A DNA stretch of 47,799 nt from Alistipes sp. (GTDB taxonomy: Bacteria > Bacteroidota > Bacteroidia > Bacteroidales > Rikenellaceae): assembly GCA_017555695.1 (NCBI GenBank), contig JAFZFX010000046.1, forward strand, positions 1-47,799, in the 5' to 3' direction. The notes below the pieces were generated by a model. It worked only from the letters and a program-made list of their open reading frames with translations. It had not been told where the DNA came from and ran no database searches. A program made the position numbers and the translations under genes. Positions 1 to 47,799 of the stretch are shown one piece after another (the stretch's first letter is position 1; each line of letters opens with the position of its first letter).

Positions 1-13
1 ACGATGCAAAAGG

Positions 14-55
14 AAAACAAAAATATCAGTATTCGGGTGTTTTTCCTAAATACTG
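14..55 (-). terminator. weak candidate terminator after mnmE
   Basis: On the minus strand, about 70 bases past the mnmE stop, a 7-bp stem (CAGTATT at 27-33 with AATACTG at 49-55) encloses a 15-base loop. A U-rich stretch follows (complement of 14-26). The stem is short and AT-rich, so this is only a candidate. I see no gene in 1-123. Confidence 0.3.
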
Positions 56-123
56 GTATTCAATAGTATTTTTGTCATCGTTTTGCTTTCAGTTGGCATT
101 GTTTGTTACTTGCCAAATCTGCC

Positions 124-1491
124 TTACTTTCCGATGCAGAAGTGAGAGAAGATGTTTTGGAGGATTTCGTCGGAGGAGATTTGGCCGGTGATGGTGCCGA
201 GGTGATAGAGCACCTGGCGGATATCCTCGCTCAGAAGGTCCGCGGGAAGTGATTGGCGCAGAGCCATTTGCGCAGAGCGCAAAGATTCATCGGCCAGGCG
301 GAGTGCCTCATAATGGCGTTGAGATGACACTACAACATCGCCCCTATATACCGAATCGGCATCGAAGGCTGACAGCAACCTTTCGAGCAGTTCATCCACG
401 CCCTCACCCGTCTTTGCAGAGAGGCGGACGGTAGTCGCATCCGACTCTCCAGAGGGAGTTGCCGCAGCATTATCAGCAAGGTCAATCTTAGTCACGACTT
501 TAACAACAATCTGCTCTGCCGTAGGCTCATAGCCCTGCATATCGGCATCCATCTGCGAGGTGGCATCATCGGTCAGCCACAATATCACATTGGCGCGGCG
601 CAGCTCGTCAATCGTGCGGGCGATACCCATCTGCTCCAGCTCGTCGGTCGTGGTGTGCATACCCGCCGTATCGATAAATCGGAACCTAATGCCACCAATA
701 TTTTTCACCACTTCGATAGTGTCGCGCGTCGTACCCGCGATATTTGACACCATAGCCCTATCCTCACCGATGAGTCTATTGAGCAGCGTACTCTTACCCA
801 CATTCGGGCGGCCAACGATAGCCACGCCTACACCCTCCTTGAGCACATTACCCAGCGCAAACGACTCGGCCAGTTGCTCTACCCTACTATGCGTCTGTTG
901 CAGCAGGGCTTCGAGGTGGGCTCGGTCGGCAAACTCGACATCCTCCTCCGAGAAGTCAAGTTCCAACTCTAGCAACGAGGTAATTTGCAGCAACTTATCG
1001 CGCAGCGCACCCAACTCATCGGAGTAGGCACCACGCATCTGCGTAGATGCCACAGCGTGTGAAGCACGCGAATCGGAGGCAATGACATCGGCCACAGCCT
1101 CGGCCTGCGACAGGTCCATCTTGCCCGAAAGAAAGGCTCTGCGAGTGAACTCTCCTGCCTCGGCCATACGCATGCCACGCGCCGTAAAGAGCGACATAAT
1201 GCGTCCAACTACATAGCGCGAGCCGTGGGCTGATATCTCCACCGAGTTTTCGCCCGTATAGGAGTGCGGAGCGCGGAACACGCTGACAAGCACATCATCC
1301 ACCACATCGTCGCCATCGACAATATTGCCATAATGCACCGTCGCCGTCTTCGCCTCGTTCAAGGCTCTGCGGCCACGAAACACTTCATCGCACACCTCGA
1401 TAGCGCGCCCACCGCTCAAGCGGATGACGCACAGCGCACCGCCCATAGGCGTTGCGGGAGCAATGATTGTATCGTCGTCACAGAAGATCAT
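124..1491 (-). CDS. mnmE: tRNA uridine-5-carboxymethylaminomethyl modification GTPase MnmE (TrmE)
   Basis: MnmE works with MnmG to install the (carboxymethyl)aminomethyl group on wobble U34 of certain tRNAs, using a folate-derived carbon. The 455-residue length is normal for the family. The N-terminal folate-binding domain covers about residues 1-120, followed by a helical domain interrupted by the G domain. Visible GTPase motifs are G1 GRPNVGKS (227-234), G2 TTRDT (254-258), G3 DTAG (274-277), G4 TKID (334-337) and G5 SAK (358-360). The protein ends in CIGK with the conserved catalytic Cys452. It is the last gene of a minus-strand run and its ATG lies only 10 bases after the transglycosylase stop, so it is probably co-transcribed with parA-parB and the genes between. 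Confidence 0.97.
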   Translation of the reverse strand: MIFCDDDTIIAPATPMGGALCVIRLSGGRAIEVCDEVFRGRRALNEAKTATVHYGNIVDGDDVVDDVLVSVFRAPHSYTGENSVEISAHGSRYVVGRIMSLFTARGMRMAEAGEFTRRAFLSGKMDLSQAEAVADVIASDSRASHAVASTQMRGAYSDELGALRDKLLQITSLLELELDFSEEDVEFADRAHLEALLQQTHSRVEQLAESFALGNVLKEGVGVAIVGRPNVGKSTLLNRLIGEDRAMVSNIAGTTRDTIEVVKNIGGIRFRFIDTAGMHTTTDELEQMGIARTIDELRRANVILWLTDDATSQMDADMQGYEPTAEQIVVKVVTKIDLADNAAATPSGESDATTVRLSAKTGEGVDELLERLLSAFDADSVYRGDVVVSSQRHYEALRLADESLRSAQMALRQSLPADLLSEDIRQVLYHLGTITGQISSDEILQNIFSHFCIGK

Positions 1492-1501
1492 AGTACCTCG
1501 G

Positions 1502-2917
1502 CTATCTCTCGATTCTCAAACGCTGGCCTACACTCAACTTATTGGCGTTCTTTATGCCGTTCCAGCGCATAATCTGCGCCGTAGTGACTCTATACTTGCG
1601 GGCGATGGCACCGAGTGTCTCGCCACTCTTAACCTTGTGGTATGTAACCGCCGACTGCTCTATCTTCTTCTGCACAGCCGCGGGGCTCAAAAACTCCTTC
1701 AGATATGTAGAGTCCTTGGCGTAGATTGCCGCCTCGTTAGTGACATACTCGGTCAGACGGTTGGCGGGCAACACCAGCGTATATGACTTGGTTGTTGCTG
1801 GGATAACATCCAACTTGTACTGCGGGTTGAGCATCTTGAGCGTCTCGTTGTTCACATCGATTGTCGATGACACCTGACCCAAGTGCAGCAGACGCGCCAC
1901 CTGCACGGTATCCACTGCGATGGGCAACGGAGGCTCGCCGACAGTGATGTTGTGCGACTTGTGGAAAGCGTAGGCATACGATGCCGCGATGAATGCAGGC
2001 ACATAGCCTCGTGTCTCCGAGGGCAGATACCAATACACATCCCAGAACGACTGCGGCTTACCGCCTGCGCGAGCCATAGCCTTATTCACATTACCCTGAC
2101 CGCAGTTGTATGCCGCCAGCGCAAGGCTCCAATCGTTGTACAAATCGTAGAGGTATTTCAAGTGCTTGCAAGCAGCCTTTGTAGACTTAACGGGGTCGAA
2201 ACGCTCATCAACCATAGAGTTAATCTCCAGACCATAGGCCTTGCCCGTAGGGGGCATAAACTGCCAGAGGCCTGTTGCTCCCACTCGCGATACGGCCGTA
2301 GCCACCAGCGCAGACTCAACGATAGCCAACGCACGCAACTCGACGGGCAGACCAGCATTCAGCAACTCCTCCTCAATCATCGGGAAGTAGTACTGCGCAC
2401 GCGCCAGCACTCGGCTCATAAGACCCGAGCCATCGACATAACGCTTGATATATGTACGCACCACCTCGTTATAGGGGAGGTAGATGGGCGAAATCATACT
2501 CTTCAGTCGTGCCGCATACAACGAATCGAGCGACTCGTCGGTACTCATCTCCACGGGCTCGCAGATGTAATCCTTGAAGAAGTGCTCCATAGCATCATTC
2601 ACCTGCTGCAACTTCAACTGCTCGGCCAGTGAATCGGCAGCAGCGGGGGTGTAATCGACCTTAAAGGGCTCAACCTTCTTCGCCTCCTTGCGGGCCGCCA
2701 TCTCGCGGTGCCATGCCGCCTGCCAATCGCTCTCGCGCTGACGATACTCCTCAACCAGAGTGAGCAATGAATCGTTACGCATACGCTCCTGCGCGAGCTG
2801 CTCTTTTACGCTTAACTTCTTAACACGCTTTGCTTTAGACTGCTCCTGAGCGCTCACCGTAAGGCACAAAACCATAAGGCTCAGCAACAATAGAGTTGTA
2901 AACTGAATTTTTCGCAT
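1502..2917 (-). CDS. membrane-bound lytic murein transglycosylase with C-terminal LysM (MltD-like)
   Basis: This is a predicted periplasmic enzyme that cleaves peptidoglycan glycan strands to form 1,6-anhydro ends. The 471 residues begin with a signal peptide (hydrophobic 8-22, cleavage near VSAQ). A charged helical linker follows, then an SLT (GH23-like) domain at about 185-320. In it I see the catalytic Glu201 in the ES motif, GLWQFMP at 216-222 and AYNCG at 269-273. One LysM module occupies about 426-469 (SGETLGAIARKY...VGQRLRIER). E. coli MltD has the same order but usually two LysM modules. It sits three bases after the DUF5683 gene and ten before mnmE. A cell-wall enzyme next to parAB fits a chromosome segregation/division neighbourhood. 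Confidence 0.92.
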   Translation of the reverse strand: MRKIQFTTLLLLSLMVLCLTVSAQEQSKAKRVKKLSVKEQLAQERMRNDSLLTLVEEYRQRESDWQAAWHREMAARKEAKKVEPFKVDYTPAAADSLAEQLKLQQVNDAMEHFFKDYICEPVEMSTDESLDSLYAARLKSMISPIYLPYNEVVRTYIKRYVDGSGLMSRVLARAQYYFPMIEEELLNAGLPVELRALAIVESALVATAVSRVGATGLWQFMPPTGKAYGLEINSMVDERFDPVKSTKAACKHLKYLYDLYNDWSLALAAYNCGQGNVNKAMARAGGKPQSFWDVYWYLPSETRGYVPAFIAASYAYAFHKSHNITVGEPPLPIAVDTVQVARLLHLGQVSSTIDVNNETLKMLNPQYKLDVIPATTKSYTLVLPANRLTEYVTNEAAIYAKDSTYLKEFLSPAAVQKKIEQSAVTYHKVKSGETLGAIARKYRVTTAQIMRWNGIKNANKLSVGQRLRIER

Positions 2918-2920
2918 TAT

Positions 2921-4138
2921 TTAGAATGTGAGATTTAGATTAAAACCAAATACGGGGTTGCCGCCCGAAAAATAGGAGTACTGATAGTCGAACATCGGCT
3001 CCAGCTTGACGGTCAAATCGTCCGACACATCGAAATCCTTGAGGTGGGCATCGACATGGGCATCCACCGCCTGGAAGGCATATACGGCAGCCGTCAGGAG
3101 GATACTCAAATCTCGGTTACGGCGATATGAGTCACGCAAGTTCTTGAGGAATGTGGCCGAGTAGCGACCCTTGAACTCATCCTTCGACACGCCGCCCGGG
3201 TAGTTCTCGGGGTGTTCGTCGAAGTCGGCACGCAACGAATATGCTGTCTTGAAGCGCTTGAAGCCTCGGGTGTTCCAGTCGAACACATAGACCATCGAGG
3301 CCATACCGCCAATGACGATAGGCACCTTCCAATAACTCTGGTTATAGACCTGTCCCGCACCGGGGCATATCAACGACAGCGTGGTTGCCTTCTTCACATC
3401 CGACACCTCGTTGGTAGAGTACTTCACTGCGGCATCGCCCAGGAAGTAGATATATGACATCGCCGCCGCACTCCACAGCAACTGACGCGATGTATTAGTC
3501 CTAATCATACGGCGCTGCAGCAGGTTCATCTCGTTGGTACGCGACATACCCTCCAGCAACATAGCGTCGTACTCGCGCTTGAGAGGTCTATACTTCGTGC
3601 CCTGATAGATGGCCAGACCAGCCGACGCACCCACCGTAGTGTAGAGTATGGGGAGTTTCCAATACTGCTTGTTGTAAATCTGACCATAGCCAGGCAACAC
3701 CGCCGCCGTGATACACACCTTCGACAACGACATCGAGTCGCTGAACCAAGGCTCACGAGGGATGATATTGCCATTGGCATCCAGTCGTCCAGCCTCTCTT
3801 GCACGCTCGACACGACGAGCCGCACGAGCCAGCGAGTCAAGACGCTGCTTGGCCTGCTTGTCGATGAGTTTCTGTACTAAAGCCAGCGAGTCGGCATCGA
3901 GCTTTGCGATTGAGTCGGCACGCGCAATGGCTGCCGAGTCGGCAAGCATAACGCCACCCTGGATGGTGCGCTGATTACCACGCTTGAGAGTCTGCGCCTG
4001 GGCCTCCACGCCAACGCACGCCACCATCACCGCAGCCAACGCCACGACAAGGCGCAAGAGTTTAGGCTCCGCAGCAGATACTCTCTGCCACAGGCCTCCG
4101 ACCACAGACTTTATTGTCGCACCAATTATCATAGCCAC
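2921..4138 (-). CDS. DUF5683 family protein, exported or membrane-associated
   Basis: This 405-residue protein resembles the Bacteroidota-specific DUF5683 family, whose function is unknown to me. A hydrophobic stretch at about 28-46 ends near VEAQAQ, consistent with a signal peptide after an unusually long n-region. Starts at Met1 and Met3 are both possible. Residues 65-120 are a charged helical segment rich in Asp-Ser-Ala. The conserved part holds two similar blocks, PGYGQIYNKQYWKLPI (149-164) and PGAGQVYNQSYWKVPI (259-274). Each is followed by a hydrophobic segment, which points to an internal duplication. The C-terminus ends in alternating aromatic/polar residues and a terminal Phe, as in outer-membrane strands. 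It lies between parB and a lytic transglycosylase with three-base gaps on both sides. Confidence 0.8.
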   Translation of the reverse strand: MAMIIGATIKSVVGGLWQRVSAAEPKLLRLVVALAAVMVACVGVEAQAQTLKRGNQRTIQGGVMLADSAAIARADSIAKLDADSLALVQKLIDKQAKQRLDSLARAARRVERAREAGRLDANGNIIPREPWFSDSMSLSKVCITAAVLPGYGQIYNKQYWKLPILYTTVGASAGLAIYQGTKYRPLKREYDAMLLEGMSRTNEMNLLQRRMIRTNTSRQLLWSAAAMSYIYFLGDAAVKYSTNEVSDVKKATTLSLICPGAGQVYNQSYWKVPIVIGGMASMVYVFDWNTRGFKRFKTAYSLRADFDEHPENYPGGVSKDEFKGRYSATFLKNLRDSYRRNRDLSILLTAAVYAFQAVDAHVDAHLKDFDVSDDLTVKLEPMFDYQYSYFSGGNPVFGFNLNLTF

Positions 4139-4141
4139 CTC

Positions 4142-4999
4142 TTAACGACCGCTCAAACGCTCGATGAACAAATCAATCTCCTCATCGCCCGAGAAGTCGA
4201 TAACGATTTTACCGCCACCATTCTTGCCGCGCTTGATGCTGATATTCTGAGAGAAATAGGGCTCCAACTTCTCCACCAGGCGTGAGTATGATTCGGGATA
4301 CTCCTCCTCCGAGCGCTCTGCGGCACCCTTCTCCTCGCCCAGGCGACGAGCCAACTCCTCCATCTGGCGTACCGAGAGTGCCTTCTTCAAGCAACGCTTC
4401 AGTGCCCACAACTGCTGGTCAGCCGCAACGCCAGCGATAGCCTTTGCGTGACCCATAGTAATCAAGCCCTCCTTCAGTGCCAACTGCACCTCGTTGGGAA
4501 GGTTGAGCAGACGCATATAGTTCGATACTGTCGAGCGCTTCTTGCCCACCTTGTCGGCCATAGCCTCCTGCGTAAGACCGCACTCCTCAATCAGGCGCTG
4601 CATACCCAACGCAATCTCTATGGCGTTCAGGTCCTGACGCTGGATATTCTCAACCAACGCCATAGCGTGCAGATTCTCGTCATCCACATCGCGAATATAT
4701 GCGGGCAGACTCTTCACACCCACCATCTGTGCGGCACGCCAACGACGCTCACCGCTGATGATTATATACTGCTCGCCTTGCTTCTTTACCGTAATGGGCT
4801 GAATCACACCCAGCTGCTTGATTGAGTCGGCCAACTCGGCAAGAGCCTCGTCGTCGAACTTCGTACGCGGCTGTGTGGGGTTGGGGATGATGCTCTCAAC
4901 AGCAATCTCCGACATCTGTGCCATAGGCACCGCCTTTACGGCCACCTTATCAGTTCCGAAAATGGCATCCAAACCACGCCCTAAACCTTTCTGCTTCAT
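4142..4999 (-). CDS. parB: chromosome partitioning protein ParB
   Basis: ParB binds parS near the origin and spreads as a CTP-dependent clamp to load the segregation machinery. The 285-residue protein starts with the usual KGLGRGLDAIFG. The N-terminal CTP-binding domain shows GERRWRA (83-89) and ENIQRQDLN (117-125). A helix-turn-helix follows at about 142-163, and the C-terminal dimerisation segment is at about 240-285. Fourteen bases separate it from the parA stop. I looked for a parS-like palindrome in the nearby intergenic DNA and did not find a convincing one. Confidence 0.96.
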   Translation of the reverse strand: MKQKGLGRGLDAIFGTDKVAVKAVPMAQMSEIAVESIIPNPTQPRTKFDDEALAELADSIKQLGVIQPITVKKQGEQYIIISGERRWRAAQMVGVKSLPAYIRDVDDENLHAMALVENIQRQDLNAIEIALGMQRLIEECGLTQEAMADKVGKKRSTVSNYMRLLNLPNEVQLALKEGLITMGHAKAIAGVAADQQLWALKRCLKKALSVRQMEELARRLGEEKGAAERSEEEYPESYSRLVEKLEPYFSQNISIKRGKNGGGKIVIDFSGDEEIDLFIERLSGR

Positions 5000-5013
5000 A
5001 TCTTTATACTCTC

Positions 5014-5784
5014 TTATTTGCTCTTTTTACGATTACGCTTCAAAAACTCCTTCGCCAAATTAAGGTAGTTTATCGAGCCTGATGCCGCAGCATCGTACAA
5101 CATCACGGGCTTACCGTGCGAGGGAGCCTCGCCCAGACGGATGTTACGCTGAATAACGGTATCAAAGGCCAACTCGCCAAAGTGCTCACGCACCTCCGTA
5201 GCAACCTGATTGTTCAGGCGGTTACGCATATACATCGTCAGCACAAAACCCTCGATATCCAGGTCGGGGTTGAGTCCGCTCTTCACCAACTTGATGGTAT
5301 TGAGCAACTTGCTCAGACCCTCCAGCGCCAGATACTCACACTGCACAGGAATCAGCACCGAGTCAGCGGCTGTCAGGATATTGACAGTCGTGTAACCCAG
5401 CGAGGGCGAGCAATCGACGAAGATGTAGTCGTAATCGTCGCGAATCTGGTCGATTATCTCCTTAATCACAAAGTGGCCATTCTCCATCTTGGGCAACTCG
5501 GTATCAGCCGCCACAAGCTGAATGCTCGAAGGCAGCAACCACAACTTCTTCACATCGGGGCTGTGCAGTATCACCTCGCTCGGCTTCTTCTCGCCGATGA
5601 TGCACTCGTAGATACCCTCAAGCTCGATATCGAAGCCCAAACCCGAAGTGGCATTAGCCTGCGGGTCGGCATCGAGCAACAGCACCTTCTTACCCAACAG
5701 CGCCAGCGACGCCGCCAGATTGATTGCCGTAGTAGTCTTACCTACGCCACCCTTTTGATTTGCCAATGCAACAACTTTTGCCAT
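5014..5784 (-). CDS. parA: chromosome partitioning ATPase ParA (Soj)
   Basis: ParA is the Walker-type ATPase that works with ParB-parS to segregate the replication origin. The 256 residues contain the deviant Walker A KGGVGKTT (11-18) with the signature Lys and a DADPQ motif at 38-42. There is no N-terminal helix-turn-helix, so this is the short chromosomal type. It is the first gene of the minus-strand operon parA-parB-DUF5683-transglycosylase-mnmE. A promoter candidate lies about 100 bases upstream, back to back with that of the CPBP protease. Confidence 0.96.
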   Translation of the reverse strand: MAKVVALANQKGGVGKTTTAINLAASLALLGKKVLLLDADPQANATSGLGFDIELEGIYECIIGEKKPSEVILHSPDVKKLWLLPSSIQLVAADTELPKMENGHFVIKEIIDQIRDDYDYIFVDCSPSLGYTTVNILTAADSVLIPVQCEYLALEGLSKLLNTIKLVKSGLNPDLDIEGFVLTMYMRNRLNNQVATEVREHFGELAFDTVIQRNIRLGEAPSHGKPVMLYDAAASGSINYLNLAKEFLKRNRKKSK

Positions 5785-5883
5785 ATCTCTCTTATCTTCA
5801 ATTATTACAATTCAAAACCTCTCCTGCCCACCGCAAAAAACATCGCAACGACGCCATTCGGCGCAAAGCAGGATATAATCGGA

Positions 5884-5915
5884 CAAAATTAGTGATTTTA
5901 TATTAAATTACACAA
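5884..5915 (-). promoter_or_regulatory. candidate promoter of the parA operon
   Basis: On the minus strand a -7 box TAATTTTG (complement of 5884-5891) has TTG 21 bases upstream (5913-5915). This fits the Bacteroidota consensus TTTG-N19-21-TAnnTTTG. It implies a leader of roughly 90 bases before parA. Confidence 0.5.
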
Positions 5916-5934
5916 TCGTTGCGAAAAAATGTAT

Positions 5935-5942
5935 TAACTTTG
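5935..5942 (+). promoter_or_regulatory. candidate -7 box for the CPBP protease gene
   Basis: TAACTTTG fits TAnnTTTG and sits 22 bases before the ATG at 5965. No clear TTTG is found 19-21 bases further upstream. The divergent parA promoter is about 40 bases away, so the two may interfere. Confidence 0.45.
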
Positions 5943-5964
5943 TGGTTAATAACACTACACAGCA

Positions 5965-6909
5965 ATGAGAGATATTATGACCGAAAATAATGAAAAAGAG
6001 CTGACTGCACCCATCACGATAGAGCCTCAACCGAGCGACTCGCACGATGACGACATACTCCCCGAGGGCGACAACTCCCAGCGTCGCCGACACTTCCGCT
6101 GGTACGATGTCATAGTCATTTTGCTTGCCTTTTTCCTGTCGCAAGGAGTGGGTGCTTTCATCGCCGTAAAGTTGGGTATCACGCCTCCCGATTCGGCCCT
6201 GTTCAGCGACCCCGACCTCGATATTTCCGAGGCAGCAAAATCTATGCAGGCGCGCTTTGTTGCCGTCACATTTATTTTTGCTATCGTATTATATTTCATT
6301 TCGTTGCGAGTATATAGCCTCTGCCGTCGATGGACCTCACACATTTCGTTCCGCGCACCGAGTTGGGGCGCTCCGTTCCGACTTTTGTGCGGCTATCTTC
6401 TACTCTGGGCTGTCAGCATCACAATAGAGCCTTTGACGCAGATTTTACCCGCCAGCGAGAGCGTTCTCGGACAGGGCGGATGGCTACTGCTCTCGGCCGT
6501 TGTACTTGCTCCACTTTTGGAGGAGGTGGTATTCCGTGGCTACATCGCGGGAGGTCTGCAATACGCCTATGGCCCCATCTGTGCTTGGCTGGTGTCGTCA
6601 ATAGTTTTCGGCATTGCGCACGGCGAACCCGCCACAGCCGTTAATGCCACATTCTGCGGTCTGGTGCTCGGGTTCTACTATATGCGCTACCGCTCACTGA
6701 CGATGGTAATTATGCTACACGCAATGAACAACCTGACGGCTTGCTTCCTCTCGGTCATCGACCTCAACAACACCCCGATGAGCGAACTTCTGGGCGGCGG
6801 CAAACTCTACTGGAGCATCTACACCATCTGCGCCATCATCTCATTATTGGCCCTTGTACGAATGTACAAACTGCTGAAAAAGCTGAAAAGTAACAAATCT
6901 GCATACTAA
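5965..6909 (+). CDS. CPBP family intramembrane metalloprotease
   Basis: CPBP (Abi) proteins are integral membrane glutamic/metallo-type proteases related to Rce1. Their bacterial substrates are mostly unknown. This one has 314 residues: a hydrophilic acidic N-terminus (1-45), then about seven or eight membrane segments. The family motifs are present: EEVVFRG (186-192), the conserved His219 in GIAHGE, and HAMNN (252-256). A start at Met5 is equally possible, since MRDIM and MTENN are both plausible beginnings. It stands alone between divergent parA and the following SurA-like gene, which has its own -7 box, so it is probably monocistronic. Family membership is clear. The biological role is not visible from context. 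Confidence 0.9.
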   Translation: MRDIMTENNEKELTAPITIEPQPSDSHDDDILPEGDNSQRRRHFRWYDVIVILLAFFLSQGVGAFIAVKLGITPPDSALFSDPDLDISEAAKSMQARFVAVTFIFAIVLYFISLRVYSLCRRWTSHISFRAPSWGAPFRLLCGYLLLWAVSITIEPLTQILPASESVLGQGGWLLLSAVVLAPLLEEVVFRGYIAGGLQYAYGPICAWLVSSIVFGIAHGEPATAVNATFCGLVLGFYYMRYRSLTMVIMLHAMNNLTACFLSVIDLNNTPMSELLGGGKLYWSIYTICAIISLLALVRMYKLLKKLKSNKSAY

Positions 6910-6956
6910 AAAGTAATAATCTCGCCTCTCACTGCGTTAATTTCGAGTAAAAGAAT

Positions 6957-6964
6957 TATCTTTG
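6957..6964 (+). promoter_or_regulatory. candidate -7 box almost touching the start codon
   Basis: TATCTTTG is a good TAnnTTTG match and ends only nine bases before the ATG at 6974. In this promoter class transcription starts roughly 4-8 bases after the box, so the mRNA would have a leader of a few bases or none. The -33 element is unclear. Confidence 0.45.
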
Positions 6965-6973
6965 TCGGATATT

Positions 6974-7954
6974 ATGCGTCGATTATTGAAAATATATGCT
7001 TTGGCCATCGCTCTGCTGATGGCATCGTGCCGTGAGTTGCCCGACTATCTGGTGGGCGACAACACCGTTGCGCGCATAGGTCGTATGGAGCTGACAACAC
7101 TCGAGATTTCGCAGGCCGTACCCAAAAACCTTACGGGCGACGACAGCTTGGCATTCGTGAAACTCTACATCGACAAGTGGCTTATCCGCCAGCTCAAAAT
7201 CGAGGAGGCCGACCAGCTCTTCTCATCTTCGGAGAAGGATATCGAGCGCCTGGTGGAGGACTACCGCCAGTCACTGCTGATGAGCAAGGTGGACCAATAC
7301 TATGTCGAGCAGCAGATGAGCAACGACTTCACCGATGCCGACATCGCCGAGTATTACAACACCCACAAGTCGGATTTCACACTCGATCGCACCCTCGTCA
7401 AGGGTCGCATCTTGCGTTTCGACGCCTCGTATCGTCAGAGCAAGCGTCTGAAGGAGCAGATGCTCAAGGCCGCGTCCTCAACGACCGACGATAAGACATT
7501 CACCGACATCTGCGAGAAGAATGGCTTTCTGCTTATCGACAACCGTTCAGAGTGGGTCAATTTCCCCGATTTCTTGGCCAACCTGCCTACAACCAAGTCG
7601 CAGGACTACACCTCGCTACTCGACAAGATGGGCATCCAGGAGATGAAGGCCAACGATGCAAGCTACTACTTCGACTTCACATCAGTCTGCCGCAAGGGTA
7701 ATGTTGCGCCGCTGGAGATTGTCGCCGACAACATCCGCCGCATACTCATCACCCAGCGCCGCAGCGAGATTATAAAGGCTCACGAGGATGCTATCATCCA
7801 GAAGGCTATGAACGAGGGACACGCCGCCCTCTATGGCGATGGAGAGAAGATCTCCACCTACAAGGCTCAACCCGCCCCTGCCGAGGCAGAGAGCGCACCC
7901 GCCGAGGCTACTACCACTCCCACCGAGGAGACAGAGCCGAACGCGGCAGAATAG
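6974..7954 (+). CDS. SurA-like periplasmic lipoprotein (PPIase/chaperone relative)
   Basis: This 326-residue lipoprotein has an n-region MRRLLK, a hydrophobic stretch and a lipobox LMASC with Cys19. The body is helical and charged. With the segment 'DADIAEYYNTHKSDF' it resembles the N-terminal chaperone part of SurA/PpiC-type proteins. I see no complete parvulin catalytic domain. The last 30 residues are a Pro/Ala/Glu/Thr tail, likely disordered. I chose the ATG at 6974 because the in-frame TTG twelve bases earlier lies inside the promoter box. The next two genes (two-parvulin chaperone and OstA-like protein) follow on the same strand, so this is probably part of an outer-membrane biogenesis set. 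Confidence 0.75.
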   Translation: MRRLLKIYALAIALLMASCRELPDYLVGDNTVARIGRMELTTLEISQAVPKNLTGDDSLAFVKLYIDKWLIRQLKIEEADQLFSSSEKDIERLVEDYRQSLLMSKVDQYYVEQQMSNDFTDADIAEYYNTHKSDFTLDRTLVKGRILRFDASYRQSKRLKEQMLKAASSTTDDKTFTDICEKNGFLLIDNRSEWVNFPDFLANLPTTKSQDYTSLLDKMGIQEMKANDASYYFDFTSVCRKGNVAPLEIVADNIRRILITQRRSEIIKAHEDAIIQKAMNEGHAALYGDGEKISTYKAQPAPAEAESAPAEATTTPTEETEPNAAE

Positions 7955-7984
7955 TTTTTTGAAGGCGGAATAGTTTTTTTGAAG
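7945..7984 (+). repeat. tandem near-duplicate of 19-20 bp over a stop codon
   Basis: The segment ggcagaatag-T6-gaag (7945-7964) is followed immediately by ggcggaatag-T7-gaag (7964-7984). The first copy contains the TAG stop of the lipoprotein gene. It looks like a recent slippage or duplication event and contains poly-T runs. No hairpin is formed, so it is unlikely to be a terminator. Confidence 0.6.
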
Positions 7985-8005
7985 AGAAAATAATAAGAAA
8001 GAGAT

Positions 8006-9439
8006 ATGACAAACAAGTTCAACAGCCGATTTTTAATCGCAATACTTTTGATAGGTTTCACACTCAGCTCTGCCGTTGCCACAGCGCAGAAACGCCAGGT
8101 CGTACTCGACCGCGTCGTTGCTATCGTCGGAGGCTCGGCTATCCTCCACTCTGAGGTTGAGGAGTACGCAAACGAGCTCACTGCACAGCGTCGTGCTGCG
8201 GGTTACACTTCGGATCGCGACCCCTTCAACGAGAGTCTCGAGGAGCTGATGAAGCAGAAGCTGCTCTATAACCAGGCCCTCATCGACTCTATCGAGCTCA
8301 ACGCCGATGTGAACTCTATGGTCGAGGAGTACCTCCAGCGTATGATTGCCGAGGAGGATGGCTCTATCGCCAAACTCGAGGCCAAGCAGCATATGCCCCT
8401 CTATAACTATCGCGAGTTCCTGCGACAGAAACTCACCGAGCAGCAGTATGCCCAGAGTATGCAGAGCAAGGTGACATCGGATGTAACCGTAACACCTGGC
8501 GAGGTAGAGCGTTTCTTCAAGAGCAAGAAGACCGAGGAGTTGCCCCTCGTGCCCGAGCAGTATGTCTATGCACATATCGTACGCTACCCCGCATCGCAGG
8601 CCGCAGCCAAGCAGCGCACAAAGGAGCGTCTGTTGGAGATGCGTGAGCGTATCATCTCAGGCTCGTCATCAATGCCCGTTCTGGCTCGTACCTACTCGGT
8701 GGACCCCGGTACAGCTATGCAGGGCGGTGAGCACCCCCTCGCTCCGTTGAGCCAGCTCACACCTCCGTTTGCCGATGCGTTGTCGAAGCTCAAGCCCGGC
8801 CAGTTGTCTGAGGTTGTCGAGACCGAGTACGGTTTCCACATCATCGAGCTTATGGAGGCACCCCGCAACGGTCTTTACCACTTCCGTCACATTCTGCTCA
8901 AGCCCTCGTACACTATCGAGGAGCAGTTGGAGCCCACATACTACCTCGACAGCATCGTCAAGCTTATTCGTAGCGACTCTATCACCTTCGAGCGTGCAGC
9001 GTTGCTCCACTCTGAGGATAACCTCTCGAAGATGAACGGCGGTCTGGTGTCGAACCACGACCTGCTGATGAGCAACCCCAACTACTCGAATGTGAAGCTC
9101 ACTGCCACCAAGTTCAAGAAGGAGGACTTCGGCGACGGCAAGAGCTATAGCGACTACATCGCCTTGAGCAAGTTGAAGATTGGCGAGGTATCTGACGCCT
9201 TCATCTCAGAGGATGTGCAGGGCAATCAGTTAAGCCGTGCGGTCAAGTTGCTGGAGATTATCCCCACGCACTCGGCTTCGCTTACAGAAGATTACCTCAC
9301 CATCGAGGAGATGGCGCTGAACGACAAGCAGACCAAGGTCTTCAACAAATGGCTGACAGAGAAGATTGACGGCCTATACATCTTCGTTGCACCCGAATAC
9401 CGCAAGGGTGAATTCGAGTTCAAGAATTGGATTAAGTAA
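8006..9439 (+). CDS. SurA-like peptidyl-prolyl cis-trans isomerase, two parvulin domains
   Basis: This is a predicted periplasmic chaperone/PPIase that helps outer-membrane proteins fold. The 477 residues start with a signal peptide (MTNKFNSRFL, hydrophobic to about 24, cleavage near ATAQ). An N-terminal SurA chaperone region covers about 30-175. The first parvulin domain is at about 180-285 (YVYAHIVRYPAS...PPFADALSKLKPGQLSEVVETEYGFHIIEL), and a second, more divergent one starts at RHILLKP (294-300). That order is SurA-like. It lies 51 bases after the SurA-like lipoprotein and 21 before the OstA-like gene, so the three are likely one unit serving LPS and outer-membrane protein assembly. Confidence 0.9.
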   Translation: MTNKFNSRFLIAILLIGFTLSSAVATAQKRQVVLDRVVAIVGGSAILHSEVEEYANELTAQRRAAGYTSDRDPFNESLEELMKQKLLYNQALIDSIELNADVNSMVEEYLQRMIAEEDGSIAKLEAKQHMPLYNYREFLRQKLTEQQYAQSMQSKVTSDVTVTPGEVERFFKSKKTEELPLVPEQYVYAHIVRYPASQAAAKQRTKERLLEMRERIISGSSSMPVLARTYSVDPGTAMQGGEHPLAPLSQLTPPFADALSKLKPGQLSEVVETEYGFHIIELMEAPRNGLYHFRHILLKPSYTIEEQLEPTYYLDSIVKLIRSDSITFERAALLHSEDNLSKMNGGLVSNHDLLMSNPNYSNVKLTATKFKKEDFGDGKSYSDYIALSKLKIGEVSDAFISEDVQGNQLSRAVKLLEIIPTHSASLTEDYLTIEEMALNDKQTKVFNKWLTEKIDGLYIFVAPEYRKGEFEFKNWIK

Positions 9440-9460
9440 CACACCCTCAACCCTTCACGC

Positions 9461-11962
9461 GTGCGTCGAATATTATCGGTCATAGCAGTTTTATTGGCAT
9501 TTGCAGGCATCCTTCTGGCACAGGACGGGAGTCTGCATTCGCTCTCTACACCCCATGAGGAGGCTCTGGCTTCGGAGTTGCGTAGCTCGCGACAGGCGGC
9601 GGCCGACACCGTAACCACAAAGAAGGCTCCCCAGCGACGCAAAATCGATTTTATGGCCGACCTTGCCGCCCCTTACAATGAGGGTGGCGATAGCATCGTG
9701 TACTTCGTGGGCAACTTTGCCGCCCACCACAATGGAGCAGTCATCTCGTGCGATAGCGCCGTGCGCTTCAACGACACCGAGTGGGGTTTCTTCGGACGAC
9801 TGCTCATCAATCAGGACTCTATATATATTTATGGTGACAGCGCACTCTATAACGGCAACGACAATATGGCGGAGATTTACGCTCCCATTGTCAAGGTTGT
9901 CGATGGCGATGCACTACTCTACACCTACAACTTCCGATTCAACACGGCCGAGAAGATTGGCCAGTATGACGGCGGCGGTGTGCTGGTGCAGGACAACGAC
10001 ATTATGGAGTCGGTGCGCGGCTATTACTATGTGGACAAGCACGAAATCGTCTGCGTCGAGAGCGTCGAGATGCACGGTGCCAACTACGACATGAAGAGCG
10101 ACTCGGTAATCTACAACACCGAGACCAACAACGCCTACTTCTTCAATAACAGCGAGATATGGAGCGACGATGGTTATTACCTCTCGGCTAATGAGGGTAA
10201 CTACACTCACGCCGATAACCTGTATATGATAACGCGCGACGGCTACATCCTCACCGAGGAGCAGGAGATGTGGGGCGACACGCTCTACTACTACCGCGAC
10301 AACGAGCATATCATCGCACGCCGCAACATCCAGGTTGATGATTTCAAGAATAAGATGATGGCCTTTGGCGGTTATGCCGAGTATTGGTCAGAGGAGGATC
10401 GTGCGGTGCTGACCGACAGCCCTGTAGCCGTAAGTTACGACACTTCGCAGAGCGACTCTGTCTTCATCTCGGCCGACTCTATGTGGCTCATTACCATCGA
10501 CCGCTACGCCAAGGAGAAGGAGAGCGACACTACAGCCGTTAAGACTCCGCGCAAGAGCGAGCCATCACAGAGTGGCGCTATGAACCGCCCCTCAATGGAG
10601 AATCGTCAGGCTGGCAACGCCGAGCGTACAGCCGAGCGTACAGCCGACAACATCCGTGCGAGCAGAGAGAATATGCAACCAACCGAGCGACCCAACCCCG
10701 CAGAGAAGGCCGCATCAAAGGCCGAGCAAGATTCGGTGGCTATGCCCGCTGTTGATTCGCTCGCTGTAGACTCTATATCAGTCGATTCACTCGTTGCTGA
10801 CACACTCTCAGCCAAGCAGCGCAAGGCTCTGGAGGCACAGCTTGCCAAGGAGGCTAAACGCAAGGCGCAGGAGGAGGCCAAGCGAGTAAAGGCCGCCGAG
10901 CGTAAGGTTAAGTTGGACTCTATCGCCGCCGAGCGTCAAGCAAAGATTACAGCACAACTCGATAAGCTCAAGGCTCAGGAGCTGGAGCGTATGACCAAGG
11001 ATTCGGTACGCCGTGCCGAGCGTCGTCAGAAGCTGGCAGCCAAGGGTCGTGACCTATCGGAGTTGAATGCACAAGACAGTCTTGCCGAGTTACGCAAACA
11101 GCAACTCCTGCAAGTGGGCACCGTCGCCGCACCTGCCGACTCGGTGAATGTGGCAAAGGAGAGTGCGGAGGAGACTCCCGCCGCAGTCACTGCGACCGAC
11201 ACCGTAGCACTCGACAGCATCTATCGCGTGATGAAAGCCTACCGCAATGTAAAGATGTTCCGCAGCGATGCGCAGGCCATCTGCGACTCGATGGTGAGCA
11301 ACTCTACCGACTCAATCGTACACCTCTACATCGAGCCTGTGATGTGGAACAACGGCAACCAGATTGCCGCCACACAGGTGGATATATTCACAGAGAATCA
11401 GCAGATTACCCGCACCGAGTTCCTGGGCAATCCCATTATGGTGGCCGAGATTGACACCACCTACTACAACCAGGTGACGGGCAAGAAGATGATAACCCAC
11501 TTCCGCGACAACCAGGTCTTCCGCAACGATGTGGAGGGCAATGTGCAGACCATCTACTTCGAGCAGGAGAGCCAAGGCTCAATCACCGTCACCGAGATGG
11601 CCTACATCGAGAGCGCATCGGCATCGTTCTACATCGAGGATCAGCAACTCGTGGGTATCACCTACCGCAACGATGTGCCCGTCAAGCTCTATCCGTTAGC
11701 ACAGATTCCCGCCTCGCAGGCCAAGCGTCTGCAAAACTTCAAGTGGGTGCCCGACCAGCGCCCCACACGCCAGGCTATCTTCGACCGCGCCGTGCGTCCC
11801 TCGATGCGTGATGAGCGCCGTGAGCGACAGCGCCCGAAGTTCGGCATCGTCGAGCGTATGGACCGCTACAAGGAGCGACTGCTGATGAGTGGCGACTGGA
11901 TTGACCGCGAGGATGACCTCACGCCCGAACTCAAGGAGTGGCGCGATACCCGCGAACCATAA
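9461..11962 (+). CDS. OstA/LptA-like lipopolysaccharide transport protein
   Basis: This 833-residue exported protein starts at GTG. The GTG is followed by a clear signal peptide (RRILSVIAVLLAFAGILLAQ), and no ATG offers one. Residues about 45-330 consist of repeated short beta-strand units such as 'GDSALYNGNDNMAEIYAP' and 'SCDSAVRFND', typical of OstA/LptA-type beta-jellyrolls that carry LPS across the periplasm. Residues about 355-590 are a highly charged helical or disordered region rich in Lys, Arg, Glu, Ala and Asp-Ser. A second OstA-like region starts near 600 (VKMFRSDAQAICDSMVSNSTDSIVHLYIEPVMW is a partial landmark). The protein is much longer than E. coli LptA and lacks an LptD barrel. 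It directly follows the SurA-like chaperone. Confidence 0.82.
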   Translation: MRRILSVIAVLLAFAGILLAQDGSLHSLSTPHEEALASELRSSRQAAADTVTTKKAPQRRKIDFMADLAAPYNEGGDSIVYFVGNFAAHHNGAVISCDSAVRFNDTEWGFFGRLLINQDSIYIYGDSALYNGNDNMAEIYAPIVKVVDGDALLYTYNFRFNTAEKIGQYDGGGVLVQDNDIMESVRGYYYVDKHEIVCVESVEMHGANYDMKSDSVIYNTETNNAYFFNNSEIWSDDGYYLSANEGNYTHADNLYMITRDGYILTEEQEMWGDTLYYYRDNEHIIARRNIQVDDFKNKMMAFGGYAEYWSEEDRAVLTDSPVAVSYDTSQSDSVFISADSMWLITIDRYAKEKESDTTAVKTPRKSEPSQSGAMNRPSMENRQAGNAERTAERTADNIRASRENMQPTERPNPAEKAASKAEQDSVAMPAVDSLAVDSISVDSLVADTLSAKQRKALEAQLAKEAKRKAQEEAKRVKAAERKVKLDSIAAERQAKITAQLDKLKAQELERMTKDSVRRAERRQKLAAKGRDLSELNAQDSLAELRKQQLLQVGTVAAPADSVNVAKESAEETPAAVTATDTVALDSIYRVMKAYRNVKMFRSDAQAICDSMVSNSTDSIVHLYIEPVMWNNGNQIAATQVDIFTENQQITRTEFLGNPIMVAEIDTTYYNQVTGKKMITHFRDNQVFRNDVEGNVQTIYFEQESQGSITVTEMAYIESASASFYIEDQQLVGITYRNDVPVKLYPLAQIPASQAKRLQNFKWVPDQRPTRQAIFDRAVRPSMRDERRERQRPKFGIVERMDRYKERLLMSGDWIDREDDLTPELKEWRDTREP

Positions 11963-12017
11963 CATAGTGCAACGAGGGAGCAAAACAAAGCCATCCCGCG
12001 ACGCACACCAAGCCATA

Positions 12018-12056
12018 GGGCCGATGATTTTACCGTCATTGGCCCTTTTCGTTTTG
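12018..12056 (+). terminator. terminator after the OstA-like gene
   Basis: A 10-bp stem (gggccgatga at 12018-12027 with tcattggccc at 12036-12045, one G-U pair) has an 8-base loop and is followed by ttttcgtttt. It lies about 55 bases after the stop codon. Confidence 0.75.
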
Positions 12057-12109
12057 TTACCGAGGGGATAGCGAAACGAAACATTTTTCAGAAAAAAAAA
12101 GGCCAAATG

Positions 12110-12140
12110 TTGCGAGTCAAATATATTTTGTTTAATTTTA
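12110..12140 (+). promoter_or_regulatory. promoter of the first Gfo/Idh/MocA gene
   Basis: TTG at 12110-12112, 20 bases, then TAATTTTA at 12133-12140. The block ttttgtttaattttac (12126-12141) recurs exactly upstream of the second paralogue (13676-13691), which supports its being functional. The leader to the ATG is about 40 bases. Confidence 0.6.
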
Positions 12141-12188
12141 CCTCAAATTATGAATTATATCTATTACTAACTTCTAAAAATAACTAAA

Positions 12189-13502
12189 ATGAGCTCAAAG
12201 TTTTCTCGTTTGGACTTCTTGCGCATGTCAGCTGCAGGAGCCGCGACTTCTTTGGTTTTCCCGACTATGGCAAAAGAGGCTGTAGCTCCCAAGAAGGCTA
12301 AGAAGAATGATGTAAACAACCTTATCAACATCGGTTTCATCGGTTTGGGTCAGCAGGCTATGTACCTTTTGAATGGCTTTATCGCTATTCCCGAGGTACG
12401 CGTAGTTGCTGGTTGCGATGTTTACGATATCAAGCGTAACCGTTTCGAGAACCGCGTTAATAGCTACTATGCAGATAAGGGTATCAAGTCACAGGTATCA
12501 ATGTATATCAAGTTCGAGGAGTTGTTGGCTCGCGAGGATATCGATGCAGTTGTTATCGCTACTCCCGACCACCAGCACGCTCGTATCGCTATCGCTGCTT
12601 GTAAGGCAGGTAAGGATGTTTACTTGGAGAAGCCCCTTACTTTCACAGTATATGAGGGTCAGCGTTTGATCGAGGCTGTTCGCGCTAACAACCGTATCCT
12701 CCAGACTGGTAGTATGCAGCGTTCTTACGACGAGTTTATCCACGCAGCTAATGTAGTACGCGAGGGTAAGTTGGGTAAGATCTCTACTATCTATGCTTAC
12801 GCAGGTGAGGGTCCCAAGCCTTACACTCTCGAGAAGCAGGAGGTTCCCGCTGGTTTGGATTGGGATTTGTGGCTCGGTCCGTTGCCCGCACACCTTCACT
12901 ACAACCACGAGGTTGTGCCTTTGATTAAGGAGAACGGCGCTGACGAGTGCTGGGGTGCATGGCGTTGGTATAAGGGCCTCGGTGGTGGCTTTACTACTGA
13001 CTGGGGTGCACACATGTTCGACGCTGCACAGTGGTGCATCGGTAAGGACTTGACTGGTCCTACTGAGATTTTGCCTCCTTCAGCAAGCTTGCACCGTTGC
13101 TTGACTTACCGCTACGACAATGGTATCGAGATGGTACACAAGGATGTAGGTTACGGTCAGTCAGTTAAGGTTATCGGTGAGAACGGTTGGATCATGGTTA
13201 AGCGTGGTAAGTTCGAGGCTTCAAGCGAGGATTTGATGCCTAAGAAGCTCGAGCAGCAGGCTGTTTACGAGACTAACCCCGGTCACTACCAGGTATTCTT
13301 GAACAGTATCCGTTCACGCCGCGATCCTAATGTTCCCGTTGAGGTAGGTCACAGCTCTTGTACAGTATGTAACATTGGTAACATCGCTTACGAGTTGAAC
13401 CGTCCTTTGTCTTGGAATCCTATCGTTCAGAAGTTCATGAACGACGACGAGGCAAACAAGTTGTTGCACTACGAGTATCGTGCTCCTTACACTTTGGAGT
13501 AA
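12189..13502 (+). CDS. Gfo/Idh/MocA family oxidoreductase, tandem copy 1
   Basis: This is a 437-residue NAD(P)-dependent oxidoreductase of the Gfo/Idh/MocA family. The N-terminus FSRLDFLRMSAAGAATS resembles the Tat-type leaders of Bacteroidota relatives but lacks the twin arginine, so export is uncertain. The Rossmann motif GFIGLGQQA is at about 49-57. The catalytic EKPL is at 147-150, and WRWYKGLGGG and TTDWGAHMFD lie in the C-terminal substrate domain. Some relatives are GH109 glycosidases that use NAD internally, and I cannot decide between dehydrogenase and glycosidase. Codons are strongly biased to GGT, CGT, GCT and TCT, unlike most neighbours, suggesting high expression. The gene has its own promoter and terminator, and a close paralogue follows 237 bases later. 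Confidence 0.88.
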   Translation: MSSKFSRLDFLRMSAAGAATSLVFPTMAKEAVAPKKAKKNDVNNLINIGFIGLGQQAMYLLNGFIAIPEVRVVAGCDVYDIKRNRFENRVNSYYADKGIKSQVSMYIKFEELLAREDIDAVVIATPDHQHARIAIAACKAGKDVYLEKPLTFTVYEGQRLIEAVRANNRILQTGSMQRSYDEFIHAANVVREGKLGKISTIYAYAGEGPKPYTLEKQEVPAGLDWDLWLGPLPAHLHYNHEVVPLIKENGADECWGAWRWYKGLGGGFTTDWGAHMFDAAQWCIGKDLTGPTEILPPSASLHRCLTYRYDNGIEMVHKDVGYGQSVKVIGENGWIMVKRGKFEASSEDLMPKKLEQQAVYETNPGHYQVFLNSIRSRRDPNVPVEVGHSSCTVCNIGNIAYELNRPLSWNPIVQKFMNDDEANKLLHYEYRAPYTLE

Positions 13503-13527
13503 TTCGATTTCGGATAACACAAATAAA

Positions 13528-13558
13528 ACCGCTTTGGCAAAAGCCAAGGCGGTTTTTT
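13528..13558 (+). terminator. terminator after oxidoreductase copy 1
   Basis: The stem ccgctttggc / gccaaggcgg with loop aaaa is followed by six T. The preceding 25 bases from the stop codon are shared almost exactly with the terminator region of copy 2. Confidence 0.88.
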
Positions 13559-13659
13559 GTTTTAATACTCTAATAACACAATTCCAATCCGCATCTTGTT
13601 GTCGTGCGCTACAGCCGAACACAATTTCGCCGAACGATAGATTTCTGAGTGGTTAATTC

Positions 13660-13690
13660 TTTGCGCTATCATTTTTTTTGTTTAATTTTA
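13660..13690 (+). promoter_or_regulatory. promoter of the second Gfo/Idh/MocA gene
   Basis: TTTG at 13660-13663, 19 bases, then TAATTTTA at 13683-13690, in the same arrangement as upstream of copy 1. A second conserved stretch, ttactaac followed by ttc and a run of A, precedes both start codons. Confidence 0.6.
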
Positions 13691-13739
13691 CTCCAGATAT
13701 AGACTAAATCAATTTACTAACCTTCAAAAATACTGGAAA

Positions 13740-15053
13740 ATGAGCACAAAGTTTTCTCGTTTGGACTTCTTGCGTATGTCAGCCGCAGGAGCCGCGACTT
13801 CTTTGGTTTTCCCGACTATGGCAAAAGAGGCTATGGCACCTAAGGAGACAAAAAAGAATGACGCAAACGACCTTATCAACATCGGTTTCATCGGTTTGGG
13901 CCAGCAGGCTATGCACCTTCTGGATGGTTTTATCCGTCTTCCGGGTGTTCGCGTAGTTGCGGGTTGCGATGTTTACGATATCAAGCGTAACCGCTTCGAG
14001 AAATGGACTAACTACTATTATGCTGAGCAGGGTATCAAGCACAAGGTTGATATGTACATCCGATTCGAGGAGTTGTTGGCTCGCGAGGATGTAGATGCTG
14101 TTGTTATCGCTACTCCCGACCACCAGCACGCTCGTATCGCTATCGCTGCTTGTAAGGCAGGTAAGGATGTTTACTTGGAGAAGCCCCTTACTTTCACAGT
14201 ATATGAGGGTCAGCGCTTGATCGAGGCTGTTCGCGCTAACAACCGTATCCTCCAGACTGGTAGTATGCAGCGTTCAATGGATGAGTTCATCCACGCCGCT
14301 AACATCGTTCGCGAGGGTAAGTTGGGTAAGATCTCTACAATGTATGCTTACGCAGGTGATGGCCCCAAGCCTTACACATTGCCTAAGCAGGAGGTTCCCG
14401 CTGGTTTGGATTGGGATTTGTGGCTCGGTCCGTTGCCCGCACACCTCCACTACAACCACGAGGTTGTGCCCTTAATCGTAGAGCATGACAACGATGAGTG
14501 CTGGGGTGCTTGGCGTTGGTATAAGGGCCTCGGTGGTGGCTTTACTACAGACTGGGGCGCACATATGTTCGACATCGGTCAGTGGATGATTGGTAAGGAC
14601 TTGTCTGGTCCTACTGAGATTTTGCCTCCTTCAGCAAGTTTGCACCGCGTGCTTACTTACCGCTACGACAATGGTATCGAGATGGTACACAAGGATGTAG
14701 GTTACGGCCAGGCTGTTAAGGTTGTCGGTGAGAATGGTTGGATTATGGTTACTCGTGGTAAGTACGAGGCTTCTAGCCCCGACTTGATGCCTCAGGCAGT
14801 TGATCAGAAGGCTGTTTACGAGACGAACCCCGGTCACTATCAGTCATTCTTGAACGCTATCCGTTCACGCCGCGATCCTAATGTGCCCGTTGAGATTGGT
14901 CACAGCTCTTGTACCGTATGTAACATCGGTAATGTGGCTTACGAGTTGGATCGTCCTTTGTCTTGGAATCCTATCGTTCAGAAGTTTATGAACGACGACG
15001 AGGCAAACAAACTGTTGCACTACGAGTATCGCGCTCCTTACACTCTGGAGTAA
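13740..15053 (+). CDS. Gfo/Idh/MocA family oxidoreductase, tandem copy 2
   Basis: This 437-residue paralogue of the preceding gene has the same length and layout: pseudo-Tat leader, GFIGLGQQA Rossmann motif, DVYLEKPLTF and the TTDWGAHMFD segment. Differences cluster at residues 32-40, 63-68, 88-107, in the 240s and around 350-360, leaving the nucleotide-binding core and most of the substrate domain unchanged. That suggests two related substrates or simply gene dosage. Codon use shows the same bias to T-ending codons. Gene-specific promoter and terminator copies mean the duplication carried its regulatory DNA with it. The exact substrate is unknown, and the GH109-like alternative applies here too. 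Confidence 0.88.
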   Translation: MSTKFSRLDFLRMSAAGAATSLVFPTMAKEAMAPKETKKNDANDLINIGFIGLGQQAMHLLDGFIRLPGVRVVAGCDVYDIKRNRFEKWTNYYYAEQGIKHKVDMYIRFEELLAREDVDAVVIATPDHQHARIAIAACKAGKDVYLEKPLTFTVYEGQRLIEAVRANNRILQTGSMQRSMDEFIHAANIVREGKLGKISTMYAYAGDGPKPYTLPKQEVPAGLDWDLWLGPLPAHLHYNHEVVPLIVEHDNDECWGAWRWYKGLGGGFTTDWGAHMFDIGQWMIGKDLSGPTEILPPSASLHRVLTYRYDNGIEMVHKDVGYGQAVKVVGENGWIMVTRGKYEASSPDLMPQAVDQKAVYETNPGHYQSFLNAIRSRRDPNVPVEIGHSSCTVCNIGNVAYELDRPLSWNPIVQKFMNDDEANKLLHYEYRAPYTLE

Positions 15054-15077
15054 TTCGATTTCGGATAACACAAATAA

Positions 15078-15106
15078 AACCGCTTTGGCAATGCCAGAGC
15101 GGTTTT
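15078..15106 (+). terminator. terminator after oxidoreductase copy 2
   Basis: The stem ccgctttggc / gccagagcgg with a 3-base loop is followed by ttttattg. The A-rich 5' flank (aaataaaa) could also let it serve the convergent TonB receptor gene. Confidence 0.82.
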
Positions 15107-15138
15107 ATTGTTTATTGCAGTGATGCCGACTGTCAGAC

Positions 15139-17481
15139 CTAAAGGCTGAAGCTCAGGGTCACACCCAAACGGCAGGGCTTGCCGTAGTTGTAGAAGTTGT
15201 TGGTCATCGACTTGAAGTAGAATGTGTAGAACTCTGTATTGGTGAGATTTCTGCCCCACAACGAGAGCGAGAAATCGCCCTTGCGCAACTCAACCGATGC
15301 GTTCAGCTGCGAATAGAAATCCTGCTTGAGTGTATTGGCCTCATTCCAATAGATGTCGCCCACACCCTGCCATGAGGCGTTAAGCACTACCTCATCCAAA
15401 ACGCGGCCACCAATCCACCAATTATACGCCGCACCGAGCGATGCCGTATGCTGCGGAGCGTAGGGCAAGTGGTTGCCCTTATAGTCCACAATACCATCGT
15501 TGAACTCCACGAACTTGGCGTTGGTGTAACCATAGCTTGCCATCAAGTTAAGATGGCTCAAATTCAACAACTTAAACACATTCCACGATGCCGAGAGCTC
15601 AACGCCTTGGCTGCGCGACTTACCCGCATTAGACATCATACGACCCGTGGTGAGTCCGTCGGGGAATACGGTCAGCTGCTGGTCGCGGCACTCAATCCAG
15701 AAGGCCGCAAAGTCAATGCCCAACTTATTCTGCGCCAGCATCAGGTGGCCACCCACCTCGTAGTTCCAGCTGTACTCAGGTTTGTAGGTGGTAACCGACG
15801 CCTCGTCGTATGGCGAAGGCTCCGACGAAGACGAGGGACGACCCACTGCCGTCATCGCATCGCTCATAAGCGCTGACTTGAACTTATTTTGCAGTATATC
15901 AGAGAAAATCTGCGTATTGAAACCGCCCGCCTTATAACCGCGTGTAGCCGTCACATACAAATCGCCAACGCCCGTAGTGAAGTTCACAGCAAACTTGGGC
16001 AACAACTCGAAGTAATCCATCTTCTCCTCGCCCTTGAATGGAAGCTCCACCTGACGAAAATCGGGCACCAGCTCGGGCATACCAGGACGCATCGAGCCCA
16101 TCTTGTAGCCAATCTGCGTATGGTTGTCATACTCCATTTTTGCTGCCTCATAATCCAATCTCAAGCCAGCAGTAAAACGCCAACGCTCGCCCGCCCTCAA
16201 CGAAGATTCGTGATATACGGCAAGACCATAGGTGGGCAAATCGAAGTTGCTCGCAATGGTCAGCGCATCTCTGTCGAACTGCAACAGCGCCTTAATCATA
16301 TCGGGCATATTGCCGAGAATCAGCGAGTTGATACCATCCTCAAGAATATTTACGGGTGCCGACATATTTATATTCTTATAAAAGCCGTAGGCTCCCGTAA
16401 TCCACTGCCAGCGGCGTGAGCCGTCAGCCGACTTGAAGACCACATCCTCCGACAAGGCGTGCTCGTGTTGCTCCTGCTCGAGCGTGAAGTACGACATCGG
16501 CGTAAGGTCGTTATCCATACGCATACGGTCGTGCATAAACTGATAGCTCGTCGTAGCCGAGAACTTAACCCTCTCGCCCGCATACGACAGCACCAGACCG
16601 TCATTCACATTCAGACGCATATATCCGCTGGGCGAGTTGTAGTTCACAGCACCCACCTGACCGCTCTGCTCGTCATACAAAGCGTAAGCATATCCGCCCT
16701 CGTCGGTGTAACCTACCGAGGCGACATTATCCAACATCCAGCCGCTGCCGATGCGCCACACTGTACGCACACGGCCACCGCTGGCCTGCCCCCAATCGAC
16801 ATTGCTGCCGTCAAACGAGTTATCGAAGAAACCGTCGGTGCGGTTGTAGTATGCACCCACCGAGTAGCCGAACTTGTCGCTATCGCTACGACCATAGTAC
16901 GACGCCTTTGCTCGCAAGGTGTTGCCCGAACCATACTCCACCGAGCCGCGCAGACCTTTGTAGTGCATCGGCGAGAGCGTATATACATTCATTTGGCCAC
17001 CCATCGTGTTACGACCATAGAGCGTACCCTGCGGGCCTCGCAGCATCTCCACACGCACCACATCGAGCATATCGAAATCGTAGTTGTTCTTGTTAAGGTA
17101 CGGCACACCGTCCACCATCATACCTATCACGGGCTGGTCGATGCGCGCACCGAAGCCACGCACATAGATTGACGAAGTCATCTTCGAGCCGTAGTCGGGC
17201 TGGTAGAAGTTGGGGATGATAGCCGACAACTCCTTCACCGAGCCAATATGCTCGCGCTCGAGGAGTTGCTCGCCAATGACGCTCGATGCTATGGGCTGAC
17301 GCTTAAGACCGAAATGCTGTTTGGGCATAATGGCCGACACAGAGACCATCTCTATCTCTTCGTTCTTGTAATATCCCAATGTATCGGTAGGCTCAGCGAC
17401 CACCATCTCGGCTGCCATCACACTCTGGCAAAACAAAGCAACAAGCAAGGCCGCAGCCACCTTCGTAAAAATTCTCTTCAT
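15139..17481 (-). CDS. TonB-dependent outer-membrane receptor
   Basis: This is a 22-stranded outer-membrane barrel for energised uptake of a siderophore, heme, vitamin or similar ligand. I place the start at the ATG ending at 17481 because MKRIFTKVAAALLVALFCQ is then a compact signal peptide. An upstream in-frame ATG at 17499 would add six residues. The plug domain is recognisable by IYVRGFGARIDQP, VRVEMLRGPQGTLYGRN and GGQMNVYT. The barrel ends in the typical aromatic terminus (LGVTLSFSL). There is no N-terminal carboxypeptidase-like domain and no SusD partner nearby, so it is not a SusC-type glycan importer. It is divergent from a LuxR-type regulator. The plug and barrel resemble iron/porphyrin-type receptors in general, but the ligand cannot be read from the sequence. 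Confidence 0.92.
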   Translation of the reverse strand: MKRIFTKVAAALLVALFCQSVMAAEMVVAEPTDTLGYYKNEEIEMVSVSAIMPKQHFGLKRQPIASSVIGEQLLEREHIGSVKELSAIIPNFYQPDYGSKMTSSIYVRGFGARIDQPVIGMMVDGVPYLNKNNYDFDMLDVVRVEMLRGPQGTLYGRNTMGGQMNVYTLSPMHYKGLRGSVEYGSGNTLRAKASYYGRSDSDKFGYSVGAYYNRTDGFFDNSFDGSNVDWGQASGGRVRTVWRIGSGWMLDNVASVGYTDEGGYAYALYDEQSGQVGAVNYNSPSGYMRLNVNDGLVLSYAGERVKFSATTSYQFMHDRMRMDNDLTPMSYFTLEQEQHEHALSEDVVFKSADGSRRWQWITGAYGFYKNINMSAPVNILEDGINSLILGNMPDMIKALLQFDRDALTIASNFDLPTYGLAVYHESSLRAGERWRFTAGLRLDYEAAKMEYDNHTQIGYKMGSMRPGMPELVPDFRQVELPFKGEEKMDYFELLPKFAVNFTTGVGDLYVTATRGYKAGGFNTQIFSDILQNKFKSALMSDAMTAVGRPSSSSEPSPYDEASVTTYKPEYSWNYEVGGHLMLAQNKLGIDFAAFWIECRDQQLTVFPDGLTTGRMMSNAGKSRSQGVELSASWNVFKLLNLSHLNLMASYGYTNAKFVEFNDGIVDYKGNHLPYAPQHTASLGAAYNWWIGGRVLDEVVLNASWQGVGDIYWNEANTLKQDFYSQLNASVELRKGDFSLSLWGRNLTNTEFYTFYFKSMTNNFYNYGKPCRLGVTLSFSL

Positions 17482-17521
17482 TATACATGTTTGTTTCATT
17501 AATACACATTTATTTAGGGTG

Positions 17522-17552
17522 CAAAGGTATGAGTAAAACTAAAACCATTCAA
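17522..17552 (-). promoter_or_regulatory. promoter of the TonB receptor gene
   Basis: On the minus strand, TTG (complement of 17550-17552), 20 bases, then TACCTTTG (complement of 17522-17529). This is a near-ideal match to the Bacteroidota promoter. Its -33 element abuts the near-palindrome at 17551-17570. Confidence 0.72.
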
Positions 17553-17570
17553 CTATCATTAATTATAGTT
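17551..17570 (+). promoter_or_regulatory. 20-bp near-palindrome between divergent promoters, operator candidate
   Basis: The arms AACTAT and ATAGTT enclose an ATTAAT core. Eighteen of twenty positions are self-complementary, with one mismatched pair. It overlaps the -33 elements of both the TonB receptor promoter (minus) and the LuxR regulator promoter (plus). It is therefore well placed for a dimeric regulator, most simply the adjacent LuxR-type protein, to control both. Confidence 0.55.
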
Positions 17571-17599
17571 TCGTTTTTCGGATAAATAGATTACTTTTG
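17569..17599 (+). promoter_or_regulatory. promoter of the LuxR-type regulator gene
   Basis: TTTCG at 17569-17573, 18 bases, then TACTTTTG at 17592-17599, which matches TAnnTTTG. The ATG follows only four bases after the box, so the transcript would be leaderless or nearly so. Confidence 0.5.
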
Positions 17600-17603
17600 T
17601 AAT

Positions 17604-18209
17604 ATGGATAATCGATTCAAAATAGTTGTCATACACCACAACACGCTGTGCTGTCTGGCTATGCGCACCATACTGACGGATATCGCCCCCTTTGTGGATA
17701 TGTTCCGTGATGTGGAGGTCGTATCGTTCAACTCTTTTGAGGAGTTTACCCAGCAAGCCCCGATCGATGTGATACACTACTTCATCTCCGAAGAGACCCT
17801 CGCCCAAAATGGGAAGTTCTTCGGCGACCTTTCACGCCGTTGCATAGTACTCACCGAGGGCAAGAGCAGTGCCGATGTAGGCAACTTCAGATGCATCGAC
17901 ATACACTGCCCCGAGCGCGAACTGCTCAAGTCGTTCCTGATGATGCAGAACACCGCCCACCACGCCCACGGTATGGAGCACCACTCCACCCAGGAGGAGG
18001 CCGAACTGCTGTCGCAACGCGAGAAGGAGGTGCTGGCACTGATTGTCAAGGGCTACATCAACAAAGAGATTGCCGATATGCTCAACATCTCGACGCCGAC
18101 GGTGATATTCCACCGCCGCAACATCAGCGAGAAGATTGGCTCACGAGCCATCGGCCGACAGACGATATATGCCGTGATGAACGGTATCGTCGATGTAAAG
18201 GAGTTGTAA
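17604..18209 (+). CDS. LuxR-family transcriptional regulator with degenerate receiver domain
   Basis: The C-terminal half (about 135-178, LLSQREKEVLALIVKGYINKEIA...TVIFHRRNISEKIG) is a clear LuxR/NarL-type helix-turn-helix. The N-terminal 110 residues have the size and beta/alpha pattern of a receiver domain but lack the acidic pocket. The usual Asp pair near residue 10 is His-His, and the phospho-acceptor strand reads VIHYFIS. Phosphorylation is therefore unlikely. Notable are a His-rich linker (HHAHGMEHH, 119-127) and a Cys-Pro dipeptide at 102-103. These could bind metal or heme, but that is inference. It is divergent from a TonB receptor and followed after 25 bases by a nitroreductase lipoprotein. 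The simplest reading is local regulation of uptake. Confidence 0.85.
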   Translation: MDNRFKIVVIHHNTLCCLAMRTILTDIAPFVDMFRDVEVVSFNSFEEFTQQAPIDVIHYFISEETLAQNGKFFGDLSRRCIVLTEGKSSADVGNFRCIDIHCPERELLKSFLMMQNTAHHAHGMEHHSTQEEAELLSQREKEVLALIVKGYINKEIADMLNISTPTVIFHRRNISEKIGSRAIGRQTIYAVMNGIVDVKEL

Positions 18210-18234
18210 CAAAAAGAAACAAAACTATAAAACT

Positions 18235-18873
18235 ATGAAAAAGTACATATTTTCAGCCCTCGCGCTGCTCTTCGCCGCAACATCGTGCGACGGCATTTCG
18301 CAGAACTCATCTAACGACTACCCCAACGAGGTTATCGAGGCTATTATGACTCGCCGTAGCGTGCGCTCTTACAACGACGAGCCCATTGCCGACGAGATTA
18401 TGGATAAGATTCTGGAGTGCGGTATTCACGCTCCCAACGGAATGAACGCCCAGCGCTGGGAGGTGAGAGTTGTAAAGTCGCAGGAGTGGATCAAAGACGC
18501 TACCGAGGCTTGGAAGAACTCTATGCCCGCCGACTCACCTATGGCAAAGCAGTTCGAGGATCCCTCGTTCAAAAATATGTTCCGCAACGCCACTTCGGTG
18601 GTATTCATTGCACACCGTCCTGGTCCCTGCTCGCAGATTGACTGCGGTCTGATGGCGGGTAATATGATGCTGGCGGCAAAGTCATTCGGCATCTCGTCGG
18701 TATGTATGATGGGCCCCATCGGTTTCTTCTCGACAGAGGCGGGCAAGCCCTTCCGTGAGACACTTGCACTCCCCGATGGTTATGAGTTGCTGATTTGCGT
18801 GGGTATGGGTTACTCTGACGAAACACCTGAGACGCCCGAGCGTCACTACTCGAAGGTGAAATATGTAAAATAG
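18235..18873 (+). CDS. nitroreductase family lipoprotein
   Basis: This 212-residue FMN-dependent nitroreductase-fold protein carries a lipoprotein signal (MKKYIFSALALLFAATSC, Cys18 in the lipobox). RRSVRSY and APNGMNAQRW are the usual FMN-binding segments. The C-terminal ETPERHYSKVKYV block is family-typical. Export of a flavin oxidoreductase is unusual, because cytosolic nitroreductases get reducing power from NAD(P)H. A periplasmic form would need another donor or pre-bound cofactor. It lies 25 bases after the LuxR-type regulator and is probably co-transcribed with it. A link to reduction of the receptor's ligand (iron chelate or corrinoid-like) is conceivable but unproven. Confidence 0.85.
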   Translation: MKKYIFSALALLFAATSCDGISQNSSNDYPNEVIEAIMTRRSVRSYNDEPIADEIMDKILECGIHAPNGMNAQRWEVRVVKSQEWIKDATEAWKNSMPADSPMAKQFEDPSFKNMFRNATSVVFIAHRPGPCSQIDCGLMAGNMMLAAKSFGISSVCMMGPIGFFSTEAGKPFRETLALPDGYELLICVGMGYSDETPETPERHYSKVKYVK

Positions 18874-18912
18874 CGACAAACTAATTTTTACATCAAATAC
18901 TTGCTCCGATAT

Positions 18913-18943
18913 TTTGAAATATCATCTAATTGGAATATATTTG
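18913..18943 (+). promoter_or_regulatory. promoter of the pheA attenuator and operon
   Basis: TTTG at 18913-18916, 19 bases, then TATATTTG at 18936-18943: a full match to TTTG-N19-TAnnTTTG. Transcription would start near 18950. That gives a leader of about 200 bases before pheA, with the small Phe/Tyr-rich ORF beginning about 65 bases in. Confidence 0.78.
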
Positions 18944-19014
18944 TATCATCGTTCATCGGGATTGAGATTCTGTTTTGAACGAAAAACAAATTAAACATTA
19001 AAGAGTAAATAAAA

Positions 19015-19080
19015 ATGGGTTTCTTCTTTTATAAGCGATTTTACTACTTCCGTGCGAACGGTCAGGATGTCGTATGCTAA
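19015..19080 (+). CDS. Phe/Tyr-rich leader peptide of an attenuator (21 residues)
   Basis: The small ORF runs from ATG 19015 to TAA 19080. After Met-Gly it reads FFFYKRFYYF, so eight of codons 3-12 are Phe (five) or Tyr (three). It then continues RANGQDVVC. It lies between a strong promoter and an intrinsic terminator and directly precedes prephenate dehydratase, aminotransferase and prephenate dehydrogenase genes. This is what is expected of a leader peptide whose slow translation during Phe or Tyr shortage prevents termination. No Shine-Dalgarno is seen, as for most genes here. A nine-codon ORF (MKMLSLMLY) starts right after the stop, at 19081, and ends at 19110 on the foot of the terminator. 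Whether it is translated by reinitiation is unknown. Confidence 0.85.
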   Translation: MGFFFYKRFYYFRANGQDVVC

Positions 19081-19118
19081 ATGAAGATGCTTTCATTGAT
19101 GTTATATTAATCCTGACC
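19060..19118 (+). promoter_or_regulatory. antiterminator pairing of the Phe/Tyr attenuator
   Basis: ggtcaggat at 19060-19068, inside codons 16-18 of the leader ORF, is identical to the 3' arm of the terminator at 19128-19136. It can therefore pair with atcctgacc at 19110-19118 and sequester the terminator's 5' arm. A small 6-bp hairpin (19080-19085 with 19092-19097) would sit in the intervening loop. A ribosome finishing at the stop codon 19078-19080 covers 19060-19068 and lets the terminator form. One stalled at the early Phe/Tyr codons leaves the segment free. I found no clear 'strand 1' that would sequester it otherwise, apart from a 4-bp stem with a GCGA loop at 19050-19061. Confidence 0.75.
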
Positions 19119-19142
19119 TTAACTTGAGGTCAGGATTTTTTT
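19109..19142 (+). terminator. intrinsic terminator of the Phe/Tyr attenuator
   Basis: A perfect 11-bp stem (aatcctgacct at 19109-19119 with aggtcaggatt at 19127-19137) has a 7-base loop. Seven T follow at 19136-19142, then T6 after one G. It ends eleven bases before the pheA start, with no gene end upstream that needs it, so its role is regulatory. Confidence 0.9.
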
Positions 19143-19153
19143 GTTTTTTAACG

Positions 19154-19963
19154 ATGCAAAAGATTGCAATACAAGGATACGAAGGTTGTTTCCACCACAT
19201 TGCGGCCATACAGTACTTTGGCCGCGACATCGAGATTCTGCCCTGCGACACCTTCCGCGAGGTGGCCGCGATGGTCAAGTCGAAGAAGGCCGATATGGGT
19301 ATGATGGCTATCGAGAACTCTATCGCAGGCTCTATCATCCCCAACTACAGCATCTTGCAAGATACCAACCTGCAGGTGGCGGGTGAGGTTTATCTGCCCA
19401 TCAAGCAGAATCTGATGGTGTTGCCCGATGTCGAGTTGGAGGATATCCGCGAGGTGGAGTCACACTCTATGGCGCTATTGCAGTGCATAGACTATCTGGA
19501 CAATCACCAGTGGAAACTCATCGAGTCGGAGGATACCGCCTTGAGTGCCCGTAACATTGCCGAGAAGGGTCTGCGCCACACCGCAGCCATAGCCAGCGAA
19601 CTTGCGGCCGAGATGTTCGGACTGAAGATTATCGCTCCCGAAATCAACTCAATCAAGAGCAACTACACCCGTTTTATGGTGCTCAAGCGCTACGACCACG
19701 ACATCGACCCCAACGCCAACAAAGCCTCGCTCTACTTCAAGGTCGAGCACGAGGAGGGTTCTTTGCTGAAGGCACTGGCACAGTTGCAGGATATCAACCT
19801 CTCGAAGTTGCAGTCGTACCCCATCCCCAGCGAGCCGTGGCACTACCTGTTCCACATCGACCTGGAGTTCAAGTGCCTGGACGACTACATCAACAACCTC
19901 AACCGCTTGCAGAGTGCCACCAAGGAGGTGCATGTCTACGGAGTTTACCGCAGCGGCAAATAG
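19154..19963 (+). CDS. pheA: prephenate dehydratase
   Basis: It converts prephenate to phenylpyruvate, the Phe branch point. The 269 residues comprise a periplasmic-binding-like catalytic domain (1-178) with IENSIAGS (53-60) and the catalytic Thr172 in the TRF motif (172-174). An ACT regulatory domain follows (about 190-265; GSLLKALAQL, then LSKLQSYPIPS where the classical ESRP motif would be). There is no chorismate mutase domain, which here is fused to DAHP synthase three genes on. The start is the ATG at 19154. An in-frame TTG further upstream lies inside the terminator hairpin and cannot be the start in a regulated mRNA. It is the first structural gene of the attenuated operon, followed by the aminotransferase after 57 bases. 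Confidence 0.95.
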   Translation: MQKIAIQGYEGCFHHIAAIQYFGRDIEILPCDTFREVAAMVKSKKADMGMMAIENSIAGSIIPNYSILQDTNLQVAGEVYLPIKQNLMVLPDVELEDIREVESHSMALLQCIDYLDNHQWKLIESEDTALSARNIAEKGLRHTAAIASELAAEMFGLKIIAPEINSIKSNYTRFMVLKRYDHDIDPNANKASLYFKVEHEEGSLLKALAQLQDINLSKLQSYPIPSEPWHYLFHIDLEFKCLDDYINNLNRLQSATKEVHVYGVYRSGK

Positions 19964-20020
19964 GACAAGAAGTACGAAGATAAACAATATAAATAATTAA
20001 CAATCAAACATTTTAGCATT

Positions 20021-21199
20021 ATGGCAAAAGTTCAAATCACTCCCTCGCACCGTATGGATAGCATCAAGGAGTATTACTTTTCAAAGAAGAACCGCGAGAT
20101 AGCCGAGTTGCGCAAGGCTGGCCGCGACATCATCAGCTTGGGTATCGGTAGCCCCGATATGCCCCCTGCACAGGCCGTTATCGACCGTTTGGCAAAAGAG
20201 GCACAGCGCCCCGATGTACACGCCTACCAGCCCTACAACGGTAGCGAATTGTTGCGTCAGGCTTACGCCGACTGGTACAAGAAGTGGTACAATGTAGAGT
20301 TGGACCCCAAGTCTGAGGTTCTGCCTCTGCTCGGCTCAAAGGAGGGTATCGTACACATCTGTATGGCATTCCTCGACGAGGGCGACAAGGTGTTGGTTCC
20401 CAACCCTGGCTACCCCACTTACCGTGCAGCCGTGACTTTGGCAGGTGGTGAGGTTATGGAGTACCGCCTCAACGCAGCCAACGGCTTCTACCCCAACTTC
20501 GAGGAGATTGAGAAGGAGGATTTGAGCAAGGTGAAGTTGATGTTCGTTAACTACCCCAATATGCCTACGGGTACACACCCCACAGTTGAGTTGTTCGAGA
20601 AGCTGGTTGAGTTTGCAGGCAAGCACAACATCCTGCTCGTTCACGACAACCCCTACAGCTTTGTTCGTAACAACCTCCAGTTGAGCATCCTCAACATCGA
20701 GGGCGCAAAGGATGTTGCCATCGAGATGAACTCAACAAGTAAGGGTCACTCAATGGCCGGTTGGCGTGTAGGTGTTGTTGCGGGTCGTGCCGACATCGTT
20801 AGCGACATCCTCCGTTTCAAGAGTAATATGGACTCTGGTATGTTCTACCCCGTACAGGCTGCTGCTGCCGAGGCTTTGGCTCTGGGCAACGAGTGGTTTG
20901 ACGAGTTGAACTCTACATACTATGCCCGCGAGGCTCGTGGTTACGAGTTGCTCGATGCTCTCGGATGCGACTATGTTAAGGGTCAGGCTGGTCTGTTCGT
21001 TTGGGCCGCTATGCCCGAGAACTTCGACGGCGACTGCTTCGCCTTCTCTGACAAGGTACTCAACGAGTGCGATGTATTCGTGACTCCTGGTGGTATCTTC
21101 GGTAGCGAGGGTAACAAGTACATCCGTATCTCACTCTGTATGCCCGAGGCTCGTCTGGCCGAGGCTGCCGAGCGTGTTAAGAGCCGTTTCGTAAAGTAA
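20021..21199 (+). CDS. class I/II aminotransferase, likely for aromatic amino acids
   Basis: This is a pyridoxal-phosphate enzyme of fold type I, 392 residues. Visible are SLGIGSPDMPP near the N-terminus, NYPNMPTG (177-184), the Asp in HDNPYSF, and STSKGHSMAGWRVG with the PLP lysine at 241. It resembles the LL-diaminopimelate/aspartate aminotransferase branch. Its position between pheA and tyrA in an attenuated Phe/Tyr operon makes transamination of phenylpyruvate and hydroxyphenylpyruvate (or prephenate) the likely job. The specificity is inference from context. The gap to tyrA is 11 bases. Confidence 0.9.
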   Translation: MAKVQITPSHRMDSIKEYYFSKKNREIAELRKAGRDIISLGIGSPDMPPAQAVIDRLAKEAQRPDVHAYQPYNGSELLRQAYADWYKKWYNVELDPKSEVLPLLGSKEGIVHICMAFLDEGDKVLVPNPGYPTYRAAVTLAGGEVMEYRLNAANGFYPNFEEIEKEDLSKVKLMFVNYPNMPTGTHPTVELFEKLVEFAGKHNILLVHDNPYSFVRNNLQLSILNIEGAKDVAIEMNSTSKGHSMAGWRVGVVAGRADIVSDILRFKSNMDSGMFYPVQAAAAEALALGNEWFDELNSTYYAREARGYELLDALGCDYVKGQAGLFVWAAMPENFDGDCFAFSDKVLNECDVFVTPGGIFGSEGNKYIRISLCMPEARLAEAAERVKSRFVK

Positions 21200-21210
21200 G
21201 AGCAAAAAGA

Positions 21211-22053
21211 ATGAAAGCGACCGTCATAGGTTTGGGTCTTATTGGTGGCTCTTTTGCATTGAGTCTTAAGCAGCAGGGACTGTGTGACGAGGTAACAGGC
21301 ATCGAGCACTCGGAGAAGAACGCCCGCAAGGCGTTGGAGTTGGGACTCGTTGAGCGCATCGTAACGCTCGATGAGGCTATCGCCGAGAGCGACTTGATTG
21401 TGCTTGCCACACCCGTCGATACGCTGCCCATAATGGCTACGAAGATACTCAACCGCATAAATCACAAGCAGATTGTGATGGATATGGGCTCCACCAAGCA
21501 AGAGTTGTGCGAGGTTACGATGATGCACCCCCGCAGAGGGCGTCTTGTGGCTACGCACCCTATGTGGGGTACCGAGAACAGTGGTCCCGAGGCTGCCGAG
21601 CGCAACGCCTTCAGTGGCCGCACGGTGGTTATCTGCGAGCGCGAACTCTCCGACGAGGATGCGTTACAGACCGTGGAGAGAATCTACAACTGCATAGGTA
21701 TGCCCATACGCTATATGTCGGCCGAGGAGCAAGATACACACTGCGCCTATGTTTCGCACATTTCGCATATCACCTCGTTCGCGCTGGCTCTGACGGTGTT
21801 GGAGAAGGAGCGCGAGGAGGAGCATATCTTCGACCTGGCTGCTGGAGGTTTTGAGAGTACGGTGCGTCTGGCAAAGAGTCTGCCGCAGACTTGGGCCCCG
21901 ATTTTCCTGGGCAACAAGTACAACATCCTGGATGTGTTGCGCGAGCATATACACCAGTTGCAGATTCTGCGCCGTATGATCGAACGCGACGACAGAGATG
22001 GTCTTATCGAGGCTATGCAGCGAGCGAACAAGATTAGAGATATCTTGAAGTAG
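21211..22053 (+). CDS. tyrA: prephenate dehydrogenase
   Basis: It oxidatively decarboxylates prephenate (or arogenate) to the Tyr precursor using NAD(P). The 280 residues begin with the Rossmann motif VIGLGLIGGS (5-14). DMGSTKQEL (91-99) and the active-site HPMWGTENSG (116-125) follow, with the helical dimerisation domain after about 160. There is no ACT domain and no fused chorismate mutase. It is the third structural gene after the attenuator. A hairpin terminator follows within ten bases of the stop, so it may end the first transcription unit. Confidence 0.94.
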   Translation: MKATVIGLGLIGGSFALSLKQQGLCDEVTGIEHSEKNARKALELGLVERIVTLDEAIAESDLIVLATPVDTLPIMATKILNRINHKQIVMDMGSTKQELCEVTMMHPRRGRLVATHPMWGTENSGPEAAERNAFSGRTVVICERELSDEDALQTVERIYNCIGMPIRYMSAEEQDTHCAYVSHISHITSFALALTVLEKEREEEHIFDLAAGGFESTVRLAKSLPQTWAPIFLGNKYNILDVLREHIHQLQILRRMIERDDRDGLIEAMQRANKIRDILK

Positions 22054-22059
22054 AACTAT

Positions 22060-22106
22060 CGGCGGCCGCAGGTTAGCCTCCGCAAAGAGGATGGCCGCCG
22101 TTTTTT
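22060..22106 (+). terminator. terminator between tyrA and the DAHP synthase gene
   Basis: The outer stem cggcggcc (22060-22067) pairs with ggccgccg (22093-22100). The inner stem cctc / gagg has a 6-base loop, and an 8-base bulge sits on the left side. T6 follows at 22101-22106. It lies 18 bases before the next start codon. Either it ends the pheA-tyrA unit or it is a second control point. I see no convincing promoter after it. Confidence 0.75.
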
Positions 22107-22124
22107 ATATTAGGTTAGGTAAAA

Positions 22125-23195
22125 ATGGGAAGATTTATACTTGGGGAGAAGCGTCCCCTAATCATTGCGGGTCCGTGTAGTGCTGAGACCCGCGAGCAGA
22201 CTATCGAGACAACGATGGCGTTGGCTCGTTCGGGTCGTGTAGATGTAATTCGCGCGGGCATCTGGAAACCCCGCACCAACCCTGGCACATTCGAGGGCAT
22301 CGGCGAGATTGGTCTTGACTGGCTCAACGAGGTGAAGCAGGCCACAGGTTTGCCCATCGCTGTAGAGGTAGCAAACCGCGCCCATGTGGAGTGCGCCTTG
22401 AAGCACGGCGTAGATATCTTGTGGATTGGCGCGCGTACAACAGTATCGCCCTTCGCCATTCAGGAGATTGCCGAGACTCTGCACGACAACAAGGAGGTTA
22501 CAGTGCTGATTAAGAACCCTATGACACCCGATATCGGCCTTTGGGCTGGTGCCGTGAATCGCCTCGTAAATGAGGGCGTTCCGCAGGAGAACATCGGTCT
22601 GATTCATCGTGGATTCTCATACTTCGGTCAGAGCAAACTGCGTAACCCGCCGATGTGGCATATGATTTTCGAGATGCGTAGCCGCTTCCCCGATATGGTG
22701 ATGATTTGCGACCCGTCGCACATCTGTGGTTGCCGTCCGCTGTTGCAGGGTATCGCCCAGCAGGCTGCCGACCTCTGCTACGACGGCGTGATGATCGAGA
22801 GCCACTGCAACCCCGACAAGGCGTGGAGCGACGCTTCGCAGCAGGTTACACCGCAGGACTGTCTCACGCTGATTGACAACTTGATGTGGCGTGCCAAGAC
22901 CGCTAACGACCCCGAGTTCAATAGCGAGCTGAACATCTGCCGCCGCCAGATTGACCAGATTGATGCCGAGCTCTTCGACTTGCTCAGCCAACGTATGAAG
23001 ACTGCCGACAAGATTGGTCACATCAAGAAGGCCAACAATGTAGCCATCCTGCAGAGCAACCGTTGGGAGGATATCTGCCGACGAATGTTATCGCTCACCC
23101 GCGGAATGGGTCTCAGCGAGGAGTTTGTGCGCACCGTACTGGAGGCCATCCACCTCGAGAGTATCAACCGCCAGAACAATATTATGAATAAGTAG
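22125..23195 (+). CDS. bifunctional DAHP synthase / chorismate mutase
   Basis: This is a fusion of two steps of aromatic biosynthesis, 356 residues. The N-terminal part (about 1-262) is a type I-beta 3-deoxy-7-phosphoheptulonate synthase, with GPCS (16-19), KPRTNP (48-53), IGARTTVS (101-108), CDPSHICG and ESHCNPDKA. The C-terminal part (about 267-352) is an AroQ-type chorismate mutase, with RRQIDQIDAELFDLLSQRM and the IGHIKKANNVAI segment. Bacteroidota commonly have this order, and the mutase domain can serve as an allosteric sensor of prephenate or chorismate. It follows tyrA on the same strand but beyond a terminator, so its expression depends on read-through or an unrecognised promoter. 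Confidence 0.94.
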   Translation: MGRFILGEKRPLIIAGPCSAETREQTIETTMALARSGRVDVIRAGIWKPRTNPGTFEGIGEIGLDWLNEVKQATGLPIAVEVANRAHVECALKHGVDILWIGARTTVSPFAIQEIAETLHDNKEVTVLIKNPMTPDIGLWAGAVNRLVNEGVPQENIGLIHRGFSYFGQSKLRNPPMWHMIFEMRSRFPDMVMICDPSHICGCRPLLQGIAQQAADLCYDGVMIESHCNPDKAWSDASQQVTPQDCLTLIDNLMWRAKTANDPEFNSELNICRRQIDQIDAELFDLLSQRMKTADKIGHIKKANNVAILQSNRWEDICRRMLSLTRGMGLSEEFVRTVLEAIHLESINRQNNIMNK

Positions 23196-23209
23196 AGAGC
23201 ATTATAGCG

Positions 23210-23239
23210 AGAGTCCCAACCGAAAAGTTGGGACTCTTT
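23210..23239 (+). terminator. terminator ending the aromatic gene cluster
   Basis: An 11-bp stem (agagtcccaac with gttgggactct) has loop cgaaaa and is followed by a short T-rich stretch, tttcatt. Confidence 0.78.
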
Positions 23240-23260
23240 CATTATAAAAAGGCGACAATC

Positions 23261-23291
23261 TTGCTGTAGTTGATAAAAAAGGTTAAATTTG
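23261..23291 (+). promoter_or_regulatory. promoter of the hydrolase/mur ligase/ddl run
   Basis: TTG at 23261-23263, 20 bases, then TAAATTTG at 23284-23291. The ATG at 23304 lies 12 bases after the box, giving a very short leader. Confidence 0.65.
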
Positions 23292-23303
23292 CAAAAGAAA
23301 ACT

Positions 23304-24077
23304 ATGGACAAGACTATCACATACTCCGACATAAGGTTGCACTACACCGTCGAAGGTGCGGGGCGACCTTTGTTCTTGTTGCACGGATGGGGATGCAGTG
23401 GCGAGATTTTCAAGCAGATACGCCCCTTCCTGGCACAATATTTCCAGGTCATCACGGTGGACTTCGCGGGCTTCGGTCAGAGCGAGGAGCCGCAGACGGT
23501 GTGGGGCGTCGAGGAGTACACCCGCTCGCTGGAGGCTATCGTCGAGATGGAGGGCGCAGAGAACCCCATCCTCGTGGGCCACTCATTCGGAGGCCGCGTG
23601 TCGATAGTCTATGCTTCGCGCAATCGCACCCACAAGGTGGTGCTGGTCGATGCTGCAGGCGTGAAGCCTCGCCGTAGCCTCAACTACTACCGCAAGGTCT
23701 ATACATTCAAACTCATCAAGCGCCTCTTGCCCATCGTGGTGGGTCGCAAGCGTGCTGACGAGATTATCGAGAAGCGACGCAAGGCAGCTGGCTCGGCCGA
23801 CTACAACAGCGCCTCGCCTATGATGCGAGCCATTCTGTCGAAGGTCGTAAACGAGGATTTGTGCCACCTGATGCCCCGAATCAAGGCACCCACGCTGCTC
23901 TTTTGGGGTGAGAACGACACAGCCACACCGCTTGCCGACGCCAAGAAGATGGAGCAGCTGATTCCCGATGCAGGATTAGTGACAGTAGCAGGTGCGGGAC
24001 ACTACTCGTTCCTGGAGAATGGGGCTCTGTTCGCGAGAGTTATGGAGAGTTTTCTGGCAAAAGAGATGAAAAAGTAA
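23304..24077 (+). CDS. alpha/beta-fold hydrolase
   Basis: This is a 257-residue cytosolic alpha/beta hydrolase. The oxyanion-hole region is LFLLHGWG. The nucleophile elbow is VGHSFGG with Ser94. The acid is probably the Asp in WGENDTATP and the base the His in GAGHYSFLE. The substrate is unknown, and esterases, lactonases and C-C hydrolases share this pattern. I start at the ATG 23304 because the in-frame TTG 15 bases earlier overlaps the promoter box. The Mur-ligase-like gene follows after three bases, so the hydrolase is probably co-expressed with cell-wall precursor enzymes. Confidence 0.88.
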   Translation: MDKTITYSDIRLHYTVEGAGRPLFLLHGWGCSGEIFKQIRPFLAQYFQVITVDFAGFGQSEEPQTVWGVEEYTRSLEAIVEMEGAENPILVGHSFGGRVSIVYASRNRTHKVVLVDAAGVKPRRSLNYYRKVYTFKLIKRLLPIVVGRKRADEIIEKRRKAAGSADYNSASPMMRAILSKVVNEDLCHLMPRIKAPTLLFWGENDTATPLADAKKMEQLIPDAGLVTVAGAGHYSFLENGALFARVMESFLAKEMKK

Positions 24078-24080
24078 GAT

Positions 24081-25640
24081 ATGTTGATTGACAATATTAT
24101 ATTCTGGCCCTTGTACGCTCTGCTGTGGTTTGCAGTGGTGCGCTACGATGTGCATATGTTCCAGCACAACTCATACCGCGAGGAGCGTTATGCCCGCTGG
24201 TTCAAGGGTGGCTACAAGTTTTTGCGTGCTGCGGTGATTGCAGCACTTGCCGTTGTGGGATTCATCTTCAATCCCGTATTCATCGGTTTCTCGGTGGTGT
24301 TGATGCCCGTGATGGCGGTGAAGGAGTTGCGCACAAAGTACAAGAAGCCCATAGTCTATACGATGCGAGTGAAGCGTCTGTTCTTGACGGCGGCTATTCT
24401 GACTGCGGCGGTGATTGCCGTAACCGAGATTTTCGCTCCGCAGTATGCTATGCCCACAGCTCTGGTGATTTTGGCTCTGCCCATCATTATGCTGACTGCC
24501 AACCTCGTGAACAAACCCCTGGAGGCGGCCATCTCGCGTTGGTACTACAACGATGCCAAGCGCATTTTGCGCTCAATGCCCGACCTGAAAATCATCGGTA
24601 TCACGGGTAGCTTCGGCAAAACATCTACGAAACACTATCTCTACCGCATACTTGCCGAGAAGTACAATGTGCTGATGACTCCCGGCAACTTCAACACCAC
24701 GCTCGGCGTGATACGCACCGTGCGCGAACATCTCAAGCCCCACCATCAGGTCTTCATCGTCGAGATGGGTGCCAAGCAGAGGGGCGACATCAAAGAGATT
24801 TGCGACCTGGTACACCCCACCATCGGTATCGTTACGGCCGTGGGTGAGATGCACCTCGAGACATTCGGTTCGGTGGAGGGTGTGCTGAAGACCAAGTTTG
24901 AGTTGATTGACGCCCTCGACGAGAGAGGCTTGGGCGTGATAAACCTCGACTCGGAGCCTATCGCTGACGCACACATCCACCACAAGTGCAACATTCTGCG
25001 CTACTCGGTGGAGAATGCTGCGGCCGACTACCGCGCTACGGATGTACACTACGCGCCGCAGGCCACATCGTTCAGCGTGAATGTCAAGGGCGATGTTACG
25101 GAGGGTTATGTGACACACCTCGCGGGTCGTGGCAACATACTCAACCTGTTGGCAGCCATCGCAGTTGCTGACGAATTGAAGGTGCCAGCATCGATGCAGA
25201 AGCGCGCAATAAGACAAATTGAGCAGATTGAGCATCGCCTGAGCATAAAGACTACGGCGGGCGGTGTGACTATCATAGACGACGCCTACAACTCAAACCC
25301 CGCAGGTGCGAAGATGGCACTCGAGGTGTTGCGCGAGTTCCAGATTAAGGGCTCGGGCCGCAGAGTGGTGGTGACGCCAGGCTTCGTGGAGATGGGCGAG
25401 AGTCAGGAGCGCAACAACCGTCAGCTGGGTCGCGACATAGCGCAGGCGGCTGATTGGGTATATGTGGTAAACAAGGTGAACCGCCAGGCCATCACGCTCG
25501 GTCTTGCAGACAGAGAATTCCCCGAGGAGCGCATCATCCAGACCGATTCGTTTGCCGAGGCAATGGCACATCTGTCGAAGACAATGCAGGCGGGCGATGT
25601 CATATTGTACGAAAACGATCTGCCCGACTCATTCCAATAG
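24081..25640 (+). CDS. membrane-anchored MurF-like Mur ligase family protein
   Basis: This 519-residue protein is in two parts. Residues 1-150 have three or four predicted membrane segments (about 5-20, 47-78, 100-117, 124-142) in place of the usual N-terminal UDP-sugar-binding domain of MurF. From about 168 it is a Mur ligase: P-loop GITGSFGKTST (173-183), the central-domain EMGAKQRGDI, then the C-terminal domain with RLSIK, DDAYNSNPAG and TPGFVEMG. Such ligases join an amino acid or dipeptide to a carboxylate with ATP. It sits directly before D-Ala-D-Ala ligase, which suggests D-Ala-D-Ala addition to a wall precursor, or a MurF-like step on another acceptor. The start is set by a three-base gap after the hydrolase. 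Confidence 0.82.
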   Translation: MLIDNIIFWPLYALLWFAVVRYDVHMFQHNSYREERYARWFKGGYKFLRAAVIAALAVVGFIFNPVFIGFSVVLMPVMAVKELRTKYKKPIVYTMRVKRLFLTAAILTAAVIAVTEIFAPQYAMPTALVILALPIIMLTANLVNKPLEAAISRWYYNDAKRILRSMPDLKIIGITGSFGKTSTKHYLYRILAEKYNVLMTPGNFNTTLGVIRTVREHLKPHHQVFIVEMGAKQRGDIKEICDLVHPTIGIVTAVGEMHLETFGSVEGVLKTKFELIDALDERGLGVINLDSEPIADAHIHHKCNILRYSVENAAADYRATDVHYAPQATSFSVNVKGDVTEGYVTHLAGRGNILNLLAAIAVADELKVPASMQKRAIRQIEQIEHRLSIKTTAGGVTIIDDAYNSNPAGAKMALEVLREFQIKGSGRRVVVTPGFVEMGESQERNNRQLGRDIAQAADWVYVVNKVNRQAITLGLADREFPEERIIQTDSFAEAMAHLSKTMQAGDVILYENDLPDSFQ

Positions 25641-25664
25641 TAAAAACGATAAACTCAATATAAG

Positions 25665-26888
25665 ATGAAGAGCAAAGTAAATGTAGGAGTAATCTTCGGT
25701 GGCCGCTCAGTAGAGAACGAGATCTCGGTACTGACCGCCATCCAGGCAATGGAGGCCATCGATACTACAAAATATGATGTAACACCCATATACATCTCGA
25801 AGCAGGGTGTATGGTACACTGGCGAGGCACTGCGCAAGAGCGAGAACTACCGCGATATGGACTCACTCTACGCCCGTTGCGAAGCCGTTTACCTGCGTCC
25901 TATCTATGGCGACAACAACCTCTACAAGGTTAAGCGCCCGTTGTTTGGCAGCGACATAGTAACTTCGCTCGATGTGATTCTGCCTGCACTGCACGGTACC
26001 AACTGCGAGGACGGCTCATTCCAGGGCGCCATCGAGATGACGGGCATACCCTATGCGGGTTGCAATGTGCTGGCATCAGCCAACGGTATGGATAAGATTA
26101 CAATGAAGATGATACTCAAGGAGAGTGGTATCCCCGTAATCGACTACACCTGGTTCTCTGACAAGGAGTGGTTCGACAATCAGCAGGGCGTCATCGAGCG
26201 CACCGAAGGCAAGTTGCAGTATCCGATGATTGTCAAGCCCGCCGACTCTGGCTCGAGCGTCGGCATCACAGCCGTACACAACCGCGAGGAGTTGGTCGAG
26301 GCGGTGGATAACGCCGTGAGCTACTCGAAGCGCATCATCGTGGAGCGTCTGGTAGAAAAACTCAAGGAGATCAACTGCTCGGTTTTGGGTAACTACTACG
26401 AGTGCGAGGCGTCGGTTTGCGAGGCTCCCATCCGCAGTGGCGAGATTCTAAGCTACGCCGACAAGTATCTTGGTGGTGGTGCGAAGGGTGGCGCAAAGGG
26501 CGGCGTAAAGCAGTCGCAGGGTATGCGCTCGACAGTAAGAGAGATCCCCGCCAATCTGCCCGATGAGGTTACCACATTCATCCGCACAACGGCAGTAGAT
26601 ACATTCAAGGCGTTGGCTTGCGACGGCGTATCGCGCATCGACTTTATGATTGACGAGGCTACAGGTAAGATTTATGTGAACGAAATCAATACCATCCCTG
26701 GCTCGCTGTCGTTCTATCTGTGGGAGGCTACGGGCGTAGAGTTCAACGAGTTGGTTGAGCGACTCATCGAGATTGCCTTCGAGCGCAAGCGCGACTCATC
26801 GTTCAAGACCACAAGCTACAAGGAGAATATCTTTAACTACTCTTCAGCAGCCTCGGGTGCAAAGGGCGCGAAGGGTGCAAAGAGATAA
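25665..26888 (+). CDS. ddl: D-alanine--D-alanine ligase with glycine/lysine-rich insertion
   Basis: This ATP-grasp ligase makes the D-Ala-D-Ala terminus of the peptidoglycan stem. Motifs seen are FGGRSVENEIS (11-21), LPALHGTNCEDG (106-117), KPADSGSSVG (191-200), RIDFMID and NEINTIPG (339-346). At 407 residues it is longer than typical Ddl (about 310-370). Part of the excess is an insertion at about 269-285 (GGGAKGGAKGGVK...) between YADKYL and REIPANLP, where the mobile omega loop covers the active site. Another part is a C-terminal tail, GAKGAKGAKR, of similar composition. It follows the MurF-like gene after 24 bases and is followed by a small beta-barrel gene. Confidence 0.93.
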   Translation: MKSKVNVGVIFGGRSVENEISVLTAIQAMEAIDTTKYDVTPIYISKQGVWYTGEALRKSENYRDMDSLYARCEAVYLRPIYGDNNLYKVKRPLFGSDIVTSLDVILPALHGTNCEDGSFQGAIEMTGIPYAGCNVLASANGMDKITMKMILKESGIPVIDYTWFSDKEWFDNQQGVIERTEGKLQYPMIVKPADSGSSVGITAVHNREELVEAVDNAVSYSKRIIVERLVEKLKEINCSVLGNYYECEASVCEAPIRSGEILSYADKYLGGGAKGGAKGGVKQSQGMRSTVREIPANLPDEVTTFIRTTAVDTFKALACDGVSRIDFMIDEATGKIYVNEINTIPGSLSFYLWEATGVEFNELVERLIEIAFERKRDSSFKTTSYKENIFNYSSAASGAKGAKGAKR

Positions 26889-26922
26889 TCGAGAGAGACG
26901 AAACGCAAAAAAAACTTAGATT

Positions 26923-27489
26923 ATGAGACGATACATCTTACTGTTGGCAGCGCTGATGCTCACAACCTATGCATCGGCTGGCATACTCCCCAAACTGCAG
27001 TTTGGACTCCGCGCAGGTATGGACTATCAGGTAAACGACTTCAAGAGCGCTATCGAGGAGATAGACCTCAAGTCGAGCACCGGCTGGTTTGGAGGTGCCC
27101 ACGCAACACTGAGCTGGGGTATGCTCGGCATACGCCCCGAGTTAATATACTCGCAGAATAAGTTTGACATCGAGTCGTTGGACGGCTCGGTGAAGATGAA
27201 CAAGGTGGATTTACCCATTCTGTTGCAAATGAAACTGCTGGGCTTGGTAGCTGTGCAGGTGGGTCCTACATTCAACCTGATGACCAACACTAGCGGCTCG
27301 GGCGAGGGCGCAGTGTGGGACATCAAGCGACCCTCGATGGGTTATGCCGTAGGCGCCGAGGTGGAGATTTGGAAGATATCTATTTCAGCCCGCTACAACG
27401 GCTCATTCAAGAAGAGTGAGGTATTCGGCTACACCACTGGCGAGAACAAGATTTCGACCATACAGTTGGGCATTGGCTACAACTTCTAA
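26923..27489 (+). CDS. small outer-membrane beta-barrel protein (porin/OmpX-like)
   Basis: This 188-residue exported protein has a signal peptide ending near YASAG (about residue 19). It then alternates amphipathic strands with Gly/aromatic turns (FGLRAGMDYQVNDF, GMLGIRPELIYSQNKF, YAVGAEVEIWKISISARYNGSF) and ends in LGIGYNF with a terminal Phe. That pattern is the outer-membrane beta-barrel (PF13568-like) family common in Bacteroidota. No ligand or partner is evident. It lies 34 bases after ddl and is followed by a poly-G run and a terminator, so it likely ends the hydrolase-mur-ddl unit. Confidence 0.85.
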   Translation: MRRYILLLAALMLTTYASAGILPKLQFGLRAGMDYQVNDFKSAIEEIDLKSSTGWFGGAHATLSWGMLGIRPELIYSQNKFDIESLDGSVKMNKVDLPILLQMKLLGLVAVQVGPTFNLMTNTSGSGEGAVWDIKRPSMGYAVGAEVEIWKISISARYNGSFKKSEVFGYTTGENKISTIQLGIGYNF

Positions 27490-27491
27490 TA

Positions 27492-27500
27492 GGGGGGGGG
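27492..27500 (+). repeat. homopolymer run of nine G just after the beta-barrel gene
   Basis: Nine consecutive G begin two bases after the TAA of the beta-barrel gene. Such runs are prone to slippage, but this one is outside the coding region, so it could change only the 3' UTR. Confidence 0.9.
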
Positions 27501-27519
27501 CGACCCCACTGAAAACAAC

Positions 27520-27552
27520 AAGGCGAGAATCATCGGATTCTCGCCTTATTTA
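27520..27552 (+). terminator. terminator after the beta-barrel gene, possibly bidirectional
   Basis: A 12-bp perfect stem (aaggcgagaatc / gattctcgcctt) has loop atcg and is followed by atttattt. The opposite side has aaaacaaca, so the convergent aminotransferase gene may use it as well. Confidence 0.85.
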
Positions 27553-27596
27553 TTTGGTTCGGGAGGATTACCTTCCCCTTATACAGACGCTCCAAA

Positions 27597-28799
27597 TTAA
27601 AGCTCTACCCTACCGGGATATGCCTCGAGAGCCTTACCCAGGATAAAGAGGGCACGACGCAAATCCTCCTTCTTTAGCACATAGGCAATACGCACCTCGT
27701 TACGACCCTTCGTTGAGTCGGTATAGAAACCCGACGCAGGGGCCATCATCACGGTCTCGCCCTCATAGTTGAACTCCGACAGACACCAAGCGCAGAAACG
27801 GTCGCTATCGTCGATGGGCAAGCGTGCCACGGTATAGAAGGCACCCATAGGGATGGGCGAATAGACTCCAGGTATCTTGTTCAGGCCGTCAATGAGGCAG
27901 TTACGGCGCTCGATATACTCCTCGTATGTGCGAATCATATACTCTCGCGGAGCATCCAACGACGCCTCGGCCACAATCTGACCCAACAGCGGCGGACTGA
28001 GTCGAGCCTGACAGAACTTCATCACGGCATTACGCAGGTTGTGGTTTTTGGTAATCAGCGCACCGATACGGATACCGCACTCGGAGTAGCGCTTCGACAC
28101 CGAGTCAATCAGCACAACATTCTGCTCGATACCCTCCAAGTGGCAAGCCGAGATATAGGGCGAACCCGTATAGATAAACTCGCGGTAAACCTCGTCAGAG
28201 AAGAGGAACAGGTCATACTTCTTGACGATGTCGCGGATGCGGTTCATCTCCTTGCGGGTATAGAGGTAACCCGTCGGGTTGTTGGGGTTACATATAAGAA
28301 TACCGCGCGTACGCTCGTTGATAAGCTCCTCGAACTGCTCAACCTTGGGCAACGCAAAACCCTCCTCGATAGAGGTCGAAACGGTACGGATAACCGCTCC
28401 AGCCGAGATGGCAAAGGCCATATAGTTGGCATAAGCGGGCTCGGGCACAATAATCTCGTCACCAGGATTCAGGCACGACATAAAGGCAAAAAGCACCGCC
28501 TCGCTACCGCCCGTAGTGATGATGATATCGTCGGGAGTGAGTTTAATCTGATACTGGTCGTAATATCCCACCAGCTTCTCGCGCAACGAGAGGTAGCCGT
28601 CGCTCGGACTATACTCCAGCACGGCTCTATCGACACTACGCAGGGCATCGATACCCTCCTGCGGCGTGGGCAGGTCGGGCTGACCGATATTGAGATGATA
28701 TATCTTTACACCGCGACGCTTTGCATCGTCAGCCAAAGGCACCAATTTACGAATCGGCGAGGCCGGCATCTGCACCGCGCGTTCTGATATTTGTGGCAT
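27597..28799 (-). CDS. class I/II pyridoxal-phosphate aminotransferase
   Basis: This 400-residue fold-type-I aminotransferase starts MPQISERAVQMPASPIRKL. Motifs include INIGQPDLPTP-like LNIGQPDLPTP, ICNPNNPTGYLYT, the Asp in FSDEVYREF, and IDSVSKRYSECGIRIGAL with the PLP lysine. It belongs to the broad aspartate/aromatic aminotransferase group, and substrate specificity cannot be set from sequence. It is distinct from the enzyme in the aromatic operon. It stands downstream of the exopolysaccharide genes on the same strand, separated by 87 bases in which I see no clear promoter or terminator. Co-transcription is therefore possible but not shown. Confidence 0.9.
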   Translation of the reverse strand: MPQISERAVQMPASPIRKLVPLADDAKRRGVKIYHLNIGQPDLPTPQEGIDALRSVDRAVLEYSPSDGYLSLREKLVGYYDQYQIKLTPDDIIITTGGSEAVLFAFMSCLNPGDEIIVPEPAYANYMAFAISAGAVIRTVSTSIEEGFALPKVEQFEELINERTRGILICNPNNPTGYLYTRKEMNRIRDIVKKYDLFLFSDEVYREFIYTGSPYISACHLEGIEQNVVLIDSVSKRYSECGIRIGALITKNHNLRNAVMKFCQARLSPPLLGQIVAEASLDAPREYMIRTYEEYIERRNCLIDGLNKIPGVYSPIPMGAFYTVARLPIDDSDRFCAWCLSEFNYEGETVMMAPASGFYTDSTKGRNEVRIAYVLKKEDLRRALFILGKALEAYPGRVEL

Positions 28800-28886
28800 A
28801 ATAACTCTAACTTTTAACCTAACTTAATTATCATCCACCATAACTTCCCCCAAAGGTCATCACGCCTCAACCTATGGGCGCCAACA

Positions 28887-30047
28887 CTAACCATTGTACT
28901 TATCGAGTGCGTGACCGATTTTCTTGACGAAAGCGTTACGATGAATACTATATTTTCCTACAAGTGCCTGCATTGACTCATACAATGCAGCGTTCTTTAG
29001 GCGAATAATATCTACTGTATAATACAAGCCCCAAGTCACAATAAATGCTGCAGCTGCTGTTACATAGAGCTGTGTCTCGACGGTTGTATTGAGGACATTA
29101 CACATATGCCAAGCCACAACAACCAAACCATTCAGTATAAGGATGTTGATTGTAGTAATCACATGGCTAAAGCCAAGCGAAATGAACATATGGTGAAGGT
29201 GCGTCTTGTCGGGGCTGAATGGCGAGCGGCGCTGAGCAATACGGGCCAGCATAACTCTTACGGTGTCAAACACGGGAATTGACAAAACAGCCAAAGTAAA
29301 GCTAACTGTAGAGCCTGTAACTACATCCGAACCGGTCTGAATGATACGCGTAACGAACAACGCGCAGAGGAAGCCAATCACCAACGAACCTCCATCACCC
29401 AAGAACATCTTGGTCTTATGGCCAAACACATTGTGGATTACAAAGGGCACCAGCGCTCCAAACATCGAGAAGGCCAACAGAGAGTACTCCACATCGCCGA
29501 TTCTCACGAAACAAAACGCGAAGAGCAACGATGCAAAGATACCATAACCCGAGCAGAGTCCATCGACACCATCGATAAGGTTCAACGCATTGATAATACC
29601 CACACAAGAGAATACGGTAAGGCCTCCTGCCACGATTTTAGGCAAATCATAGATGCCCCAAATTCCGTGGAAATTATCGATATATACACCGCCCAAAAAC
29701 ATAATCAAGCAGACGGCAAATATCTGCATAGCAAAACGCAGCATTGGCGATAGGTCCAAGATATCGTCGCCCACACCAGTGTAGAGCAGCAACAACATCG
29801 CCAAAATGACATTTACAGGCGTATCGAGGTCACTGAAATAGTAACCCGCCACCGCCATCGAGAACATAATGCCGAAGAATACTCCGACACCGCCCAAAAC
29901 GGGGATAGGCGTCTTGTTGAGTTTGCGGGCATTGGGATTGTCCACAATCTGTTTCAGGAGCGCAACTTTCACCAATGTCGGGTGAATCATAAAAACGGTT
30001 ACTGCGGCCACCAATATCGGCAACAAGGCAATGTGTAAAAAATTCAT
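28887..30047 (-). CDS. polyprenyl-phosphate glycosyl-1-phosphate transferase (WecA/MraY family)
   Basis: This integral membrane enzyme starts glycan assembly by moving a sugar-1-phosphate, typically GlcNAc-1-P, from a UDP-sugar onto undecaprenyl phosphate. The 386 residues have about eleven membrane segments. Family motifs are DDILDL (94-99), NLIDGVDGL (156-164), FLGDGGS (215-221) and DKTHLHH (280-286). The last resembles the WecA/TagO-type histidine motif more than the MraY one. It lies 33 bases after the Wzz-like gene. In this setting it probably initiates an exopolysaccharide, capsule or O-antigen unit exported by the Wza-like protein upstream. Confidence 0.9.
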   Translation of the reverse strand: MNFLHIALLPILVAAVTVFMIHPTLVKVALLKQIVDNPNARKLNKTPIPVLGGVGVFFGIMFSMAVAGYYFSDLDTPVNVILAMLLLLYTGVGDDILDLSPMLRFAMQIFAVCLIMFLGGVYIDNFHGIWGIYDLPKIVAGGLTVFSCVGIINALNLIDGVDGLCSGYGIFASLLFAFCFVRIGDVEYSLLAFSMFGALVPFVIHNVFGHKTKMFLGDGGSLVIGFLCALFVTRIIQTGSDVVTGSTVSFTLAVLSIPVFDTVRVMLARIAQRRSPFSPDKTHLHHMFISLGFSHVITTINILILNGLVVVAWHMCNVLNTTVETQLYVTAAAAFIVTWGLYYTVDIIRLKNAALYESMQALVGKYSIHRNAFVKKIGHALDKYNG

Positions 30048-30080
30048 AGCAGCAGTTATTTTAGGTTGTTTGTTTTTCGG

Positions 30081-31253
30081 TTAATTTTCAGCGGGTGTCT
30101 CTGCGGGCAACTCCTTTACCCAAGCCTTTATGCGGTCGTTGCCAGCAATGTTGGCAAGCATCGGCAATACCAATACCAGTCCAATACCAACAACAACGCC
30201 CAAAAATGTGAAGGCCATAAGTATCATCGGACGCTGAGGCTTCGACTTCTGATAAGGCACCGTGATGGGGCGCACAACGGTCAAAACTGGAGTATCCTTC
30301 TTAACCTCAATCTTGGCCTGCTCCAACTGTGTGGCAAGCTCGCTGTAGAGGTTCATTGCGAGGGTGTACTCTGCATCCAACTTCTCGGCCTCTACGCGAG
30401 CTGAATACTTGCTCGTATTGGCATTGGCATCACGGAAGTTGGCGCGACGCACCTGAATCTCCTCCAAGTTACGCTTGGCCTCATCGAAACGGCTCTGGAT
30501 AAAATCGAGGTTAGACTGCACCTTGGCAATCTTGAACTCGGTGATATACTTCTGCAACAGCGTAACGGCTGACTGCGCCAACTGCGCAGCTGCAAGAGCC
30601 TCTGGCATATTGGTCGTAAGCGTTACATAACCATTCTTATCGTTAAGCACGAGGCTGATGCTCGCATCGAGCTGCTGGATAGCCTTATAGTCCTCCTCTG
30701 ACAAAGTCTCAATCTGCGGGCCATCACCTTCAGACACTTTAGAGTAATCGGCCTCGGGCTTCTCACCACGGATTGCGTTGAGAATAACATACGGCAAACC
30801 GATGGTGTACTTCTTCACATAACCCAACACACCTGGCTTGTTATACTCCTCGCTTGTGTAGTAGTCGTAGAAACTCACGGGGTGGTCAATACCAGCAAAG
30901 TCTATCTTGGTCTGCATCAACTCTTTACGGAAGGCGGTACCCCTCATAATGTTCTCGTAAACATAGGGCGACAAGGCCGCAACATCCTGACTCTGGTTGA
31001 TGTTCACGCCCGCCAATGCGGCCAGCGAACTCATCTTCGAAGAGCCGCTCTTGCTACCCGTATCAGGCACGACATCACAGCTTGCGGTATAAACCTTGGG
31101 GCTGAAGAGTGCAACAAACAAGCCAACAACCATAAAGCAGGCGGTCAGTTTGATAATGAGCACACGGTTGAGCCATATCTTCTTCACCAACTCGACGATA
31201 TCAATCTCCTGCTCGTCGGCGGGCATATAATTCTGATTCTGCATCTGATCCAT
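30081..31253 (-). CDS. Wzz-type polysaccharide chain-length determinant / co-polymerase
   Basis: This is a predicted inner-membrane protein with a large periplasmic coiled coil that sets polymer chain length and contacts the Wza channel. Starting from the ATG ending at 31253 it has 390 residues. There is an N-terminal cytosolic tail, membrane segment one at about 32-52, a periplasmic region with long helices (about 230-310), and membrane segment two at about 335-360 after a Pro-rich stretch (PYQKSKPQRP). This is the Wzz/GNVR pattern, without a fused tyrosine kinase. The in-frame TTG six bases upstream is less likely as a start. It sits 11 bases after the wza-like gene. Confidence 0.88.
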   Translation of the reverse strand: MDQMQNQNYMPADEQEIDIVELVKKIWLNRVLIIKLTACFMVVGLFVALFSPKVYTASCDVVPDTGSKSGSSKMSSLAALAGVNINQSQDVAALSPYVYENIMRGTAFRKELMQTKIDFAGIDHPVSFYDYYTSEEYNKPGVLGYVKKYTIGLPYVILNAIRGEKPEADYSKVSEGDGPQIETLSEEDYKAIQQLDASISLVLNDKNGYVTLTTNMPEALAAAQLAQSAVTLLQKYITEFKIAKVQSNLDFIQSRFDEAKRNLEEIQVRRANFRDANANTSKYSARVEAEKLDAEYTLAMNLYSELATQLEQAKIEVKKDTPVLTVVRPITVPYQKSKPQRPMILMAFTFLGVVVGIGLVLVLPMLANIAGNDRIKAWVKELPAETPAEN

Positions 31254-31264
31254 AGTCAATCGAA

Positions 31265-33592
31265 TTATTTAGTTGCAATGCTTACTGCCGACAACACAAC
31301 CGCCGCGGTCGATGCAGTCGATGACAACATACTGATAACCTCGCTCCACTTAACAGGCTCGGTTACTGACTTCGAAGGCACGATAATGATACAGCCAGGA
31401 CGCACCTCGGCGCGCTTGCCCGACGCAACCATACCGTTCATATAGATTACGAATGCCTTGTTCTTGCGAGCGTACTTGTCGTAACCACCCGAAGCGTTGA
31501 TATAGTACTGAACATTCTTCTTTGCCTTGTATGTGATGGTGTTGGGGTAGGTCACAGCACCCAACACACGCACTGTACCGTTGTATTCGGGGATGGTGAT
31601 AACATCGCCGTCACGCAACACTACATCGAAATCAGAACCAGGGTTAGACAATGCCTGCTCGAGGTTGATACCAACGAAGTACACAGAGTCAATTTCAATA
31701 GAGTTTAGGCTGAGCGAATCCTTCACAACACCACTCTGCGACTGACGCTCAATCATCTCCTTCAGAGCCTTCTGCTGTACGCGCTCCTCATCGGTCATAC
31801 GGCGCACGAGGTAAGCACCCTCAACAAATGCACCAGGCGTAGGCATACCAGCGGCATTGACAATCTCCGAAAGACGCATATTGCGGTGAGTGATGGGATA
31901 GTTACCAGCGAAGGGAACCTCACCCTCAACTCTTACATTGCTCTGCTGAACATATACGGGCGAGCGACGAACATACACCTGGTCGTAAGGCTGCAACACA
32001 AACTCGTTGTCGCCACCCACTGCATAGCCATCCTTTACGCTGATGGTGAATGACTCGAGCAACTCATCCTTGACCTGTGTGCTCTTGGCATCCTTGATAC
32101 GGCGTGTGATAGTCACATTGGCTGTAGAGGCAGACTCTGAAAGACCACCAGCAGCAACCAACAAATCCTCTACGGTCATATTCTCGGCATAGGGGTATTT
32201 TGCAGGGCGACGAACAGCACCAAACACTGCAACTTCGTAATCCTCCTTCATATCCGATACAGCAGAGATGATAAGCATATCGTTGGGACGCAACTCCACA
32301 TCGGCCACCTTGCCAGCCATCAGGCCAGCCAAGTCGATGGGCTTAACCTCCATAGTCCAGTCGGGCTTCTCGCGGTAGAGCAGTGCGCGTGCTGTGAAAG
32401 CGTCCTCACGCAAGCCGTCAGCGCGCTCGATAAGTTTCTTCACGGTATTTGTCTTATCATCGATAGCGTAGTATCCCTCGCGGTAAACTGCGCCCTTAAC
32501 CTGTACTCGGTTGTCGTAGCGGTTGATATCGCCAGAAATGGCAACAATATCACCATCCTCCAGAACGAATGAGTCGAACTTGTCGCTCTCGACAGTATAC
32601 GACTGCCACTTACCACCCTGACGGCGTGTAACGCTCACTACATTGCGGTTGGCCTCGTTAGTAAAGCCACCAGCATAGCCTACCAAATCAGCTATGGTCT
32701 CGCTCTGTGTCATCTCGTAGAACATCGGACGCTTAACCTGACCAGAGATTTCAACGAGCTTGCTATAGGGAGCAACTGTGATAAGGTCGCCATCGCGCAG
32801 TGCGATATCCTTATCTGTCTTACCATTGAGGATATAGTCGAAAACATCGACATCAGAGTAGAGTTTACCACCACGGTAAACCTTGATGCTACGCAATGTT
32901 CCCAAATCGTTCACACCACCTGCAATGTGCAACGCGTGGAAGAGTGTAGCCAACGAAGGCAGAGTATAGGTACCAGAGTTACCAACCTCGCCTGTGATAT
33001 TGACCTGAATACTGCGAATGCTACCGAGCGAGAGCTTGAGCTTCACCGAGCCATCGTAGAGGCCCTCATACATCGAAGCCATTGCGCTACGCAGACGCTT
33101 TGTAGCCTCGGCTACGGTCAGGCCCGACAAAGTCACGGGGCCAACACCAGAGATAACGATTCTGCCGTCGGGCGAAATCTTGTAGCTTGTACTTGAGTCG
33201 GTGATACCCCAAAGGTCGATGATAACCTCATCGCCAGGACCAAGCACATAGTTATCGGGGGTTGCAATCTGCAGATTGGGCTCAAATGAGAGCTTGCTAT
33301 TGGTAAACAAGTCGTGGCCAAAGATTCTGCGAGTCTCACCACTTGAGTTGGTCGTAACACCAGAAGTACCAACTGTTGTAGCCTGGGTTGCTTCGAGCTT
33401 TGACAAATCGCTGATGCCACGCTCGCGAACAACCTCCTCCTTAGTTGCAGCAGCGCTCTCCTTCTTCAGTTCGCTGATTTGCGACTCCGAAAGCGTACCA
33501 TTGCGGTAAGCCTCAAGCAACTGCTGATTGGTCTGTGCGTGTGATAGAAGGGCAGTCATCACAAAGCACATTAATACAGTTAGTTTTTTCAT
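31265..33592 (-). CDS. Wza-like polysaccharide export outer-membrane protein with multiple SLBB domains
   Basis: This is the predicted outer-membrane exit channel for exopolysaccharide or capsule. The 775 residues have a signal peptide (MKKLTVLMCFVMTALLSHAQ). The polysaccharide export domain is at about 110-200 (YVLGPGDEVIIDLWG at 115-129). Several SLBB repeats follow ('VNITGEVGNSGTYTLPSLATL', 'VEISGQVKRPMFYEM', 'VAVFGAVRRPAKYPY', 'VRVEGEVPFAGNYPI', 'VRVLGAVTYPNTITY' mark the strands). There is a C-terminal hydrophobic stretch of about 20 residues (MLSSTASTAAVVLSAVSIAT). It is about twice the size of E. coli Wza because of the extra SLBB units. The gene heads the wza-wzz-wecA-like run. Confidence 0.92.
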   Translation of the reverse strand: MKKLTVLMCFVMTALLSHAQTNQQLLEAYRNGTLSESQISELKKESAAATKEEVVRERGISDLSKLEATQATTVGTSGVTTNSSGETRRIFGHDLFTNSKLSFEPNLQIATPDNYVLGPGDEVIIDLWGITDSSTSYKISPDGRIVISGVGPVTLSGLTVAEATKRLRSAMASMYEGLYDGSVKLKLSLGSIRSIQVNITGEVGNSGTYTLPSLATLFHALHIAGGVNDLGTLRSIKVYRGGKLYSDVDVFDYILNGKTDKDIALRDGDLITVAPYSKLVEISGQVKRPMFYEMTQSETIADLVGYAGGFTNEANRNVVSVTRRQGGKWQSYTVESDKFDSFVLEDGDIVAISGDINRYDNRVQVKGAVYREGYYAIDDKTNTVKKLIERADGLREDAFTARALLYREKPDWTMEVKPIDLAGLMAGKVADVELRPNDMLIISAVSDMKEDYEVAVFGAVRRPAKYPYAENMTVEDLLVAAGGLSESASTANVTITRRIKDAKSTQVKDELLESFTISVKDGYAVGGDNEFVLQPYDQVYVRRSPVYVQQSNVRVEGEVPFAGNYPITHRNMRLSEIVNAAGMPTPGAFVEGAYLVRRMTDEERVQQKALKEMIERQSQSGVVKDSLSLNSIEIDSVYFVGINLEQALSNPGSDFDVVLRDGDVITIPEYNGTVRVLGAVTYPNTITYKAKKNVQYYINASGGYDKYARKNKAFVIYMNGMVASGKRAEVRPGCIIIVPSKSVTEPVKWSEVISMLSSTASTAAVVLSAVSIATK

Positions 33593-33674
33593 TCTATTGT
33601 TTGTTTAATCGTTTTTCTCTCTGTCTATTCACTGCAAGGCACACAACACTCCACTCGCAGGCATATAATTCATA

Positions 33675-33706
33675 CAAAAATATGAAAAAAATCCTGCCGA
33701 TACAAA
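33675..33706 (-). promoter_or_regulatory. promoter of the exopolysaccharide genes
   Basis: On the minus strand, TTTG (complement of 33703-33706), 20 bases, then TATTTTTG (complement of 33675-33682). It leaves a leader of about 75 bases before the wza-like gene. Confidence 0.65.
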
Positions 33707-33786
33707 TATAACGGAGCAAAACAGCACCACCCGACACAAAATTAACTCATCATCGTGCCGCTTTACACCCAACATTTCCCGCCATT

Positions 33787-34398
33787 CTACCTCTTTCGGC
33801 GTGCGGGAGCAGTCTTAGGACGGCCTCGCTTGGTACTCTTTTTACGCACCGACCAGCCGAAGTGACCTATCACATCGCCCAGCGAAAAGTACTCGCCGTG
33901 GCAGTAGGTTATAGGCTCGGCTCGCTGCAAATCCAGGCGCCCACTCTCCTTGTCGATAAACTCCTCATCGACAAGCACATTAACCACATCGGCAAGGAAC
34001 ATATCGTGCGTACCGAGGGGGATAATCTGCTTAACTTTACACTCTATGGCAACGGGCGACTCCTCAACGGCAGGGGCCTTCACAACCGATGCCGCGCAGG
34101 GTGTGATACCCATCTCGGCGAACTTGTCGTAGTCGCGTCCCGAACGCACACCACACCAGTCAGTTGCGCGGGCTAACTCACGGGTAGTGAGGTTGATAAC
34201 AAACTCTCCCGTGCGCTTGATTATCTCATAGGAGTGACGCTCGGGTCTCACCGATATATAGCACATCGGGGGCGAGGTGCAGACCGTACCCGTCCACGCA
34301 ACTGTAAAGAGGTTATACTCCTCGGGGCTCTCTCCGCAGCTGACCAACACGGCCGGCAGAGGATATATCATCGTACCTGGTTTCCAGTTCTGTTTCAT
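33787..34398 (-). CDS. flavin reductase family protein (FMN-binding split barrel)
   Basis: This 203-residue protein resembles the DIM6/NTAB flavin-reductase-like split barrels that bind FMN. Characteristic stretches are PLPAVLVSCG, NLFTVAWTGTVCTSPP, ISVRPERHSYE and GEFVINLTT. The C-terminus is a basic tail (KKSTKRGRPKTAPARRKR). The start is the ATG at 34396-34398. An in-frame TTG twelve bases upstream is possible but unlikely. It is divergent from the GH16 gene with only 83 bases between the start codons. A minus-strand box TATCTTTA (complement of 34422-34429) could be its promoter. The electron acceptor and physiological role are not visible. Confidence 0.85.
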   Translation of the reverse strand: MKQNWKPGTMIYPLPAVLVSCGESPEEYNLFTVAWTGTVCTSPPMCYISVRPERHSYEIIKRTGEFVINLTTRELARATDWCGVRSGRDYDKFAEMGITPCAASVVKAPAVEESPVAIECKVKQIIPLGTHDMFLADVVNVLVDEEFIDKESGRLDLQRAEPITYCHGEYFSLGDVIGHFGWSVRKKSTKRGRPKTAPARRKR

Positions 34399-34451
34399 AG
34401 TAGCAAACAAAATTTTACGCGTAAAGATACGAAAAATTTTCGCTCGTTTAT

Positions 34452-34459
34452 TATCTTTG
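34452..34459 (+). promoter_or_regulatory. candidate -7 box of the GH16 gene
   Basis: TATCTTTG, 22 bases before the ATG at 34482, matches TAnnTTTG. The -33 side is AT-rich without a clear TTTG. Confidence 0.45.
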
Positions 34460-34481
34460 TTAAAACTAAACTACTTGAGCT

Positions 34482-35357
34482 ATGAGAACACCGCTGCTAA
34501 CCACCCTACTTGCGCTACTCGTCTGCTTTTCATCGGCCCAGACACCGCGCAAGGCCGCAAACGCATACCGAAGCGAGGGCTACCGACTCGTCTGGAGCGA
34601 TGAATTCGACCGCGACGGCCGCCCCGATGCCCGCAAGTGGCGATACGAGATAGGTTTCGAGCGCAACCAAGAAGCGCAATACTACCAGCGCGAGAACGCC
34701 TGGTGCAAGGATGGTCTGCTCGTCATCGAGGGTCGCAAGGAGCGCCGCATAAGCCACGAATACAACCCCAACCCCACCTGGTGGGATCAGAAGGCACTCT
34801 ATGCCGACTACACATCGGCATCAATCAACACGCGTGGCAAGTTCACATTCCGCTATGGCCGTCTGGAGGTCAGAGCCCGCATCCCCGTAGGCAAAGGCTC
34901 GTGGCCCGCAATATGGTTGCTCGGCACGGCAAACTCGTGGCCACACTGCGGTGAGATTGATGTTATGGAGTACTATCACATCGGTGGTCACCCCCACATC
35001 TTAGCCAACGCCGCGTGGGGCGGTCGCAAGGCTGGCGATGCCGTATGGGACGACATAAAGATACCCTATTCATACTTCACCGACCTTGACAGCGAGTGGG
35101 CCAACAAGTTCCACATCTGGCGTATGGATTGGGACGAGGAGTCAATCAGAATATATCTCGACGACATACTGCTGAACGAGATTCCCGCGTGGAAGAGCAT
35201 CAACCTCGGCGGTGGCGGCAAGGGCACAAATCCCTTCAGCCGAGAGCATTACATACTGCTCAACCTTGCATTGGGCGGCAACAACGGCGGCCCGATAGAT
35301 GACTCTATTCTACCTCTGAGTTATGAGGTGGACTATGTGAGAGTATATCAGAAATAG
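34482..35357 (+). CDS. glycoside hydrolase family 16 protein (beta-glucanase-like)
   Basis: This 291-residue exported hydrolase has a signal peptide of about 20 residues (MRTPLLTTLLALLVCFSSAQ). The GH16 catalytic motif is GEIDVMEY, with nucleophile Glu158, Asp160 and acid/base Glu163. Trp and Gly-rich segments around it (KGSWPAIWLLG, LNLALGGNNGG) fit laminarinase-type beta-1,3-glucanases. Other GH16 specificities, including mucin-active enzymes known in gut Bacteroidota, cannot be excluded. No SusC/SusD pair is adjacent, so it is not in a classical polysaccharide utilisation locus here. It converges with gdhA. Confidence 0.92.
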   Translation: MRTPLLTTLLALLVCFSSAQTPRKAANAYRSEGYRLVWSDEFDRDGRPDARKWRYEIGFERNQEAQYYQRENAWCKDGLLVIEGRKERRISHEYNPNPTWWDQKALYADYTSASINTRGKFTFRYGRLEVRARIPVGKGSWPAIWLLGTANSWPHCGEIDVMEYYHIGGHPHILANAAWGGRKAGDAVWDDIKIPYSYFTDLDSEWANKFHIWRMDWDEESIRIYLDDILLNEIPAWKSINLGGGGKGTNPFSREHYILLNLALGGNNGGPIDDSILPLSYEVDYVRVYQK

Positions 35358-35394
35358 CCCTTCAGCAAACCCTCCGCACCACTTACCCCAACTC

Positions 35395-35434
35395 ACAAAA
35401 ATATCGCAGCACCCCCTGATAGGAGGTGCTGCGA
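35395..35434 (-). terminator. terminator of gdhA
   Basis: The stem tcgcagcacc (35404-35413) pairs with ggtgctgcga (35425-35434), with a further short inner pairing. In the minus direction it is followed by a U-rich stretch (complement of 35397-35403). On the plus side there is no T-run, so it serves mainly gdhA. Confidence 0.7.
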
Positions 35435-35467
35435 CTCTCAAATACCTAAAACCTAACCAATAAAGTC

Positions 35468-36823
35468 TTATACGACACCCTGTGCCAACATAGCCTCGGC
35501 AACTGTCATAAAGCCAGCGATATTGGCTCCCTTGACATAGTTTACATAGCCGTCGGCCTCGGTACCGTACTCAACACACACGGCGTGAATCTTATTCATT
35601 ATTTCGTGTAACTTGGCGTCTACCTCCTCGGCGCTCCACTTCAAGCGCATTGAGTTCTGGGTCATCTCCAGACCCGATGTTGCAACTCCACCAGCATTTG
35701 ATGCCTTACCGGGCGAGTAGAGAATCTTCGCATTCTGGAAGGTCTCGATAGCCTCGGGAGTAGAGGGCATATTTGCACCCTCAACCACGCACATACAGCC
35801 GTTGGCAACCAACTTGGCAGCATCGTTGCCATCGAGCTCGTTCTGTGTAGCGCAAGGCATTGCGATGTCGCACTTCACGCCCCAAGGACGCTCACCCTCG
35901 AAGTATTGTGCTGTGGGATACTTATTTGCATATTCACGGATACGACCGCGCAACATATTCTTTAGCTCAAATACATACTGCAACTTATCCTCGTCGATGC
36001 CATCGGGGTCGTAGATGTAGCCGTTAGAGTCTGACATTGTAACAACCTTTGCACCCAACGAAAGAGCCTTCTCGGCTGCAAACTGTGCCACATTACCCGA
36101 ACCAGAGATAGCAACAACCTTACCTGCATAAGAGTCGCCCTTTGTAGCCAACATAGCCTGACCGAAGTAGCAAGCACCGTAGCCTGTAGCCTCGGGACGC
36201 ATAATAGAGCCACCGAAGGTAAGACCCTTACCTGTGTATGTACCTGTAAACTCGTTCTGCAGACGCTTGTACTGACCGAACATATAACCAACCTCGCGGC
36301 CACCTACGCCGATATCACCAGCGGGAACATCGGTGTTAGGACCGATATGGCGATAGAGCTCTGTAACGAAGCTCTGGCAGAAGCGCATAATCTCCATATC
36401 AGACTTACCCTTGGGGCTGAAGTCAGAGCCACCCTTACCACCACCCATAGGCAGTGTAGTGAGGCTATTCTTGAAAGTCTGCTCAAAAGCGAGGAACTTC
36501 AAAATACTCAAATTCACGCTAGAGTGGAAACGGATACCGCCCTTGTAGGGACCGATAGCACTATTCATCTGAACGCGATAACCCTTATTAATCATAATCT
36601 CACCCTTGTCGGTAACCCACGGAACACGGAACATAATAACGCGCTCGGGCTCGGCAATACGCTCCAGCACCTTCATCTTAATGAGCTGGGGGTTCTCCAT
36701 AATATAAGGCGCAACGCTCTCTACCACCTCACGAACTGCCTGATGGAACTCTACCTCACCTGGGTTCTTTGCCACGATGTCGGCCATAAATTGCTCGACA
36801 TACTCCTTAACTGATGTATTCAT
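35468..36823 (-). CDS. gdhA: NADP-type glutamate dehydrogenase
   Basis: It assimilates ammonium into 2-oxoglutarate to give glutamate (reversible). The 451 residues include PYKGGIRFH (92-100), PMGGGKGGSDFSPKGK with the catalytic Lys130 (125-140), DVPAGDIGVGGREVGYM, and the Rossmann segment VAISGSGNVAQFAAEK. Length and motifs are those of the hexameric GdhA group, usually NADPH-linked and biosynthetic. A good promoter with a 36-base leader lies upstream, and a perfect inverted repeat sits about 60-90 bases before the transcription start. It is probably monocistronic, ended by a hairpin. Confidence 0.96.
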   Translation of the reverse strand: MNTSVKEYVEQFMADIVAKNPGEVEFHQAVREVVESVAPYIMENPQLIKMKVLERIAEPERVIMFRVPWVTDKGEIMINKGYRVQMNSAIGPYKGGIRFHSSVNLSILKFLAFEQTFKNSLTTLPMGGGKGGSDFSPKGKSDMEIMRFCQSFVTELYRHIGPNTDVPAGDIGVGGREVGYMFGQYKRLQNEFTGTYTGKGLTFGGSIMRPEATGYGACYFGQAMLATKGDSYAGKVVAISGSGNVAQFAAEKALSLGAKVVTMSDSNGYIYDPDGIDEDKLQYVFELKNMLRGRIREYANKYPTAQYFEGERPWGVKCDIAMPCATQNELDGNDAAKLVANGCMCVVEGANMPSTPEAIETFQNAKILYSPGKASNAGGVATSGLEMTQNSMRLKWSAEEVDAKLHEIMNKIHAVCVEYGTEADGYVNYVKGANIAGFMTVAEAMLAQGVV

Positions 36824-36861
36824 ATATTCTTAAGAGTTAATATTCGTATTGAATTCTGATG

Positions 36862-36892
36862 CAAACTTAATAAAATTTATTAAAAATGCAAA
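36862..36892 (-). promoter_or_regulatory. promoter of gdhA
   Basis: On the minus strand, TTTG (complement of 36889-36892), 19 bases, then TAAGTTTG (complement of 36862-36869). This is a full consensus match. Confidence 0.72.
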
Positions 36893-36918
36893 AATATTTC
36901 AATAAAAATTGAACTTAA

Positions 36919-36942
36919 CGGAATATATATGCACATATTCCG
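36919..36942 (+). repeat. perfect 8-bp inverted repeat upstream of gdhA, regulator-site candidate
   Basis: CGGAATAT (36919-36926) and ATATTCCG (36935-36942) are exact inverted copies around an 8-base spacer. The site is about 27 bases upstream of the gdhA -33 element and about 68 bases upstream of the sialidase-fold gene's promoter. That suits an activator of gdhA or a shared regulator. Confidence 0.5.
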
Positions 36943-37009
36943 CATATTATGTCATTTAGCGGCGCATAATTATCACCTTACAAATTATCACAATAAATCG
37001 GCCAAAGCG

Positions 37010-37040
37010 TTGATAGTTTTCCACTTTTCCCCTATCTTTG
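37010..37040 (+). promoter_or_regulatory. promoter of the sialidase-fold gene
   Basis: TTG at 37010-37012, 20 bases, then TATCTTTG at 37033-37040. The leader to the ATG at 37074 is about 27 bases. Confidence 0.65.
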
Positions 37041-37073
37041 TAATAAGGTTAAACATAAAAAGGGATACTGATT

Positions 37074-38117
37074 ATGAAAATTGTAAGACTATTTATTTTA
37101 TGTGCCATCACATTGTGTGCCGCGCTATCGGCCAAAGCGCAACAAATTACCTACTCTGTAGAGAAAGTATGGGGCAACGGACAGCACTGTGCCTTCACCT
37201 CGATAATAGAATTCAAAGGTAAATATTATATAACATTCCGCGAGGCCGAGAGCCATATCTTTGACAGCGACGGCGAGGCTCGTGGCAAGATTCGCATACT
37301 TCTGTCGGAAGATGGCAACAAGTGGGAGAGCCTGCCTACAATCAGCAAGGAGGGCTACGACCTGCGCGACCCCAAGTTCTCGATTACGCCCGACGGCAAG
37401 CTGATGGTGACCATTGGTGGCTCGATATACCGCAATCGCAAACTCGTCGGCTGTGAGCCCCATGTGATGTTCAGCGAGGATGGAACTACATTCACCGAGC
37501 CGCAACCCATCACACTTAAGCAGAAGGAGGAGGGCGTATCGGAGTGGCTGTGGCGCGTGACCTGGCACGACGGTGTGGGCTACGGCGTATCGTACGGCAT
37601 AGTAGATGGCAAGGAGCGAAGCCTCAAACTGCTCAAGACTACCGACGGCATAAACTACGATACAGTTCAGCACTTTGCAACCGACAACTTCCCCAACGAG
37701 GCGACCGTGAGATTTCTGCCCGACGGCCGTATGGCGATTATGCTGCGCCGCGACGGTAGCAACAACAAGGCGCTGTGGGGTTTGAGCCAGGCACCCTACA
37801 CCGAATGGGAGTGGAAGCCTATGGAGTTCTACCTCGGTGGCCCCGACTTCATCGTTCTGGACGACAACCGCATCGTTGCGGGTGGTAGAACACTCTTTGT
37901 GCCCTCGGCACCCAAAACGGCCCTCTTCGTCGGCACGAACAATGGCCGATTCATAGAGAGCGTCGTACTGCCCTCGGGCGGCGACACCAGCTACCCTGGA
38001 TTCATTACTGTAGGCAACGAGGTGTGGGTGAGCTACTACTCTTCGCACGAGACCCCAAATGCCTCAATCTATCTGGCAAAGATTCCACTCGATATGCTTC
38101 ACAAACGAAACCGATAA
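37074..38117 (+). CDS. exported sialidase-superfamily (BNR/Asp-box propeller) protein
   Basis: This 347-residue protein has a signal peptide (MKIVRLFILCAITLCAALSAKAQ). It folds, by pattern, as a beta-propeller with Asp-box-like turns SEDGNKWES, SEDGTTFTE and TTDGINYDT. A FREAES segment stands where true sialidases have an (F/Y)RIP arginine motif. I cannot identify the full Arg triad and Tyr/Glu nucleophile, so I call it a sialidase-superfamily protein rather than a sialidase. Periplasmic or surface glycan processing is likely, given that GH16, sialate O-acetylesterase and a large glycosidase-like protein lie within 8 kb. It is a single gene with its own promoter and terminator. Confidence 0.8.
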   Translation: MKIVRLFILCAITLCAALSAKAQQITYSVEKVWGNGQHCAFTSIIEFKGKYYITFREAESHIFDSDGEARGKIRILLSEDGNKWESLPTISKEGYDLRDPKFSITPDGKLMVTIGGSIYRNRKLVGCEPHVMFSEDGTTFTEPQPITLKQKEEGVSEWLWRVTWHDGVGYGVSYGIVDGKERSLKLLKTTDGINYDTVQHFATDNFPNEATVRFLPDGRMAIMLRRDGSNNKALWGLSQAPYTEWEWKPMEFYLGGPDFIVLDDNRIVAGGRTLFVPSAPKTALFVGTNNGRFIESVVLPSGGDTSYPGFITVGNEVWVSYYSSHETPNASIYLAKIPLDMLHKRNR

Positions 38118-38120
38118 TAG

Positions 38121-38166
38121 AAAAAAGAAGAGGTTGCCCAACATCCGAAAGGGCAACCTCTTTTAT
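38121..38166. terminator. bidirectional terminator between convergent genes
   Basis: A 12-bp stem (aagaggttgccc / gggcaacctctt) has an 11-base loop. It is flanked by six A on the left and ttttattat on the right, so it works for the sialidase-fold gene (plus) and argF' (minus). Confidence 0.88.
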
Positions 38167-38185
38167 TATATAATAGGTATAAATC

Positions 38186-39151
38186 CTACTTCAATGCCTC
38201 AAGCATACGCTTCAGCACCACGGTGGCCGAGATCTCGCGATTGGCAGCCTCGGGGATAACCAATGAGCGGGGCGACTCAATCACATCGTCAGTCACAATC
38301 ATATTGCGTCGTACGGGCAGACAGTGCATAAAGTGTGCATTGTTTGTCACAGCCATCTGGCGCTCGCTCACTGTCCAGCTCATATCCTGCGACAGCACCT
38401 TACCATAATCCTCGGGGCGAGTCACACCGGGGCAGCTCCAGTTCTTGGCATATACGAAGTCTGCACCCTCAAAAGCCTTCATCTGGTCGTACTCCACCTT
38501 TGCGTCGCCAGCGAACTGCGGGTCGAGTTCATAACCCTCAGGGTGAGTGATTACGAAATCAACATCAGCAGCATTCATCCACTCGGCAAACGAGTTGGGC
38601 ACAGCCTGCGGCAGAGCCTTGGGGTGGGGAGCCCAAGTGAGTACCACCTTCGGGCGCTTACTCTCCTTATACTCCTCGATGGTGATAAGGTCGGCAAACG
38701 ACTGCAAGGGGTGTACCGTAGCACTCTCCATAAAGAATACGGGCTTGCCCGAGTACTGGATGAACTGCTCGAGAATCTTCTCGTTGTAGTCATCCTCGCG
38801 GCTCTCGAAGCGCGCAAACGAGCGCACACCGATAAGGTCGCAGTAGCTCGCCATCACGGGAATAGCCTCCAGCAGATGCTCGCTCTTGTCGCCATCCATC
38901 ACTACACCACGCTCGGTCTCCAGCTTCCAGGCACCCTGATTGATATCGAGTACGATGACATTCATACCCAAGTTCATAGCAGCCTTCTGTGTGCTGAGTC
39001 GTGTACGCAAACTATTATTGAAAAAAATCAAGAGCGCAGTCTTGTTCTTACCCAGCTCCTGATACTTAAATCTGTCGGCCTTAATCTCCATTGCCTCCTG
39101 CAAGGCAAGGTTCAAATCGCCCAAATCCTTAACGCTTCGAAAAACTTTCAT
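38186..39151 (-). CDS. argF': N-succinylornithine (N-acetylornithine-type) carbamoyltransferase ArgF'
   Basis: This is the arginine-pathway transcarbamylase of Bacteroidota, acting on an acylated ornithine rather than free ornithine. The 321 residues carry the carbamoyl-phosphate motif as SLRTR (47-51, where classical OTCases have STRTR), HPLQSFADL, and HCLPVRRN near the C-terminus. In Bacteroides fragilis succinylornithine transcarbamylase the residue that selects the acyl group is Pro90, and Glu occupies the matching position in the Xanthomonas acetylornithine enzyme. Here the aligned residue, in MDGDKSEHLLEA, is Ser90. Published mutants with Ser at this site gain succinylornithine activity as I recall, so succinylornithine is the likelier substrate. 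A tRNA-Arg gene lies 29 bases upstream on the same strand. Confidence 0.9.
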   Translation of the reverse strand: MKVFRSVKDLGDLNLALQEAMEIKADRFKYQELGKNKTALLIFFNNSLRTRLSTQKAAMNLGMNVIVLDINQGAWKLETERGVVMDGDKSEHLLEAIPVMASYCDLIGVRSFARFESREDDYNEKILEQFIQYSGKPVFFMESATVHPLQSFADLITIEEYKESKRPKVVLTWAPHPKALPQAVPNSFAEWMNAADVDFVITHPEGYELDPQFAGDAKVEYDQMKAFEGADFVYAKNWSCPGVTRPEDYGKVLSQDMSWTVSERQMAVTNNAHFMHCLPVRRNMIVTDDVIESPRSLVIPEAANREISATVVLKRMLEALK

Positions 39152-39180
39152 AATTTCAAATTCCGCATCAACAAAACAAG

Positions 39181-39252
39181 TAGCCCCACCGCGACTCGAA
39201 CGCGAATTTAGGGTTTAGGAAACCCTCGTTCTATCCCTTGAACTATGGAGCC
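39181..39252 (-). tRNA. tRNA-Arg (anticodon CCT)
   Basis: Read on the minus strand, 72 bases fold as a cloverleaf. The acceptor is GGCTCCA / TGGGGCT (with two G-U pairs) and the discriminator is A. The D stem is GTTC / GAAC. The anticodon stem AGGGT / ACCCT holds loop TTCCTAA, anticodon CCT. The T stem is TCGCG / CGCGG with loop TTCGAGT, and the variable loop is 4 bases. CCA is not encoded. It reads AGG codons. It lies 29 bases before the argF' start with no terminator between, and a TATCTTTG box 28 bases upstream could drive both. Confidence 0.93.
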
Positions 39253-39280
39253 ATAACCGCCTACGCCCTGCAGACGAAGA

Positions 39281-39288
39281 CAAAGATA
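39281..39288 (-). promoter_or_regulatory. candidate -7 box for tRNA-Arg and argF'
   Basis: The minus-strand TATCTTTG (complement of 39281-39288) matches TAnnTTTG and lies 28 bases before the tRNA 5' end. No second candidate is seen between the tRNA and argF'. The -33 element is not clear. Confidence 0.45.
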
Positions 39289-39311
39289 GTAATTAATTCA
39301 AAATTAAAATT

Positions 39312-42299
39312 CTATTTTCGTTTTTTTATCACAATAATATTACCACGTTTGGAATCGATTGAGATTGGATTCGCGAGGTTGAATTCTTGTGAAGTTTGAA
39401 ACTCCTCTATTTCAGGAATATTAATTTCCACCTCTGTCGGGTTGAGTTCCAAGCTCTTCCAATCAATATTTAATCTTATGTTTTGCCTATTTGTAGAGAA
39501 GTTTCCGACTGCAATCATAACTTCATCCTCCTTCACAAAAGCCGTAGCCTTTACCTCTGGGTGAGAGGTGGTAACAATAGGATTTTCGTCCCAATAACCA
39601 ATCATTCTCGATTGACTTATACCCCACTGCTTCCATAGTTTCCACATCGGAGCGGGAGAGTGAGCGCCTCCGTAAAGGCGAGCCGTTGCGCCATATACCA
39701 TTCCAAGCCAAGGATTACCACCCTTCTCCAACATATCACTCATAAGTCCGAATGGAATACCAGAGAATGTTACAAACCACTCATCTGCGGTCATATTATT
39801 ATATTCGAAACCTTCGCCAAACCACAAACGGTCAACATAAGGGAAAAATCCAGTGTATTGTTGTGCTGGACCATACGAATATCGGGTGTTAGAGTGCAAA
39901 TCAATCAACGCATTAGTATGATAAGTATCCAGAATTTGGCGCATACGTTTCATCACAGGTCTGTCGAATGATACGTCATCCATATAGATTCCATCGATAC
40001 CAAAATTCTCTAACATCCACCGCAGACCCTCTAAATAGTAGTTTATCCAACGTGAGAAACTTGTGAGCACCAACGCTGCATCTGCTGTACAATTAGGCAA
40101 TTCGGTGTACCACGCAGGGGCATAGTCATCAATAAGATGTTCGTGATGCCAGGGCGTACCATACCCCTCACCCTCTTTGAAAATTTCGTGGCCGAGCGAA
40201 CGCAAAGCATATATCTCATAGGTGTAGTTAGTTAGTTCTCTTACTGTATAATATATCTTTACTCGGCACGAATCCTTATGTTGTTCATCGACAAAGTTCT
40301 TCAACTTCTCACCCGCAATAAATGGATAGTTAATAACGGGATTTTCAGGATTTGAGTGATGAATATTAGCAATATTTGCTCCATCTTTTTTACCCTGTTC
40401 GAATCCCGATGGCGGTAGATGATAATAACGCTCCTCGAAATGTTTTGCTGTATTTACTGGTTTTACTGGTGTGATTTGTAAATCGAATTCAAAGCACATT
40501 GGCTCCTTTTTCAAAGTATGGCGACCCGAGCCAGCCACCACAACAGCAGTTGCGCCACGATTGACGTTGAGATATCCCAAACCCGAATTAGCCCACGAAG
40601 TTGGTAACACTGGTCTATAATCGCGCATTATAGGACCGTTATAACTACCGCCACGGAGTTCGGTTCTTAGACCCGCTTTGGCTCCACCAATCCAGTAACC
40701 ATCCCAATTACCTGACCAATCCCAACGATAATTAGTAGGACAGAGGCCTCCAGAGTGAGCAGCACCCATAAAATATGTTGAACTATGATAGGAATAATTA
40801 GCCTGCAAGTAGATATCTTCTACCTCTATCTGCTCATTTGCCGACACTTCGAGTTCATAATGCAGGTAACCATCGTACTCCAAACGGGCCTTACACAAGA
40901 AATCAATTCCCTGCTTTTGACAGTGACTTTGCCAACTTACCGAGCCAATAGTAGAGGATGTAAATTTTAGATTGCCTTCATCGAAACAGATATTCCCCTT
41001 TGAGGTTTTCACCACAAAGTTGTATGGAGAATTCAAAATTTCCTCCTCGCCCACCTTTATTGAAGATGGTAATCCGCTTTTCGCAATGACTACTTTTTTG
41101 TCGGTAGCCGTGATTGTGTTACCTTGTAGCGTCACCTCTTTATAATCACGAGTAGGTGAGTCGCTAACGCCTATTTGAGAGTTGAGCCATCGAAGACGTG
41201 ACATACGCCACAAATCGCTCTCGCCCCTATCTGACAAAACTTTAGGCAAAACTTTTATTGCGATATCAACCTTTTGGGGTTCAATACCATCGGCTGAAAT
41301 GCAAAGTTCTCCACGATATACGCCAGCCTTTGCATTATGAGGAATCTGAACACCACACCAGAGTGCTTGAACCTCACCTTGCTTAACATCTACATCGAAT
41401 GAGAGAGGCTCACCATCCCAATTAACTCCCTCCAAATTGAAACAAGTAATAGAGTCTGCAACGATACTATTGCGATCTGAAACAAGGTCGCTGAATTCGA
41501 TTTTCAGATTATTCACATCGCTCTTTGCAGCCCATACACCCACCTGCCAAGTATAATACTCATTGCGACAGGCGACTCCCTGAAAACTTGATGATGGACC
41601 ACGTTGCACCCAACGAACTGGTAGTTTATCCTTCAATCGAATTTGAAAAACTCTATCTTCGGGGAATAATACCATAGGTGTGGTAGCATTAGATAGGAGT
41701 TGCTCGGTCTCTGCAACGGTGGCTATATTACCCATCGATGTAAAGGCATCAAAACGAGAACGCTCCTCAAAATATAACACCTTTGCATCGGGGATTTCTT
41801 TAGACCCCTCCACTAAATCTACCCACTGGCTTTGTGGATTATAGTTGGCTGGTAAATAGTGATTCCACTTATTAAAACGGCCTTCATGCCATCCTCGCAG
41901 GAAATTATATGGCATATAATATATGCAGTATTCTCCTTTGCCCGATGTTGGCTCGAAAAGCAATACACCTCGCTCGGCAGAAATCTCACTTGCAATGACA
42001 TTATTTATATGCTCACCAGTGGCCATATCAACCACAATGACACCCTTGCTGTCAAACCTCAAATCGGGACGTCGCCAGGGAAGAGTTACTCGCACCACAC
42101 GACTCTCACTCTCCACCTTAACCAAAGCTCGATGGTTGCCATATCCGTCGGCGTTCCACATTGAGTCTGCCACAATGAAAGGAATACCATCAGGGGCATA
42201 ACTCTTATAGAGGTCTGCCTCGGTATAACCTTCAAAACGACTGCAAGATACAAAACTGAGCGACAAAGCAAACAACACAACAAAGGTCTTCATATTCAT
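39312..42299 (-). CDS. large glycoside-hydrolase-like lipoprotein (DUF6067-like)
   Basis: This 995-residue protein has a lipoprotein signal (lipobox LSFVSC, Cys19). N-terminal beta domains come first (to about 370), then a galactose-mutarotase-like beta-sandwich region. A TIM-barrel-like part from about 640 contains FGIDGIYMDDVSFDRP (near 763-778), in which the DD pair may be catalytic. The protein then runs to a C-terminal beta domain. The whole resembles DUF6067 glycoside-hydrolase-domain proteins of gut Bacteroidota, and I know no confirmed substrate. The gene is visibly richer in A/T than its neighbours, with more A/T-ending codons, suggesting acquisition. It starts at ATG 42299 (or 42293) and is divergent from the sialate O-acetylesterase. 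Confidence 0.75.
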   Translation of the reverse strand: MNMKTFVVLFALSLSFVSCSRFEGYTEADLYKSYAPDGIPFIVADSMWNADGYGNHRALVKVESESRVVRVTLPWRRPDLRFDSKGVIVVDMATGEHINNVIASEISAERGVLLFEPTSGKGEYCIYYMPYNFLRGWHEGRFNKWNHYLPANYNPQSQWVDLVEGSKEIPDAKVLYFEERSRFDAFTSMGNIATVAETEQLLSNATTPMVLFPEDRVFQIRLKDKLPVRWVQRGPSSSFQGVACRNEYYTWQVGVWAAKSDVNNLKIEFSDLVSDRNSIVADSITCFNLEGVNWDGEPLSFDVDVKQGEVQALWCGVQIPHNAKAGVYRGELCISADGIEPQKVDIAIKVLPKVLSDRGESDLWRMSRLRWLNSQIGVSDSPTRDYKEVTLQGNTITATDKKVVIAKSGLPSSIKVGEEEILNSPYNFVVKTSKGNICFDEGNLKFTSSTIGSVSWQSHCQKQGIDFLCKARLEYDGYLHYELEVSANEQIEVEDIYLQANYSYHSSTYFMGAAHSGGLCPTNYRWDWSGNWDGYWIGGAKAGLRTELRGGSYNGPIMRDYRPVLPTSWANSGLGYLNVNRGATAVVVAGSGRHTLKKEPMCFEFDLQITPVKPVNTAKHFEERYYHLPPSGFEQGKKDGANIANIHHSNPENPVINYPFIAGEKLKNFVDEQHKDSCRVKIYYTVRELTNYTYEIYALRSLGHEIFKEGEGYGTPWHHEHLIDDYAPAWYTELPNCTADAALVLTSFSRWINYYLEGLRWMLENFGIDGIYMDDVSFDRPVMKRMRQILDTYHTNALIDLHSNTRYSYGPAQQYTGFFPYVDRLWFGEGFEYNNMTADEWFVTFSGIPFGLMSDMLEKGGNPWLGMVYGATARLYGGAHSPAPMWKLWKQWGISQSRMIGYWDENPIVTTSHPEVKATAFVKEDEVMIAVGNFSTNRQNIRLNIDWKSLELNPTEVEINIPEIEEFQTSQEFNLANPISIDSKRGNIIVIKKRK

Positions 42300-42364
42300 C
42301 TGGGTTAGACATTATTTTGTCAATACATAATCATTCAAAAAAGCGAAGTGGGTCGTTTATACAA

Positions 42365-42395
42365 CAAAATTAAGTAATTTCGTGAGAAATGCAAA
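42365..42395 (-). promoter_or_regulatory. promoter of the DUF6067-like gene
   Basis: On the minus strand, TTTG (complement of 42392-42395), 19 bases, then TAATTTTG (complement of 42365-42372). The leader is about 60 bases. The rest of the 305-base divergent spacer (42300-42604) is AT-rich. It contains a small hairpin caatc-taaa-gattg (42493-42506) followed by a T-run, and otherwise nothing I can name. Confidence 0.68.
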
Positions 42396-42560
42396 ACGTT
42401 GAAGTTGCGAAGTTTGACCTATTCGATAAATATTGAGATGAGGCTAACAATTTTTCAATCAAATTCGAAAGGCCTACAAATCAAAAATTGCCCAATCTAA
42501 AGATTGAGTTATTTTTTATTATATATGCGGAATAATCTAACGAAAACCGATTAAAAAGAT

Positions 42561-42568
42561 TAACTTTG
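42561..42568 (+). promoter_or_regulatory. candidate -7 box of the sialate O-acetylesterase gene
   Basis: TAACTTTG matches TAnnTTTG and lies 36 bases before the ATG at 42605. About 30 bases upstream is ATATGCGGAAT (42523-42533). The inverted copy of this 11-mer occurs at 36937-36947, upstream of the sialidase-fold gene. Confidence 0.45.
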
Positions 42569-42604
42569 AATCTACGAAACGAGAAACTTATAAAAATAAC
42601 AGAT

Positions 42605-44611
42605 ATGAAAACATTAAGAATTTTAATCCTCTCTCTGGTGCTGTCTATAGCATTGCTTCTGCCCGCAGCTGCCAAGATAGAGTTGTGTCCGCTCTTTACC
42701 GACAATATGGTATTGCAGCAGAAGAGCGACGCCCCCGTATGGGGCAAGGCCGAGCCAAATGCGACCATCACCGTCACCACATCGTGGAACAAAGCATCAT
42801 ACACAGCCTCGGCCGAAGCCGACGGCAAGTGGATGGTAAAGGTGCGCACACCCAAGGCGGGAGGCCCCTACACGATGACTATCAGCGAGGCTGGCGAGAG
42901 CATCACGCTAAAGAACATCCTCATCGGCGAGGTGTGGCTCTGTTCGGGTCAGTCGAATATGCAGATGCCCGTCAGCGGCAGCTGGGCCAAGGTAACCAAC
43001 CACGAGCAGGAGGTGCAGGATGCTGCAAAATACCCCAAAATCAGACTTATCGGCGTGGAGCGAATGACAAGTTCAAAGCCCGAAGATAACTTTACGACCT
43101 ATGGCGACGGCTGGATGGTATGCTCACCCGAGAGTATCGCCGAGTTCTCGGCTACGGCCTACTTCTTCGGTCGCGAGATTCACCTCAAGCAGGGCGTACC
43201 CGTGGGATTGATTCACTCGTCGTGGGGTGGCACAGTTATCGAGGCGTGGATGACAAAGGATGCACTCCAGGGCGTGAAAGACCTCGGCACGCAGGCCGAG
43301 ATGGTGTCGGGCTGGCCTGTCGAGCGCGAGGAGCGTCGTGCAAAGAGCCAGGGCGCTGTGGAGGCGTGGAATCGCCTTGCTACGACTTTCGATGCGGTAT
43401 ATGCCGAGATGGACGACTTCAAGGAGCCCAAATATGACGACTCTCGCTGGGACAACATCAAGTTGCCTGGCAACATCGAGCAGATATACCGAGGCTTCGA
43501 CGGCCATGTGCTCGTGCGCAAGAGTATCGACATTCCCGCAGAGTGGGCTGGCAAGAGCCTCACAATGCGCATACAAGGCGTTGATGACAAGGATGTGACC
43601 TACTTCAACGGACAGAAGATTGGCGAAAACAGCGGTTGGAACCGTTCTCGTAGCTACACCATCCCCGCCGAGTTGGTGAAGGAGGGTAAGGTCATTGTGG
43701 CCATCCGTATTATGGATACATCTGGCAACGGCGGCATTCCCGGCAACGACCAGTCGTTCTACATCGAGGATGCTGAGGGCAAGCGACTCTCGCTCGCAGG
43801 CGAGTGGAAGTCAAAGAGGGAGGCCGACTACAGCCTGATGCCCGCAAAGCCTGTAAATATGTACAACGAGCCCTATTGGTCTACGGTACTCTACAACGCA
43901 ATGATTAGCCCGCTGGTGCCCTACGCCATCAAGGGTGCGATATGGTATCAGGGTTGCTCTAACGACGACCGCGCATATCAGTATCAGGATTTGATGAAAC
44001 TGCTCATCGCCGACTGGCGCGCACAGTGGGGTTACAACTTCCCCTTCTACATCACACAGCTGGCGAACTACACTGCCCTCCAGACAAAGCCCACCGAATC
44101 GACTTGGGCAGAGTTGCGTGAGGCTCAGACAATGGCGGCACAGCTTGTACCCAACACTGGTATGGCCGTAACGATTGATATCGGTGAGGCTGGCGACATT
44201 CACCCCCGCAACAAGCAGGAGGTGGGACGCCGTCTGGCTCTGCAGGCTCTCAACAAGACCTACGGTATGGCCATCGAGTGTTCTGGTCCGATGTTCGATA
44301 GTTATGAGGTCGATGGCGAGATCATCCGCATCAAGTTCTCATCTACGGCCAAGGGTCTGGTGGTTAAGGGCGACAAGCTCGAGGGCTTCACCATCGCTGG
44401 TGCCGACCACAAGTTCCACTGGGCAGAGGCCAAAATCGTGGGCGACTGCGTAGAGGTGAGCTGCAAGGATGTACCCCGTCCGCTGGCAGTACGCTACGCC
44501 TGGGCACACAACCCGCTCGGCAACCTCTACAACACCGCTGGGCTGCCCGCATCACCCTTCCGCACCGACAGTTGGCAGGGCATAACTATCAGCAAAACCA
44601 GCCGATACTAA
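42605..44611 (+). CDS. sialate O-acetylesterase (SASA/SGNH family)
   Basis: This is a predicted exported esterase that removes O-acetyl groups from sialic acids or other glycans. The 668 residues have a signal peptide (MKTLRILILSLVLSIALLLPAAA). The SGNH block I motif is LCSGQSNM with nucleophile Ser117 (GQSNM at 115-119). AIWYQGCSND follows near 440, and the catalytic Asp-x-x-His is in GDIHPRNKQEV. A beta-galactosidase-like jellyroll is inserted in the middle (about 255-400, VLVRKSIDIPAEWAGK...), common in long bacterial SASA proteins. I start at ATG 42605 because an in-frame TTG further upstream overlaps the promoter box. It is divergent from the large glycosidase-like gene, and both probably act on host glycans. 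Confidence 0.92.
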   Translation: MKTLRILILSLVLSIALLLPAAAKIELCPLFTDNMVLQQKSDAPVWGKAEPNATITVTTSWNKASYTASAEADGKWMVKVRTPKAGGPYTMTISEAGESITLKNILIGEVWLCSGQSNMQMPVSGSWAKVTNHEQEVQDAAKYPKIRLIGVERMTSSKPEDNFTTYGDGWMVCSPESIAEFSATAYFFGREIHLKQGVPVGLIHSSWGGTVIEAWMTKDALQGVKDLGTQAEMVSGWPVEREERRAKSQGAVEAWNRLATTFDAVYAEMDDFKEPKYDDSRWDNIKLPGNIEQIYRGFDGHVLVRKSIDIPAEWAGKSLTMRIQGVDDKDVTYFNGQKIGENSGWNRSRSYTIPAELVKEGKVIVAIRIMDTSGNGGIPGNDQSFYIEDAEGKRLSLAGEWKSKREADYSLMPAKPVNMYNEPYWSTVLYNAMISPLVPYAIKGAIWYQGCSNDDRAYQYQDLMKLLIADWRAQWGYNFPFYITQLANYTALQTKPTESTWAELREAQTMAAQLVPNTGMAVTIDIGEAGDIHPRNKQEVGRRLALQALNKTYGMAIECSGPMFDSYEVDGEIIRIKFSSTAKGLVVKGDKLEGFTIAGADHKFHWAEAKIVGDCVEVSCKDVPRPLAVRYAWAHNPLGNLYNTAGLPASPFRTDSWQGITISKTSRY

Positions 44612-44628
44612 CCTCTCACTCGCTACCC

Positions 44629-44648
44629 CACCTCGCTACGGCGAGGTG
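44629..44648 (+). other. UNCG-capped hairpin after the esterase gene
   Basis: An 8-bp stem (cacctcgc / gcgaggtg) is closed by the tetraloop TACG on a C-G pair, which is an exceptionally stable UNCG loop. No T-run follows. It could protect the mRNA 3' end or pause polymerase before the terminator at 44672-44720. Confidence 0.6.
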
Positions 44649-44671
44649 ACGGTGGCAGGAGGTGATGATAC

Positions 44672-44720
44672 AAAAAAAAGGAATCGCCCGACTCCATACG
44701 GAATCGGGCGACTCTCTTTT
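44672..44720. terminator. terminator of rpoC, possibly bidirectional
   Basis: The stem gaatcgcccgactcc / ggaatcgggcgactc (two mismatches) has loop atac. On the minus side it is followed by eight U (complement of 44672-44679), fitting rpoC. The plus side has tctctttt and can serve the esterase gene. Confidence 0.85.
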
Positions 44721-44733
44721 ATAGTACTCGGAG

Positions 44734-47700
44734 TTACTCGGCCTGAGCCAACTCCTCAACATCTGACTTAAGACCAACGATAAGGTTGTCGTAATCACGC
44801 AGACCTGTACCACCAGGAATCAGGTGACCGCAGATTACATTCTCCTTCAAGTTTGCCAACGGGTCAATCTTACCCTGGATAGCAGCCTCGTTCAAGACCT
44901 TAGTAGTCTCCTGGAACGATGCAGCCGAGATAAAGCTTGAAGTCTGCAATGCGGCGCGTGTGATACCCTGGAGTACCTGGTTAGAGGTAGCGGGTACGAT
45001 GTCACGAACCTTAACGAGCTTCATATCGCGACGCTTGAGACCAGAGTTCTCGTCACGCAACTTACGCAATGAGATAATCTGACCGGGCTGTACATTCTGT
45101 GAATCACCAGCATCCTCAACTACTACCTTGTCGTAGAGCTCGTCGTTTACATCCATAAACTCCCACTTATCTACGATCTGGTCCTCGAAGAAGCGTGAAT
45201 CACCCGGATCCTCAATCTTGACCTTGCTCATCATCTGACGAACGATAACCTCGAAGTGCTTGTCGTTAATCTTTACACCCTGCATACGGTAAACCTCCTG
45301 TACCTCGTTTACGATGTACTCCTGAACCTTTGTGGGACCCAAGATGCGGAGGATATCGCCAGGTGTGATAGCACCATCAGACAACGCCATACCAGCCTTA
45401 ACATAATCGTTCTCCTGAACGACGATCTGGCGGCTCAGCGGCACGAGGTACTTCTTAACATCTCCAGCGCGTGATGTGATAACGATCTCGCGGTTACCAC
45501 GCTTGATCTTACCGAATGTTACCTCACCGTCAATCTCCGATACGATAGCGGGGTTAGACGGGTTACGAGCCTCGAAGAGCTCAGTAACACGGGGAAGACC
45601 TCCGGTGATATCACCACCACCCTTACCAACAGCACGAGGAATCTTAATCAAGATATCGCCTGCCTTAATCTTGGCGTTATCCTTAACGATGATGTGAGCC
45701 GTAACGGGAAGGTTGTAAGACTTAACCTCCTCACCATCCTTGTTTACGATGCGGATAACAGGGTTCTTGGTACGGTCCTTAGACTCGATAACCACCTTCT
45801 CTGAAAGGCCTGTCTGCTCGTCACGCTCATCGCGATAAGTAACACCCTCGATGATGCTCTCAAATGCTACGCGACCATCGGTCTCGGCGATGATAACTGC
45901 GTTGTAGGGATCCCACTCGCAGATCAAATCGCCCTTCTTCACCATTGCACCATCCTGCATAAAGAGCTGTGATGCATAAGGCAATGCGTGTGTATAGAGA
46001 ACAATCTCGGTCTTGGGGTCTACAATACGGAACTCTGACTGGCGTGAGATAACGATCTCCATAGTCTCGCCCTCTGAGTTCTTGCTCTTGATTGTACGCA
46101 ACTCGTCAATCTCGAGGCGACCCTCATATTTCGAAATAACATTAGTCTCAACAGTTGTACCACCCGCAACACCACCGACGTGGAATGTACGAAGTGTAAG
46201 CTGTGTACCAGGCTCACCGATAGACTGTGCTGCGATAACACCTACAACCTCACCCTTCTGTACCATACGGGCAGTTGCGAGGTTGCGGCCATAACACTTG
46301 GCACATACACCGTGACGAGCCTCACAAGTGAGCACTGAACGAATCTCTACTGACTCCAGCGGTGAACGGTCGATAGCCTCAGCAATCTGCTCGGTAATCT
46401 CCTCACCTGCCTTGCAGATGATGTCGCCCGTTGTGGGGTCGATAACATCATTCAAGGCTGTACGACCCAAGATGCGGTCGTAGAGAGTCTGTACAACATC
46501 GTCGTTACGCTTGATAGCGGTAGCAGTCAAACCACGCAATGTACCACAATCCTCCTCGTTGATGATTACATCCTGTGCAACATCCACCAAACGACGAGTC
46601 AAGTAACCTGCATCGGCAGTCTTCAACGCCGTATCGGCAAGACCCTTACGGGCACCGTGAGTAGAGATGAAGTACTCGAGCACCGAAAGACCCTCCTTGA
46701 AGTTTGACAAGATAGGGTTCTCGATAACCTGCTGACCACCCTCAACACCAGACTTCTGGGGCTTGGCCATCAAACCACGCATACCAGAGAGCTGACGAAT
46801 CTGCTCCTTAGAACCACGGGCTCCTGAATCAAGCATCATATAAACGGGGTTGAAACCGTCCTGGTCCTTAATCAGGGTGTCGATAACCTGCTTTGTAAGC
46901 TTGTTGTTGATGTTTGTCCAAACATCGATGATCTGGTTATAACGCTCGTTGTTGGTGATAAGACCCATATTATAGTCATCCATAATAGCGTCGGCCTTCT
47001 CGTAACCCTCCTGTACCAACTCCTGCTTAACATCGGGAATGATAACAGCATCGAGGTTAAACGACAGACCACCCTGGAACGCCATACGGTAACCCATATG
47101 CTTGATATCGTCAAGGAACTTAGCCACCTTGTCAGCACCGGCCTTCTTCAAAACGACTGCGATGATATCACGCAGTGACTTCTTGGTAAGGATGGTGTTG
47201 ATGTAACCTACCTCGGCAGGAACAACCTGGTTGAAAAGGATACGACCGATAGTGGTCTCCTTCAACTCCTCGTACTCGTTGCCGTTCTCGTCTACATCGC
47301 GAACTACGCACTTAACGATTGCGTGCAGGTCAGCGCGCTTCTCGTTGTAAGCGATGATTGCCTCCTCGGGACCGTAGAATACCAGACCCTCACCCTTAAC
47401 ACCGGGACGGGGCTTTGTGATATAGTACAGACCCAAGACCATATCCTGTGAAGGTACGGTGATAGGCGCACCATTGGCGGGGTTCAAGACATTGTGAGAA
47501 CCAAGCATCAAAATCTGAGCCTCCAAGATAGCGGCGTTGCCCAAAGGCAAGTGAACGGCCATCTGGTCACCGTCGAAGTCGGCGTTGAACGCTGTACAAG
47601 CCAGCGGGTGCAACTGCATTGCCTTACCCTCGATGAGCTTAGGCTGGAATGCCTGGATACCCAAACGGTGAAGGGTCGGAGCACGGTTCATCAATACGGG

Positions 47701-47799
47701 GTGACCCTTGATGACATTCTCCAGGATGCCCCAGATAACGGGGTCCTTTCTATCTATAATCTTCTTTGCTGACTTAACAGTCTTAACGATTCCGCGCTC
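44734..47799 (-). CDS. rpoC: DNA-directed RNA polymerase beta' subunit, C-terminal part
   Basis: The reading frame is open to the window edge at 47799, so the start is outside. 1021 residues are visible, out of about 1,420 expected in Bacteroidota. Near the edge one sees [20 protein letters not shown], then [11 protein letters not shown] and the catalytic NADFDGD that holds the active-site magnesium (about 47566-47586). Further on are the trigger-loop and bridge-helix regions ([36 protein letters not shown]-like [17 protein letters not shown]), the zinc site [17 protein letters not shown], and the C-terminal [13 protein letters not shown] stretch between about residues 570 and 750 reads as the lineage insertion with repeated beta-barrel sandwich units. 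A strong terminator follows. Confidence 0.98.

Follow-up and report, generated by a model that had tools for sequence, protein, structure and literature searches.

In Escherichia coli, pheA is preceded by a short leader reading frame rich in codons for the product (pheL, the Phe leader), by alternative helices and by an intrinsic terminator. The enterobacterial ilv and thr leaders carry codons for more than one amino acid, and in Bacteroidetes the Bacteroid-trp motif lies before trp genes. That motif is a predicted cis-regulatory element of the group in the cited part of its source (RF01692; PMC2864571). A 2010 paper states, in the passage cited here, that until the case it describes in Firmicutes no leader-peptide system was known beyond Proteobacteria and Actinobacteria (PMC2965389). 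Bacteroidetes leader genes are handled by distance statistics in the relevant section of PMC4833913, which cites a 2010 attenuation survey, and the long 5' UTRs of B. thetaiotaomicron hold short ORFs reminiscent of leader peptides according to the corresponding text of PMC7366714, in which pheA is unnamed. The closest case comes from Flavobacterium psychrophilum, for which the cited portion of PMC9723704 presents strong indications of leader-peptide attenuation at amino-acid operons and describes a structured 5' element before pheA, kept in Flavobacteriaceae; this element concerns the same phylum and the same gene but is not outright named an attenuator in that portion. The first-pass annotation of the DNA studied here had mentioned predicted attenuators in this phylum, and cases at amino-acid operons are indeed in print.

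The locus described here lies in a 47,799-nt stretch of DNA (the window). Like pheL-pheA, it combines a product-rich short leader, alternative helices and an intrinsic terminator ahead of pheA, and it is very probably to be read, from its sequence and that of its relatives, as an attenuator. It differs from pheL in its mixed Phe/Tyr codons, in the presence of both products' genes downstream and in a start without Shine-Dalgarno sequence. A single leader whose codons cover more than one amino acid is a feature shared with ilv and thr, which concern other amino acids and genes. Bacteroid-trp is likewise a predicted cis-regulatory element of Bacteroidetes, but it has no match to the window and belongs to a different operon. 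Attenuation in the phylum and the pheA element had already been described; the pheA attenuator, apparently class-wide in extent, adds to these, and no report of a class-wide Phe/Tyr leader was found in the open-licence literature. In comparison with the cited portion of PMC9723704, the Phe/Tyr leader is here traced over order and class, with spacing and pairing measured, and what sequence comparison adds to the published outline is this spread, the fixed spacing, the class-wide covariation and the mixed Phe/Tyr run.

The pheA leader region and its genomic setting

The source genome (2.18 Mb, 88.46% complete), of which the window is one contig, belongs to Alistipes, placed by NCBI taxonomy in Rikenellaceae, Bacteroidales, Bacteroidia. 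The best identity of the window's pheA, up to 92%, is to Alistipes metagenome genomes. The features of the locus are the following:

18913-18943, + strand: promoter, TTTG at 18913-18916 and TATATTTG at 18936-18943, with a 19-base spacer
19015-19080, + strand: leader ORF of 21 codons, MGFFFYKRFYYFRANGQDVVC and stop, from its translation and the aromatic leaders of relatives
19035-19073, + strand: 1:2 helix predicted by RNAalifold from 20 sequences, pairing 19035-19039 with 19069-19073, 19044-19045 with 19064-19065 and 19050-19053 with 19058-19061
19060-19068, + strand: region 2, antiterminator 5' strand GGTCAGGAT, within the leader ORF and identical to 19128-19136
19109-19121, + strand: region 3, terminator 5' arm, of which 19110-19118 can pair with region 2 too
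19125-19137, + strand: region 4, terminator 3' arm
19136-19142, + strand: T7 tract of the intrinsic terminator, 11 bases ahead of the pheA ATG (19154)
19154-19963, + strand: pheA, prephenate dehydratase, best family scores below curated cut-offs
20021-21199, + strand: aminotransferase, LL-diaminopimelate aminotransferase-like, scores below curated cut-offs
21211-22053, + strand: tyrA, prephenate dehydrogenase, score above curated cut-off
22125-23195, + strand: DAHP synthase with a C-terminal chorismate mutase part, scores below curated cut-offs

The promoter, the short ORF, the terminator and the terminator-like segment within the ORF had all been proposed in the first-pass annotation, and each of them withstood closer inspection. 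Both promoter boxes are present, resemble the Bacteroidota pattern TTTG / TAnnTTTG quoted in the relevant part of PMC7366714, and are fully or almost fully conserved when the 20 nearest sequences are aligned; the upstream ORF ends before them, at 18873. Translation of the leader ORF gives Phe or Tyr eight times in codons 3-12 (19021-19050), with codon 12 as the last Phe codon. The terminator stem (19109-19137) has 11 consecutive Watson-Crick pairs and a loop of 3, and reaches 13 pairs in full with one G-T and one A-T added. All 9 bases of region 2 are complementary to 19110-19118; the antiterminator helix (2:3) and the terminator (3:4) share region 3 and are mutually exclusive. The 1:2 helix, predicted from the 20 nearest sequences, spans the control codons and region 2, and would serve as a protector or pause structure. 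With one of the modeled 5' ends, the terminator 5' arm also pairs with CGGGATT in the window's 5' UTR (18956-18963 with 19109-19117), possibly as an extra fold of this species.

Terminator-pattern sites occur 8 times per strand in the window, and just one, that before pheA, follows a short ORF that starts with ATG and has aromatic residues at 6 or more of 12 codons. Because the arrangement is unique among these sites and recurs in relatives far above shuffles (see below), we do not consider it a product of chance. Elsewhere in the window, two strong and similar hairpins (13525-13556 and 15073-15109), each with CCGCTTTGGC in its 5' arm, stand on either side of an oxidoreductase-like ORF (13740-15053).

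The leader ORF is presumably translated. Among 166 distinct leaders, with the last ATG ahead of the aromatic run taken as the start, adenine accounts for 59% of bases at -3, 60% at -12 and 36-53% at other positions, and Shine-Dalgarno-like 4-mers precede 4 of the 166 starts. Adenine enrichment at -3, -6 and -11 to -15 before Bacteroidetes genes, correlated with translation efficiency, is cited in the corresponding passage of PMC7366714; the adenines ahead of the leaders would fit their being translated and lend this indirect support. It should be noted that in the window an ATG immediately after the leader stop opens a 9-codon mini-ORF (19081-19110) that ends at the foot of the terminator, where reinitiation is possible, and that visual inspection showed ATGs shortly past the leader stop in many of the closest relatives.

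As to the genes under control, the first-pass annotation had named pheA, an aminotransferase and tyrA. These do lie downstream, with pheA and tyrA as the first and third genes of the operon, but the operon is probably longer, because the DAHP synthase/chorismate mutase gene comes after tyrA. Between the operon genes, a simple scan found one weak + strand terminator-like site (5 pairs, 21234-21251), which falls within tyrA, and shuffles of the same operon region gave 3.4 such sites with both strands counted. The position of the aminotransferase gene suggests an aromatic role for its product. Relatives of the aminotransferase and of TyrA lie near pheA in 32 and 32 of 35 Rikenellaceae loci, 9 and 4 of 29 order loci, and 26 and 16 of 29 phylum-draw loci, and relatives of the DAHP synthase/mutase in 1, 20 and 3 loci of these sets, respectively, all within flanks of 1.5-2 kb that cut off later genes. 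Operon order therefore varies.

Recurrence of the leader and its pairing among relatives

Upstream regions of pheA were taken from 35 loci of Rikenellaceae records, from 119 genomes of the order (126 with pheA, 119 upstream stretches used besides that of the window) and from 89 regions of a phylum-wide draw (258 genomes with pheA, 29 used as loci together with 60 further stretches). The main count comprises 221 regions including the window; a further 20 regions from other classes were scored separately, and 'order', 'class' and 'other classes' are the kinship labels assigned to the genome set. Four loci were left out of the counts: L010 and L104, with 51 and 15 bases of upstream sequence, L219, whose coordinates were off by one base and in which no leader was seen, and L156, which lies before hisG. 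Leaders were sought in the last 450 bases (fewer at contig ends; 1200 for L031 and L033-L035), and in shuffles of 450 bases.

The short Phe/Tyr ORF does recur in relatives, as the first-pass annotation would have it. In 187 of the 221 regions, which are related and not independent (two pairs share identical upstream sequence), pheA is preceded by a leader that starts with ATG and has Phe, Tyr or Trp (F/Y/W) at 7 or more of 12 codons; among shuffles the count was 15 of 2210, and on antisense strands 1 of 221. By kinship, such leaders are found in 30/35 Rikenellaceae (window included), 100/118 other members of the order, 53/58 other members of the class and 4/10 of other classes; scored by Phe and Tyr alone, the same groups give 30/35, 100/118, 50/58 and 4/10. 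The remaining 34 of the 221 regions fall short of this definition. With any start codon and 6 of 12 codons allowed, a leader is present in 201 of the 221 regions and in 20 there is none; 177 of these 201 leaders are followed by a terminator, and the pattern search found no terminator for the other 24. In four Rikenella-type loci (L031, L033, L034 and L035), the leader and pheA are about 250-700 bases apart, separated by GC-rich sequence, and in 3 of the 4 a terminator comes after the leader. Trp was considered as a third sensed amino acid and dropped. It had seemed enriched (46 of 1771 residues inside the runs and 8 of 2237 outside) because the runs were themselves picked by F, Y and W; with runs picked by Phe and Tyr only, Trp makes up 23 of 1853 residues inside and 41 of 3440 outside.

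This pattern of conservation bears on what the ORF is for. The end of the peptide is almost invariant within the Alistipes-type group, as might be expected of a working micro-protein, membrane-bound or trans-acting, with the RNA pairings secondary, and a trans role of an attenuator leader peptide is reported for Sinorhizobium in the cited part of PMC7298713. We nevertheless consider a micro-protein very unlikely: the part that is constant in this near group overlaps RNA segments 1 and 2, and over the class the aromatic content of the leader is kept while its sequence and length vary.

Outside the class, clear aromatic leaders were seen in five genomes (L158, L178, L179, L185 and L229), the last of them from the further 20 regions, which yielded one clear leader (L229) and one doubtful one (L238). 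In four of the five, pheA is much closer to that of the window than is the pheA of others of their family, which suggests that operon and leader may have been transferred together into these genomes. For L229, the one other genome of its family (L228) is a counter-case, with a similar pheA and no clear leader.

The alternative pairing proposed in the first-pass annotation is conserved as well. In the 177 loci with leader and terminator, the sequence from the first aromatic codon to the terminator was paired with the terminator 5' arm and compared with 200 dinucleotide shuffles; p was at most 0.05 in 150 loci and above this in 27. Counted from the first base of the last aromatic codon, region 2 begins 4-18 nt downstream (median 12) in 162 of the 177 loci, versus 628 of 3540 shuffles. 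In 170 of the 177, the locus's own arm pairs more strongly than the average foreign arm; it ranks within the top 10% of arms in 117 and within the top 5% in 76. Foreign arms make a stringent control, because many arms have a CCYG core in common.

Compensatory changes, another expectation of the first-pass annotation, give a more divided picture. Across the class, changes on both sides of the 2:3 helix do occur. At arm position +4, all four Watson-Crick pairs are found (CG 35, TA 32, GC 19, AT 16, TG 7, GT 1), and both sides vary at positions +2, +3 and +5 too, in 142 anchored loci whose pairs were chosen by the duplex program. Among the 20 nearest relatives, by contrast, the helix segments hardly vary and there is almost no covariation: no double change was found in the 2:3 helix, which did not exceed shuffles, and the 1:2 and 3:4 helices have one doubly changed pair each. 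A mini-hairpin between regions 2 and 3, which had seemed conserved by eye, was dropped, as the p-value of its spacer fold against shuffles was at most 0.05 in 2 of 20 sequences and 3 formed no structure.

Alternative helices by themselves would also fit a switch in which a small molecule, a tRNA or a protein, and not the ribosome, picks the fold (a riboswitch, T-box or binding protein). This we regard as highly improbable. What is constant over the class is the codon run together with its distance from the pairing segment, and a tRNA is the one Rfam hit that reaches gathering score in the window; at that score no covariance model of the attenuator, riboswitch or T-box families or of Bacteroid-trp (RF01692) matches the window, and the 8 matches to the region 18880-19170 at E up to 5 lie far below gathering scores and are of unrelated kinds. 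Least credible of all is a constitutive terminator that insulates pheA from the upstream gene or fixes a low level, with the ORF a chance reading: such terminators may stand just ahead of genes, and an ORF does end upstream, but the conserved promoter sits between that ORF and the leader, aromatic leaders recur far more often than in shuffles, and the antiterminator keeps a fixed distance to the control codons.

In the same genome, a His-rich short ORF (MITMLHIHHYHHHILRKIR) with a strong terminator lies before hisG (L156) and is perhaps a second attenuator; its 2:3 pairing is not above shuffles (p = 0.17). No terminator was found in 860 bases around the match start of ilvB or of homoserine dehydrogenase in this genome, and trpE was not found in it (88.46% complete). 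A search of the genome for a second copy of the pheA element returned none at E ≤ 1, barring a self-match of the terminator in reverse.

A model of the switch

We are confident that the element is a classical ribosome-mediated transcription attenuator, as first proposed; its parts, their conservation, their spacing and their pairing are established here. Based on this we can present the following course of events. Transcription would begin a few bases after 18943, and a ribosome would start on the leader ORF at 19015 with no Shine-Dalgarno sequence to guide it. With charged tRNA-Phe or tRNA-Tyr in short supply, the ribosome would stall between codons 3 and 12, with its leading edge falling short of region 2. 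Region 2, being free, would then pair with region 3 as the latter emerges, the 3:4 terminator would not form in time, and RNA polymerase would read through into pheA, the aminotransferase gene, tyrA and the DAHP synthase/mutase gene. With both charged tRNAs in ample supply, the ribosome would advance a few codons further and mask region 2, the terminator would form, and transcription would end near 19142. Shortage of Phe or Tyr would thus most likely turn the pathway on. Both this response and tight coupling of ribosome and polymerase are what the arrangement would imply.

The position of the switch was modeled by letting the RNA ahead of the ribosome alone fold, with region 4 not yet transcribed. 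For a ribosome placed on codon 3, 6 or 9, the 2:3 helix had a probability near 1; the value fell to 0.71 on codon 12 and to 0 on the tested codons 14-22. With the leading edge varied over 5 positions, it ranged from 0.54 to 1.00 at codon 12, from 0 to 0.66 at codon 13 and from 0 to 0.21 at codon 14. In this model the switch point falls between codons 12 and 14, around the end of the control codons. The spacing of region 2 measured in relatives (4-18 bases, median 12) is roughly the length of RNA that a ribosome covers ahead of its A site, and a stall on the last control codon would therefore just leave the segment free.

Once region 4 is present, the 3:4 helix is preferred in the modeled states (0.71-0.98), and the switch would therefore have to be kinetic, as it is in known attenuators. 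The 1:2 helix of untranslated RNA forms (0.96-0.97) while region 3 is still to be transcribed. Directly after region 3 has appeared, the probability of 2:3 in the untranslated leader varies with the assumed 5' end and is 0.88, 0.53 and 0.00 for transcript starts at 18945, 18950 and 18955, respectively, and once region 4 is added the terminator takes over (0.95-0.97). On this model, an untranslated leader may terminate by default by way of the 1:2 helix.

Implications for the Bacteroidia

We lean towards the view that a single attenuator responding to Phe and Tyr together was in place ahead of pheA at an early stage of Bacteroidia evolution, and that it reached some genomes outside the class along with the operon. 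Leader-peptide attenuation needs a ribosome close behind the polymerase, and in the open-licence literature we found no paper that settles ribosome-polymerase coupling in Bacteroidota. The presence of a leader before most sampled pheA genes of the class, with region 2 at about the reach of a ribosome, is indirect evidence for such coupling, and the pheA leader offers a simple reporter for it in common gut bacteria. The leader also points to a class of short ORFs below the size of routine gene calling. If the ancient, class-wide Phe and Tyr attenuator holds true, ribosome and polymerase would be close enough for attenuation across a large group of bacteria that hardly uses Shine-Dalgarno sequences.
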